Assembly: GCF_905475395.1 (NCBI RefSeq)
Contig: NC_058339.1
Location: 87,740,520 to 87,804,519, forward strand
Source of the DNA: Chrysoperla carnea
Taxonomy: Eukaryota > Arthropoda > Insecta > Neuroptera > Chrysopidae
DNA: 64,000 bases
Direction of reading: 5' to 3'
Positions 1 to 64,000 of the stretch are shown piece after piece (within the stretch, counting starts at the first letter, position 1; every line of letters begins with the position of its first letter). The notes below the pieces were generated by a model. It had not been told where the DNA came from, searched no databases, and worked only from the letters and a program-made list of their open reading frames with translations. The translations under genes were made by a program, and so were the position numbers.

Positions 1-2195
1 GTCGAATGTCAAAAAAATGCATGTCGAAATTAAACACGAAATTAGGTTTCTCAACGAGATTAACCAGCCTGTTTTCTTTCATATACAAGACAATATTCAA
101 CCCCACAAAAGTCAAAACGAAGAGAGGCAAAGTGTATTCTCATCTTATCTCTTGGCATTTTTAACCCCCGGCTAAAAAGAGGAGTATTCGTTTAACGTAT
201 CTGTGTGTCTATGTGTGATATCGTATCTTCTAAACGGATTTAATTTTTTTTTTTTTTATAATTTCATCGAAAGTGTTCTCAGCTATGTTTTAATCGGAGT
301 TTAGAGTTCCATACTAAAAAACTAGAAAAGATCCGGCAGGCCCGTTCGCACGGGAGGATTTTTGGGGGTCAGAACACATCCCATTGAGAATGGCTCCTCA
401 TAATTTTCAATTAAAAATATAGTCCTGTAAATGCACTCATTAATGAAACGCATTTCCACCAGACTAGTCAGATATCCATGCATATTTTGAGTTATATACA
501 TTAACTTTGTCTTTGAGTCATAGTACTTCCAACATAAAATCTGGATCTTGGCGAGGGTATCGAACTGCTGATGCTACGAAACAGATTTTGATTGAAAAAA
601 GGAAACGCTGGAGAAGAGTTCAGGAAAATTTTCAAAATCCAGAGCTTGCCATGATCTCCATTACTATTCTATAGTTTTTATATGATTATAATGTACTTTA
701 GTTACATTTATATACAGTATAGTAATTAAACTAATTAAAAATAACTCAACAAAAAGCAGATGTTTATTTATTCAACTAAAGTTTTTATTCATAATAAAAA
801 TATAATTGAAACAAAAAATTTACATTAATCATATAAATGTTGTAACATCATGAACTTATAAGAAATTATACTAGATGAGATCATAATGCAGTCGGAACAC
901 ACGTTAATCGGAACCGTTCAGGAATCGGACACTTTCCGACCACACACACATTCTACATTTGATCGAGTATAAAAATTTTTTTTGCATATAAAACCATTTA
1001 TTTTTCACTAGATTGATACCCGCCCGCTTTACTGGGCTTAAAAGTAAAAACCACCGCTTTATAGCCTCCACCCTTTCTTGATATACACAGTTTTCAATTT
1101 TGTTAAATGTAAAGTAGTTATAATTCATTGAGTATATCAGAATAGTTGGCCATGATTTGTTTGATGTATACAAATTGTATATTGCATATAGATAACAGTT
1201 ATGATTGTCAATCAGTTAGGTGTTAGAACAGAGCTGGTCAGTCAGCTCTTATTTATGAACAATAAATCAATAAGATTCATTAATGATTTCCGTGGTATTT
1301 AAATGAATTTATTAAAGCTGAAAATTGTTGTCCAGCTTGCCTGGCATTAAAGTTTTGATTTATAAACCTTCGGAATTTCATTATTGATACTAAAACTAAA
1401 TCAACAACCACCAATGAACTTCCAACAGTTTTTCATACAATATGTAGCTCCTACACTAATATGAAATAAACCAAATTATATACAATTGGAGTAAAATTGA
1501 TATAATTTTCAAACAATAAAAGAAAACAATAAAAAATATTTATTTCAATGTCAATATTATATTTCACGCAATGTGTACCTCACCTCTGCTTCTACAAAAC
1601 GGAAATCAATAGAAATACTTAGGTAATGTGTATGATTCAAATAAAATTTATTTACATATAATTTGCCTGACTAATATTATAAACAATAAAAACAAAACTA
1701 ATTTCAAGTATCAAGTTCATTTTATACTAATTTTATTGTTTGTTAATCAGATTTTACAAATAGTCAAGTATGAGTGACTCATAGGAAAATTTATTTTTTA
1801 CTTTTTAGTACAATAAAAGCTTGTTCCTTAAAAAGTATTTTTAATTTACAAATATGGTGGAAAAGCTCAAGTCATGAAAAGTAAGAAAGTTTTTCTCCCC
1901 CGTAAGAAAATCGTAAAAATTAGTTGAATTATTTTTCCTCCTATTTTCTTTGAAAATTTTATTTTTAGTTAATTTTTCGTTTGGGCGAAAAAATCTACTA
2001 CCTATCTCTTAAAAAAACAAAAATTCCCGGAAAAATTTTGGAAAAGTATGTTGAAAAATTGTATATTTCTCCTCTAAGCTCAATATATTAACAACTCGTT
2101 TTATCAACTATTTATTTAATGGCTCTTATAATCCTAGAAAATTATTTCTATCATTATTTTTCTTATTACATAAATTTTATCTGCTTATATTACAG
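1..2195. other. Non-coding, probably intron upstream of the PPP1R14 exons
   Basis: I see no exon with family resemblance here. The stretch ends in a good splice acceptor (AG at 2194-2195), so at least its right end is intron. Around 165-330 it holds a dispersed repeat (a run beginning AACCCCCGGCTAAAAAGAGG, then a GT-rich stretch, a poly-T run and a 'tgttctcagctatgttt' block) that recurs near 49.8-50.6 kb. The rest is AT-rich with no clear structure. The 5' exons of the PPP1R14 gene probably lie beyond the left edge. Confidence 0.6.
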
Positions 2196-4187
2196 GTAGA
2201 AGATCCAAAAAGTCGAGAAGTAGATGTAGATATCGATGAGTTATTAGATATGGATAATGACGACCAACGCCGAAGGCATTTACAGGTAAGCATTACTATT
2301 AATTAAATTTCACTATTTTAATTCCAAAATAAACTTAATTTTTAAGACATTCAGAACTGCATAAATATCAAAACGAAAAAGGCAATACTTTCGGCATAGC
2401 TAATAAGATTTCATCAGAGAAGAATTTCCATATTATAAATTGTAGTGTTTTATTTTCAAATCTTCCTGGTGATAGTTTATTAACCTATCTCGAAAGTTCT
2501 GCTTTTCAATTTTAATATCAAAGTATCATCGAAGTTAAAAAATTCTTAATTACAATAATATACTTTTCTTAGGGTAGGTTAAGTTAGGTTAGAATGGCTG
2601 TCCTGGCGTGCGACACACTTAGACCATAGAGTCCGTTGTGTTACCGAAAAAGGGTTGACCCATCCCCCGCCACTACTGCATGAACTACTTGGAGCTGTTT
2701 AAGAACAGTAGGAGAGCTTTGACGTCGACGGACTTTAGGTAGGAGAGATCCTCAAAGAGAGGCTGGCTCAATTAAGTCCATCTCCTCATGGCAAGAGCTA
2801 GGCAGTGGCAGAGAAGATGACACATTGTCTCCTCGTCCTCACCACTGTGACAGCTCCTGCAGTAGTCGTGATACACTACCAGGCCCAAGCGTTCAGCATG
2901 CCTGCCGCCCAACCAGTGTCCTGTAATAGCCGCAACAACTTTGCAAACAGAGGCCCTTGAAAGTGACATAAGATATTCGGAACGCCTACGATTGTACTCA
3001 GACCATATCTGTCTTGTAGTACCACAAGTACGTTCCTCCCTCCATCTAAGAATCGACCTTTTTAAGATATCCTCTTTGAGGAGGAACTTGCAGTTCGCAA
3101 ATGGAACTCCCGGATATTTATTGATGCTTGTGTCCGGCAGCATTGTGCCATTTCTGGCAAGCTCGTCAGCTTCACAATTTCCTGGAATGTGGTACGTACG
3201 GCAGTCCTGTGCTACCTTTAACGTTAGATAGACTGAGCTGAAGGAGTTAAGAGCTGCTTGGCTATCGGTGAAGATTGTAATGTCCCTGCACCTAAGTGTG
3301 TTCAGTCTTATACATTCACATAGCTCATGAATAGCCATCACTTCCGCTTGATACACGCTACAGTGATCCGGCAGCCGAAAATATAGACGCATAGCAAGAT
3401 TTTCAGAGAAGATCCCACAACCCACCCACCTAGGATAGGTTGCATCATTTATTATAAATGCTAAGCAGAGTTAACAATAGTGCAACCCATCTTAGAGTAA
3501 TAAAAATGCCTGATTGTGAAATTAAATTACTTTCATCTGTTTTAGGATTTACTGATCGATGCCAAAAAATCATCAAACGATGTAAAAGTAAGTAAAAATA
3601 AAAAAACTAAAATTTTCATTAAGGATGTACGAGGAATGATTGATTTTATTTTATATGAAGTTAGACTTAGTCTAAATCAATTCTGAAAATTCAAGAGGGG
3701 GGGGGGTTATTTCCCGATGATTAAATTGAAAACAAAAAAAAACTCGTTGTGCTCAACTAATTAAGGATGTATGAGCACGGTATTGGAGACATAAATTTTA
3801 AAAAATATATATTTTTAATTTTGATGATGAATTATTGACTTGACAATATAAGACGAAAATTATGAATAAAATTTTTCGATATCTGAAGTCATTTTCAAAA
3901 TATCGAAAATTGAAAATTTTGTTTAATTATTTTGCCTTCGATATTTCGAAAACCAAGGGAGATATCGAAAAATTATATTCTTATTTTTCGTCTTCATTCA
4001 TGAAGTTATGACAAGATACATCATCAAAGTTGAAAATAAGGTACAAATAATTTCAACCCTAAATCTAAAATTGCCTTGGCGCTCGTACTACCTTAACAAA
4101 AGTTATCAAACATAATTTTGTAATATTTTCATTTATATTTTTCAGAGATTTATAAATGATCTCCTAGCAAAAGCAAAAACACTCTAA
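2196..4187 (+). CDS. PPP1R14: PPP1R14-family protein phosphatase 1 inhibitor, 3' exons (5' end outside window)
   Basis: Three exons join in frame: 2196-2285, 3546-3587 and 4146-4187, all phase 0, each with a GT donor and AG acceptor. They encode the last 57 residues and end at TAA 4185-4187. The peptide contains VDIDELLDMDNDDQRRRHLQ, then DLLIDAKKSS and RFINDLLAKAKTL. Known: vertebrate PPP1R14 proteins (CPI-17, PHI-1, KEPI) carry an acidic IDELLEL helix, a basic stretch and a C-terminal ELLAKL helix in this order, and inhibit PP1 or myosin phosphatase when an N-terminal threonine is phosphorylated. The part with that threonine is not in the window, so inhibitory competence cannot be judged. 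A LINE remnant in reverse orientation lies in the 1.26-kb intron, and a foldback MITE in the 558-base intron. Inferred: cytosolic regulator of actomyosin contraction, as in the family. Confidence 0.8.
2580..3425 (-). pseudogene. Non-LTR retrotransposon (LINE) 3' fragment with RNase H remnant
   Basis: On the minus strand an open stretch of about 217 codons (2772-3425) contains an RNase H-like block: a YQAEVMAIHELC segment, then TIFTDSQAALNSF with the conserved Asp-Ser, then IPGNCEADELARNGT. A C-terminal cysteine/histidine tail follows (CRSCHSGEDEETMCHLLCHC). Known: this order is typical of the RNase H plus zinc-knuckle tail of I/R1/LOA-group LINEs. The reverse transcriptase and endonuclease are absent, so the copy is 5' truncated and dead. 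It sits in the PPP1R14 intron in opposite orientation. A related fragment lies at 31935-32375, with shared 'aatggtacaatgctacc' and 'gcgaactgcaagtt' type segments. Confidence 0.75.
3755..4097. repeat. Foldback MITE-like element, copy 1
   Basis: The two ends are imperfect inverted repeats: the left starts near AAGGATGTATGAGCAC and the right ends near GGCGCTCGTACTACCTTA. Internal blocks also face each other, such as TTTTTAATTTTGATGATGAATTAT against ATCATCAAAGTTGAAAATAAGG, and two 'atatttcgaaa'-type blocks. Similar sequence recurs at 24905-25245 and partly at 46150-46310. No coding capacity. It lies in the last PPP1R14 intron. Confidence 0.65.
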
Positions 4188-4341
4188 ATTAAGCAAAAAA
4201 AATGTGAATGTGCCAGTGAAAACAAATTACAAATTCCAAGGAATGCTAGTTGGATGATGCTTAATGTCGCCGACCCGCTTCACAAACGGGGCTTGCTGTT
4301 TTGTGCAAGAAGACTTATTTACATTTTTTTGTTGTGTTTAT

Positions 4342-4518
4342 AATAAAAATAAAAACCTAATCCGACTATTATATTAGTTATACATACAATTAATTAAAAA
4401 TACTTTTATTATTTCAAAAATAAAAAAAGCTAAATTTATTGTGTAATTTATAATTGCTAAAAAAAAAAATAATGTAATCATGGCAGTAGTCAAGACGAAG
4501 TTAAGTGTGTGAAATAAA
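4342..4518 (+). terminator. Candidate poly(A) signals of the PPP1R14 gene
   Basis: AATAAA occurs at 4342-4347 and again at 4513-4518, 155 and 326 bases after the stop codon. Either could direct 3' end formation in this AT-rich UTR; the sequence alone does not choose. Confidence 0.4.
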
Positions 4519-7287
4519 GGATTTTTAAGCCAAAAATATATATACGTTGCAACATCGTTATTTATTGAAACTGTTTTGTCATCTTTGGGTCATGTTAAAG
4601 CTAATAAAAATTACAATATTTCATATTCAAAAATAATAATACTTCCTTTTGAATACAGGCCAGGTTATTACAATCAAGATCATTATTTGTAAATAACCCA
4701 AGAAAATATAATTGGCCTGAAAATTGTCAAAAACAAAAGTGCTAAATATTATATATATGCTCAAACGTCAAATGAAACTTGGCAACACTTTAGACTTAAG
4801 ACACCAATATAATGGCACGGTAAAAACACACGTTTGGTCGCTATAACAAACCAGATTTGATGACTACCACTTCATAAACGGGTATCATCATTGCTTCTGA
4901 TTGGTTAACATAGCCAAATTTGTGTGCTTTTCATGCGAATGTAGTGGGGTCGTGATAGTCAGAAAGACAAAAGAGCACTTATACACTCGTTTACAAAATT
5001 CAATTGAATGTTAATTTAACGATTTTGAAAGCACTTTCAGTTTTATTATGGCTGGTAGTTTCAAATTTGGGACTCGGACACACCATAGGGTTGCTGCTTT
5101 CATTCTATCTTCATGTTTTATGAAAAATGCACCAGAATTGTAAAAATAGAAGTTCGAATGTTATCTCGTATTAAATTTGTGACAGTACTTACAGAAACGA
5201 TGAGCATTAAAGAAAACGTGAGCACATTATGTGAATAGCCAATGACGAGCTAATCCAAGCAACAATAATGGAGGCACAATATTCAAATGGTAAAGCACTT
5301 TCTTTTCTGTACGTCATGGTTCTAGTCTACATGCAACCAGCATAAAATAAGTACCGAGGCCCTAAAAATTTTACTTATATGTCTTCAAATTTATAGAAAT
5401 ATGTACTTCTTGATTTTTAAAACATTTCTATTTTGTACTGAATAATTTTAGCATCGAAGAACAAGGTTTATCACCCTTAAAGTGTAGTATCTGGATTCGA
5501 GCTTGCTCGGTATTTTTTTTGGTAAATCGTGTGTTGCTTAACAACGCCATCAACTGAAACCTAACTTTGGTGTTGCAGTGTCGGTAAAGCAGTTAGTTGC
5601 TCCCAATTTACAAAAATAATAGTATTACTACTCACCAATAGATGGCAGAAAGAGTCATATTTTTCAGTTTTTACTGAAAACACGGATAAAACAACGTTAC
5701 CAATTAATTCGAACAAAATAACTTTTTATAAGGCAATAAATTACTGTACTTATCCAAAATAATATTTAAATCGGTTCAACCGATTTACTGATTTGCGAGT
5801 TTGTATAAATAATGATCTTCGATTCTTAACTTATACTAAGTTAAATAAAAAATATAATATTTAATAATAAAAAAAATACAAAAATATTTTGAAATAAAAT
5901 GAATGTTAAACATTTAAAAAAACAAAATTAATCAAAATATTTGAATTTTAGAATACATAGGTTTAGTATCTCACTCAAAAAAAAAAGAAAAAAACCAAAC
6001 TTCATATATTTGTGTTTTTGTAATAAAAGTTTATAAAAAAAAACAAACAGAACTTTTAGATATTTATAAAATATTATATAGTAACGATTTTTATAGCTTA
6101 ATGTGACTTTAGATTTAGAATATTTAATATGAGCAAAATGCATTATATAAAAATCTAATATGTTTTGAAAGCAGAATTTTAATTTTTGTCGAATTGACGT
6201 TCTAATTGATATTAATTAACGATTCCCGAAGAATTTTGAAAACTACAATTAACACAGTCCACCAAAAAAAAAAAAACATCTTAATGTATTAATTAAATAA
6301 CACTAAAAACGTATTTCTTATTGAATTTCAACATGATTTACCGTAAAGTTTTTTTTAACTTGGCGTTTGACTTTGTTTTTCCGTCATTTTTAGGGAAGTA
6401 TATCTAGGGGAAAAGAAGTTTAAAGAAATAAATATCGTCCGTTCCTTCTTGTTGCGGCGTATTTACCAATAAAAATTAAAAGTCATTATTTTATATTTTT
6501 GTTATTGATTTTTTGTTAATTTTAACTCAAAATATTTTGAAATGTAGCGATATCACACATTTGATATTTTTCGTTATATTTACCAGTAAAACCAACTTAA
6601 AAATTTTACGAAAGTTGTTATCTCAAAGAAAATAAATTGAACGTCTATTCCATATTTAAAAAAATACAACTGAACGTCTATTCCAAACTTTTTTTAAAAC
6701 ATTTGTACGCAATATAACATATAAAATAATGCAAAAATCCTCCAGTTTCAATAAATCCAAAAAAAATATTTATATTTGAATTTATAATTTTATTCAGTGT
6801 GTTATTGTGACCCTGCTGCATATCTCGAATTTGTGATAGAATGGTAGATTTTAATTATTATATAATTACCTTTTCGTAGAGTTATTTTAAACCTTAATAA
6901 AAAAAATATATAATACCAATTTAAAAAAATTACCGTTTAAAAAACATTATTGTAGACAAACATGAAACAAAACAAAACAAAAAAAAAACTTCAACCATAT
7001 AATGTGTAAATTATTAACAACGAAAATTATGTTAACAAAATATGATGACATACCTTTTTTTACATGAAAATAATTTATTTGTTAAATAATGAAAAAAAAA
7101 ACTTTGTACGTTAAAAATATCGAAATAAATAAATGTATTATTATATTTTATTTTTGTTTCTTTTTATTTTATTTTATCACTGAGTTAATCATAGACTTAC
7201 TTTTGATAAACATAACCAAACGCACAATAATCCAAATGGATCGATTCAGTGTAAACTAGTAAAAATGTCAAAATTGTAGTAAAACTG
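4519..7287. other. Intergenic, no gene seen
   Basis: Very AT-rich sequence between the PPP1R14 3' end and the 3' end of CFAP52. Short open frames (for example 5928-6143) are low-complexity Lys/Phe/Tyr strings produced by A/T runs and match nothing I recognise. No convincing splice-site pairs around conserved peptide were found. Confidence 0.5.
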
Positions 7288-7775
7288 ATGTAACAGATTA
7301 AAGAAATTGAAATAAACCGCTTACTTTTTACTAACACTTGGTGAAATGTGTTTCTTAGGTGTCTATTATTATTTGTAAATCATGATTTAGTTGCGTAAGA
7401 GTTTCTATTTGTTAATAAACAATAAAGGTTAGTTTATTGGTGAAACGGTCCATGTTAAATTTGATTTCATAAATTAATTAATAGGCAACTTGTATTACGT
7501 ATATGTTATACATGTATAAGTTAGTGTTTTTCATGACTGACTGTCAAATAATCGAAAAATTATTATACATGTAAAGCTTACGTAGTTTAAGCGGTCAATA
7601 AAATAATTTTTTAAGTCAACTTTATATGGTCTGTTTCATTTAACTAGCAATTTATTGTTTATTAACAAATAGAAACGATATTTGACATTTAACATACAAT
7701 TCCATCAGGTTTTAAGAAAAAATGAGCGATTCGTTCATTTTCCTTTATTAGCCGATATTTGTTACATCTTTTTCT
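7288..7775. repeat. Foldback MITE-like element, family B copy 1
   Basis: Inverted blocks face each other: TTTCTATTTGTTAATAAACA near 7404 against TGTTTATTAACAAATAGAAA near 7657. The outer ends resemble GATGTAACAGATTAAAG... and ...CCTTTATTAGCCGATATTTG. A second, better preserved copy is at 51950-52412 with the same 'atgtgtttcttaggtgt' and 'aataggcaactt' internal segments. Non-coding. Confidence 0.65.
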
Positions 7776-9428
7776 CCTGCAACATCCGTTACTTAGTTTC
7801 TACATAGCTTTTGTTTTCGGTCTCCGTTGTTAAGAATCCCCCAATTCGTTTTCAAAGTTCAAACCCCCCATTAGATCATGTTTGTATAGCTGTCCACTGG
7901 TACTGTAAATATTCGAATAATTAGTCCGAAGAAAAATCGGTGGATTCACGACATTAGGCATCAATTCCCAATTGTTTATTTTCAAATTAAAAGGGAGTTG
8001 AAGAATTGTGTTATTGAACAATGCTTAATGGACGATACGGAGAAAGAAACAAAAATGGTGACAAATTCCAAGAAAGGAAGTCCCCATAATGGTTTCGCCA
8101 CCTATACATCCTGACGTATATTCCACAAGAAAATGTCTTATAAATAATATAAATTACAAACCTACTTGTTGTACTATTGAACGAAATTATATCGAAAGTT
8201 GTAAATCTGTGTTGTACTATTGAACGAAATGATTTCGAAAATTCTATCTTTGTGCAGTCTTGATTTAAAAACGGACAAATAGTGTTCGTGTTTTGACACG
8301 CTTTATTGTCTTTTGTTTTAGATTAGCCATGTTTGAAAGTAGACAGGAAGAATTAAGATCGATTCAATTAAGTTTGATGAACCGGGCAAAGGCCAATCAG
8401 TTGAAGTCGTTTACAGTCTCAATTCATCCTCGTTAAGAAACTATTGATTGAACACAATTTGTAAGTCTATGATTACGTAAAAACTATTTTTTTTAAATAT
8501 AGCATGATAAAAATGTCTTTTCTTGAAAAACCAAACAATAAATAATATAATATTTAGAACGTCCTAATTAGTCCAATAAATGTGTTCATTTTAAAATTTT
8601 GAATATTGCAAACATTATTAATACTGTGATTTTTATCGTTAAGGCATCAGAATTAGAAAATTGCCTAATTCGTTTTATCGAAAATTGCGTAAAAGAATAT
8701 AAAAAGTTGTTCCCGAATCGGTATTATGCACGATAATAAATTTTAAACACTCAATTAAAAGTAAACACTCAATATTTAATCAAAATTTACTACCAAGTAG
8801 GTATTAGTGCCTAGAGATCATTAAAAGTTACTCTAGTAAACCAAACTTTTCAGAAAATGGCATTCAAACAAAAAAAAGCTGCATCCACAAAACATCGAAC
8901 AATATGCAAATCACATGAACCAATCAGAACTTAAAATATGACATTATATTATTGATTGTGATTGATTCATTTGATAGATTTTAACTTGTGGAATGTGGCC
9001 ATTTTTATCATTTTAATAACAAAAAATTTTTATTTCTTTTTTACTTTTAGACGTGTAGGAAGAATGGTTGAAAAAAAGTAATTTATAATTTTTTGATAAT
9101 TTACAAAGTATGATAAAGAAAAAAATTGAAAATTATTAAAAAATCGGATTAAATCATAATTGAAAATTTTAATGTAAAATAAATACTGAACTGTTTTAAA
9201 AATATGATTGTATGTCTATGGAATATTTAATTTTAATTTTATGTTCTTTAATAAATTTTAATCCAAAAAGTGAGACTTATTTTCTTTTAAAAGTGTTTAA
9301 AATAGCCATCAATAGAAAAAAATTTCTACAGGAAATGCGACAGGAATAGAAAATTTTTGGAGTCAAAATTTACCAGTTAAAAGGTTTGCTAATCGGAATC
9401 CGGACTTTAATTAAAAGCAAATGTTCTT
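7776..9428. other. Intergenic, no gene seen
   Basis: Only weak open frames (such as 7830-8021) that match nothing I recognise. Around 8150-8240 the phrase 'gttgtactattgaacgaaat' occurs twice about 43 bases apart, a small local duplication. Confidence 0.45.
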
Positions 9429-9434
9429 TTTATT
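9429..9434 (-). terminator. Candidate poly(A) signal of CFAP52
   Basis: AATAAA on the minus strand, 74 bases beyond the CFAP52 stop codon at 9508-9510, a usual distance for cleavage and polyadenylation. Confidence 0.5.
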
Positions 9435-9507
9435 TAAAAAATTGTTAATATAAAAAATATAAAAATATTTGGATAATTAATATTAAAATGTACTGTTGGG
9501 TCAAAAA

Positions 9508-12500
9508 TTAATTTTTCGCATTTCCAACGTCATTTTGTTGCACTTCAACTTGTATTCCTTCTTTATCACCGGGATTAGTATTAATATTTTGAATATCCTC
9601 TGGTGGAGTAACTTTCGTAAGTTTTTTCTGCTGTAAATTTCTTTTCACGGTTGTGCCGGAACCATTATTTTTCACTCCATTAGCATTATTATCACCTGAT
9701 TCTGGCCCTTCTTTAGCAGATACATCAAATGGACAATTCCATATAAATATATCACCAGACCCACTGGTTGATACAATATATTTACCATTTGGACTAAATT
9801 TAACCGAACTGATAACACCTGAATGTCCAAGACCAACATGTGTTGTATAACCTTCATTGTATTTCCATAGTTTTAGAATTTGATCATTACCACCAGTCAA
9901 AAACATCGAACCATCTGGGCTAATATCCAACGCATTTAATGATTCTGATATAGAACCTTCTAATTCACGGATTAAACAACCATCGAATACTTCCCAATAA
10001 GCAACTTTACGATCAGATCCACTCGTTAAAATTTGTACGCCAGTTGGATAATATTTAACACTCATAAATAGTGTGTTGCGTAAAAGTATTTGTTTCCGAC
10101 ACATTCGTCTAAAAAATTACATTTTTATATCAATCATTCTATGTGAATCTCATTTTCATGGAACTTACACAAGATCCCAAATAATACAAGCTCCATCACT
10201 TGAAGAACTTACGGCTTCTGTATTGTGCTTATTTATATCAATGGCAGTAATTGGACCTTTATGTTCTTTTAAAACTTTTATCAATTTTTGACTGCTTGGT
10301 TCTAAGGCCCAAACTCGAACCTTAAAATGTGAAAGTTCGTAAATTTGGATAAAAAATGGATTGATCTAATTATCCCATAGGATCTGTAGGGATATTAATA
10401 TCTATCAAAGTTTTTACCTGTCCTTCGCATCCTCCACTAATAATTTTTGTGCCATCCGATGTTACAGATAAAGCAGAACAACCTTTACAATGTGCGTTAA
10501 GAATAGCAAACATTAATTTGCCAGTTAAAGGTGTAAATCCTCGAATTATTCCATCATTCCATCCTGAAATAAAAAAATTAATTTTCCTCAATCTTTGTAA
10601 CAGGCCATGGTAATTTATGTTACATAAACTATTATTCATAACACAGGTTTACAAATTTTAGTGAATTTTTGGGACCGAACTATATATAAATGTATTTTCA
10701 AGAATTATCGCAAAATAATTGTCTATATAAATATCGTAAAAAATTTATTATTTATCTGAATTTCTTCCCTGACAAACTTAGTTTTTTTATTGTTTCTTAG
10801 ACATGAAATGAACGAACCTGCACAACTGTAATTATAAAATAAAATAATAATTATAGATTCAAACTGCAAAAATTGGTCACTCAATTATGTAAAAACCTGG
10901 ACTCTGAATTCGTAATCACCTCCAAAAGTTATCGACCACTTGGGACAAAATCCTTGTAAACCTGTGAATGCAATCTAGTCAACTTCCCTTTTGGGACGAA
11001 CCTGATCATCTAGTTCTCTGAAAATTATGATCAAGATATCATTTGATTCGGAATTATGTTTAGAAACTTTTCGTACACAAATGTTGAGGTTGTGATACAA
11101 AAAGGTGAAAATAGCGAAAAAATAAAACAATTCACAGATATATAAACAATTTACTCATAATAATTGCAAATAAAATTATAAAAATTTAAATTAAAATAAA
11201 ATTTTAAATATTAATGATAGAGTTCGGGGGATATAGAACTTTTTTAGCAAATTTCCTGCTCTTTAAGGATATTTTTTTTTAAATTTCTTCTTTCTTTTAT
11301 TATTTAATTGTTTATAACTTTTATAATTTTTACCACAAACTCTTCATTTGTGTCCGATAAATTTCTAAACATAATTCCGAATCAAATGACTTTTATCATA
11401 ATTTTCCCGATAACTAAATCAGGTAAGCACCGAAATGGTGCTTGTTTACTGGAGTAATGGAGATACAAACCAGTTAATATCATTTTTCCATCAAATGAAA
11501 ATTTAACACTTGAACATGTAAAATTTGGTACTTTAATCCGTAATAATTCTTGCTTAGTTCGTAAACTCCATACACGAACATCGTCTTTACTAGCTGTTGC
11601 AAATACTTCCGAGAAATTTCTATTTTAGAAAAACATTGATTATTATTTATATAAGCTTGTCTGATATGAGTTGGAGCAAACATATCGGAATATTGGAAAA
11701 AATATTCAAGGCGAAAGCTACAGATATTTAAAATAGGGCCTTCCGATTTAAAATCATCTTATTGTCTCCCAACTATTTTATAGGTATTATCGGAAAATTT
11801 TCTGAAGCGAACTTGCTCCATTTTTATTTTCAGTTTATGTAATATAAAATTAAATTGATGTTAAGGTGGTTAAACGATTCAAAATATTCAGTCCTACCGG
11901 AGCATAACATCACATCAATAAACATATACCAGGAAGTTTTGAAGAAGTCGAAATTTATGGTTCAAAACTAAATTTGAGGCGTTAAAAGCAAATATTATCA
12001 TGCAGGAAAAAAAATGTATCATTGTAAAAGCTAAGTGTATGAAATGCTGAGATTTAAAGTGAATATCTTTCACCGCTTTTGATATGAAATTTTGGAATGT
12101 GATAGATTTCATATATCATAACTTCGGATATTAAAAAAAGTCTTGATTTGAATTCACACCATTTGAATAGCTCAACCGCTCCGTTATTTTTGCCCCATTC
12201 TATGAATAATGGAAAAAAACTTACTCGGGAAAAACAATATCATAAATCGCAGACGTGTGGCATGTAACTAATAATTTAATATCTTTAAAATCATTTAAGT
12301 TTATAGAAAATATCTCCGATTGTGTTGTGCTCACAAATATTGTATTCTTATCTTTCATTTGTATTGATGAAACAGATGATCCAACACGAGTTTTTTGTTG
12401 CTAAATTCGATTAAAATGAAAATAAGAACAAATAAGAAGCTGAAACGATTATATGTACTTACAGATGACAATCGAGGGAGACATGGCTGGCATATTGGTG

Positions 12501-13518
12501 GCGTACATTTTTCCTTTGGGCATTGTGTTTCTCTAAGTACTTCAACCAAATCAATTTCACCATCACCTGCTCCAATTATAAACCGTCCATCGAATAATAA
12601 ATGAATAACACGAACACCTTTACTATAACACATAACTTTTGATTCGCCATTTCGTTTTGGACGCGGATCGATTTTACCAAAACAACCAATCATATTTGGC
12701 GTTTTAATTGGTGTCAATATTCCAGCATCAGAATGGTAATTTAATTTTACCTAAAAAATGCCGTTTGAGATTTTTACACGATTTAAGTAAACTTCCAAGT
12801 TTTTCCAAAGTGATGTATTCAGCTTTTTAAGAAACAATCAAGTCAGTCTGAACTACTGAAGTAACATGCTTGAAAAGAGAATTACTTGCCGTACAGAACA
12901 AAACATATTCGTTAAGAAATTCGTTATTATTCGTTAATTTTTGAGTAGCGATATGTTCAAAACAGGCCAATTGTGTTGAGTCTCAAAACATCCATTTGGA
13001 TAATAACATTGACAAGAGACATAATATGAACAAAGTGCTACGTCAATCAAACCATCACCTTACAAAATAGAGTAAAATCTACCTTAATGATATCTCCAGT
13101 ACTTGTTCCACAATACGCATACTCATCGCGATGATCAACTGCTATCGAAGTTATGTTTCGTTTAATTTTGCCCATTATAACATCCATTTTTTGTAACGCA
13201 CGAGCATTGTCATCGATTGTCCACACTCGTAATGTATCTAAAATTTTTAAGATTTATTTTTAATTACGTTAAACTTTCTTGTGTGTACTATTTGTCTAAA
13301 CAAGCGAGCGAGATATTTGACTACTGAAAGGTTGCGGGTTCGAATCCAGGCAGCGGCAGTCTGATCAAGTACAATTAATGGGGCGGTAAGTTGATCACAT
13401 TGTCGTCGCATGGATAAGAACGAAGTGACCAATATAGTTTAAAAAATAAATAAATATTAAAAATAATGATATGAGTGGACCCTATTATAGATGTGTATGT
13501 TAAAACGGAGGTTAAACT

Positions 13519-13550
<32 letters not shown>

Positions 13551-15560
13551 TGTCTAAACATTTCATGTTCAGGAAGATCTGTGACAGAAGAAATGAAACA
13601 GAAGATTCGGTGGCACAAAAGATATCAGCTCAATAGCCCCTATTTCGGAGTTTATTATTCCCATAGCAAGATTCTTAGTAATGTTCTAAATTAGATAATG
13701 ATTCATCTTTTGTAACTTACTATGTTCCCAAAAAACATCCCTGCCACCAGAGGACGAATTTTACTCAAGTAAATAACATGATATAGTCGCTATATAAAAT
13801 ATCAAATGCCTTAGGTTACAAAAGTGCTACAAGTTCTACGTGCTAAATAAAAATTAATACAAAAATTTACTATATCCTCCAGTGATAAAGCATTCATCAC
13901 GTCTATTTGTAGATGCTAAAACAGTCGTTTCACCGGCTGAATCCGGACTTGCTGTTGCACCGCACAATGGATTTTTATCTTCTATATCATAGACAACAAC
14001 ACTTCCACAATCACGGCCACCCAGTGATATCAAAAATCGTGCAGTTGTCGAGAATGATACAACTTCCACACGTACTTTATGTATTTCATGCTTACAATAC
14101 TGTGTACGAGTCTCGTAGTCCCAAATTATAACAGATGCCTTTCAAAAAAAAAAGGAAAATTAAATTGTTTAATTTATGAGAAATTTTGTAAGGAGTGGAA
14201 AATTATGGAATAGATTATGTAGAAATAAGTAATAACTATGACAGGAAAGGGTCTTTAGCAGTATTCTGGTCTAGAAATTAAAAAAAAATCTTTTTTTGCG
14301 TTTTTTTAAAGGTTTGGACCTTAAAAATATGTCCTTAAACGGTTTTTTCAAAATTCGAATTTTTATGCAGCGAATTTTCTGGTAACGAAGTTTGAATTGA
14401 TCGCTCTGAACTGCGAGCTTCTGCTGCTTTAGAAGAAGGCAAAACAACTGGGTTGGCAGAAATAATTTGGTAAGAAATTGCATATGAAGTAAAAAAACGC
14501 CCAATGTATGGATCTGGGATCGCCGATCAATCCAAAGGGAGTAATATTATAATTCGAGTTACTCTTCCGAAATTGTCTCTCAAACTTTTATCTCAACACG
14601 TTTGTCTTGAAACTACATTTTTCGAGGTGGTTGACATGTTATCTCAAATTTTACTCAACCGATTCCTTTAAAATTTGGTGGGAATCTTCTTTATAAATCT
14701 CTCTATCGTCTGAACCTTGGTTTTTAAAAAAATTTCAATTTTGAGTATTTTAAAAAATTTGAAAATGTAAAAAAAAAAAATTTCGACGGCATTTTGTGAT
14801 TTTTGTTGTTGTTTTTTGTTTAGATCTAGAGAGATGAAAAAAGATTGTGAAGTGAAAAGAATATCAACATGCTACTAAACTCGAGAATATTTTAGAAATC
14901 TGAGATCACGCAATTCCAGAAAATTTTAGGCAAAGGAATTAGGAAACCAAAAGAGATTCAAAAGAATAAAAAGTCTTTTCCAAGATCAAGTCCAGTCAAA
15001 AAATTGCGTGAAAATTTGAACCAAACGAATTCAAGGCATTCGACTATCTGGGGAGCCGCCTATCTAAACGAAAGTAGGAAAAAAATACCGATGAATTACC
15101 AAGAATGTTATAGCCTACGTTAAGAAGCGCAGGAAACTCAACAAATTTCGTAGGAAATTATGCTCTAGGATACTAAAAGAGTGGATTAAAGAACAGGAAC
15201 TAAAATACGTTTACTTACCCGAAATCCAATATGGTTTATTTGACCAGATGCAATAAATTTACCATTTGCTGATAAATCAATTGCTGATATAATATTCGTA
15301 TGGCCTGCTAAAAATTCTTGTTTTTTTGTCCACCAATTTAATATTGATACTTTATTGCCAATTGGAAATATGATATGATCACCATCAGGATGTATTCGAC
15401 ATGCATTTACCGTATCGCCTACAAACCAAAATTAAAAACAAATATATCTACTGATCTCTTTAAAGTATTGAGTCATTTTTTTTTTACCATTAAATGCAAT
15501 AATTGATTCAACTTGTAAATCTTCTACATCTGGATATTCATCAGTTTCTTCTTCAGTCAT
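9508..15560 (-). CDS. CFAP52: Cilia- and flagella-associated protein 52 (WDR16), complete
   Basis: Ten coding exons on the minus strand: 15560-15488, 15418-15219, 14138-13871, 13237-13083, 12750-12463, 12400-12225, 11619-11471, 10563-10418, 10320-10169 and 10108-9508. They join without a frame break into 735 codons plus stop. All introns are GT-AG and phases agree. The product is a chain of WD40 repeats: VESIIAFNG at the N terminus, SLGGRDCGSVVVYDIEDK (exon 3), TLRVWTID (exon 4), FATASKDDVRVW (exon 7), GWNDGIIRGFTP (exon 8), and ILTSGSDRKVAYWEVFDG and TGGNDQILKLW (exon 10). These track vertebrate CFAP52 blade by blade. Known: CFAP52 is a microtubule inner protein of axonemal doublets, needed for motile cilia and sperm flagella. 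The vertebrate protein is about 620 residues; here about 70 extra low-complexity Gly/Asn/Lys/Glu residues follow the last blade. The start was chosen because MTEEETDEYPDVEDLQVESI leads straight into the conserved block. It is divergent from allantoinase. Confidence 0.95.
11001..11424. repeat. Foldback MITE-like element in CFAP52 intron 7
   Basis: Two inverted arms of about 90 bases: the left (11001-11095) contains ATTTGATTCGGAATTATGTT and the right (11330-11424) its complement AACATAATTCCGAATCAAAT, flanked by matching CCTGAT/ATCAGG ends. The region between is A/T rich with no reading frame. A related 'ttgtttataacttttgcaattttta' segment occurs at 23200-23300. Confidence 0.7.
13303..13546 (+). 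mobile_element. tRNA-derived SINE with 14-bp target duplication and (ATT)n tail
   Basis: The insert is flanked by the same 14 bases, TATTTGTCTAAACA, at 13289-13302 and 13547-13560. It starts with a tRNA-like head: a candidate A-box in AGCGAGCGAG near 13303 and a perfect pol III B-box GGTTCGAATCC at 13337-13347. A tRNA-unrelated body follows, and the element ends in an (ATT)n microsatellite. This is the classic structure of a SINE mobilised by LINE machinery. It lies in CFAP52 intron 3. A diverged relative is at 23365-23560. Confidence 0.85.
14990..15165 (+). pseudogene. Possible LINE reverse-transcriptase remnant
   Basis: Read on the plus strand this part of CFAP52 intron 2 gives FKAFDYLGSRLSKRK followed by a stop. 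It resembles the 'F.YLGS.ls.dg....EI..RI' block downstream of the reverse transcriptase core in many arthropod LINEs. The frame is broken soon on both sides. The match is short and could be chance. Confidence 0.3.
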
Positions 15561-16163
15561 TTTATTTATATTTATAAAAAGTTTTCAAAATATTAATGTA
15601 TAAAAAAACTTTTAAAGAATCTCTTTAAATGGTCAAAATAAGTAATTTCTACCCTTTGTTACAAACACCGGAAGTATGTATAAATAAATATTATTTATTG
15701 TTGCTATGGAGGTATTCTGTATTCTTTGACAACACACACAGAATTATCGCTCGATTTGAACTTTCCCGCAAAAACGAGTACACACAGCCGCAGCCAATCA
15801 AAAGTATGCACATTGGTTCCCCACTGAGTTGGAAACCCCCCTCGTCTAAAGTCTAACTTTATACTCCGTCCCCTGTAATATTTCTATGTCCATGGTTTGG
15901 AGATAAAGTAAGATTATATAATAATAAATAAATTATCTCTGCATAATTAAACTTAATCAACAGAAATTGCTTATATTTTATCTAGACTGCAAAAGTGATT
16001 TGAGTTTTATTTAAAATTGTTAGTATATTTTTATTAAGAAGGTGTATAAATAATTGAGAAATAGGTATCATTTTGCTTCAAAGATTCCATCAAAGGTAAA
16101 GGTGAATATTTTATTAAACTTTATTTGTAAAATGATAAAAAGAGGTTATATTTAAGGTCGCTT

Positions 16164-16668
16164 GCGTTAATATTTTCGGACAAAATATCCTCCGACACAA
16201 TATCCCGACGATAATACTCCGCCCGATAAATTATCTCCTTGACAAAATATTTCCAACGCAAGATATACACAAATATTAGCATAAAATCTTTAACTCGATC
16301 CTATTAAAGACATAGCCAACCCGTGAATCAGTGAAAGAACGCAATCACAAGATTAGCCAAAAAACCAGCAGACTCGTGCTAAAGGGATCCTATTAAAAGC
16401 ATGGCGAATTTGTGGATCAGTGAATAAACGCAATCGTAGAGTTAACCCAAAAAGAAAAAAAACTACAGTAGATCCATGCTAACTCGACCCCATTAAAGGC
16501 ATGGCCAACTCGTGCGTCAGTGAAAGCACGTATTCACAGGGATAACTAAAACGCAAAAAAAGCCCGATCCCTTTAAAGGCATGAACATTAAGTTTGAAGA
16601 TAATTTTGGGATTATTTTGTTGAGAATATATTTTATCCCGGGGATGTTTTGTCTGGGGATATTAACGC
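16164..16668. repeat. TIR element with internal ~95-bp minisatellite
   Basis: The left end (GCGTTAATATTTTCGGACAA near 16164) and right end (GTCTGGGGATATTAACGCGC near 16651) are inverted versions of one another, suggesting a DNA-transposon-derived element. Inside, 16294-16584 holds about three degenerate tandem units of 85-100 bases, each with 'cc(t/c)attaaa(g/a)gcatggc' followed by 'atcagtgaa..aacgcaatc'. It lies in the 1.4-kb space between the CFAP52 and allantoinase start codons, so it could touch either promoter. Confidence 0.6.
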
Positions 16669-16699
16669 GCGTTACATTATTTGACGGGCTTGAGCACAA

Positions 16700-16935
16700 T
16701 CAATTAAAAACGAAAAGATATATCAAGCTGAGCTTTGGACGTAAAATATATTTTTGAATTTGTAAATCAGCAACATACGTCAAAATTGGACCATGGGTCC
16801 ATTAAACTCCCTTTTAAACCGCAAGAGCTAGAAGAAAAGCTTAAATACAAAAAAATGTTCCTTATGAAAACTTTTGTTAAAGAAATTTATCCATATAAAC
16901 ATATCATAGTTTTCCCGTTTGCGTAGGGCGCAAAT
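16700..16935 (+). repeat. Dispersed repeat, family C copy 1 (partial)
   Basis: Shares ordered segments with 27440-27905 and 52430-53050: 'aaaaacgaaa..atatcaagctga', 'ggacgtaaaa', 'aatcagcaacat', 'ccatgggtccat', 'aaaatgttcctta' and a final 'gggcgcaaatta'. It is the shortest of the three copies. The short frame 16735-16926 is inside it and is not a gene. It ends just before the allantoinase start. Confidence 0.65.
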
Positions 16936-16988
16936 TAACTCAGTCAATTGTTTATTTTCACTTGTTTTTAATGATTTTTAGAATAAAT

Positions 16989-19900
16989 ATGGCAACTTTA
17001 AAATTATATCGAAGTAAAAATATTGTGTTACCTGATAGTGTTCAGGAAGCTGGAATTGTCGTTGATCAGGATGGCAAAATTTCTAAAATATTCACAAAAA
17101 CAGATTTAGATACAATGGATCTGAATTCATTTGAGGTAAATTAATTTTCTACATGCATTGGGTAAATTGAAGCATATTAAGCTTCAGTAAAGTTGGATTT
17201 TTCAACAATTAAGGCTTTTAATTATTTGTTTTCACTTGTTTTAATTTAAGTTAAAAAATTGTTTTCTCCAGATAATCGATTTTGGAGATCTGGTATTAAT
17301 GCCAGGAGTTGTGGACACACATGTCCATGTAAATGAACCGGGGAAAACCGAATGGGAAGGATTTACTACAGCAACACGAGCTGCAGCAAAAGGAGGTGTT
17401 ACAACAATCATTGATATGCCATTGTAAGATCAACATGTAAAAAATGACCCTACATCAAACTAAGATAGTCTATGTGTTTCTGAATAAAAATTTAGACCAA
17501 TTGTCTAGCGAAAATTAAGAACAGGCATTCGATTTTATTTTATTTTATAAGATACACAATATTTCAATTTATATATTTTTTTAAATTTATCCATTGTTAT
17601 GTAATCACATCTTTTATTGTTGAAGTTTCAATATAATTAAGTTTTTAAAATAAAAAATTGATTTAGGCAATACACATTACACGTACGTATAGAAAATTGC
17701 TTTGGTACTGTGAAATATTGAAAGTGAAACTGTGAAAATCTCGAAAACGTGTCATTATTTTTCGTTCGGCCAACTTTTATATAGAATCATATGGGCTATT
17801 TATCTTAAAAAGAATAACCACGCCAATTTACAGTCTTTTTTACTTCAATTTTTTTTCTAGGAATTCAATTCCATACACTACATCAGTAGAAAATTTAAAT
17901 ATTAAATTAAAGGCTGCTGAGGGTAAAAATTACGTTGATGTTGGATTCTGGGGTGGTGTTGTGCCAGGAAATCAAAATGAGCTAGCCAAATTAGTGGAAG
18001 CTGGTGTTGTTGGTTTTAAATGTTTTTTAATTCCAAGTCAAGATGATTTTCAATATGTGAAGAAACCGGATGTTGAATTAGCATTACAAGCTTTAGAAGG
18101 GAAAAATTCCTTGTTAGCTGTAAGCATGTAGATACATACCTTCTTTAAATTTTGTTTAATTATTTGTATAAGTGCGATGTCAGTTTTTCGAAAGCTATCA
18201 CTTATGTGCTTAATTCCAAAACCGGGAATCCACTGACCGGGAATCCACATTCTTGAAACCTATTAGAGAGCTAGGTTAATTTTGATCACAAATTTAAAAA
18301 ATATGACTCAAATTTAGTAGGATTACATACTTGGTTTATCAAAATTGAATAAAATTTGGATGTGATAGAGAAAAATTAAATTTTTTGGATTCTAATGACG
18401 TCATAAAGTTGAAAAATAGAATTTTTGGATAATTTTGATAACTCAGGCAAATTTTATCCGATCTTATTGGAATTTTTTTTGAAACCCGCTAATTTTGGGT
18501 CATTCTTTTCAGCTGTGATGTCAGTTTTTCGCTAGTTATCACTTATGTGCTTAATTCCGGGACCAGGCCTCCACATTCTTGAAATCTAATAGAGCTAGGT
18601 TAATTTTGATCATAAATTTGAAAAATATGGCCCAAATTTAGTAGGATTACATACTTTGTTTATCAAAATTGGATAAAATTTCGATGTAATAGAGCAAAAT
18701 TAAATATTTTGGATTCTAATGACGTCATAAAGTTGAAAAATAGAATTTTTGTATAATTTTGATAACTCAGGCAAATTTTATCCGATCTTATTGGAATTTT
18801 TTTTGAAACCCGCTAATTTTGGGTCATTCTTTTCAGCTGTGATGTCAGTTTTTCGCTAGTTATCACTTATGTGCTTAATTCCGGGACCAGGCCTCCACAT
18901 TCTTGAAATCTAATAGAGCTAGGTTAATTTTGATCATAAATTTGAAAAATATGGCCCAAATTTAGTAGGATTACATACTTTGTTTATCAAAATTGGATAA
19001 AATTTCGATGTAATAGAGCAAAATTAAATATTTTGAATTTTGATGACGTCATCAAGTTCAAAAATTCGATTTTTTTAATAACGCAGGCAATTTTAATCCG
19101 ATCTTATTGGAATTTTTTTTGAAACCCACTAATTTTGGGTCATTCTTTTCAGCTGTGATGTCAGTTTTTAGCTAGTTATCACTTATGTGCTTAATTCCGG
19201 GACCAGGCCTCCACATTCTTGAAATCTAATAGAGCTAGGTTAATTTTGATCATAAATTTGAAAAATATGGCCCAAATTTAGTAGGATTACATACTTTGTT
19301 TATCAAAATTGGATAAAATTTCGATGTAATAGAGCAAAATTAAATATTTTGAATTTTGATGACGTCATCAAGTTCAAAAATTCGATTTTTTTAATAACGC
19401 AGGCAATTTTGATCCGATCTTATTGGAATTTTTTTTGTAACCCACTAATTTTGGGTCATTCTTTTCAGCTGTGATGTCAGTTTTTCGCTAGTTATCACTT
19501 ATGTGCTTAATTCCGGGACCAGGCCTCCACACTCTTGAAATCTAATAGAGCTAGGTTAATTTTGATCATAAATTTGAAAAATATGGCCCAAATTTAGTAG
19601 GATTACATACTTTGTTTATCAAAATTGGATAAAATTTCGATGTAATAGAGCAAAATTAAATATTTTGAATTTTGATGACGTCATCAAGTTCAAAAATTCG
19701 ATTTTTTTAATAACGCAGGCAATTTTAATCCGATCTTATTGGAATTTTTTTTGGAACCCACTAATTTTGGGTCATTCTTTTCAGCTGTGATGTCAGTTTT
19801 TCGCTAGTTATCACTTATGTGCTTAATTCCGGGACCAGGCCTCCACATTCTTGAAATCTAATAGAGCTAGGTTAATTTTGATCATAAATTTGAAAAATAT

Positions 19901-21193
19901 GGCCCAAATTTAGTAGGATTACATACTTGGTTTATCAAAATTGGATAAAATGATACATTTTAATGTGCGAAAAAATTTATAATTAAAACTCACATTGTCG
20001 CATTCATTTTAGTTCCATGCAGAGTTAAATCTAAAAAATTCTACACCCATTGATGGTAAGTGCTCTCTAAAAAAATCTATCCAAAAATTATTACTTAACT
20101 GTATAAATGTAATTTCAGGTGATCCTACAAATTATGAAACATTTTTAAAAACTCGTCCACCTGAAATGGAACTTGAAGCTATTAAAATGATCACCGAATT
20201 ATGTGGAAAATACAAGTTCGTAGAAAAATTATTGCTAATTTATACAAAATTTTAATTTTAGACAATTACTAATGTTACAGAGTTCGTTGTCATATTGTAC
20301 ATTTATCAACAGCTGAAGCATTGCCTATTATACGTGATTTTAAGGCAAAAAATAAGAATCTTACTGTCGAAACATGTCACCATTATTTAACATTTAGTTC
20401 CGAAAAAATTCCACAGGGTAAAACGCAATATAAGTGCTGTCCTCCGATTAGGGATCATGAAAATCGGGTAAAATTATTATCAAAAATCAAAATCTTAGAA
20501 TACTTTCTAAATTTAAGGAATTTTTAAGGATCTTTTGTGGGCAGCTTTACAAAACCACGTTATCGATTCAGTTGTATCTGACCACTCCCCATGTACCGAA
20601 GATTTAATATTTACTAACGGAAATAATGAGCCATCAGATTTTTTGAAAGCTTGGGGTGGAATTGCATCGGTACAATTTGGATTATCATTATTTTGGACTG
20701 AGGCACGTAAGCGTGGTTTTAGTTTGTTAGATGTTTCACATTTCTTATGTAAAGGCCCAGCGAAGATAGTTGGTTTAGAAAGTAAAAAAGGTCAATTAAA
20801 GGAAGGTTTAGATGCAGATTTTGTGGTATGGAATCCAAATGAAACATTTATTGTCAAGAAATCTGATGTTGAGCATAAAAATAAGGTAAATTTTGTCAAT
20901 TTTTTAGTTTGTTTCTAAAAAAAACATATACTTCCTTAAATGCAAGCGCTGACAGAGACAAAAAAAATTTTCTAATTCTGCGCTTGAGATTATACTAAAA
21001 ATTTTCTTTAATTACGTCACACTTATTTGCAAGATAACACGTGGTCATTGTATTCTAGGTAACGCCATATTTAAATATGAAATTTTATGGAAAAGTTTAT
21101 CAAACATTTGTTCGAGGTCTGAAAGTGTACGATAAAAATGAAGGATTTTCTGAAAAACCTTTTGGTAAATTAAATATTAAGAAAGGTAACTAA
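16989..21193 (+). CDS. ALN: Allantoinase, complete
   Basis: Eight exons: 16989-17135, 17272-17423, 17861-18119, 20013-20055, 20119-20215, 20281-20467, 20529-20885 and 21059-21193. They join in frame to 458 residues. Allantoinase hydrolyses allantoin to allantoate in purine catabolism. It belongs to the amidohydrolase/dihydropyrimidinase superfamily with a two-metal centre. The expected ligands are all present: His66 and His68 ([10 protein letters not shown]), Lys153 (GFKCFL, the lysine that is carboxylated in the family), His188 (FHAE), His239 (IVHLSTAEA) and Asp313 (VSDHSPC). Length fits the family (about 450-470). The start at 16989 ([13 protein letters not shown]) follows an acceptor-like TTTTTAG, so an untranslated first exon upstream is likely. 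Intron 5's donor, AA|GTTCGT, is weak but is the only choice that keeps the [12 protein letters not shown] block. Intron 3 (18120-20012) is mostly a tandem array; introns 4, 5 and 6 are only 61-65 bases. Confidence 0.95.
18172..19951 (+). repeat. Tandem array, five and a half units of 316-341 bp, in allantoinase intron 3
   Basis: Using GATGTCAG as anchor, units start at 18176, 18517, 18841, 19157, 19473 and 19789, giving periods of 341, 324, 316, 316 and 316; the last unit stops about halfway. The last three full units are nearly identical, the first most diverged. Each full unit carries one perfect TGACGTCA palindrome (18396, 18720, 19044, 19360, 19676), the consensus CREB/ATF binding site, and one pyrimidine tract ending TTCTTTTCAG (AG at 18512, 18836, 19152, 19468, 19784) that looks like a splice acceptor. 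Similar diverged sequence appears at about 46990-47220, so the unit may derive from a dispersed repeat. Confidence 0.95.
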
Positions 21194-21242
21194 AAAATTT
21201 GTTTGAATTAATTTTTTAAAGTTGACAAAATATATTCTTTTT

Positions 21243-21248
21243 AATAAA
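21243..21248 (+). terminator. Candidate poly(A) signal of allantoinase
   Basis: AATAAA 50 bases after the TAA at 21191-21193. Further AATAATAATAA follows immediately. Confidence 0.45.
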
Positions 21249-21339
21249 AAATAATAATAATTTAACGATTTTTATTTAATGAACACATATCTCAAAAAAA
21301 AAAATTTCCTGAGAAGAGTGGAATTTCCAAAAATTTAAA

Positions 21340-21545
21340 AACCCCCGATAAATGTCTCGGATATGGAACCCTAATCTTGCACTTGAAACATATTTAAGAA
21401 CAGCCTTCGTTAAATTTCTTCCAGCTCTCTTCAAACTCAACCGATTTTGAATATCATCGCCTCCTTTTTAGTTGTTTCGGGTACGGAACGTAAACTCGCA
21501 ATTGAAACATAGTTACAAACAATCTCCGTTAAATTACCTTTCAAA
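21340..21545. repeat. Dispersed repeat, family D, two head-to-tail pieces
   Basis: The phrase '(g/t)cgg(a/g)ta(t/c)ggaac' followed by 'cttgcacttgaaacatat' and 'cgttaaatt' appears twice in a row. The same phrase is at 55610-55690, and in reverse complement at 50455-50650 and weakly near 270-330. Intergenic between allantoinase and TBC1D15. Confidence 0.55.
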
Positions 21546-22354
21546 TAAAAAAAAAGAAGATATACAGTCATGGGGACTGTCGACGAAAGTGAAAACTTTT
21601 TTACACTGTCCTAAAGAAAAGGCAGTCACTTTTTAAAATGAAAAGCTCTATTGAAATTTAACTTTATTTATAGACTGTTACTACAGAGGGCGCTAATTTT
21701 TAAATCTTCTTACGGGAGCAAAATTTCTTAATCCGCCTCTGAGTGTTTGGTTTACTTTACTTACGGCCATATCAGATGGTCGTTTCTCTAACCAGATGGG
21801 ATGGTCTTTTCATGGTAAGTTTGTTTTCTTTTTAAATTGCCCCCTCATCTTACCCAGATTTTTTAATATAAGTAAACGATCTAAACATAACTACGTATTT
21901 AGAAATATACTACAACGTCATTGCAACGTATTTAAAGTCATTGCGTAAAAAACTCGTAATAACAATGTAATTATTCGTCTCTTCTTATCTAACGACCATG
22001 TATATATATTTTTCTCATTTTAAACTAATAAAAGTTTAAACTATTTACATTATCAGCATGGGAATTCCCCCAGACGAACCAAACTAATTACAGTTTTCTA
22101 CTCTATCGGTTAATAAATAGTAAATATGTCATGATCACGGTGTAATGTCATGATAATTTTTTTTAACGAAATTTTGACGTTTTTTGAGTTTTCTATCTGT
22201 CAAATTATGTGGAAACAGTGACAATTTAGCTGTAATTTTTTTTTCCAATCTTATAAAATTATGTTGTGTTTAAAACGAAAATTGTGATAAATTTTTTTCT
22301 GAATTAATTAATTTAGTTGATCACTGACGTGGTCTGAATTCCGTGTGGAAAAAA

Positions 22355-25300
22355 ATGACTGAATTACCACTTGAACATGGAATGGAATTATATGTTCAGG
22401 ATGGTGTCTTGCTGAAATCGGCATCAGCAAGTCATTTGAGTGATGTGAACACAACGGGCACCTTAGGGATTGTTGAATATTTGAATACAAATGGAACTAG
22501 GTATGAATATGAAATATGAATCATCCTCCACAAACTTTGTTTTTGTCATTTTTGATCTTCGGACTCAATTAATTATCTCTTAATTAGCTTTTGTATTTAT
22601 TTTATTACTTATTTGGGGACGAAAGGTACAGGAAGTTTCAAGGATATCTTGAAACCATATGGTTTTAATACCCTGTGTTAAAAAAAAAATCAATTAAAAA
22701 TCAATTATAAAATTTGTCCTCCCGAATACCACAAGCATCTCATAAGTCTGGGGCCCGGGGTAGAATTTGAGAGAGTATTGTCAAGGTCGCGCCTAACAAC
22801 ATTTTCCTCTATGATAATTTTCTTAAGAGGGAACTTTTATTTGAGGGGGGGGCTGGATATTTTTAATTGCGCACTGGTGGAAAAAATATTTGAAGAAAGA
22901 ATAAGGCTTATTAAGTAGTAAAAATCCTGAAAAAGTCTTAGGAACTCTGAATAACCCTGAATTTCTCATTTTTTTTGGACCGTCTAATTCAGAGTTATCC
23001 AGACTTATTCAGTCTGAATTAGACAGTTCAAAAACGTTTAGAAATTCAGAGTTCCTAAGACTTTTTCAAATTTTCTATAAGTTTTAAGACTTATTCTTAA
23101 AATAATAATACCTTAAAAATTAGCGTTAAATTAAAAATATAATCCTTATAGAATCTTTTTTTTATGAAATATTTGCGAAAAACTATATATCTTTTTTTCA
23201 TCTTTAATTGTTTATAACTTTTGCAATTTTTATATGCTGAAAAACGCTTCCAGCATATTTTTCTAGACATCATTTCGAATCCAACGAGCTATCATACGTA
23301 TTTTTACAACCAGAATTTCTATATATAACCAATTTGGAGACTAAGTAGCTGAAGGTGTTAAAGTACAATCTACTATAGCCGTTTGTCTACTTACACTTAG
23401 GTTGTGGGTTCGAATCTAGACAACAGCAGTGTGAAAAATTATAATTAATGGCGCGGTAAAATTGATCACACTTTTGTCACTTGTATTAGAACGAAGTAAC
23501 AGACTCCACCCACATCATACATTTTTATTGATAATGATGTGAGTGGACTCTTGTCTTGAAACAAAAATGTTATTTTCTGTAAGTTAAACAATATATTCTC
23601 TCATTTTAATTTTAGATTTATCGAATGGAAACGAACCGATATAACTGTCGACTCCGAAATTCAAGATCAAGAATGGGCTGTGGTAAACACAATTGGACAA
23701 CGTGCTCGAACGTTAAGTGGCAGTTCACAACCATCCGCCGAACAAACCACCAAACGTGTTATACGTTTAAATACACGTGAAATGAAAAGTTTTCGGCTAG
23801 CACGTAACAGTCATTTAATATCATTTACAAATAAAGATGGCTCTCCGCATAGTTCATTTTTCTTTCAACATGGTAACGGAGATCGATTTATATCAGCCTT
23901 AAAAGAGTTATTGCCCACTATCCCTTCCAGAAAAGATCGTAACCTGTATTTGATTGTCGATCATCCGGATACACAAGTATTGGGACGTTCATTTGCTGAA
24001 TTGGATCTATTCCCTGGGAATACATCAGATTTTGTTTGGAAGTTTGTGAAAAATTTCCCTAACCGTCCATACGAAACTACAATGGAGGCTTTCTCGAAAT
24101 TGACTGATATTGGTATGCAATTATTAATATTTCTTATTTATTGATCGAAATCGAAATAATTTAATAATAGAAGGTGGTACAAAAATAGTGTAGCCGCTTC
24201 AAAGTTTCGGGAAGTCGGGTGGTTAATCTAATTATACCATCGAATTATAATACTGAACGATATTTTTATTGTTTTCTATATCATGTTTTCTATAATTAAA
24301 AATTAAAATATATTTCCTCGATTAATCGATTTATTTATGGAGTTTCAAGCATATATCAGCTTAAAAAGGACACCCTGTATATATTGTTATTGCTCAGTAA
24401 CACAAAAAAACAAAAATATGTTTTTAGTTGCAACAGTTGCAACATTTAAAAAATAAAATCTTTTAAAATCAAATGTCAAATTTTATTTAGATCATTTGAA
24501 ATTCATTTGTTTTGTTTTTTTTTTGTTAAGTATACCGTGGTCCAGATCAACGATATATGGATGAAGAAGTTGTCGACTTGTTAAATCGTAGTTTAACAAA
24601 TATTGACGAAACAACGAGTACACAAACACAAGGTGAATTTGAAGTTGTTGCTCATGTACCTAAACCGCCACCATTACCACCTAGACCTGTCCTACCTCGT
24701 GGATGTCCATTGACCTTGGAACAATGGCGATCATTTCAAGATGATGAAGGGCGAATACATGATGTGGAACGATTGAAAGAGATTATTTTTAGAGGGGTAA
24801 GATTAAATTACAAACAAAATTAATGATTATTCAAAATTTGACTTAAAGCAAAGTGGCCGCAAACGGGGAAAACAGAAATTTTTATGGATTTTGATCGGGA
24901 ATTATTATGAAAATTAAATAAATTTAAAGATGTACGAGCACCAAGGCAATTTTAAATAAAAAGCTTGATTTTTTTTCAAAAGTAGACATATTTAACATTG
25001 ATTGATTGTGAATTATGTTATAACTTGACAATATTAAGACGGAAAGAAAGAATAAAATTTTTCGAAATGCGGAGTAATTTTCAAATTATCGAATGAAAAT
25101 TTAGTTATGTAGCTTTTGATATTTCGAAAAGCGAGGCAGATATCGAAAAATTGTATTCTAATTTTTCGTCTACATTCAAGTTATAACAAAATTCATCATC
25201 AAAGTTGAAAATAAGGTACAAATAATTTCTACCTTAAAGGAATAAAAAAAACTAAAGTTACATGCATGCAAATTTTGTGTGAAATCACAAAAACCGGAGT

Positions 25301-28300
25301 GTAATATTAGTAAAATTTTAAAAAACAAAAAAGGTTTCTAGAACATCGAGAATAATATAAGATTCATTACTTTAGATGAATTATTTTTTCATTTATATAT
25401 GAATTTGTGGAAAAAAAATTAATGCAAGTTCTCTATTATGAAATTTCGAAAGTTTATATTTGTATGGCCATTCTGTGTCTGTTAAATTTCTGATTATTCC
25501 GTTTTATATATTAAATTTATTTGATGTTTTTATTATAGGGTATAACACATGCAATTCGATACGAAGTTTGGAAATATTTATTAAATTTTTATCCATGGGA
25601 TGCAACACATACGGAAAAAGAACAATTACATCGTACGAAAGTTGAAGAATATTTTACAATGAAATTACAATGGCGTAGTATGACTACAACACAAGAGAAT
25701 AATTTCTCTGATTATCGTGATCGTAAATCGTTAATTGAGAAAGATGTAAATCGTACAGATCGTACTGTTGAATTCTTTGCTGGCAATAATAATCCACATT
25801 TACAATTGTTATCGGATATTTTAATGACATATGTTATGTATAATTTTGATTTAGGTTATGTGCAAGGTATGAGTGATTTATTGTCACCGATTTTATGTTT
25901 AATGGCTAACGAGGTTGAAGCATTTTGGTGTTTTACTGGTTTTATGGAGAAAGTTGTAAGTATTTACGAATCTTTTTAATCTCTACAATACAATTTCTTA
26001 GTTGCAAAATTAATTTTCAACTTAACGAGATGCGGTTTTAAAATTTGCTTCGAAAATATATATATATATAAATATAATTTGCTACAAAAAATTATTTTTT
26101 GGTTTTTTTTATTCATTCGAAGTTCTAGAAAAGTATCTCAGGAACAAAAAGTTCCATAGCACCAATATCCTAAAGTGCACCATTTACGAGTTACATCGCT
26201 TACAAGAAAGCAAAAAATTTTTTTTGTCGAATTTGCTTTATAACTCCAGCCCCCGGGTTCCGGGCGAGCGAACTCGGCAGGTCCATTATGTGAGTACTCC
26301 CTTCCATAGATTAACATCACTTCTAACTTGTGACCGACAACAACACGTAAATCATATCTTTTTCCATTATTCTATTGGCCTATTATTATTACAATCATTT
26401 CAATCTAGTTTATTAGAAAAATAGGAAACTTTCGTCGATTTCGATAAAGCTATAAAATGTCCATAACACTAAATTTCTTTTGTTTTTGCAGGGACATAAT
26501 TTTGATTTAGATCAAGCAGGAATGAAAGAACAATTAATGCAATTACATACATTATTAGCGTTTGTTGATCCAGAGTTAACACGTTACTTGGACGAACATG
26601 ATTCTGGTAATATGTTTTTCTGTTTTCGATGGATTTTAGTGTTATTTAAACGTGAATTTTCACAACATGACATAATGCGATTGTGGGAAGTACTATGGAC
26701 AGATTTACCATGTAAAAATTTTCATTTATTAATATCAATTGCAATATTAGATACGGAAAAAGAGAAATTAATTGGACGAAATTTTGGTTTTACTGAAATT
26801 TTAAAGGTAAGCAACAAAACAAAAATTTTCAGTTGTTTCAGAGAAATAAATGAAACCAGTTTGCTTTCATCAATTTTCTATATATTCAAGTTTTTTCTAT
26901 TAGATTGGGAGACACGCGACACGAAACTTTCGAACCATTTGTTACAGTACGGCGACGCGTAAAATAATGATTATAGAATTGGTTGTCAGGGGACAAACGA
27001 AATTCAATTATAATAATTTGTTTCTGACATCTTCACGGTAGATAGCGGCTATTCGGTTTAGTCATTAAGATATCACATGATAGTTGATTTTCGTGAATTT
27101 TGAAAGAAAATGAATAGCTAAGAATAAAAATTTGCCATCATTTTTATCTTACTTTAACAAATGGTTCGGAATCTGTTAAATTCAATTCATTGATCTGTTG
27201 TTGCATAAAATTAATAATTTAAGAAATTATCATTTTGGAAAAGTGGAGGACAGATTTGTTCTTATTTTCGAAAATATATTTTTTAGTCTTTTTTTTTCGT
27301 AATATCAGTTGCCATTTTTATATAAAAGGTTGACAGTAGCCATTTTTGTTTAAAGCAATTGTCTGAGAAGTGATTTTCTAAGTAAAATTATCTATAAATC
27401 AGATACAGCTTTCGGGATTTTTATAACATGCATATAAATAATATGCAAGGTATACGGAGGTTAGTCCCAAGTTTGTAACGCTTAAAAAATTTGATGCTAC
27501 GCACAAAATTTTGGTATAGGTGTTCAAAAAATCATCTATTTAGTCCATTTTTGGTTGTCCGTCTGTGGACACGATAAATCAAAAACGAAAAAAATATCAA
27601 GCTGAAATTTTTACAGCGTACTCAGGACGTAAAAAGTGAGGTCGAGTTCGTAAATGAGCAACATAGGTCAATTGGGTCCGTAGGATCCATCTTGTAAACT
27701 GTTAGAGATAGAACAAAATGCTCCTTATCAAAAAATAAACAACTTTTGCTTGAAGCATTTTTTCGTAAACATCACTGTTTACCCGTGATTGCGCAAATTA
27801 GGCGTAAATTGTATAGTATGTATTATATGGGAATTTCAACAAGGAGACAAATTGTGATAGGTAACTAACGTTTTGTAAAGTATTACTTTTTATAAGCATC
27901 TCCTCAAAAAGCACGTAGTATAGGAACGCAACCATAGCTTGAAGAGTGTACTCTATGAACGCATCCTAATTCTCCAGAGTATGAAGTTATATACGAACGA
28001 CACGTCCGTAACCACGTCACTAGTAAATTACAAGCATCTTTGGTACAAGCTATATATAGCTATGTTGTAATTTTACACGCTGTATAGAGTATTTCAGCCA
28101 GGCATATTTTAATAGTTTTTTCAAAAGTATTACATTATTAGTGAATAAATAGTAAAAATATTACTAATTTTAGTGAACGAAAAAAGTATTCTTTTGAATA
28201 CATTTATGTATTCATTTCCATGTAAGTAATTAATCTTTAATTATATTTAGTTAATTAGAGAAACATGTAAAAATTAGGTTATATAATGTGTTTAAATTAT

Positions 28301-31300
28301 AGTTTTTTTTACATAATTTGATACAAAAATATCACATGTAAAAAGTAGAATTGAGCAGTAAATTTGTGGAACCATACAAAAAATGTATTAGGTATCCGCC
28401 ATGAATCTAAATCCAGGTTTTTGACCTGAACGCGTGTGGATTGGTAAAGCCACATTTTAGCTTTTTAGGTTCGATAGCATTCTAAAATATGATAAAATAT
28501 TCATACTATCTGTGAAAAATTATTTATTTCTTGCTAAACCCCTGTATCTGGGTAACAAAGTAGTAAATTCTAATTCTTATGAATTTTTAAAGCTCTTTAT
28601 ATATAAAATGGGTGATTTAACTAAAATTTGAATTATATTAGTTTAAATTAGAATTATATTCCTTTAAAATTTTTCGGTGCGGATTTAAAAAATTTCCCTA
28701 CGAAACCATATACAATTTATTTTTAGAAGATAATGGACGTTAAATAGAAGTTTTTTCAAAATGTGTTTAACAATTATTAATTGTTGGAGGAAAATTGCCG
28801 TGAAATAAATTTTAGTTAAAAAAAAATGTCCTTGGGTAATTAAAAATATTTTATACCAAAATAATATCAGATTTGATTTTTAATTAAGTTTAGAGAGTGT
28901 TCCTTAATAAACGCTTTCGGAAGTGATTTAGAGTATTAAACTTAAACTAAGTAAAATAATTCGTTAATGATCGCCTGAAAATACTATATATTCTATTGTG
29001 ATCCGAATATTGTACCTATGGGAAAAGAACGTGTTAGATGGCTTCCCTTGTGGAAATAGTCTTGCTGTGTTCTGAAGAACAATTATAGAAGAATGAGTAA
29101 GTTCTAAAAAATTCTGAAAAAGTATGAAAAGATCTATGTAAAACTTATTAAGCAGTTTGAAGGCTGAAGTTTTTAAACTCTCTTAGAAGACTTTTTCAGA
29201 ATTAAAGTAAAATAAGAGAGTCATCTTTCAGAATTAATCAGTAAAATTTAAAAGATCTCAGATTTTTGTAAAATTAATTTTTGTAGGTTTTATCGATTTT
29301 GAATACTTCACGAAAGGAATATAGAGTTTTTCTGACTTATTTATTCGCTCAGAAGAGAAACCAGATAATTGTTTCATGCCGGAAATACTTTAAGATTTGC
29401 GTTTATTTTGGCTTAGAGCATACATTTTCCGAACCATTAATATTGAAATTATTGTAATAAACAAAGTTGTAGAAAATTGCTATTGTTTTGTGCTATTGTA
29501 TCCTCTAAAACACAAAGGCCAAATGAAGGGCGGTCTAAAAACACCTGTCTATTGTGAAATAAGTCCTACCTGGGTTGATTTGAACAGTTAGAATTTTCAA
29601 AAATGTATTTGCATATAGTTTTTATTGTATAATATAAACTATAAAGGCCATAAAATTTTACCTGACAAATTCAAGAAGGCTATTATTAACTTTTAAATAG
29701 CTTTAACGTATTTTAATTTTTAAATCCGGTCATAAAATAAAATAATTATAATAGAGGAGCCTCTGTACTTAACTTTTGGAAGGTGATCAAAATAATTTTT
29801 TAAGAAATACATATAAGACCCTAAACCAAGCATGGGCGAGTTATCTTCAATCGAAGTCACCTTTGTTATAACAAGTCCCATTAGCCCATGCCTGCCCTAA
29901 ACCATTTTTAGTTTGTACTTCTTTTGTACCATTTATATTTTTTATCTTTGTTTTGAAACTAAAGGTTCCCAATCTAAAAATTCATATATAGGGTGTCTTT
30001 TTTAAGTTGACATAACCTTGAAACTTAATAAATAAATTTAATTGAGGAAAATGCATCAAACGAAAAATGTTAGTTTCAAAGGCAAACATCTTATACCGGT
30101 ATCAAATTCTATTTAAGTTTTCAAGTTCAATTAAAACCTCATTCTGCTTCATAACAGACAAACATTAGGTGAATGCTTTAATTTGCTCTTTTTTTGCGTA
30201 AAACTTTTCAGTCTGTTTTTATCTAGTGTTCATCTATCGATTACCAGTTATGGAGTAGAGAAGCTTTCCATTAAGCTTAAAAACCTAGGCCACGTTTAAT
30301 GTCTGCATAAGATGTGCACCTACACACCCAACATTTTTCTCTTGAAGAATTTTTATTGATAAAACTTATTTTTCGAGATTCAAGCATATTCCAAATTAAA
30401 AAAGGACACCTTGTATACGTCTTTTTAAGATCTGTATTCGGAATATTTTATAATTTAAAAAGGAAAAAAAAAACGAAAAGAATTTTAAGAAAAGAAAGTG
30501 CAAAAATATAGCGTAGACTGTTAGACTGTTGAATTGGTATTCGTTTTACTAAGTACATTTTATTTTATTTTGAAAGTTTCCTGTAAAATTGATTCTCTAA
30601 GCGTTTTGAATAAGTAACTCTTTTAGAGATTTACAAACTTATTTTTACGAATTTTATCCTTCTCTTGTGGGTTTCTTAAGTGAATTTAGAAAAAAATTAA
30701 GTGTAATTGGTGTTGATTCACAGAAAATCTGGAAATAACAGATAATTCTATCGATCGCTAAATAAATAAATAAAGTTCTTGAAATAAAAAATGGACAAAA
30801 AATTTTTGTCTTAATAAAGTAATAATTGATAAGCCAAAGAAGAGCGTTTTTACAATTCTGAAAAATATTGTAAATTTTGCAGTAATATGTGCTGAAAATG
30901 GGGCCCTTCATTAATTAATCGGTAATATGCGAAATATCGGTCGAAAAATCTGTTGTGAAATAATGGATTTCTTATTTCTTCTTTTTAATCAGTGGATTGT
31001 CTTCATTTTCATTGCTACTGTTATTGAATACTCCCATTTATTTTCCTCATTTTTGTGGAAATTTGAAGGTAACATAAAAATGCTTTGTTCCCTTGTAAAT
31101 ATCATTTTCAAATCCAAGTGTGAAAACATTTTAAACAAATCTATAAAACAATTTCATGTAATAAAATTAAAATTTTATCAATAAATAATAGTGCAGGAGA
31201 CGATATAAGGTCACGAAAATAAGAACAAATGCGTCCTTCCAACTGGAAGATAAACTCAACTGATTGATATATTTTTTTCTAAAAATTTCTAGCATATAAA

Positions 31301-31628
31301 CGATTTATCTCAACACATTGAATTACAATGGATGATCGCAAAAGCTGAAGGTATTTATCAGCAAATAATAACAGCATCACATTTAACAAATGCTGTAAGA
31401 AGTATCTTAGGCGTTGAATTAGTACCTGAAGAGTTTACAAATGGTACATCTAGACCATCACATAAAGATAATCACGAAGAGACTGAAAATCATTTAGACG
31501 AAGAACGATCAACTCATGAACAAGAATCAATTCAAGAAAATGTTGTTGAATCTGAATCTGAAACAATACGATTCCATCCTGATTCTGAAGTAGCATTCAA
31601 TCGTAGTATTGACTTAACTTATTACTAA
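22355..31628 (+). CDS. TBC1D15: TBC1 domain Rab GTPase-activating protein, TBC1D15/TBC1D17 type, complete
   Basis: Six exons: 22355-22500, 23616-24112, 24531-24796, 25539-25955, 26492-26806 and 31293-31628, giving 658 residues (human TBC1D15 about 690). The N-terminal part (exons 1-2) carries the DUF3548-type Rab-binding region: FIEWKR, then RVIRLNTREMKSFRLARN and FPNRPYETTMEAFSKLTDI. A proline-rich linker follows (KPPPLPPRP), then the TBC domain. Both catalytic fingers are present: Arg375 in IEKDVNRTDR and Gln412 in LGYVQGMSDLLSP. Downstream FCFRWILVLFKREF and RLWEVLWTDLPCKNFH complete the domain. Known: TBC1D15 stimulates GTP hydrolysis by Rab7 and, on mitochondria via Fis1, regulates mitophagy and lysosome contacts. 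The C-terminal exon is acidic Glu/Asp-rich and variable, as in the family. The start was chosen for MTELPLEHGMELYVQDGV, the first ATG before conserved sequence. Intron 5 is 4.5 kb, filled with repeats. Confidence 0.93.
22873..23100. repeat. Palindromic MITE, family E copy 1
   Basis: The left end (CTGGTGGAAAAAATATTTGA) and the right half are inverted; the middle contains mirror blocks such as AAGTCTTAGGAACTCTGAAT facing GAGTTCCTAAGACTTTTTC. The same palindrome occurs at 42651-42880 and 62369-62585. No coding capacity. Located in TBC1D15 intron 1. Confidence 0.8.
23365..23560 (+). mobile_element. tRNA-derived SINE, second copy (diverged)
   Basis: A B-box-like GGTTCGAATCT at 23407-23417 lies in a segment sharing 'attaatgg.gcggta', 'ttgatcaca', 'gaacgaagt' and 'aatgat.tgagtggac' with the SINE at 13303-13546. 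The A-box is poor and I find no clear target duplication, so this is an older copy. Located in TBC1D15 intron 1. Confidence 0.7.
24905..25245. repeat. Foldback MITE-like element, copy 2
   Basis: Begins AAAGATGTACGAGCACCAAG and keeps the internal blocks of the element at 3755-4097 (ATTGTGAATTATGTTATAAC..., GATATCGAAAAATTGTATTC, CATCATCAAAGTTGAAAATA). Located in TBC1D15 intron 3. Confidence 0.65.
27440..27905 (+). repeat. Dispersed repeat, family C copy 2
   Basis: Ordered similarity to 52430-53050: 'aagtttgtaacgcttaa', 'gtccgt.tgtggacacgataaatcaaa', 'gtactcaggacgtaaaaagtga', 'catcttgtaaactgttagagatag' and 'cgtaaacatcactgtttaccc'. Non-coding. Located in TBC1D15 intron 5. Confidence 0.7.
29985..30440 (+). 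repeat. Dispersed repeat, family F copy 1
   Basis: Starts near GGGTGTCTTTTTTAAGTTGA and includes 'acgaaaaatgttagtttcaaaggca' and 'gttcatctatcgattaccagttatggag'. The same order is seen at 60085-60735, and a short piece of its end at 24345-24380. Located in TBC1D15 intron 5. Short open frames inside it are not genes. Confidence 0.65.
30441..31292. other. Remainder of TBC1D15 intron 5, nothing recognised
   Basis: AT-rich intron sequence. Short frames on both strands (30654-30911, 30927-31184) are Phe/Ile/Lys-rich and show no family resemblance or exon-like borders. The intron ends at a clean TTTCTAG acceptor at 31292. Confidence 0.5.
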
Positions 31629-31934
31629 GTAATGAGAGGGGAATTGTTGGTTTTTTTGATAATATTTTTTGATATCCTAGTTTAAAGTGATCACGTTTCT
31701 AACGTGCTCGTGTTCGTGCTGAGGTCTTTTTGTGGTAGGTCTTTTAAAAAAAGGTTTTATATAAAAGAAAATCAAAAGTATATTATTAATATATTTAAAA
31801 AAAAGAAAAGATTTAAATAATTATTGTAAAATAGGATTATTACATTTATTTTTTGATTCAAAATAAAAAAAAAAAATACTCTGTACTTTATAATTCAAAG
31901 TCTTGTTTTTTGCCCTGATTGTGGCCCTTCCAAA

Positions 31935-32375
31935 TAAGACAAATTGAGGCGAATCATTCCAATACTTTAGAACATTCCAGGAAATTGTGGAGTCGACGAG
32001 ATTGTTAGAAATGGTACAATGCTACCGGAAGTATCAATACACATACAGGAGTTGCATTTGCGAACTGCAAGTTACTCCTCAAAGAGGGTATCTTAAAAAA
32101 GGAAAATTTTAGATGAAGACAGGAACGTATTTGTGATACTACAAGACAGATATGGTCTGAGGACAATCGTAAGCGTTCCGAAGATCTTATATCGTTTCTA
32201 AGGGCCTCTATTACAGGACACTGGCTGGGCGGCAGGCACGCTGAAAGTCTGAGCCTGACAGTGTATCATGACTATTTCAGGAACTCTCACAGTGGGGAGG
32301 AGGAGGAGAAGACGCTCATCTTCTCTGTCACTGTCCATGCCACGAGGAGATGGACTTACTTACACTAGTCAAAGC
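31935..32375 (+). pseudogene. LINE RNase H fragment, degraded
   Basis: Plus-strand reading gives IPGNCGVDEIVRNGTMLPEVSI and further on DTGWAAGTLKV, with stops and frame shifts between. It matches the RNase H end of the LINE at 2580-3425 (there IPGNCEADELARNGTMLPDTSI). Located about 300 bases after the TBC1D15 stop. Dead and truncated. Confidence 0.7.
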
Positions 32376-32399
32376 AAGTTACAAGCTCAGCTATTACAC

Positions 32400-33005
32400 A
32401 TAAGTAAATGTTGCTGCCTTTCATCGCATGCGCTTTGTCGTACATGAGTGTAGACATCTAAAGCGATTTCATTCAGTCAACTTCAAACAGTCGACATTAC
32501 AAACAATCGCGGTTTCCTGGGATAATTACTACTGTATTGCTTACAGCGGAACTTTGAAGGGATAAAATAAAATATCTTCAGAACACTCGATTATACTTTG
32601 ACGTTATCTGTTCCCAATACTAGAAGCTTATCTTCCCACTTAAAATTGATCTTTCTTAGGATATCATTCAGGAGTTTAAGTCTAGTAAAATTGTTCAATT
32701 TAGTTGATTAGGTTTTTTTTTACCAAATCAGTTAAATGATTTGATTTTCCTTTCATATTCTTCAAGTCGAATTTTGCCTCCTAGATTTCGAGTTTCTTTT
32801 CTTCTGGCATATTTATAATTCTTAAAAGATGGGCTTTACGTTTTGTCTTTCTGAATTTAACCTGAGGAACATTACACAAATTTAAAGCAAGATTAACAAT
32901 TCTGAAGGAAAAAATTCTTTCAGAACAGTAATGATATAATTTTATTGCAATAAAATGCTTGAAAAATTCATTAGGAAGCTTTCAAGGAAATGCGGCCATT
33001 GTTTT
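32400..33005. other. Intergenic, nothing recognised
   Basis: No exon-like reading frame, RNA gene or clear repeat was seen here. Confidence 0.4.
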
Positions 33006-33093
33006 AAGAGTGTTCTTTTCTGTGTGAATTCGTTTATGTTTAAAAAAATGCATTCAGCATAAACGGATTCACACTGGGGGGAATTCTTTTTCA
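33006..33093 (+). repeat. Hairpin, outlying copy of the 39-42 kb hairpin family
   Basis: The arm GTGTGAATTCGTTTATG (33022-33038) pairs with CATAAACGGATTCACAC (33058-33074) with one U-G wobble. The stem can be extended outward because TTCTTTTC can pair with the G-run GGGGGGAA in plus-strand RNA. The loop is about 19 bases. The same arms, the G-run and a trailing 'tttttcatcaac' are shared with the cluster 6 kb away. Confidence 0.8.
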
Positions 33094-33349
33094 TCAACAT
33101 TTCTCGTCCAAAATTCGTTAACCACAGGTAAGTTCTCTATTTATAAGTTTTTGATACACATTTATAGCTAAAAATTAGTTCACCTTATTTTTAAAAAAAT
33201 TTTAAAAGTTCATCTCGTATATAAAAATTAATAACATTCATTTATTCACGCTGATCGATGGAATATTTCCATAGGGTGAATTTAGGATCTCGATTGAGAA
33301 AATTATTCTGTTAGTATGTACCTATCTTTAGGGGCATGTAGATGTTAAA

Positions 33350-33755
33350 GGTGTATTATCACGCTGACGCTTGACGCTGAGTTTGAACGTCAAATTAGGT
33401 CACGTGTAGTCAGTTTCATGCTACCATCTGGACAAAAAACTTAGAAGCGTCACACATTATTCTCCGCTAAAATTTAAATATTTAACTATGGAATAGAAGA
33501 TAAATGATAAATCTACAATTGATAATCATATTCAGCAGCCATTATGGATATAGAACGAGATTAAGGAATTACTTTTAGTGTGTATATCTCGAGATATTAA
33601 CTTTCAATATTAATAAACTTTTTTGTCGCTCATATTTACGGTTTAACGGTGACACTTGATGCTGATCGTAACTCTATTTTTTTTGGCTAGGTGGAACCCT
33701 AATTTGACGCTCAAAGTTGGCGTCAATCGTCATTATGAGGCTACATCTTAAATGT
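33350..33755. repeat. Foldback element rich in GACGCT motifs, family G copy 1
   Basis: The left part (ACGCTGACGCTTGACGCTGA, then AACGTCAAATTAGG) faces the right part (CCTAATTTGACGCTCAAAGT, then GGCGTCAATCGTC) as inverted arms of about 80 bases. The right half recurs at 39020-39215 and a longer relative at 40367-40829. At both loci it lies close to copies of the hairpin family. Confidence 0.65.
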
Positions 33756-34688
33756 AAAGGTTAAATAACTCAAAAATTATTATTTTTATAGGAATTTATT
33801 TTTTTTATACATATTACTTAACACAGCCATTTTACAGTTAAGTAATTATTTTTTTACAAATAAAAACTTTCTCGCAGGATCTTAAATCCGCATATCTTTA
33901 TATATACAGTAGCTTCGCAACCATTTTAATGCGAGTCACCGCGAACGATCGTAATTATTACTAAAAACATGGGAATAATTGATAATTTACAAACCAAATT
34001 TACAATAAAACAGCTAAAATATACCGAAAGGTTTATGGCCACAAGGTTGGATGTAGCCTTACCGTTTAGACATTGTCAAGTTTTGATAAAACTACAATGG
34101 ATTTCTAACATAACGCAAGAATTTGGTTCATAAATTATCAATTTTCCAATATTTCATTGCTAGTTACACAGTCGCGGAGAGAGCCTAATTGTTTTTATAG
34201 ATGATTTTTAATATTAAAAAAACATTGCTTTTACACATTTTAGCAATTCACACAACATGATCTAGAGTTCTTATATTTTTAGACAATTTTTGATCTACAG
34301 AAAACAGTTCTACATAAATTTTTTGTGCTACTTAGATCTTTTTCCCTAATAAAATTGATATGATTTTTTTTCTCATATTATGAACAGTTACTTAAAAATC
34401 ATCTATATAGTAATGTCCGCATACGTCGTTCTTTTATTTAAAATATTCATCACTCAATAATTTGATAAATTAGTCTGGGGTTATATTTAAGCCAATTTTA
34501 TAATGATTGGAACTAGTTATGTAGTATCATATTAATCTATAAGTGTTCTGAAATCAGAGACGTGTAAACGTGTTCTTTGGCTTCAAAAAACACGGAGCTG
34601 AGCAGTCACTGTTCCTTCTTACATTCTTCATAGTCTGCGTTTATTCGATTTTAATACTAAGAAAGATTATCTAACGATAGAAAAAAAA

Positions 34689-35012
34689 CTATACACTAGT
34701 ATTTTTGACAGGTGACCGTGTTTTATTTTGTAAAAAGTGGCTAGCACAAAAGTCATTGTCATATGTTACAAGTGGAATAAAGATTTAATATTTAATAAAA
34801 TGAGTAAAAAACGATCAAATCGAAAGTGTTATTTTGTTAATTGTGAAAACACACTCCGTAATAATCCAGAATTGCAATTTTATCGTTAACCTAGATATTC
34901 CACTGTTTACAAAATAAAATAATGTTACTTGTAACATATGAAAATGACATTTCTGCTAATCACTTTTCACAAAATAAAACACGAGATGGCTTACTACTTT
35001 ACTAGCGTATAG
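34689..35012. mobile_element. Foldback element with ~85-bp inverted arms enclosing a THAP start
   Basis: The left arm runs from CTATACACTAGT (34689) through GTTTTATTTTGTAAAAAGTGG to ATATGTTACAAGT (34773). The right arm runs from ACTTGTAACATAT (34927) through CACTTTTCACAAAATAAAAC to ACTAGCGTATAG (35012), its imperfect complement. The enclosed 34800-34889 segment begins with ATG and codes for the first part of a THAP-type zinc finger. Inferred: a short non-autonomous relative of a P-element/THAP-family DNA transposon. Confidence 0.7.
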
Positions 35013-35246
35013 TTGTCAAAGCGCATAGATACACAATATTTAACAGAAATTTTTGTTTACAATCTTGTGAACTATTGTTTAAAAGTAAATCGCGAGTTAA
35101 GTTTTGATAAGTTTCCAAATTGTAATGAGGAAATAAAATGGCTAACAGAAGACAAGTTTGGATAGAACAAACAAATTTCGTAGATAAGTGTGTGTACTAA
35201 AGTATGTTCTGTTCATTTTAAAGAAGAAAACACCAGATTATGTATA
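34800..35246 (+). pseudogene. THAP-domain (P-element-like) relic
   Basis: Two pieces of a C2CH zinc finger are visible. The first, 34800-34889, reads MSKKRSNRKCYFVNCENT with the opening Cys-x4-Cys pair. The second, about 35100-35246, reads FDKFPNCNEEIKWLTED and then VCSVHFKEE, the closing Cys-x2-His of THAP domains, with stop codons between. Known: THAP domains bind DNA and occur in P-element transposases and in domesticated THAP proteins. The stops show it is not functional. Confidence 0.7.
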
Positions 35247-38086
35247 CTGAAGTAGGTATTTTTTGTCTTTTCATTCAATGAAAAAAATCAACTGTAGCAA
35301 GTATGGTTTACATATTTTTTTACTCGTGGCGCTGTCATCTTAGCGTTAAAATCGATGTGGTAAAAAAAAAGATTCGACGTATGTGAACTTTAAATATAAC
35401 TATTGTATGTTTCACGGTTTTCGTTTTCTTAATTTATGCCTCAAGATGATCAATAATTTTTTTAATAAAAATTTGAAGATATGCATAAAATTGATTAAGT
35501 TTTAATACTAATTTCATAACAATATAACAATTTTGTTTTATTATCTAATGTTGGTATTGGTAGTTAAAAGATTAAAGAATAGTAAGAGTTGTTTTTTTAA
35601 GCTTAAGATTAAATTGGTTAAAGATTATTTACTAATATAATACATAGAATTCGTTTGATTTTTACATTTATTTTAAAATCTAAGAGAAAAATCAAAAAGT
35701 TTACTTTTCACTTTCCAGTACAAAATATATTTGTGCTTACACTTATGCAAGTGCTATTACATTTGTGTATAGGGTGCTCTTGAAGGTATAGATGAAATTA
35801 TATTGATAATTTTCTGAATTATTAATTTTTTTTAGTGTCCGAAAACCATAGAGAGTGTCTAATCGCGCCTATTTTATTCGCTTAAAGTAAAAGAAGATCA
35901 TTCTGATTGTCATTTTTGCAGATTATTTGACAATGATAAATAAATATAAATAGGCAATCATAGATCTAATAAACGTTTGGCTAACATTCAGAATTTTTTT
36001 TGGCGTCTTTAATATAACTGATTCGAACGTAACTGGTTAGCCTTCTTCTTCGAAGAAGAAGAAGAACCCTAAAACAAAGAACGGAATTCTACATCCTTAA
36101 GCCACATCCCTTAATATATTTGCAATAATTATTGTGTGCGGGAATTATTGTATTCATTTGAGCATCTTGGGCGTGCTTACATGATGTCGACGCTCCCTCT
36201 CAGAATCATTAGGTTTTTTTTGTAGAAATAAGCCCATTATTTATTAGTCTTCATGTTGTTTTCAACTTTGGTTTGTATTTACAAAATTAAATAGACACTA
36301 AAATATCGTTGAAATGTCCTAAGAAAATTCACTCATCCCAAAATCATAGAACGCCACCACTCATCGGGACCGTTCACCGCTTTTAATCGGCCAAATGTAG
36401 CTAATGTGGTATTTTAAATGGAATAAATAATGAGAGCTCCCTATTAAGAAATAACTTGCTCCAATTACTTTTACTTCGTTTTCTTTAAAAAATATTCTTA
36501 AATATATAATTATTTTTAATTCTTAATATCCTTTAATCAAAATTATGTGTCAATTATTGTTTTATTTTTGTATTAAAATTTGATATGAATTTTTGGTATT
36601 AACAATTATTATTATTTTTATCTAACTAAGAAAACATAAAATATTATAAAAAGCAGTTTAAAAAACAGAAAATTTTTACATTTTTTTTTCGGTCTACAGT
36701 TTTAAGTTTTGAGTTCGTTCTTTTTAAAATAAAGTACCCTTTTTTTTCTTATAAAAATATTATTAGTTGTATTGAATAAATATTTAAAAAAATCATTGTA
36801 GGCCGTACATGTAGAAAATACAGTAAAAAATTTCGTTGAAAGCACTTATGTTTTGATTTTTTTTTTAAGTTTGCAAAAATTTAAAAATTTTTAAGTTTGC
36901 AAAAAAAGTAAGAAAGTCTTTAAAAAGAATAGAACTTATTCTTATAATGTTCGCAAATAAAATTAAGGTGATAGGATAGATCGATGACGAAAATGTGCTT
37001 TATTACGTTATGTTTCAACTATTTGTCAAAAACATGTTAAATAAACGTATAAAACTTGTTATTTAATATATCTGTCATCGGATTGCAACATAAAAAAAAA
37101 TAAACAATTTTTCCTAATCTTTAGATCCGTTTTTCACATGAGTTTAAAAAAAAATATTGCGCAAATAAAAAAATAGAAGCCATCTTTATTTGTTGTCTAT
37201 TCATTATCATTATTATTTATGTACTATATGCTCAAAATTCTTATTACTTATTAAACAGGGAAGTCTGGGGTAGGAAAAAGGGATAGAGATTCGGGAATTA
37301 TATTTAATATTTTAGAATTGTGTTGGATTTTTGTGCCACATTTGTGTGTATATTGGCTGTGTCTAGATGAACTGTGAGCATTCAGATCGGCTGAACGCAG
37401 CCATTATATCCTCTTATTTAGTTATAGATATTATTTCTTTAACTGTTACATCTTATCTTGCCCTAAAATCACAGAAGGATTGAGCTATGTAATGTTAATA
37501 CTGACGTATTCTATTAAATAGTATAATAGAAGTTAATACTGATTTAATATATCCTTCTCTTCAGAGCCGATAAACTTATTTGAAAAGGATGTAGCAAGTG
37601 AAGCTTACTTCAACCTCTATTAAGGAAAGCACAAAGTAGATAGGTACATGTTCAATGACATTTTGCGAGCGAAGTATATTTCGGGATAATGCTATAATTA
37701 ACAATTTTCTCGTTTTAAGGGTGTGTTCCACTAAGCGTTCGCAATGCAAAAAATATTTCTTCTGCCGTTCCACAAAAGCGGTCACCACAAAGCCGGTTGC
37801 CTCATCTTGGGATCACTGAGAGTTGCCTAATAGTTAAGCCTACCCATAGGAAATATTTTATATATTGCCTCACCCTTTCGAGAACTGACATACTTGCGAT
37901 CGGTTAATAATATAGAAACCTTGGATAAATATGGGATAATTAAGGGACGCATTCGTTCTAAACAGGTACATACTTATCGAATTCCTTACGTATAACAGTT
38001 AAGAAAATAAATTCTTGCTAACCAAATTCTAGGATATCTTATAATGTTGATTGGAAAATAGTGTATTTTTGTAAGGAAAGCTATTG
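35247..38086. other. Intergenic up to the GT92 3' end, no gene seen
   Basis: AT-rich. The minus-strand frame 37576-37788 (70 codons) has no recognisable domain. A GAAGAAGAAGAA microsatellite sits near 36050. No clear poly(A) signal for GT92 could be singled out among many A/T runs. Confidence 0.4.
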
Positions 38087-41000
38087 TTAGCTACGCTTTT
38101 GTATCGTTTTACGAAAAATCATAGGTTTAACAAGAACTGGTTTTTTTGGTTTGTCTGGTTTCTTTGGTATATCAGGTAAATTACTTAAATGGCATTGATC
38201 TTTTAATTTCCAATATTGTTTGGTGACACGATCAACTAATCGTGTTTTATAACGATATGTTGTATGATCGATAACCGAAGACGTTTTCACACAATCATCT
38301 CCACCAAATTCACATACACGGTAATGATGTAAGGAGGCTGTATATGCTGGCATATTTAAAGTTCCCTGGCCTAGAAAAAACAAAAAAAATAAATGTAAGT
38401 TAAATTATGTAAGTAACCGAGAATTAAAACGTTAAAAGTTTCAAATTAAAAAAAAAAACTTTCGTTAAAAGAAAAATAAAAGCTGTTGTAGTACATACCT
38501 GGAACAAACTCCCATACAAAATGATTTCCAGCTTCAATGACTAGCTCTGGCCGACATATATATTTACTCCGTTGTTTATGTGGATGTAATTTAGTACGTC
38601 GTCTGGTTTTTTTCAATGTTATCATTGATGCTTCAACCTTATCTTTAGTTGTAAATATCGATACATCATCCTCCCATTGCAAATAAAAAAATATATTTTG
38701 AAATGAATATGATCCTGTGTTTTGTGTATTCATACGTGTGCTCATCCATCTGAAATATAATATTTTAACATAAGTCTTATATTTATTTTAAGGTTATTCG
38801 AGCATTTTACTCAAGTGAGAATAATTAGAGATTCTCACGACAGTATCATCTTAAGGCTGTCGACTAGTACATTTATTATTTTATTTTTTGATAACTCTGT
38901 ACCTATTATTGTAATTACGGGTTAATTTGGTTGAGTTTGTCAACTATAGAGGAGTTGGTTAGATTTTGAAGTTTTTAGCCCTTGCGTTTAAAAATGATAC
39001 ACTATTACCGAAAACGAAGATATTTAATACTAAAAATTAGGTTAGAGAATTACTTTTAGTAAAAATATTTGGAGATGTCGACTTTCAATATTGATTAATT
39101 TTTACAATTTAACGTTGACGCTGGATATAATTCTATTTTTTTCAGCTAGGTGGAAACCTAATTTGGCCCTCAAAGTCAGCATCAAGTGTAATTATAAGGT
39201 TACATCTGTAGGTTTTAGGAATTGCAGTTGTGATTTTAAAAGTGTTATCTTCACTATGAATCCGTTTATGTTTTTATATTAACACGGCATAAACGAATTC
39301 ATAGTGGGGATAACACTTTTTTTACAACATGTTTCTACAACTTTTAGGAGCCGCAGTCGTGGTTTTAAAAGTGTTATCTTCACTATGAATACGTTTATGT
39401 CTTTATATTTGCACAGCATAAACGTATTCATGGTGGGGGGAATTATTTTTTTACAACATGTTTCTACAACTTTTAAGGTATAACCGCATGGCTCCTTCCA
39501 TCTGCAGCCGGACCAGACGCAGTAACGCATTATAGACAACGTTTGCATTAGATTTCATAAAAGCAGTATACTGCGTCAGACAAACGCGTCTGACGCAGTG
39601 TAGGAATCATACCTTTGGAAAGTATAGTCGTGGTTTTAAAATTATTATCTTCACTATGAATACGTTTATGTCTTTATATTAGCACAGCATAAACGTATTC
39701 ATGGTGGGGATAATTATTTTTTTACAACATGTTTTTACAACTTTTAGAAAATATAGTCGTGGTTTTAAAAGTGCTATCTTCACTGTGAATCCGTTTATGT
39801 TTTTATGTTAGCATAACATAAACGAATTCACAGTGGGGAGAATTCTTTTTCATCAACATTTTTCTAATTGTATTTTCATAGAACAGGTACCATAAGAAAT
39901 TCTAAGAAGAATAAGAACAGAAAAATGATAGAAGAAAAAGAATAGAAGACTCGCTAGAAGATTTAAAATACTTTGGCTACGACTTGAAGAATGTTCTTTT
40001 CAGTGTGAGTTCGTTTATGTTGTTAATATAACATAACATAAACGAACTCACATTAAGAAGATATCTCTTGCATCTACAGTTTCCTGCTTCAAATACCCTT
40101 GGCACAAGTTAGTTTTTGTTTTTTATTGGCATTTATAGCCAGTAAGTGACGTCAGAAGGAAAGTGGGGATACGTAGTTAAGAATCAATGCTTTTGTGGAT
40201 ATTTTGTTTAAAGTTTTGTTTTCAGTGTGAATCCGTTTATGTATTAATTTAAGCATAACATAAACGGATTCACATTGTGAATAACTCTTTTTCACCAACA
40301 GATTTTCTTGAAATTCATTATTTATAACGGTATTTTTATTTGTGTATACTTTTAAAGGTTCGATTTCATGGTGATGCTTGACGTTACCTTTTAGCGTCAA
40401 ATTTGATCATATGGTATAATTTCGATCAAAGTGTCATCTAGATAAAAAGCAGCGTCAAATTTGATCGCCAAACGTCAAGTTTACTTATCAATCTATGTTA
40501 TTCCCTAACCTATTTGGATCAACATCAAATAGTTATTAACATAATATGTTTTTTATTATAATGTTTTATAAATAATTATTAAATAATATATCTAAACAAG
40601 TGCAACTGCCTGTCTGAAGTATTCTAAAACTGCTTCATAATATCCATTGTAATTCAATTCGATATAACATCTCTAGCTTCAAGTTAATGATACCAGCATT
40701 AATTAATTGAAGCTCAAATATTTTCAGCTCTGTCGCTGCCTTTTAACTAGATGGCACTTTGATTGAAATTATACCATGCTATCAAATTTTACGCTAAAAG
40801 CTAGCGATAAGCGTCACCATGAAATATTCATCATGCGTCAATATTCGGCGCAATGATTTTAAGAGGATTGTTTTCAGTATGAATCCGTTTATGTCTTCAC
40901 ATATATAATGGCATAAATGAATTCATACTGTGGAGGATTCTTTTTTGTCAACAGTATTTCTACTCTTAATTTCTGGATACAGGTAAATTTATTTGTTACG

Positions 41001-44000
41001 TTTTAAATTTTTGTGTTTAAATTGTAGGATGTTTTTGGGGTTTATAAAATATTTAAACTGATTAAAATTTAGGAGGCGTTATTAAAATCGGATAAAGCTA
41101 AATAATTTGTTGAGGCCAGACACCACGCAGAAAGTCCACAGCTTCTCCGCCGGGATCTCTCCCAGGATTGATGGATCCAAGGTTTGGGACCCGAACATTT
41201 CGAATCTAACCCCTACAAAAATTTTTGTAGGTGCAAATAACGTATGTGGAGGTTTTGTCATCCTCCATACAGGCTTTACAAGTGGGATCATTAGAGATCC
41301 TCGTGTTATGAAGGTGATAGCTCAATCGACAGTGTCCTATCAAGAATCCCACCACCCTTCTCAACTGTGCTCTAGTAAGTTTCAGACAAGCACAGTCGAA
41401 TGGCCTAGCTGTGGGTATACACAGTTTGGCCTACCGCATGCCCTGTGCAAAGTCTCAGTCATCAAGATGGGCTTGTCGTAGCCATTCTTTGATTCGGTAA
41501 ATTACAGAACATCTTGCTATGGAAATGACGGGTTCAGGTGAAATGGCGTTTGTGACGACCTCTCTGGTGCCAACGAGTCTTCTACTTCAATCCCTTTAAC
41601 GCCAGGGTGACCCGGAATCCAGATCAGCCTGACTGTGTTGTTCAGTGTCAGGTGATTCAGCTCCTCAAAACATTCATAGACCATCCTTGACTGGAATATT
41701 GTCGATTTAAGGGCCCGAATAGCGACTATCTGAGAAGATGATGATAAGTGCTCCACTGTAACCTTTTGAGTTACAGATCTGAGCACTTCTCAGTAGAGCG
41801 AAGATTTCTGATTGAAAAACCATCGCATATTGGCCAAGAGGAAATGCTGTATGGATAATTTGTATGTCTATGGTGGTTAATGGCTAATTTGTATGTCTAT
41901 GATTAATATTTGTTATCTATGATTTGAATACATGATCTATATCTATGAATCATTGGAGGGAACAGGGAACTGATTCATATAGAGGCCATGTTGTAATGAA
42001 ATCAAGAATGTTTTCTGAATAAATACGTAATTAAACTCGTAGACGAACACGAAAGTAAAGAATATATCTCATATTTTACCGTAATATTCTTCGTACAATG
42101 CCAATGTTCGGTGCATGATTGAAAGAGGGTTGCTTTCTGTATGAACTCGTTTATGTCTTCACATATATAATGGCATAAACGAATTCATACCAAGGAGAAT
42201 TCTTTTTTAACAACAGTATTTCTACTCTAAATTTCTGAATGCAGGTAAATTTGTTTGTTACGTTTTAAAATTTTTGTTTTTAAATTGTAGGGTTTTTTTG
42301 GGGCTCATAAAATATTTTAATCTGACTAAAAACTCGCGTTTAAGTTTTCTCAAGTTTTATGAGAAATATGTGGCAAATATTAGAAAAATACGAGCAATCT
42401 CCCCAAGTGAAACTATTTTTAGTTTCACTTGTGGAGATGTGGTTTTATTAACGAATTAAGCGAATTTACTGCACGGTTAATTAATGGTGTGACATGGATT
42501 TTTTCGTATGGGACTGAGGTGGAAAAGAATAGAGGAGAACAATACATTTTTAATGTTTTCTTTGTGTTTTCCTTCAAGGCAGGGAGGTGCAAGTGTACTC
42601 CCTTTCTTCCCTCTCGCGGGGCGCATGTCATCAAAGGAAAATGACAATTACCCTGGTGGAAAAAATATTTGAAGAAAGAATAAGTCATAGAAACTCTGAA
42701 GAAGTCTTAGGAATTCTGAATAACTTTGAATTTCTCAACGTTTTTGGACTGTCTTATTAAAACTTAATAAGTCTGGATAACTCGGAATTAGACAGTCCAA
42801 AAACGTTGAGTTATTTTGAGTTCCTAAGACTTTTCAGAGTTTCTAAGACTTATTCTTTCTTTAAATATTTTTTAAACCATAGTACATTAAAATGATGGAT
42901 GGTCACTTGTATTAAGATACACTAGCTCGAACCGTGCGGAATTCCGCTCCTGTAGTTACCGTAACGCGCTACCCTGTACCCGTGGCCAAAAACAACAACA
43001 GTTGTTTCACTGTGCCCCACCCTCTCTATTTAACTGTCAAATTTTCGTCTCTTGGGGTAGGTTCTTTTTGGACGAAGTAAATAAATTAAGTTATTGATTG
43101 AATAAAGAAAATTCAGTGATCTTACTTACTCAATTAATTCCATAAGAGTATCATTAAATTTGGGCATAATATATTCATCTAAATCGATAAGTGCCAAATG
43201 TGAATATCGATACATGTTCCGATATAAACAATCGTTTAACGCTGAAAATAAACCTTCTGTACGTATTTCGATTTGTGAGACCATATCCAATTGCCATGGT
43301 AAAATTGTAATGCCAATTGATGAATTATTAATATTGGCAGCACGTTGGTACTCTTTTAATAAGCAGCCCACTTCTGGACCAACGGTGTGATTATAAAATG
43401 TAAAATGCGTTACACCTAACAATGAATTTAATTCCAAAAATTCTAACATTTTTAATGCCTGAAACATAAACAAAATAATTAAAGAGAATATGGAGCAGTA
43501 TCTCTGTGAACGTTATAAAGTCCTAGCTCTGGAGCCCGTGACAGTAAAATTGCTCTTACACGTATTTCGAAATTTCGCATATGAATCAATACTATTTAAC
43601 GATAGGTACAATATGGACTAGGTGTGCCAGGATTTATCTTGGAAGAAATATTTTTGCCAGGTTTTTCTTTTTTTACGGGTGTGACAGATACTTTGGTCAA
43701 ATTTTGAGATCTCTCACCAAGATGTTTCGCAAGTAAAACTCAAAACGAAGAAATTTAAAAAAGTAATTCTGTCATAAGGGTAACAGTTTATTGTTATATA
43801 TTAAAATCGGTGTGACAGACCTTTCTGTTACAATAAAAGCTGTCACACCAAATTTTCCTGAAAATAGATAAAATTTGTAATAAAATGGTCTCTTAAAAAT
43901 AAATTATATTAAAGTGTACACTTTTAATTATTAAAAATATAAAAATTTATAAAAAATATTTCTACCAGGGTAAACCCTGGCACACCTAGTCCATATTGTA

Positions 44001-47000
44001 CCTGTCGTTAAATAGCATTGATTAATATGCGAAATTTCGAAATCCGTGTAAGTGCAGTTTTACTGTCACGGCCTCTCCGCTTATCCGGCAAATGGGGAAA
44101 ATATAGGATGTTTCATTTCAATCTATTCAGTTTAATTTTTATTGGAACAAAGCTTTTTGGAAAAAAATGTTCTGTGTAAAATTTATTTTACATGAAGGGG
44201 ACATCTTACATAGATCTCGAAATTGAACTTAACTTTCAGGATTATTGAAAGTACACCCGGTCATAAAAATAATGAGAGATATAAATTATTTATCTTCGAT
44301 AAAATAACAAACAACTTTTATTGAAAACATTTTTCGTAATCCTAATAAATTCGTTTCAAATTGACTGAAAAAATCTCTCGAAACTTGTTTTCCGTTCGAT
44401 TTATACGGAATCGATATTACTTTCGAAAAAAATGTTTTTTTATTGATAAATGGTAAGCTACCTGATGGTCTAAATTAGAACTACTGAAAAAGAGGTCCAC
44501 TTCCTTATTTAATTAGTACGCTTTTTTATCGCCAGTCAGCGGAATTTATCTGATTTGAATTTGAATATTTTCATTGGCCTTTAAAAATGGTATTGTCATC
44601 TGGTAGTATAAATTGGAACTACTGAAATCGAGCTCAATTCTTGTTTTAATTAGTACGAATTATTATCGCCAGTTGACGGGTTACAACTCCCAGTTGTTAA
44701 AAACGGCTAATTTTAAAAATGAATAAATTCTTAATTTTTTCTTAGTGCGCTAGTGCTTTGTTATTTAGGGGGTACGAAAATTCTGACGCTTCCCAGTCCT
44801 TAAACTTAAATTTGAATAGTGCGATCCTTTTTGGAAGACTTTAAAAGCTTGTAGCTAAGAGGTATAATTTGCTTACCTGATTATAATTAAAATGTATAGG
44901 TTTGACACAAATGCCCAAACCTTTAGGTATATTTGTAACATTAACCTCCTTATCAGTATTTTTAACAATTAAATGATTGCCAGGATGATAACGTAATTTA
45001 CTAACGATACTAACACTCGTTGGTATTTCTGTGATGAATTTTGTTATTGGGCATAGCACAAAACATGCACTATATTTTAAATTCCAGTTCTCACGAATTA
45101 TCTACAATCAAGAAAAATACAGACAGTGATTATAAAGCATTTTGGAGGTCCGATGGTTAAAGAATTAGTCGGATAAGCTAGAAAGGCAGAGTTCGATTCC
45201 CAACCGATGTGAAATTTTATATTTAAAAATTATGCAAGTCTACGCTTTTGAAACCGGTCTGAAAATTAAAAAAGACTTTCCTAAGTTTGTTCATCACTGG
45301 AAAACGGCTAAAGATGGACATTTTATTTTTTTATTTGCAATTGTTCACTGATTTAGAATCCATAGTTTAAAAAAACTAACTTTTTATTTGATAATCGTTT
45401 TAAGGAAGACTCCATCTACCGGTTCAAATATCAACCACACAAGAGAGAAATCTTTTTAAATAACGAAAGAGGTCAGCTGTAAATAAATATAACTAAGCTC
45501 ACTCTAGAATCTTTTTATTCACTGAAAATGATCAGCTGGGTGGCCTAATGAAAAGTTCATTTTTTACCATCGCGACGCTGAGATCTTAAAAATATTATCA
45601 GATAGCAAATACAATTTCAAATCAAAATGTCAATCATACCTTAATTTTAGCTAAAATTGTCAACGACGAAGGGGTTTGTGGTTTTGATGTAGAATTACTA
45701 TTATTATCTGATGATTGTGTAGGTTTTGAATTGGTATCATACCAAAATCGACACCAAACACGTTCTGGTGGTCGTGTTCGTGTTGCACCAATTATTCGAA
45801 TTGATTTTTGTGTTCGACGTCGATCATAAAATGCAGAGAATACAAAAAATTTTGCTCTGAAACAAATTAACTTACATTAATAAACATATTGGTAATTTGA
45901 GTTACAGATCCGTAAACCCATCTTTTGTTTGAAATTTGTTGAAGGGCAAAAGGATTCGAATTTTTTTTTTTCAAGAATTATTTTCTCGAATTTTGTTTAA
46001 CTCGTTAGCTTTTGCGTTATGGGTATTTTTCTTACGCCCGAATTAAAACATAAATAACTTTTTACTTTTTAAATCGTATATGTGGTTGAAATTTTTTTCA
46101 TCTCTAAATAATTTTATCTATTTTCGAATTATGAATTTTTCAGATTCTTTCAACCTATATACAGCTTTAAAAAATATATATTTTCAATTTTGATGATGAA
46201 TTATGTTATAACTTAATGAATCATCAAAGTTGAAAATAAGGTAGAAATAATTTCAACCCTAATTCAAAAATTGCCTTGATACTCCTATTACCTAAACTGA
46301 TCTTATATTTATAAAGAAAACAACGCACGCATTGATATTCAACACTATTTATATACATGGTACATTTATACATGGTATTTCAACAAATAACTCAGCCAAT
46401 TGTTGATTTTCATTAGTTTTACATTGATTTAGTGCAGAGCTTTTTTTTATCACTATGAAAACAAAATGAAATTTTTTAATATTTACCTGGTACCATTAAC
46501 CACTTGCCATGTACCATCTTTAGCAGTAAAATTTGGGTTAATTTGTGGAAATTGATTCTCAATTTCTACCATTAACGGTTGAGTTTTAGGTGAATGGTGT
46601 ATATCACGTGCATTGGGTATTTGACCCATACCAATGTGTGGCATATTTCGAACATTATCTAACATTGCACGCTTTAATGCTTCATGTTTATCATGTTCTT
46701 TGATTTTATTATTTGTTAATTGGTCATTTATGATTCCATTTCCACCGCGATATGTTAAATAATCATCCTAAAATTAAGGAAAGCGAAAATTAGAGTAAAT
46801 TTGAAAAAAATTATCAAAATTGGATATATGAATGAGCCTTTGTCTTAAAATTTTTGTATTGCTTCAAAAGACGTTCGTTATCGATGCAAAACTTCAACTT
46901 ACTTCAAGCAAGATCAATGATTGGATAGAATCAATAACTACGAAAATATAAGGATTTAAATGTACAAATAAAATGAAAGGAAAATAACATTTGGTGACGT

Positions 47001-47781
47001 CATAATGGCAATTCAAAAGTTCTACATATAAAAAGTTGTTTGTCATCTATTCTCGCACATTTTCAAATTTTAACGAAAGAAACTTTGAAATCGACATCAG
47101 GACAAAGTCCTATTCGTTATTGCAAATTTTAAAATCTGTTGATTGATGCAGCTAAATTTGATTGATATGTAAATGTTAATCAAAAATTTGAAAAATATGA
47201 CCTAAATTTAGTCATTCATGTTTCGGTAAAGAACGACAACTTTCCCAATAAGTTAGCAATGGTCGGTGTACAACCGCGAGATTTGTGTCATTTCGGATCT
47301 TACAAATAAGCCAATTCTTCGTTTAATTTTTAGTTAATATATTTAGGATCCCTGTCACGGAATTATGGCTTCTGTAAGGGTAATAACCACACTGTCCTGA
47401 TATTCATATCAGAATGACTTATATTGCCTTTGCCTGGTTTCCTTCAAAAGGCTGGGCCATTTGAAAAAAGTAGTTTAAAAGTGTTTATCTTGCAGATGAT
47501 AAACGTCGAAGAACAAATGATTTATACAATGAACTAACCTCGGTTTTTAAGAAATCTTCATAATCTGGTTTATCCGGAGCACGTCGATGTGACACTCCAA
47601 TGATTGAACCACGGCGTACAAGCACTCCAGCACCACGATTCCCTCGTTCATCCATTAACAATACTTCAGTGACCACAATCACCACAAAAACAGCAAAAAA
47701 CATAATAACAATAAAAAAACTCATGGAAGCACGTTCTTTGTTGCGTGTTAAGCCATCCCGTTGTCGTTTTCGTATACCCAT
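38087..47781 (-). CDS. Glycosyltransferase family 92 (DUF23) type II membrane protein, complete
   Basis: Seven minus-strand exons: 47781-47539, 46767-46487, 45856-45640, 45101-44877, 43458-43130, 38749-38499 and 38370-38087. They join in frame to 609 residues, all GT-AG. A short basic N terminus (MGIRKRQRDGLTRNKER) precedes a hydrophobic anchor at residues 21-42 (SFFIVIMFFAVFVVIVVTEV), so a Golgi type II enzyme with a lumenal catalytic domain is expected. GT92 signatures follow: FVFSAFYDRR, VWCRFWYD, GLGICVKPIHFNYNQ, LLGVTHFTFYNH, then the metal/nucleotide-binding acidic motif ALIDLDEYIMPK (Asp414, Asp416), and YICRPELVIEAGNHFVWEF near the end. Known: the C. elegans member GALT-1 is a beta-1,4-galactosyltransferase acting on core fucose of N-glycans; many arthropod members are uncharacterised. 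The acceptor here is unknown. The last 15-20 residues are Lys/Pro-rich. Intron 5 (38750-43129) carries the hairpin cluster on the opposite strand. Confidence 0.93.
39020..39215. repeat. GACGCT-family element, family G copy 2 (half)
   Basis: Matches the right half of 33350-33755: 'ttaggttagagaattacttttagt', 'aactttcaatatt'-like and 'agctaggtggaaacctaatttg', ending 'aaggttacatctgta'. It ends only about 20 bases before the first hairpin of the cluster. Confidence 0.6.
39238..39319 (+). repeat. Hairpin copy 1
   Basis: AAAGTGTTATC-TTC-ACTATGAATCCGTTTATG pairs with the segment CATAAACGAATTCATAGT, GGGG, ATAACACTTT, an almost continuous 32-pair stem with one C-A mismatch. A ~130-bp unit of hairpin plus spacer 'acaacatgtttctacaactttta' is repeated to the next copy. 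Confidence 0.85.
39368..39450 (+). repeat. Hairpin copy 2
   Basis: Arms ACTATGAATACGTTTATG and CATAAACGTATTCATGGT pair fully with one U-G wobble in plus-strand RNA. The mismatch of copy 1 is replaced by an A-U pair here. Confidence 0.85.
39475..39615. mobile_element. Small GC-richer insertion within the hairpin array
   Basis: It separates hairpin copies 2 and 3 and begins AAGGTAT and ends ATACCTT, short terminal inverted repeats. Inside is a perfect 11-base inverted repeat CTGCGTCAGAC (39571-39581) with GTCTGACGCAG (39588-39598). Its GC content is clearly above its neighbours. Inferred: a nested insertion that split an older tandem of hairpin units. Confidence 0.55.
39638..39720 (+). repeat. 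Hairpin copy 3
   Basis: The same core arms as copy 2 (ATACG/CGTAT). The outer stem is changed to AAATTATTAT against ATAATTATTT, still pairing with one mismatch, unlike the GTGTTAT/ATAACAC outer stem of copy 1. Confidence 0.85.
39768..39850 (+). repeat. Hairpin copy 4
   Basis: Arms ACTGTGAATCCGTTTATG and CATAAACGAATTCACAGT. Relative to copy 1 an A-U pair has become G-C by changes on both arms. Followed by 'tttttcatcaac' as at 33093. Confidence 0.85.
39987..40070 (+). repeat. Hairpin copy 5
   Basis: Arms GTGTGAGTTCGTTTATG and CATAAACGAACTCACA pair perfectly. Both differ from the other copies at the same paired positions (AGTTCG/CGAACT). Confidence 0.85.
40211..40291 (+). repeat. Hairpin copy 6
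   Basis: Arms GTGTGAATCCGTTTATG and CATAAACGGATTCACA pair perfectly; the outer arms are weakly paired. It ends a few tens of bases before the family G element at 40367. Confidence 0.85.
40367..40829. repeat. Foldback element, GACGCT family (G) copy 3
   Basis: Left arm: TTTCATGGTGATGCTTGACG ... TTTTAGCGTCAAATTTGATC ... CAAAGTGTCATCTAG. The right arm is the complement: CTAGATGGCACTTTGATTG ... TTACGCTAAAAGC ... AAGCGTCACCATGAAAT. Arms are about 95 bases, the whole about 460. Lies between hairpin copies 6 and 7. Confidence 0.75.
40815..41065. repeat. Segmental duplication A (with hairpin copy 7)
   Basis: This stretch and 42085-42335 share the order: 'atattcggcgcaatgatt'-like lead, hairpin, 'caacagtatttctactct', 'caggtaaattt.tttgttacgttttaaa', 'aaattgtagg', 'ttttggggttataaaatattt'-like end. 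The duplicated block shows that a hairpin plus about 150 bases of flank moved as a unit. Confidence 0.8.
40862..40946 (+). repeat. Hairpin copy 7
   Basis: Arms CAGTATGAATCCGTTTATG and CATAAATGAATTCATACTG pair with two mismatched or wobble positions. Loop TCTTCACATATATAATGG. Confidence 0.85.
41080..41830 (-). pseudogene. LINE RNase H-region fragment
   Basis: Minus-strand translation in pieces gives VAIRALKSTIFQSRMVYECFEE, LIWIPGHPGVKGIEVEDSLA (the WxPGHxGxxGNExAD block of LINE RNase H, here degraded) and RAQLRRVVGFLIGHCRL with a following Cys-rich tail. Frame breaks separate the pieces, so it is dead. It is a different LINE from the 2.6- and 32-kb fragments. It is noticeably less AT-rich than its surroundings and lies between the two segmental duplication blocks. 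Confidence 0.75.
42085..42335. repeat. Segmental duplication B (with hairpin copy 8)
   Basis: Partner of 40815-41065. After it the two loci diverge: block A runs into the LINE fragment, block B into unrelated sequence. Confidence 0.8.
42125..42206 (+). repeat. Hairpin copy 8
   Basis: Arms GTATGAACTCGTTTATG and CATAAACGAATTCATAC pair with one mismatch. The loop is identical to that of copy 7. This is the rightmost member. Confidence 0.85.
42651..42880. repeat. Palindromic MITE, family E copy 2
   Basis: Begins CCCTGGTGGAAAAAATATTT. Mirror blocks include ATTTCTCAACGTTTTTGGACTGTC facing GACAGTCCAAAAACGTTGAG, 20 or more near-perfect pairs. Located in GT92 intron 5. Confidence 0.8.
43534..44073. 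repeat. 540-bp foldback element with ~97-bp inverted arms
   Basis: The left arm begins GCCCGTGACAGTAAAATTGC and includes CGAAATTTCGCATATGAATC, GGTACAATATGGACTAGGTG and TGCCAGG. The right arm is its complement with a handful of substitutions, ending ...TTTTACTGTCACGGCC. The middle has no open frame. The high arm similarity suggests a fairly young insertion. Located in GT92 intron 4, close to exon 5. Confidence 0.85.
44440..44700 (+). repeat. Dispersed repeat, family H, tandem pair
   Basis: Two successive units share 'aattagaactactgaaa..gag', 'ttaattagtacg' and 'ttatcgccagt'. The reverse complement of the same family occupies 63640-63865 in a POLN intron. Located in GT92 intron 4. Confidence 0.7.
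45143..45235 (+). mobile_element. tRNA-like SINE head (candidate)
   Basis: GGTCCGATGGTTAAAGAA resembles an A-box region, and AGTTCGATTCCC at 45191-45202 resembles a pol III B-box, spaced as in a tRNA. It differs from the 13.3-kb SINE. No clear end or target duplication. Located in GT92 intron 3. Confidence 0.5.
46150..46310. repeat. Foldback MITE-like element, copy 3 (partial)
   Basis: TTTTCAATTTTGATGATGAA and CATCAAAGTTGAAAATAAGG face each other across a short middle, and the right end ATTGCCTTGATACTCCTATT matches the element at 3755-4097. Much of the interior is lost. Located in GT92 intron 2. Confidence 0.6.
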
Positions 47782-49784
47782 ATTTAAAGAGGTTGTTTTT
47801 ATTTATAATACTCAGACTCCGTTGAGTATTCCTAATAATTCTGAAACATAAATTACAAATCCAATCAAATTAATTGTGACATATTCATTTAACGTTTGTA
47901 CCTATATTAGATAAAAACAAGTAAAAAATAGTGTCATGTAAGTAAAGAAAGATAGTAACTCTTACACAAAAAGTAATAAGAGTATCTTTTTTTTCACTTC
48001 CTCAATGTTTATCGTAATAAACAAACACATACATATATACAAAACATGCATACTTGAATACAATACATGCATACATATAATACTATATATGTTCCAAATT
48101 TTTTCTTTTTTTATAAGGATCATTTTTTAAATTTAAACTTTTATTCTATTTCTTTCTAACAGCTTTCAAAATGGGCCATGACCCAATATTGATCTATGTT
48201 GCTCATTTACAAACTTGTTCGCGATATACCCTAATCTCATTTGAATAAAAGGGGCCACTGTGGGTGCCCGAAAATAGTATATAAATTCTGGGGATCATGA
48301 GACAAATTTATAATTCAAATCCTCCCCCCCCCTGATTTTCGAACATTGCATAAATAAGTCTATACTGTGTTTATTATTTTATTAACATGAGAAAAGATGC
48401 CCAATTGAAGAAATTTACTAAGAATATATCGAAATCCAAAACTTATTATTCTGGTCCCTAATAAATACTTACGCACTATCATTTCAATTAAGTCGTTAAC
48501 TAAAGTTTTATTAGGCTCACCTTGTCGATATACTCAATGACTGACTAACACTAATAATACTGCTTATATGTAAATATTAATTATTAAAATGTATTATTAT
48601 GTATAAGGAATTCATTCTAATCATGTTTTAAAAATATGTTTATAACATTGTATTATTAAAATCGCTTTCGATTATATCACAAAAGATAACGGATGTTCGG
48701 GCGATTTATAACAATATGTATAACAAGAAGCTCTCATGCGTTTTTAAATCCGACGGACCATTGACGAGTTTTGTTGTTGTAGAATATCTCCGCTTATATT
48801 AGGAAAACTGAAATGTTTATATGGGCTGGAACCGGTGATGACTCGGGTCCCTATGATTGTCCACATTAAAAAAATATAAGTATACAATGACTAATTCATT
48901 TCATATTTCGTGAACGTTATAAAATTATCACAGACAAGGAGGCAATCCCACCCAGACACCAATACTCCGCCATTTAAACGTTGTGTGTTAGTATTTAGAG
49001 ACATAAAATAATATTCTTCACCCTTCACTCTTTGCTTGGTCAGCTCAACAGCACTACTTTTATGGGGTGTTGAAAACAAAATCCTTCATTCTATCGACCC
49101 AAAAAATCCACCCTAAGAATTTTAAAAGATTGTTTATGTTTTTTAAAACTTTTCTTGTAAATTTTATTTCATTTTGTTTGGGATACGCTGCCGAAGACGT
49201 TCTAAAATTTGAACTGCTTAGAAATAATAAGCAAAAAATAGTTTTTAATTTTTGAATCGTGGAATCTTGAAAACATCTGAATGGTTTTTTTTGCAATCCC
49301 CAAAGAATGGTGAGGATGAACTGACCAAGTGCGCTACTCCGAAATCATTAATAAATCAATTATACGGTTCAAAGAATCTAGGAAATGATCGATTCTCAAT
49401 TAAACCCGCTTAGTGTCCAGAGAGTATTTTTTAGGTCTCTGCTTCCTGCACTATACGATACCCATGTAATCGTTAGTTTATATCAAAACCATTTCCTTAC
49501 TAGATAAGTAATGTGCATTAGGTAATTTAAATTTTTGTCGATTAATTTAAACACCATAATTATGATAACTTATATGTATATTCCAATGATATCAAAATTT
49601 TACTCAACTAATCAAATAATCGTAGCTTCGCATAAACTAATCTTATTTCGAAATTTACATATAGACCTTTTCATTTTACGATTCATTGTTGTTTCGGGCA
49701 GACAGTAATAAGTTGGAAAAAATAGAAAATATTTTTTATTTTATCATATTATTTTTTGACATGTTGTCCGAAATAAAAAAAATC
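47782..49784. other. Upstream of GT92, intergenic, nothing coding seen
   Basis: This should contain the GT92 promoter and any untranslated first exon, but I see no single convincing TATA or initiator. Short frames on both strands (48891-49296) are unrecognised. A CCCCCCCC run is at about 48327. Confidence 0.4.
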
Positions 49785-50650
49785 ATTTTTAACCCCCGAA
49801 CTAAAAAATGGGATATTATAAGTTTGACCGCTATGTGTGTGTGTGTCTGTCTGTCTGTGGCATCGTATCGCCTAAACAGATGAACCGATTCTGTTTTTTT
49901 TTTGTTTCGTTTGAAAGGTAATAGGGTATTATCGTTAGTCAAAAATAAATTATGAAATTTGGAACAAGTTAAAATTTATGTAAAAATTTACTTAAATATT
50001 CTGATTTCGAGTCATAAAAGCACATTTTTCTTTTAAAATATTAAAATTAAAAATCGTAATTTTTAAACTGTATATCACGTGACCTAAAACGCGGACAAGC
50101 CCTGCTGTGATGTCATATCGGTATGAACCACAGACCATCAGTTAGTTCATTGTAGACAGCTGGGTATAATATATCCATAGATAATCAGTATTTATATTTA
50201 TTATAATCAGATGTCTATGAATATATTTGTCAAACTTACTTGTGTTATTTCGTATAATGATACCGATATTACGTCATCAAATTGGATGCCCGCGTTTTGG
50301 CAGTTTAAAAAAGGGTTAAAATTTAATTTAAGTTTTTGGCAAGAAAGCGTGTGTATTTTTCCGAAATAAATTTTTGATGGCTTTTTATTAGCAAAAGTAC
50401 TTCAACATTTTGAAGTACTTTTTCAAAAATAGTAGAATATCCTATTTAATGGGGAGTGTTCTTAGCTATGTTTCAAGTGCGAGTTAAGGGTTCCGTAAAC
50501 GAAAAAACTAAAAAATAGGCGATGATCTTTAAAATCAGCCCAATTTGGAAAAGGGTTTCAGGATAAAAGTAATTTAATAGAGAATGTTCTTAGATATCTT
50601 TCAAGTGCAAGTTTGGGGTTCCGTACTCGAAAAATTAATCGGGGTTTTTA
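49785..50650. repeat. Dispersed repeat, family D relatives
   Basis: Starts AACCCCCGAACTAAAAAATG and continues through a (GT)n/(CTGT)n stretch, 'ggcatcgtatcgcctaaacaga' and a poly-T run, as at 165-270. Later, 'gagtgttcttag' plus 'tttcaagtgc.agtt..gggttccgta' occurs twice (near 50455 and 50585). The reverse complement of this last phrase is found at 21340-21545 and 55610-55690. Confidence 0.6.
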
Positions 50651-51194
50651 AAATTTTTTAAATTTCACTTGTTTTAAATGAAAAATTCTATTCATTTAAT
50701 AGTTTGATGTCTCTATTTTATGGAGAATTTAGAAGAATTTTAATTTCCCTGGTTAAATACGGGTATATTGCTCAATTCGACCTTATTGATAGCTTCCTAT
50801 TCCGTGCAATGTATATGGTGGTAAAATAAAATGAATGAATTTTTTAATTAGTTTTTATCGATTAAAAAATAATTAAAATTGTTATTTATTAATTATAAAA
50901 TAGTTTTGATAATAGCCTAAATAACTTTAAACTATAATTATAACAGAATAATATTAAAAATTTTAAATTCAAAAAACTTTAAGAGAGTGGGGTTGATGAA
51001 GTAAATTATTGTTAAGGTTTTCTTCTTACTGAAAATTTCTTTATCCTGTCAAAATAAATTTTACAATAAGTCAGAAAAATTCCCCTAATTATAAATGTTC
51101 TTTGATATAGTATTACATTTACACAATATCGGTTGCCTATTGAAGGTAAACTACGGGTGTAAATTATCGTTTACTATAAATTTCCACATAGATC

Positions 51195-51365
51195 CCTTCC
51201 CTATCCCTTTATATTATAAATGTGAAAGTAAGGATGTTTGCTTATTTGTTTGTTTATTACGCTTTCATGCAAAAACTACCGAATGGATTTAAATGAAACT
51301 GTACAACAATATAGCTCTTACTTCAGAATAATACAAGAGCTTTAATTTATAAAGATATATTTTTT
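51195..51365 (+). repeat. Dispersed repeat, family I copy 1
   Basis: Contains 'attataaatgtgaaagtaaggatgtttgcttatttgtttg', 'gcaaaaactaccgaatggattt', 'aatgaaact' and 'aatatagctc', shared with 58475-58640 and, less closely, 58877-58990. No coding capacity. Confidence 0.6.
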
Positions 51366-51949
51366 TTAAATTAAATATAATCTGACATTTTACTGCTTCA
51401 TCTATGATCATCATTTTGAATCATAAATTAAAGATTTCTTTAAAAATTTAAAAAAATAAATGTTAAAAAATTCATGGCCATCTTTTTGGATGTACTTAAT
51501 GAGTTATTAACTATTTTACACTTAAAAAATTGAAAACCGTGCATATATTTAAGCTGAGTGAGATCAAGAGAACTCTTATTAAATTACAGTGATAAAAATA
51601 ATGCCGTACCACATTGTCTTTGATATATGTTGGTGCAATGTATATAAGCTGTATACATTGACAATGGCCTAACGAAAAGGAAAAGATGTACATACATTAT
51701 TCAATTAAATAATTAATTTAATTAATTTGTTTATTCTTTAAGTGCTTAAACCTTTAAAATTACTAAATTACTAAAACTACTTTATAATACGTATAACAAT
51801 TAATTTCTTATGTGACTCACATTACCTATCATTTAGTTTTATGCAAAGTGTATAACACGTATGCAACACCGGTTGACTAACGCAAATAAATATTGTATAC
51901 TTCATATAGAAATAATATTTATTCTGCATTTTTATACCATTTGGTACAG

Positions 51950-52412
51950 TTAAAGATGTTATAAATAAAGGAAAATGAAAGAAACCGCTCGTATTTTGCT
52001 AAACCCTCATGGAATGTGTTTCTTAGGTGTCAAATTTCATTAGTAAGGAATGAGTTAGTATTGCAAATGTTTCTATTTGTTAATAAACAATAAAATTGTT
52101 AAATCAATGAAACGATCAATGCTAAAGTTGACTTGAAAAATTAGTAAATAGGCAACTTGAATTACGAATACGTTATACATGTATAATAGTTTTCGATTAT
52201 TTGACAAACTAACCCTTAACATTTACGTCATACAAGTTACCTATTTACCAATTTTTTAGTGTACTTTAACATCTATCGTTTTAATGAATTAAAAATATAT
52301 TGTTTGTAAACAAATAGAAACATTCGTACCACTAACTCATGCCTTACTAATGACAGAATGCGAGCGGTTTCTTTCATTTTCCTTTACTAGGCGATTTTTG
52401 TAACATCTTTTA
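51950..52412. repeat. Foldback MITE-like element, family B copy 2
   Basis: The outer arms are GGAAAATGAAAGAAACCGCTCG (left, about 51970) and CGAGCGGTTTCTTTCATTTTCC (right, about 52362), a 20-plus base perfect match flanked by further pairing. Inner arms TTTCTATTTGTTAATAAACA and TGTTTGTAAACAAATAGAAA also face each other. Same family as 7288-7775. Confidence 0.8.
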
Positions 52413-52429
52413 CTGTACTACATCTCAAG

Positions 52430-53050
52430 TTTGTAACACTTAGGAATATTGATAATACGAACAGTTTTAGTATAGATATTCATAAAATCACCTAATTGGT
52501 CAATTTCCGTTTGTTCGTCCGTCCCTCATCATGATAAATCAAATACGAAAGGAGATATCAAGCTCAAATTTGTATAGCGTGCTCAGGACGTAAAAAGTGA
52601 GTTCGTAAATGCAACATAGGGTAATTAGGACTTTGGTCCATAGGACCCATCTTGCAAACCGTTAGAGATAGAAACTAGTTTAAATGTAAAAAATGTTCCT
52701 TACAAAAAATAAAAAACTTTTGTTTGAAACATTATTTCGTTAACATCATTGTTTACCCACGAGGGCACAAATTAGCACAAAACTTGATGAATAGTTCTCC
52801 AAAACTATAAAAAAATAGGGGGTTTAAAATTTGTAGGTAACTTTAACTAGTAATCTTCTAAAAATTTTTGGATAATGAAAAATATTTCTAGAAAATACTT
52901 TCGAAAACCAAATCAAATGGCCAAAAGATTGCCATAAATGTGTGGATTTTTAAACTTATCTAATTTATTAAAAAATTACACTCAACACTTTCTTTGCAGG
53001 GTATTTCAACAATTAATTAAGTCAATTGTTTAGTTTCGCTTGTTATTTTT
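52430..53050 (+). repeat. Dispersed repeat, family C copy 3
   Basis: The longest of three copies. 'aagtttgtaacacttag', 'gtgctcaggacgtaaaaagtga', 'ccataggacccatcttgcaaaccgttagagatag', 'cgttaacatcattgtttaccca' and a last segment 'tttcaacaattaattaagtcaattg' appear in the same order as at 27440-27905 and 16700-16935. Confidence 0.7.
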
Positions 53051-54289
53051 AAGTTTTGTTCAAACTATATCACAATTTCTACATTATAAAATTAAATCTT
53101 TTGATTTTCTTATACAATAAGTGTAACACGTATACAATGCCGGTTGCCTAACGTAAATAAAGATACACTCATCAATTATTCCTAAACAGTGAAATGGCAA
53201 TAGTGCAATTTTATTTAACATTTAGAAAAAAAAACGTATTGATTTCAATCTAAAAAAAACTTAGTTACTATCGTACCTTAAATTAACTTCTTCACCCATC
53301 AGCAATAATCACATTATTTAAAATAATTAATAAATAATAATTAAAAAACAATTGTAAAAAATATGTTGTATTAAAAAACATTTTTTTAACTTTTCATTTT
53401 ATTCAGAATATTAACTACTTAGAATTATCAATTCTCTTTTGACACTCGTTAATTTTTTAGAATAATCGCTTTTTATTTGTGGTTTCTAAATTCTAAAGAA
53501 GTCGGAAATGTTTTGAGTATTATCAGGATAAATACTGATTTCTATTTTATTGTATTTCACACTATTTTTTTTTTGTCGACGGTGTTTAGTGTATCGCGCC
53601 GTCTCGAATCATTATTATTTATTATATATGTATATAGGAGTCTTTTATGTTCGTTTTCAGAACATGGCTCGTTCAGAAAAACATCACAAACATAGTTGTT
53701 CGAGCCGCTCTTTAATGTGTGTGTTTAAGTAATTCCATTTCGGTACCGATCTTTTATACATTCCAACTATCTATTTGTGTATTTATGAATATTATGGTAT
53801 GATTCGAAAATTCTAATGTTTTACATGAAAATCCGGCTCGAATTACCAAACTCACTGTTTATTCATTTGTTCTTATAACAAGGGTTGAACCTATCGATTG
53901 GTTGCGGGTATTAATTCTCAAAATAATAAGTGACATCTGTAGATTTCTTCAATCTATTAATGTAGTACAATAAATGAACCTAGAATTTTTTGATTATTAC
54001 GAAAAAATTGTTTGCTGGGTGTATTGACTGGCGGTTTTTTGCATTGGGTTCAGAAAATTATCCGTAAAAAAGTATATATGGTTTAAAGCGGAACTTTTTA
54101 GTTTTGACTACCACCTCCTCCCCCGAAATTTAAGATATTTTTATTAATAAATTCCTTTATGCACTTCCCCTTCCCTTTAACCGGTTTGAAAGACTCTTAA
54201 AATAAAAAAGACCATTTTTTAAAGCATTTAAGGGAGTTTTTAAAGTCACTGATCTCAAATTTACTATCAAATTGATTCAATTTTCACTT
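53051..54289. other. Intergenic, nothing recognised
   Basis: AT-rich sequence. Overlapping plus-strand frames at 53477-53732 are Phe/Tyr/Ser-rich and match nothing I know. Confidence 0.4.
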
Positions 54290-54855
54290 TATTATTTCAA
54301 GTAGACTTTTGCTACAGTATGAGACTCGACTTGTCTATGTAGAATCAATAGTTACCGAGATGAAGCCTTTCAAAGTTGACCAATGATCTTTTATACATCA
54401 GAGTTTGCGCCAAATTCGGTAGTTCTGATTTTTTCCAGACTCTTTTATAATGTTCGTCCAATAAATAATAATCCAAGTTTTTAACCCTGATTGCCAAACG
54501 CAACTTTGTCAATAATCGAAAAAACCGTGAAAGATTCGTCTTTTTTTTCCAGATTTTGGCGAATATAACACTTAAGGATTATTTTTTGATAGTACCTTTG
54601 CTTTTGAATGTTTTTTAAAATAGACTAAATTTGCTACAATGAGATATGCCTCTGTAGACCCAATAGTTTCCGAAATAAAGCCTTTCAAAATTTATCATTT
54701 TTTCGAACATCACATTTTTTTTGCAATATTCTGTCGTTCTGAATGAATTTTGACCCTAATTCTTCGTAACCCCTCGTAAATCTGAAAAAGGTGAAATTTT
54801 CACGGATTATTCCATTTTTGACAAAGTTGCGTTGGGCACTGTGGCAACTTCTGGT
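54290..54855. repeat. Tandem-duplicated segment with inverted blocks
   Basis: Two related stretches about 330 bases apart share 'ttgctaca.tatgaga', 'tctgtagacccaatagttt' (or 'tctatgtagaatcaatagtta') and 'aagcctttcaaa'. In addition, AACGCAACTTTGTCAATAAT near 54500 is inverted as 'tttgacaaagttgcgtt' near 54815, so the segment has both direct and inverted repeats. Confidence 0.6.
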
Positions 54856-56348
54856 TCGGCAAAGTGTTTTGTCTAATCAATTTCAGATGCGTATTGTATC
54901 AGTTTCTCTCGTCTATATTCTAAAAAATCACCATTATAAAAGCATGGAAACTTCAATTTTGATTTGAAATAAATATGAAGATATCGCATGCGTCACTGTT
55001 TATCCTGTACCATGTATGTATTGTGAAATGTGTATCGTGTTCGTACATGTACGTGGATTGTAGATGGAGCGCGCGCCGCCGTCAAATAAACAAATCGATA
55101 TTCTACGCTATGGTTATCCCACAAAATATGTTAAAATATTAAGGTCAGCATCAACATCATCAGCACATTATGTTAATGTTTGAACAACTACTACAATACA
55201 GAGGAATACACTTAGTTACTGTTGAAAGCTTCATACATGCTTTGTATGCATTCTATAATGTATCCAAATCGTTATCGTGTGCTTTTTATATTCATAATAC
55301 TTTGTTGTTTACTTTGTGTAACTGAATATAATTATTATAATTATAGTTAAATAATAATTATGCAAAAATTAATAGATGATCATAAATTCATTTATTTATT
55401 TTATCAATTTTTGATCAAATAAACTGTAATTTTGTATACAGTGTGTATCACATTATCTTTTATTAAATAGCATACATTGTTACAGTATCAGCCAAAAAGT
55501 ATAATAGTCCCATATTATAACAAGTGAATTTAGAAAATTATAAAAAAAAATCCGACAAATCTTTCGGCTTAAAGCCTTTTCCAAAGTGAACCGATTTTGA
55601 TGATCATCATCAATTTGTTAATTTTTTCGGGTACGGAACCCTAAACTCGCACTTGAAATATAGCAAAGAACACTCTCCATTAAATTACCTATCAAACAAG
55701 ATAGAATAACACTTTAAGTTAGAAAGTAGATCCTAATAAAAGAACTAACAATTTTTATTCGAAAACATTTTTTCAAAAATTGTTAATTTTCGTTGGAAAT
55801 GTGTCTTTAAAATATGATATTATTGCATTTAATCGAAAAAAACACGCTAAGTACAGAAAAATGCTTTGGCCTAAAATTGCCAAGAGCAATAGAGGACATT
55901 CGCTTGTGTGCATGACTTGACCTACAATTATCGATAAACTTTAAGCGAATTTTCTTTCGATTAAACGCAATAATGACAAAATTTTAAGTATTAATCCCTA
56001 TATAAGTTCCATAAGAAAAAAATCCGAATTTAGCCGTTTTAAAATTAACTTTCGAAGACGTTGTCATCTCTCATATCACAAATTATTGGAAAAATAAATT
56101 TTAACCAACAAAACTAATGTATAGGTACTAAACAAAACAGTTATATCGTTTAAGAAGCGCATATTAGAGGTAAGCACCTTATATTATTTTTGATCATATT
56201 TATTGTTATGATCATGATTCCATCTATATTCATTATAATAAACTAAACTTTAGTTTGAAATCCAATCGAAACAATTCTTTACAAAAACTTATAGCCGTCA
56301 ATTTTGAACTTCATTTTAACAATTAAAAAAGTTTGTTGAAAAAGTAAC
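54856..56348. other. Upstream of POLN, intergenic
   Basis: Contains a family D piece at about 55610-55700 and a small GC-rich spot GGAGCGCGCGCCGCCGTCAA near 55067. No helicase-like exon is seen before the POLN start, which argues for POLN rather than POLQ. No promoter element could be singled out. Confidence 0.4.
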
Positions 56349-59300
56349 ATGACTTTTCGTGAAAATAATAAGTATAAAGTGTGGCAACCATTAATTGGTC
56401 CACCGATAATAAGTGAATTTAGTTCTTCAGCTTTGAAAGTAATTGATGCGTTAGCAGAAAAATATAAAAAACAATATTATATCAAAAATATGGGTAAGTT
56501 AAAATATTCGATTTTCTTAACATATGGTTATTTGGATGAATGAGCTTTGAACTTTTATTGAATTTTATGAAATTAAACGAAATATTTTTAAATATTACGA
56601 TCCGAAATATTTACTTTTTATCTAATCAGTAATTTTATTGATAAAATCTAAAGGTGTTCAATTTTCTTCAAATGGCGAATTTCTTCCTAAAATGATGACT
56701 CCTGACATCCTTGTCCATAATGTAAATTATTCCCAGAATTTATCACGAAATATAATAGTTGATGAATCCTTACCATTACAATCACATGTAACGAACCCAT
56801 TCAATGAGTTAAAAACTTGGACCTCTAAGAATTACGAAAAATTTTCTCGGAATATAATAATTGATGAATCCTTACCGGCTCACACTCATGAAACAAATTC
56901 AAGCAAAGAGGAAATGTTAAAAACTTGGACTTGTAAGAAATTCGAAAATTTCTCTCGGAATATAATAATTGATGAATCGTTACCGGCACCATCTCATGAA
57001 ACAAATCCAAGGAAAGAGGAAATGTTAAATAAGTTGGAAAATTGGAAATTAAATAAGCCTCAATTCCCTGAAAAGAATTTAGTTATTATTAATGAAAATT
57101 TACAGGAAAGTTCTCAGGATTTTGGTTTTATACCTGAAAATTGGTATGATACAAATATTTTTATTGACGACGAAATTAACGAAAGTGTTGAAAAAAACTT
57201 ATGCACGGACTTAAATCGTAAAAGAATGGATTTTGATGATTTATCCGCGAACAAAGTAAACAAAATGGTTCAAATCAAGAACTTAGAAAGTAATAAGATG
57301 GATCGAGAACATGTTACCTCTTATGCGATCACGGACATAAAAAATAACAGTTTAGATCGAACTACTGAGACTGTTTTACAGAATGGTTCATCCGTCACGA
57401 ACTTAGTAAATAACAAGATGGATCAAGAGAGCTTGATTACGGACATAAGAGATACGAGTATGGATCGAACTAATGAAATTACTACGAACAAAGCAATCAA
57501 AATGGATCAAATCATAAACTTAGAAAATAATAAGATAAATCAAGAACATGTTACTTTTTATGCGACCAAGGACATAAGAAGTAACAGTCTAGATCCAACT
57601 ACTGAGATTATTTTAAAGAATGGTTCAGCCACGAACTTAACAAATAACCAGATGGATCAAGAGAACTTGCTCACGGACATAAGAAATACGAGTCTGGATC
57701 GAACTAATGAAATAAGAAATGATAATGTGGATCCAACAACCGAAATTATTTTACAAGGAGATTCATCAACGAACTTAATTAATAAAAACGTGAAGCGAGT
57801 TAATAAATCAGGATATGTCCTAGAAATATCAAGGGAACAAGTTGACATTCCAAAAACTAAACAAATAAAATTAACAAATATGAAAACATTGACAACAAAA
57901 TCAAAAAATCTTTTTGAGCAATATAAATCTGTTAAACATGTTGATAACTCCAAAAATAATCAATCCAGTAAATTAGTACAAACGAAAATTGAACAAGATA
58001 AGGAGAAAAATCGTATGGTGTTCAAGAAACCAACGGAATCTATAAAACTTGAAAATAAAGAAAATCAGGAAAATCAAATTGATAAGAAAACGAAAGATAC
58101 TACTATTAAAGATTTCTTTACGTTGAAAAAAACTTCTTCATCGAAAAATGATAAGAAATTACCGTTGAATAAACGTTTAATGCATTTAACACCAAATAAA
58201 TCGGATCGATTAATTATGATTGAACAAAATTTTGAAGTGATCAATCTAGATGAAAATTGTTTGGAACAATTATGTTCCAAATTAATGGAAAAGACACCAC
58301 AAGAAATTTGTTTTAATATCATTTATAGGCGAGTATATTTTTTACGTTTTAGCATTCCTATTTAAGTATTATAGTCTTATCAAATTAGATGAAAGGATAA
58401 GTGAAAATTTTTCAAACTTTAAAGCGTAGTTTTCGAGCTACGGGTGATCAAAGCTACACATCTGACCCCTATTCCTATCTCTATAATTATAAATGTGAAA
58501 GTAAGAATGTTTGTTTGTTTGTTTGTGTGTTTGATACGTTTTTACGCAAAAACTATAGAATGGATTTGAATGAAACTTAACAATAATATAGCTCATACAT
58601 CAGAATAACACATGATCTATAATTTATAAAAATATATTTAAAAAATATAACAATGCTTGGCCATCTTTTCTGATACATTCAATAAATTAAGACTATTTTA
58701 TTTAAAAAAAAAAATTTTAAACTGTACATATATTTTACCTGTGTAAAACAATCCCTACCATTATTTCGTGTGTTATGGAAAGGGGATAAGTGAGATCAAG
58801 GGGATGAAGGCTATAACGCGGTGGTCTTTACTAATATTTACTTTTAAACCCAGAGAATCATTCGGGTATCAAGCTAGTATATATTATAATCGTGAAAGTT
58901 TGGATGGATGGATGTTTGTTACTCAATCATGCAAGAACGGCTGAACGGATCTAAATGGAATTTGGCACAGAGATAGATTTTAGTCTGAAATAGCTTTTAT
59001 CCCATAACCAATGTATGGTTCTCAAGGGATAGATTTGTTTTAATTTTTCATAGAGCAAAGGATCAGCATGATTTTTTTGCATAGGTAGTGGTAGTTTAGG
59101 GGTCAGAAAATGACATAGGCTAATTTTTATCCCAAAAAAATGCACGGTTCCTATGGAATAGCATACAGGAACTGTGTTTTTGGAAAAGGGTTTTGTAAAA
59201 GAACGTGAAATAGATTTTTAGCGCATTTTTCTCAAGAAGGATAGATTAATTTATGCAGTAACGATAAAAACCCCTAAATCTCTTTTAATCGCTCGTAACA

Positions 59301-62300
59301 CCACTCTCTTTTAATCGTGGGTCACCGTGGGGCGCAGCTAGTATATTATATAAATATCAAGTTCTTAGATTCTTATTTTTCCATCGCTTTTTTGTTACAG
59401 GGAAGGGTTTACACAAATAAACCGACCAATTAAAAAACCCACACAGAAGTTTAATCGCTCAACAAATAAATGTGAACAAATTTTATTATCAATTTCGTCT
59501 GATGAATCCGATAACAATGATAATAATACAATCTCAATTCAAAAATATTATTCCATTACCGTTCCACCAAAAAATTTAGATTATTTGAAATTATTCAATA
59601 AAATTTTTAAATTATCTTGTCCAAAATTATGCTATGATTTTCAAGAATTATTACTAATTATTTTTAATAATTTCGATTGTAATTTAAAATCGGTGATTAC
59701 CGAATGGGAAATGATTGTGGATATTCAAATTGGATATTGGTTATTAGATTCAAATAATATTGTAAAATGTTTTAATGATATTTTAAACTATTTGAATGTT
59801 CAACCCTTCTTTGATATTAAATCGAATGATACGATTCAAAGGGGATGTTATTATTTGATGTTATTATCACAAGTTTATGAAAAATTAACTAGTATGTTAA
59901 TAATGTATGATTTATGGACGTTATTTATCAATTTAGAAATGAGATTGGTACCAATACTTGCAGGTAATTTATCGAATGTTGTTTCAATATAGAAATTAGA
60001 TAATATTATAGGGTGTTTCAAAAGATTTTGTCCGTTTTAATGTGATTTGTTTTTGTAGCTCCATATCTTAATAATTGTTTATTCTATTGTGTCGTGGTAT
60101 ACAGGATTTCCTTTTTTTTAAGTTGGCATATGCTTGAAACTCGATAAATAAACTTAATCGAGGAAAATGCTTCAAACGAAAAATGTTAGTTTCAAAGGCA
60201 CACTTCTTATACCGGCATCGAATTCCATCTAAGTTTTCAGATTCAACTAAAATCTCACTCTGATTCATAACTGCCAAACATTAGATGAACGCTTTAAGCT
60301 AGAAAGTTGTTCTTTATAAATACGCAAACATTTTTGTTTAAAAATTTTTTTGGTTAATCGAATAGTTTAGATAAAAATTGATAGCAAAAATCTATAGCTT
60401 TTTGTGCGTTTGGTCATTCAATTTGAACAAAAATCGTCTTTGTAGAAAAAAGAACCACTTTTATTGGATTTATTTGAAATTTTATATTCGAAGAGTGCCT
60501 AGATTTCGCAGAAACAATAATACGAAATAACAATTTTGGGTAAAACTTTTCAATCAATGCATAAACTGTACGGTTTGCGGAAAAATGTTTCGAGCAAAAA
60601 ATGTGATTTTTTAAATCAATTACAACTTTCTAATGTAAAGTGTTCATCTATTGTTTACCAGTTATGGAGCAAAATGAGATTTTCATTGATCTTGAAAAAA
60701 CGCACCCTGTATATAATAACTCGAAAAAATCCGAAGACATGCGTTGGCTGTGTAGCTACGAAGTCATTCTGTATCGGGGGGTAAAAACTGCACCAGGTGC
60801 TGTGTATGTCAGGTCATTGTCAGTTTCGAACAACATATGCTTTGTATGTTATACGTATGTACACGCATTATTAAAAAGTGAGAGGTGTGCACGAGAGCTT
60901 GCGCACAAAAAACGTAACGAGGTCATTCAATTACTAGATTTATACTTCAGAAATCGTGAATGGACAAAAAAATTTTTATTTGGGTCCCTTAAATATTACC
61001 TTAAAACTGATCAAATTTATACAACGTATGACACCACGGTATTTTTTAAAAGATGAATACATTCTTGAAGCTTTGTGAATGGCTTTCTTTTGACGAGCCT
61101 ATCAAAATTTTTTCTACGGTTGTTTTCGAAAAGACGGTCTATTATTTTTCCTGATTTATTTAGCAATGCGGTATCGTGGAATTCGAGTAGATCGTAACTC
61201 ATTAGAGCATATTAAAACACAATTAGATGATGAAATCAAAAAAATTGAGTTAAAAGCTTATACAATTTGTGGAAAAGTATTTCATATAAATTCCGCTATC
61301 GAATTACGAACAATATTATATGATGAATTGAAATTAGATCAATTAAATGGCGTTAATATTAAACGAACTGACATTAAAGGAGCGAAATCTACGTCTGAAT
61401 CCATGGTAAGTTATTCTAGACACAATAATTGGTTAAGAGCAGTCATATTTTTAAAAATCGTAATTTAGCCAGTTACGAGTTTAGCTGGTTCCAAGTATTT
61501 TATTCACTGAAAGTCCTATTTATTTTGATGAAACTGGAAGTGACGACAAACTCGTATGATTTGGCGACATTGCGATTTTTTAAAATATTCGTGTTTAGGG
61601 ACTATTCTTTACTTCTTTTGCGCATATTTCTAGTTGAAAATGTTAAGAAAATTCCATCCATTACCAAACGTAATTATGGAATATCGTAAATTAAATAAAA
61701 TTCAAACAGGTTACGTTGAATCATTGATTCAGTGGATTCAAGATGATGTTATTCATACAACTTGGTAAGCGAAATTCTTAAAATCAAATAATTAAGGCTT
61801 CTTGGTGGAAAAATATTTAGCTTTGATATTTCTTCATAGGGATCAATCCTCAGCAGCAACTGGTCGATTAGCTTAAAGTAATCCTAACTTACAATCAATT
61901 CCAAAGCAAAATTACGTCATTACTTCAGAAGGTAAGATTATCCGGCTCGAAGGACCAGCGAGTTAATTAATGAATGAATGTGATTTTTTAGATAAAACAA
62001 TTAATCTACGCAATCTGTTTATAGCAAGAGAAAATTATAAATTTATTGTTATCGATTTTCAACAAATTGAATTTCGTCTATTTGCGCATTTATCGAAAGA
62101 TCGAAATTTAATTGAAATTTTCCAAAATAATACGGATATTTTTGTAACACTCATCGAACAATTACAAAACGAGATAAACATTGTTGATATTGATCGTGAT
62201 ACTGTAAAACGGATTTTGTATGCTATCATGTATGGAGCTGGACCGATCAAATTAAGTCAAGAATTAGAGATTGATGTAGAAAAAGCGAATAAAATATATT

Positions 62301-64000
62301 CTTTTATCATTGGTATATACAAAGAAATGCAAATTTTTTATTTTGTTTTTCAGGATGCCATGACGTATCCTGGTGGGAAAAATATTCGAAGAAAGAATAA
62401 GTTTTAATAGTTTAGAAAACTCTTAGAAAATTTGAACAAGTCTTAAGAACTGCGAATATAACTCTGAATTTCTCAACGTTTTGGACTACTCTAATTCCGA
62501 GTTATTCAGAGTTCTTAAGACTTTTTCAGAGTGTTCAAAAACTTATTAAGACTTATTCTTTCTTCAAATATTTTTTCCACCAGGGTAGTTATTAAGGGAA
62601 GGGAGATTGATTTAGTAGATTTCGGTTTTTTTTTCCAGAAAATTATTAATATCGACAAACCTGGGGAAAAGTTGCCCTATAATGATCCCCCATGAAAAAA
62701 TCTCATTTATAGCCAAACATACCAATTTCTTTTGATTTGTTAAAATTTCTATTCAATATTTCTCAAAAGGGATCGTTTTACTGACCTTGTAAGAATAGGT
62801 GGGTAAAATGATCCCATTGCTCTTTTTACTAAACAGTTCGCATAAAATATTAACAGTTCTATTATATTGCATCAACGATTAGTATGAAAACAAAAACCAC
62901 TGATAAAATCATCATAAATCAACCCATTCAAGACCCGCCACATGATGGGGGATCATTTTATCTATTATAATTTTACATACAAAATAGGGATCATTTTAAT
63001 GTATATAAAGGGGATCATTTTACCGACATATTTAAATATCGTCGTAAAAACTGACCTTAAAATTTGTTATACGCCTATCAAAATGTGCTATAACATTATT
63101 AAAAGTCAACAGAAGTCATGAGTAAAACAACCAAACGGCGAAAGCTAACACAAAAAAGAAATTTTACGTTGAAATTTGGGTCATAAGCAGTAAATTTAAT
63201 ATTTTTGCTACAAAACACAAAATATTAATTTGATCACGTGGAAATTTAATCACTTGAACGGTTAATTTGATCACGTGGAAGCCATCTATCGATAAATATA
63301 CTAGATGGCTTTAATGGTTCACTTAAAACAACTAGGGATCATTTTACCCTAAGGGATCATTATAGAGTCTTATCCCCTAATTTAGACTGTATCATTTTTT
63401 AGGAAAATTTTCGGTTTTGAAATCGTTTCCTAAGGATGTTATTGAAGAATGCCGATCTCTTGGATATTTAAGATCATTAACTGGTCGACGTCGATATTTC
63501 CCAAACATTTCGAATTCAAATTTTCAATTACAGTTACAGTCGGAACGACAAGCTGTTAATTTTGTTATTCAGGTAAAATAAATAAAAAAATCCTGCGGGC
63601 AATAAAAATTTGGTACCTTGGGATACTGGGCAGATATTAATAACCGCGAGTTCCAACTCGTCAACTGGCATGGCGATAATAATTCGCACTAATTAAAATA
63701 AGAAGTGGGCTACTGATTTCAGTAGTTTCAATTTAGACTACCAGATGGCAATTGTACTTCTCATTTTTAAAGACCAATCAAAATATTCAAATTCAAATCA
63801 GCGATAAATTAAAACAGGAAGTTAGCCGCTTTTTTAGTAGTTCCAATGTAGACCACCAACCAATTTCAAAGCTTAATGTTTTTTTAGGGTTCAGCAGCTG
63901 ATATTTGTAAATTAGTAATGATACGAATTGAAAATATTTTAGCTGCAAAGAATTACGATTGTCATTTACTTTTGCAAATTCATGACGAACTTTTATGGGA
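56349..64000 (+). CDS. POLN: DNA polymerase nu-like family A polymerase, 3' end beyond window, in-frame stop in exon 6
   Basis: Nine exons: 56349-56493, 56630-58328, 59401-59963, 61164-61405, 61634-61764, 61840-61931, 61992-62312, 63403-63572 and 63888 to the edge, at least 1,158 codons, phases agreeing throughout. Exon 2 (residues 49-615) is Asn/Lys/Glu-rich with tandem repeats. Exon 3 resembles the inactive exonuclease region; MYDLWTLFINLEMRLVPILA aligns with POLN and runs into AMRYRGIRVD. The polymerase core follows: FHPLPNVIMEYRKLNKIQT, TTWDQSSAATGRLA, motif A IDFQQIEFRLFAHLS (Asp979), the O-helix RDTVKRILYAIMYGAG, LTGRRRYFPN, ERQAVNFVIQGSAADIC and motif C QIHDELLW. Known: POLN is a helicase-less relative of POLQ linked to crosslink repair and recombination. 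TAA at codon 939, where relatives have Ser or similar, would remove motif A onward. Intron 2 seems to use a GC donor. It may be a young pseudogene, a sequence error or a recoded gene; the rest of the frame is intact. Confidence 0.88.
56740..57075 (+). repeat. Coding tandem repeat in POLN exon 2 (about 38 residues, three units)
   Basis: SRNIIVDESLPLQSHVTNPF, SRNIIIDESLPAHTHETNSS and SRNIIIDESLPAPSHETNPR start successive units, and a fourth degenerate start EKNLVIINENLQESSQ follows. Units end in KTWT-K-F/Y-E-F. The DNA of the second and third units is nearly identical. Probably disordered; function unknown. Confidence 0.9.
57265..57790 (+). repeat. Second coding repeat in POLN exon 2 (about 100 residues, two units plus part)
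   Basis: The series NKMVQIKNLESNKMDREHVT..., ITDIRDTSMDRTNEI is followed by IKMDQIINLENNKINQEHVT..., LTDIRNTSLDRTNEI, and then a short third piece VDPTTEIILQGDSSTNL. Shorter motifs (S-x-D-x-TTE, T-N-L-x-N-x-x-D-Q-E) recur inside, so it is a repeat of repeats. Low-complexity and likely disordered. Confidence 0.85.
58096..58119 (+). other. Candidate PCNA-interacting (PIP-like) motif
   Basis: Residues 538-545 read DTTIKDFF, fitting the PIP box pattern Q-x-x-h-x-x-a-a except that Asp takes the place of Gln, and are followed by basic residues (LKK). PIP variants lacking the Gln exist in known PCNA clients. It lies between the disordered repeats and the folded part of the polymerase. Confidence 0.4.
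58329..58334 (+). other. Probable GC-type splice donor of POLN intron 2
   Basis: The sequence AG|GCGAGT at 58327-58334 resembles the strong GC-AG donor consensus AG|GCAAGT. Using it gives phase 2, the phase required to enter exon 3 at 59401 in the frame that carries conserved sequence. The nearest GT (58333) gives phase 0 and puts exon 3 out of frame. Confidence 0.6.
58475..58640 (+). repeat. Dispersed repeat, family I copy 2
   Basis: 'ataattataaatgtgaaagtaagaatgtttgtttgtttgt', 'acgcaaaaactatagaatggatttgaatgaaact' and 'aatatagctcatac' parallel 51195-51365. Located in POLN intron 2. Confidence 0.6.
58877..59345 (+). mobile_element. Helitron-like or related non-autonomous element (candidate)
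   Basis: Begins CTAGTATATATTATAATCGT and ends GGGGCGCAGCTAGTATATTA. The opening 'gtgaaagtttggatggatggatgtttgttact' and the sentence 'aagaacggctgaacggatctaaatggaatttggca' are of a kind widespread in insect genomes. The CTAG end would fit a Helitron 3' terminus, but I cannot show the terminal hairpin with certainty. Located in POLN intron 2. Confidence 0.4.
60085..60735 (+). repeat. Dispersed repeat, family F copy 2
   Basis: 'aagttggcatatgcttgaaactcgataaataaacttaatcgaggaaaatgc', 'aaaaatgttagtttcaaaggca', 'ttataccggcatcgaattcca' and 'gttcatctattgtttaccagttatggag' match 29985-30440 in order. Located in POLN intron 3. Open frames here, such as 60640-61056, are not exons. Confidence 0.7.
61874..61876 (+). 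other. In-frame TAA in the POLN polymerase core
   Basis: Exon 6 reads TTWDQSSAATGRLA, then TAA, then SNPNLQSIPKQNYVIT. The same frame continues with conserved sequence after the stop and into exon 7. In family A polymerases this spot lies in the conserved TGRLSS-x-x-PNLQ block, usually Ser. A single change in a TCA codon would give TAA. Confidence 0.9.
62369..62585. repeat. Palindromic MITE, family E copy 3
   Basis: Begins CCTGGTGGGAAAAATATTCG and ends AAATATTTTTTCCACCAGGG, its complement. It starts 57 bases after the donor of POLN intron 7. Confidence 0.85.
62655..63377. repeat. Inverted-ended element with iterated GGGATCATTTTAC motifs
   Basis: The left end (GCCCTATAATGATCCCCC near 62675) and right end (GGGATCATTATAGAGTC near 63353) are inverted copies. 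Inside, the motif GGGATCATTTTA(C) or its complement recurs near 62768, 62806, 62947, 62987, 63009 and 63333. TTAATTTGATCACGTGGAA occurs twice near 63220-63280. AGCCATCT and AGATGGCT around 63282-63310 form a small hairpin. Located in POLN intron 7. Confidence 0.65.
63640..63865 (-). repeat. Dispersed repeat, family H, reverse copy
   Basis: The reverse complement reads like 44440-44700: 'tttaattagtgcgaattattatcgcca', 'gtagtctaaattgaaactactgaaatcag' and 'gatttgaatttgaatattttgattggtctttaaaaa'. Fills most of POLN intron 8. Confidence 0.75.

Follow-up and report, generated by a model that had tools for sequence, protein, structure and literature searches.

The repeated hairpins that lie between two GT92 exons on chromosome 3 of the lacewing Chrysoperla carnea raise the question of where they came from and, if they give rise to small RNAs, which transcripts those RNAs would act on. 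We analyzed the 64,000-nucleotide stretch that contains them (C3:87740520-87804519; hereafter the window), for which an initial annotation had described a cluster of eight hairpins resembling microRNA or hairpin-siRNA precursors. In this study, we found that the hairpin arms carry codons of the C2H2 zinc-finger (ZNF) linker, and we propose, at a probability of roughly 0.7 and from sequence evidence, that the hairpins belong to a ZNF-derived family from which guides resembling microRNAs or siRNAs would act on many C2H2 mRNAs.

Hairpins in the window and the host intron

All eight annotated hairpins were located at the places described, with outer limits that begin 2 to 4 bases before the annotated starts, and a ninth at 33004 had been overlooked. 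The pattern CGTTTATG-loop-CATAAACG occurred at 8 places in the window against 0 in 100 shuffles; these places correspond to seven of the eight annotated hairpins and to the ninth. The arm motif that the annotation gave as common to the eight is exact on both arms in five, but the fifth, seventh, and eighth copies are off by one base on one or both arms. The nine hairpins, all on the plus strand, are A0 (33004-33093), A1 (39236-39323), A2 (39365-39452), A3 (39636-39723), A4 (39765-39852), A5 (39985-40072), A6 (40207-40294), A7 (40859-40947), and A8 (42121-42209). A0, with a predicted 5p product at about 33018-33039, matched the covariance model with 79.2 bits and had fold energies of -36.6 on the plus strand and -21.4 on the minus strand. 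The fold energies of A1 to A8 were -42.4, -34.0, -38.2, -34.6, -36.9, -35.1, -34.3, and -31.4, respectively.

Two exons of the GT92 host gene on the minus strand, the upstream one at 43126-43509 (Pfam PF01697, E 6.9e-22) and the downstream one at 38446-38784 (PF01697, E 2.1e-07), match adjoining parts of the Pfam profile and flank the eight annotated hairpins. These hairpins therefore lie antisense inside that intron, as had been claimed, and A0 lies beyond the GT92 exons found.

Copies in the C. carnea genome

We performed five whole-genome DNA searches with copies from all four clusters as queries and applied a covariance model to the window and seven fetched stretches. At least 23 hairpin copies were found in four clusters in the 559-Mb genome; owing to the sensitivity of BLAST, the counts are lower bounds. 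By the covariance model, cluster A (the window, C3) has nine copies, cluster B (C3:72.80 Mb) four, cluster C (C4:75.64 Mb) seven in tandem units of about 130 bases, and cluster D (C3:8.95 Mb) three; copies are hereafter numbered within each cluster. Orientation was uniform within every cluster. The whole-genome DNA searches returned places in the four clusters only, with no long matches beyond the hairpins. Some copies are arranged in tandem units of 129 to 131 bases, and flanks are common to copies. A RIO kinase exon lies downstream of cluster C in the same orientation, and cluster C probably sits in an intron of that gene.

The looser pattern CGTTTATG-gap-CATAAACG gave 18 places, compared with 4 for a reversed control; 12 of them were in the clusters, one was a fragment near cluster B, and five were elsewhere. 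A weak fragment near cluster B (L022 5217, 23.5 bits) was left out of the 23 copies.

Rfam gave no match at the gathering score in the window, which excludes a known microRNA represented there. Below the threshold, 27 matches, mostly to microRNA models, were spread over 32900-42400, and the best reached 42.1 bits, where the gathering score is 88. A literature text search with six arm strings found no occurrence.

Fold, strand, and paired changes

The consensus hairpin has the shape of a precursor: its two sides, each of 35 columns, form 33 consensus pairs, and the loop takes up about 15 columns. Plus-strand RNA of the eight annotated hairpins folded with z values of -6.6 to -11.9, and 0 of 200 dinucleotide shuffles were as good in all eight cases. 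Minus-strand RNA also beat its shuffles (z of -5.3 to -11.9) but was weaker in most. Over the whole family, plus RNA folded better than minus RNA in 22 of the 23 copies, with B2 the exception by 1.1 kcal/mol, which agrees with the strand that the initial annotation preferred.

In an alignment of the 23 copies (22 distinct rows), 91.7% of cells were paired against 87.3% after shuffling, and none of 500 shuffles reached the observed value. Changes on both sides were found in 11 of the 33 pairs, a number equaled or exceeded by 4 of 500 shuffles, and pairing fell to 41 to 56% when the partner was moved one to three columns along. By contrast, a covariation measure based on further pair types was equaled by 62 of 500 shuffles and counts against the proposed family. 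G:U cells outnumbered A:C cells by 111 to 35, and column types by 17 to 13; since the cell count is dominated by a few shared columns, this evidence is weak. The compensating changes listed in the initial annotation (ATACG/CGTAT, AGTTCG/CGAACT, CTGTGAA/TTCACAG, and the outer stem of the third copy) were all present, and across the family pairing persists despite changes in the arms.

The ends of the 22-base products were predicted from Drosha and Dicer geometry. In primary microRNA transcripts, the CNNC motif has a characteristic position past the basal cut. Except for B2 and C7, where it is missing, the copies (21 of 23) have CNNC at +16 to +18 relative to the predicted 3p end (shuffled mean, 1.95; largest, 7); the cut site used for this placement is a predicted one, and the motif may be inherited, since the 3′ flank is in part linker-like. 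The structure and the single orientation, and with this reservation the motif, favor the cluster of putative microRNA or hairpin-siRNA precursors initially described, although that description overlooked the identity of the arms.

Arms composed of C2H2 linker codons

Read in frame, the 3′ arm, for example CAT AAA CGN ATT CAY A(C/G)T GGG GAG in A4, codes for H-K-R-I-H-[S/T]-G-E in many copies, which is the linker of C2H2 zinc fingers, and the 5′ arm carries those codons in antisense. On this codon reading, the 5′ and 3′ arms are antisense and sense copies, respectively, of C2H2 linker codons. A Q codon precedes the linker in some copies (compare LIQHKRIHTGEKPF of a real lacewing gene), and past HKRIH the linker has drifted in many.

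The string CATAAACGNATTCAYACNGGNGA, which codes for HKRIHTGE with the codons of the hairpins, has 450 genomic sites, and the HSGE form with the hairpin codons has 230, two of which are window hairpins; the reversed-pattern control gave 0 in both cases. In all codon forms, HKRIHTGE has 688 sites, of which the hairpin codons account for 450. Of the 450 sites, the first 100 listed are all on C1, where they form 47 arrays, and in 42 of 50 close gaps the distance is a multiple of 84 bases, the length of one finger repeat. All six site loci fetched proved to be open frames encoding C2H2 arrays.

The complement of the 5′ arm codes for HKR[ITV]H in all 23 copies, through 12 nucleotide strings. The 3′ arm codes for HKR[IT]H in 19 of the 23, and only in this arm do copies (4 of 23) show changes to HKQIH or to a stop. 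Because an antisense guide from minus RNA would be the complement of the 3′ arm, the better conservation of the 5′ arm favors the plus strand.

Aligned with one ZNF gene, the 3′ side of the hairpins scored 30 to 53, compared with shuffle means of 17.5 to 19.5, and exceeded the best of 200 shuffles in 22 of the 23 copies, with C4 equaling the best shuffle. The complement of the 5′ side, aligned with the same single gene, was above the best of 200 shuffles in 13 copies, equal to it in 4, and below it in 6. In several copies, the linker homology runs past the stem into the 3′ flank. The hairpins are thus inverted repeats homologous to their putative target genes, as is expected of hpRNAs, although cluster C and the 5′ side show this homology less strongly.

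A coding exon was considered for the hairpins and rejected, because their lengths vary by single bases and 18 of the 23 copies have stops around the 3′ arm in the linker frame.

Predicted 5′ arm guides and zinc-finger sites

We compared 21 bases of each 5′ arm with the 56 distinct strings among 100 listed ZNF sites of each form, out of 680 sites in all. At least 15 of the 23 copies had 0 mismatches to some listed site; D2 and D3 were perfect over the 21 bases, and the rest of these copies had between one and three G:U pairs. Among 300 shuffles of each guide, the best score was 5.0. In the window, the predicted 5p products of A1 (about 39250-39271, with the 3p product at about 39288-39309), A2 (about 39379-39400), A3 (about 39650-39671), A4 (about 39779-39800), and A7 (about 40873-40894) matched a site among those listed with 0 mismatches and one G:U pair, and that of A6 (about 40221-40242) with 0 mismatches and two. 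The best listed match had one mismatch in A8 (about 42135-42156, with one G:U pair), B2, C1, C5, and C7 and two in C2 to C4. Guide position 2 stood opposite G, as a wobble, in the best listed match of 21 of the 23 copies, which counts against the guide reading.

Against one ZNF gene with 15 linkers, A5 (predicted 5p product at about 39999-40020) fitted 14 within a score of 4, and C1 to C5 and C7 fitted none. At the position that is Thr or Ser in most listed targets, C2 to C5 code for Arg. This Arg form has only 2 sites genome-wide, matched with one to two mismatches, which counts against the guide reading for C2 to C5.

Codon phase of the variation among copies

Parsimony changes were counted in the 15-base core columns of both arms, using two trees. 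Of 35 core changes, 27 were at third codon positions, so that the variation faces the third codon positions of a conserved motif, the property that characterizes miR482/2118. Among 3003 column choices, 17 on one tree and 23 on the other gave a distribution as extreme, and the strictest permutation gave about 0.006, values to be read with the relatedness of the copies in mind, since it makes the change counts not independent. The 5′ arm alone gave 7 or 10 of 3003 choices as extreme, and the 3′ arm alone gave 122 of 3003. By hand count, 18 of 21 changes in the 5′ arm were synonymous, whereas a simple model that gives transitions a weight of 2 predicts about 23% (binomial probability, 2.6e-9, which ignores the relatedness of the copies). 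Third-position phase was not seen in the outer stem or loop. Core columns changed 0.93 to 1.4 times on average, compared with 2.05 to 2.82 times outside the core.

Alternative explanations

A non-functional foldback would arise if a ZNF fragment were inverted once and then duplicated locally and over longer distances, leaving the pairing and the linker identity as remnants. The flanks common to copies, the tandem units of 129 to 131 bases, and the linker homology that continues into the 3′ flank in several copies are consistent with such a history. Decay, however, would not follow codon phase; the third-position phase is confined to the core, the core changes less often than the columns outside it, and a third of the pairs, 11 of 33, have changed on both sides, all of which makes this origin unlikely. 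A MITE or other transposed foldback family shares with the hairpins the inverted-repeat form and could account for four separate loci. The 23 copies, a lower bound, are few for a 559-Mb genome and lie in four clusters of one orientation each, which disfavors a MITE family to the extent that we regard it as highly improbable; the hundreds of scattered copies that the initial annotation associated with a MITE were not found.

The predicted 3p positions 1 to 8 are almost invariant, with 0, 0, 1, 0, 0, 0, 1, and 3 of the 23 copies departing from the consensus, which would suit an ordinary microRNA family that acts from the 3′ arm (5′-CAUAAACG..., seed AUAAACG) on 3′ UTRs and whose match to ZNF genes is secondary. 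The 3′ arm, however, is sense to ZNF mRNA, and as a guide against one ZNF gene it scored 11.5 or worse. The HKQIH and stop changes also fall in this arm alone, whereas the 5′ arm retains its coding in every copy, and the codon phase would be left unexplained. Taken together, these observations make action from the 3′ arm quite improbable, although less so than a MITE.

Splice-regulating hairpins were also considered. GTRAG donor words stand 40 to 53 bases past the predicted 3p end in 6 of the 23 copies, AGGTAAA is present in two more, and neither word is found in cluster C. Splicing is therefore not a function common to the family, and this candidate was rejected.

Proposed origin and action of the hairpins

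In the ZNF-derived guide family that we propose, each hairpin would be an inverted copy of about 35 bases coding for the C2H2 linker, x-Q-HKRIH-[ST]-GE-x-x-F. Host transcripts from the plus strand would carry the hairpins, and RNase III cutting, by Drosha and Dicer-1 or by Dicer-2, would release guides of about 22 bases from the 5′ arm. These guides would load an Argonaute; in flies, near-full stem pairing would favor Ago2. The loaded guides may then repress many C2H2 ZNF mRNAs, with several sites possible per mRNA. Under this proposal, copies would vary at third codon positions because selection keeps the guides matched to coding targets, which themselves vary mainly at synonymous positions.

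Discussion

The mammalian microRNAs miR-181, miR-188, miR-199, and miR-23 are general microRNAs with seed matches. They are reported to hit repeated C2H2 coding regions of related ZNF mRNAs (PMC6242934). In contrast to these microRNAs, the lacewing hairpins look ZNF-derived, and most of them show near-full complementarity to their putative targets.

Drosophila hpRNAs, such as the tandem hp-CG4068, are inverted repeats for which an origin from their own targets has been proposed, and the copies of hp-CG4068, which come from a common transcript, number from 9 to 20 between species (PMC10317233). The lacewing hairpins resemble them in being inverted repeats apparently derived from putative targets and in being partly tandem. 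They differ in that fly hpRNAs are reported as usually having complementarity to a single gene or a small number of genes (PMC10317233), whereas the lacewing hairpins match one motif with hundreds of sites. The lacewing hairpins may nevertheless be kin in mechanism to fly hpRNAs.

The plant miR482/2118 family has multiple copies and is directed against a conserved motif in the coding sequence of NBS-LRR genes, themselves a very large family (PMC6394340; PMC6032283), and its variation is at sites facing the third codon positions of its targets (PMC6394340). The lacewing hairpins share the multi-copy organization, the conserved coding motif as predicted target, and the third-position variation. 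The lacewing host, by contrast, is an animal, and the C2H2 linker can recur many times per mRNA. A further difference is that repression of C2H2 mRNAs by the lacewing family is a prediction from sequence.

No published animal case was found in a literature search, judged from search listings and from the arm-string text search. We lean, if narrowly, toward regarding the hairpins as an animal counterpart of miR482, that is, a small-RNA superfamily that arose from ZNF coding DNA and polices the genome-wide expansion of C2H2 genes by tracking synonymous linker variation. C2H2 ZNF genes make up one of the largest classes of animal transcription factors and one of those that change fastest. If the proposal is true, the codon-phase tracking of plant miR482 arose independently in an animal, and small RNAs aimed at a stretch common to most fingers would provide a simple restraint on C2H2 expansion.

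Splice-donor-like words (GTRAG or AGGTAAA) were located 40 to 53 bases downstream of the predicted end of the 3'-arm small RNA in 8 of the 23 hairpin copies, at window positions 33128, 40983, and 42245, at 6372, 6804, 6996, and 7841 of the fetched genome stretch L020, and at 7741 of the stretch L053. The copies carrying these words, which may be a sign of a spliced host transcript, belong to clusters A, B, and D; none of the cluster C copies had one at this distance. Approximately 17 to 19 kb from cluster B, the covariance model detected a weak hairpin fragment (23.5 bits; L022, 5217–5262; C3:72.821 Mb), possibly a decayed family member.

The window also contains a 102-base inverted repeat distinct from the hairpins (40363–40464 and 40724–40825; arms 83% complementary), which includes AGCGTCAAATTTGATC units and is probably a foldback transposable element; similar words occur around 33360–33450. 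A long nested foldback at 42649–42884, with arms of 52 bases (88%) and 47 bases (79%) and 27 bases between the inner arms, did not match the hairpin covariance model. Judged by eye, three open frames (2772–3470, 32117–32368, and 41517–41789) resemble fragments of the RNase H region of a non-LTR retroelement, and one of them sits between hairpins A7 and A8.

The 3' arm of A8 (42174–42207) was identical to a zinc-finger gene linker at 31 of 34 bases. The linker matched is of a different subtype, HTKEKSF, and this sequence similarity hints at exchange between zinc-finger genes and the hairpins.
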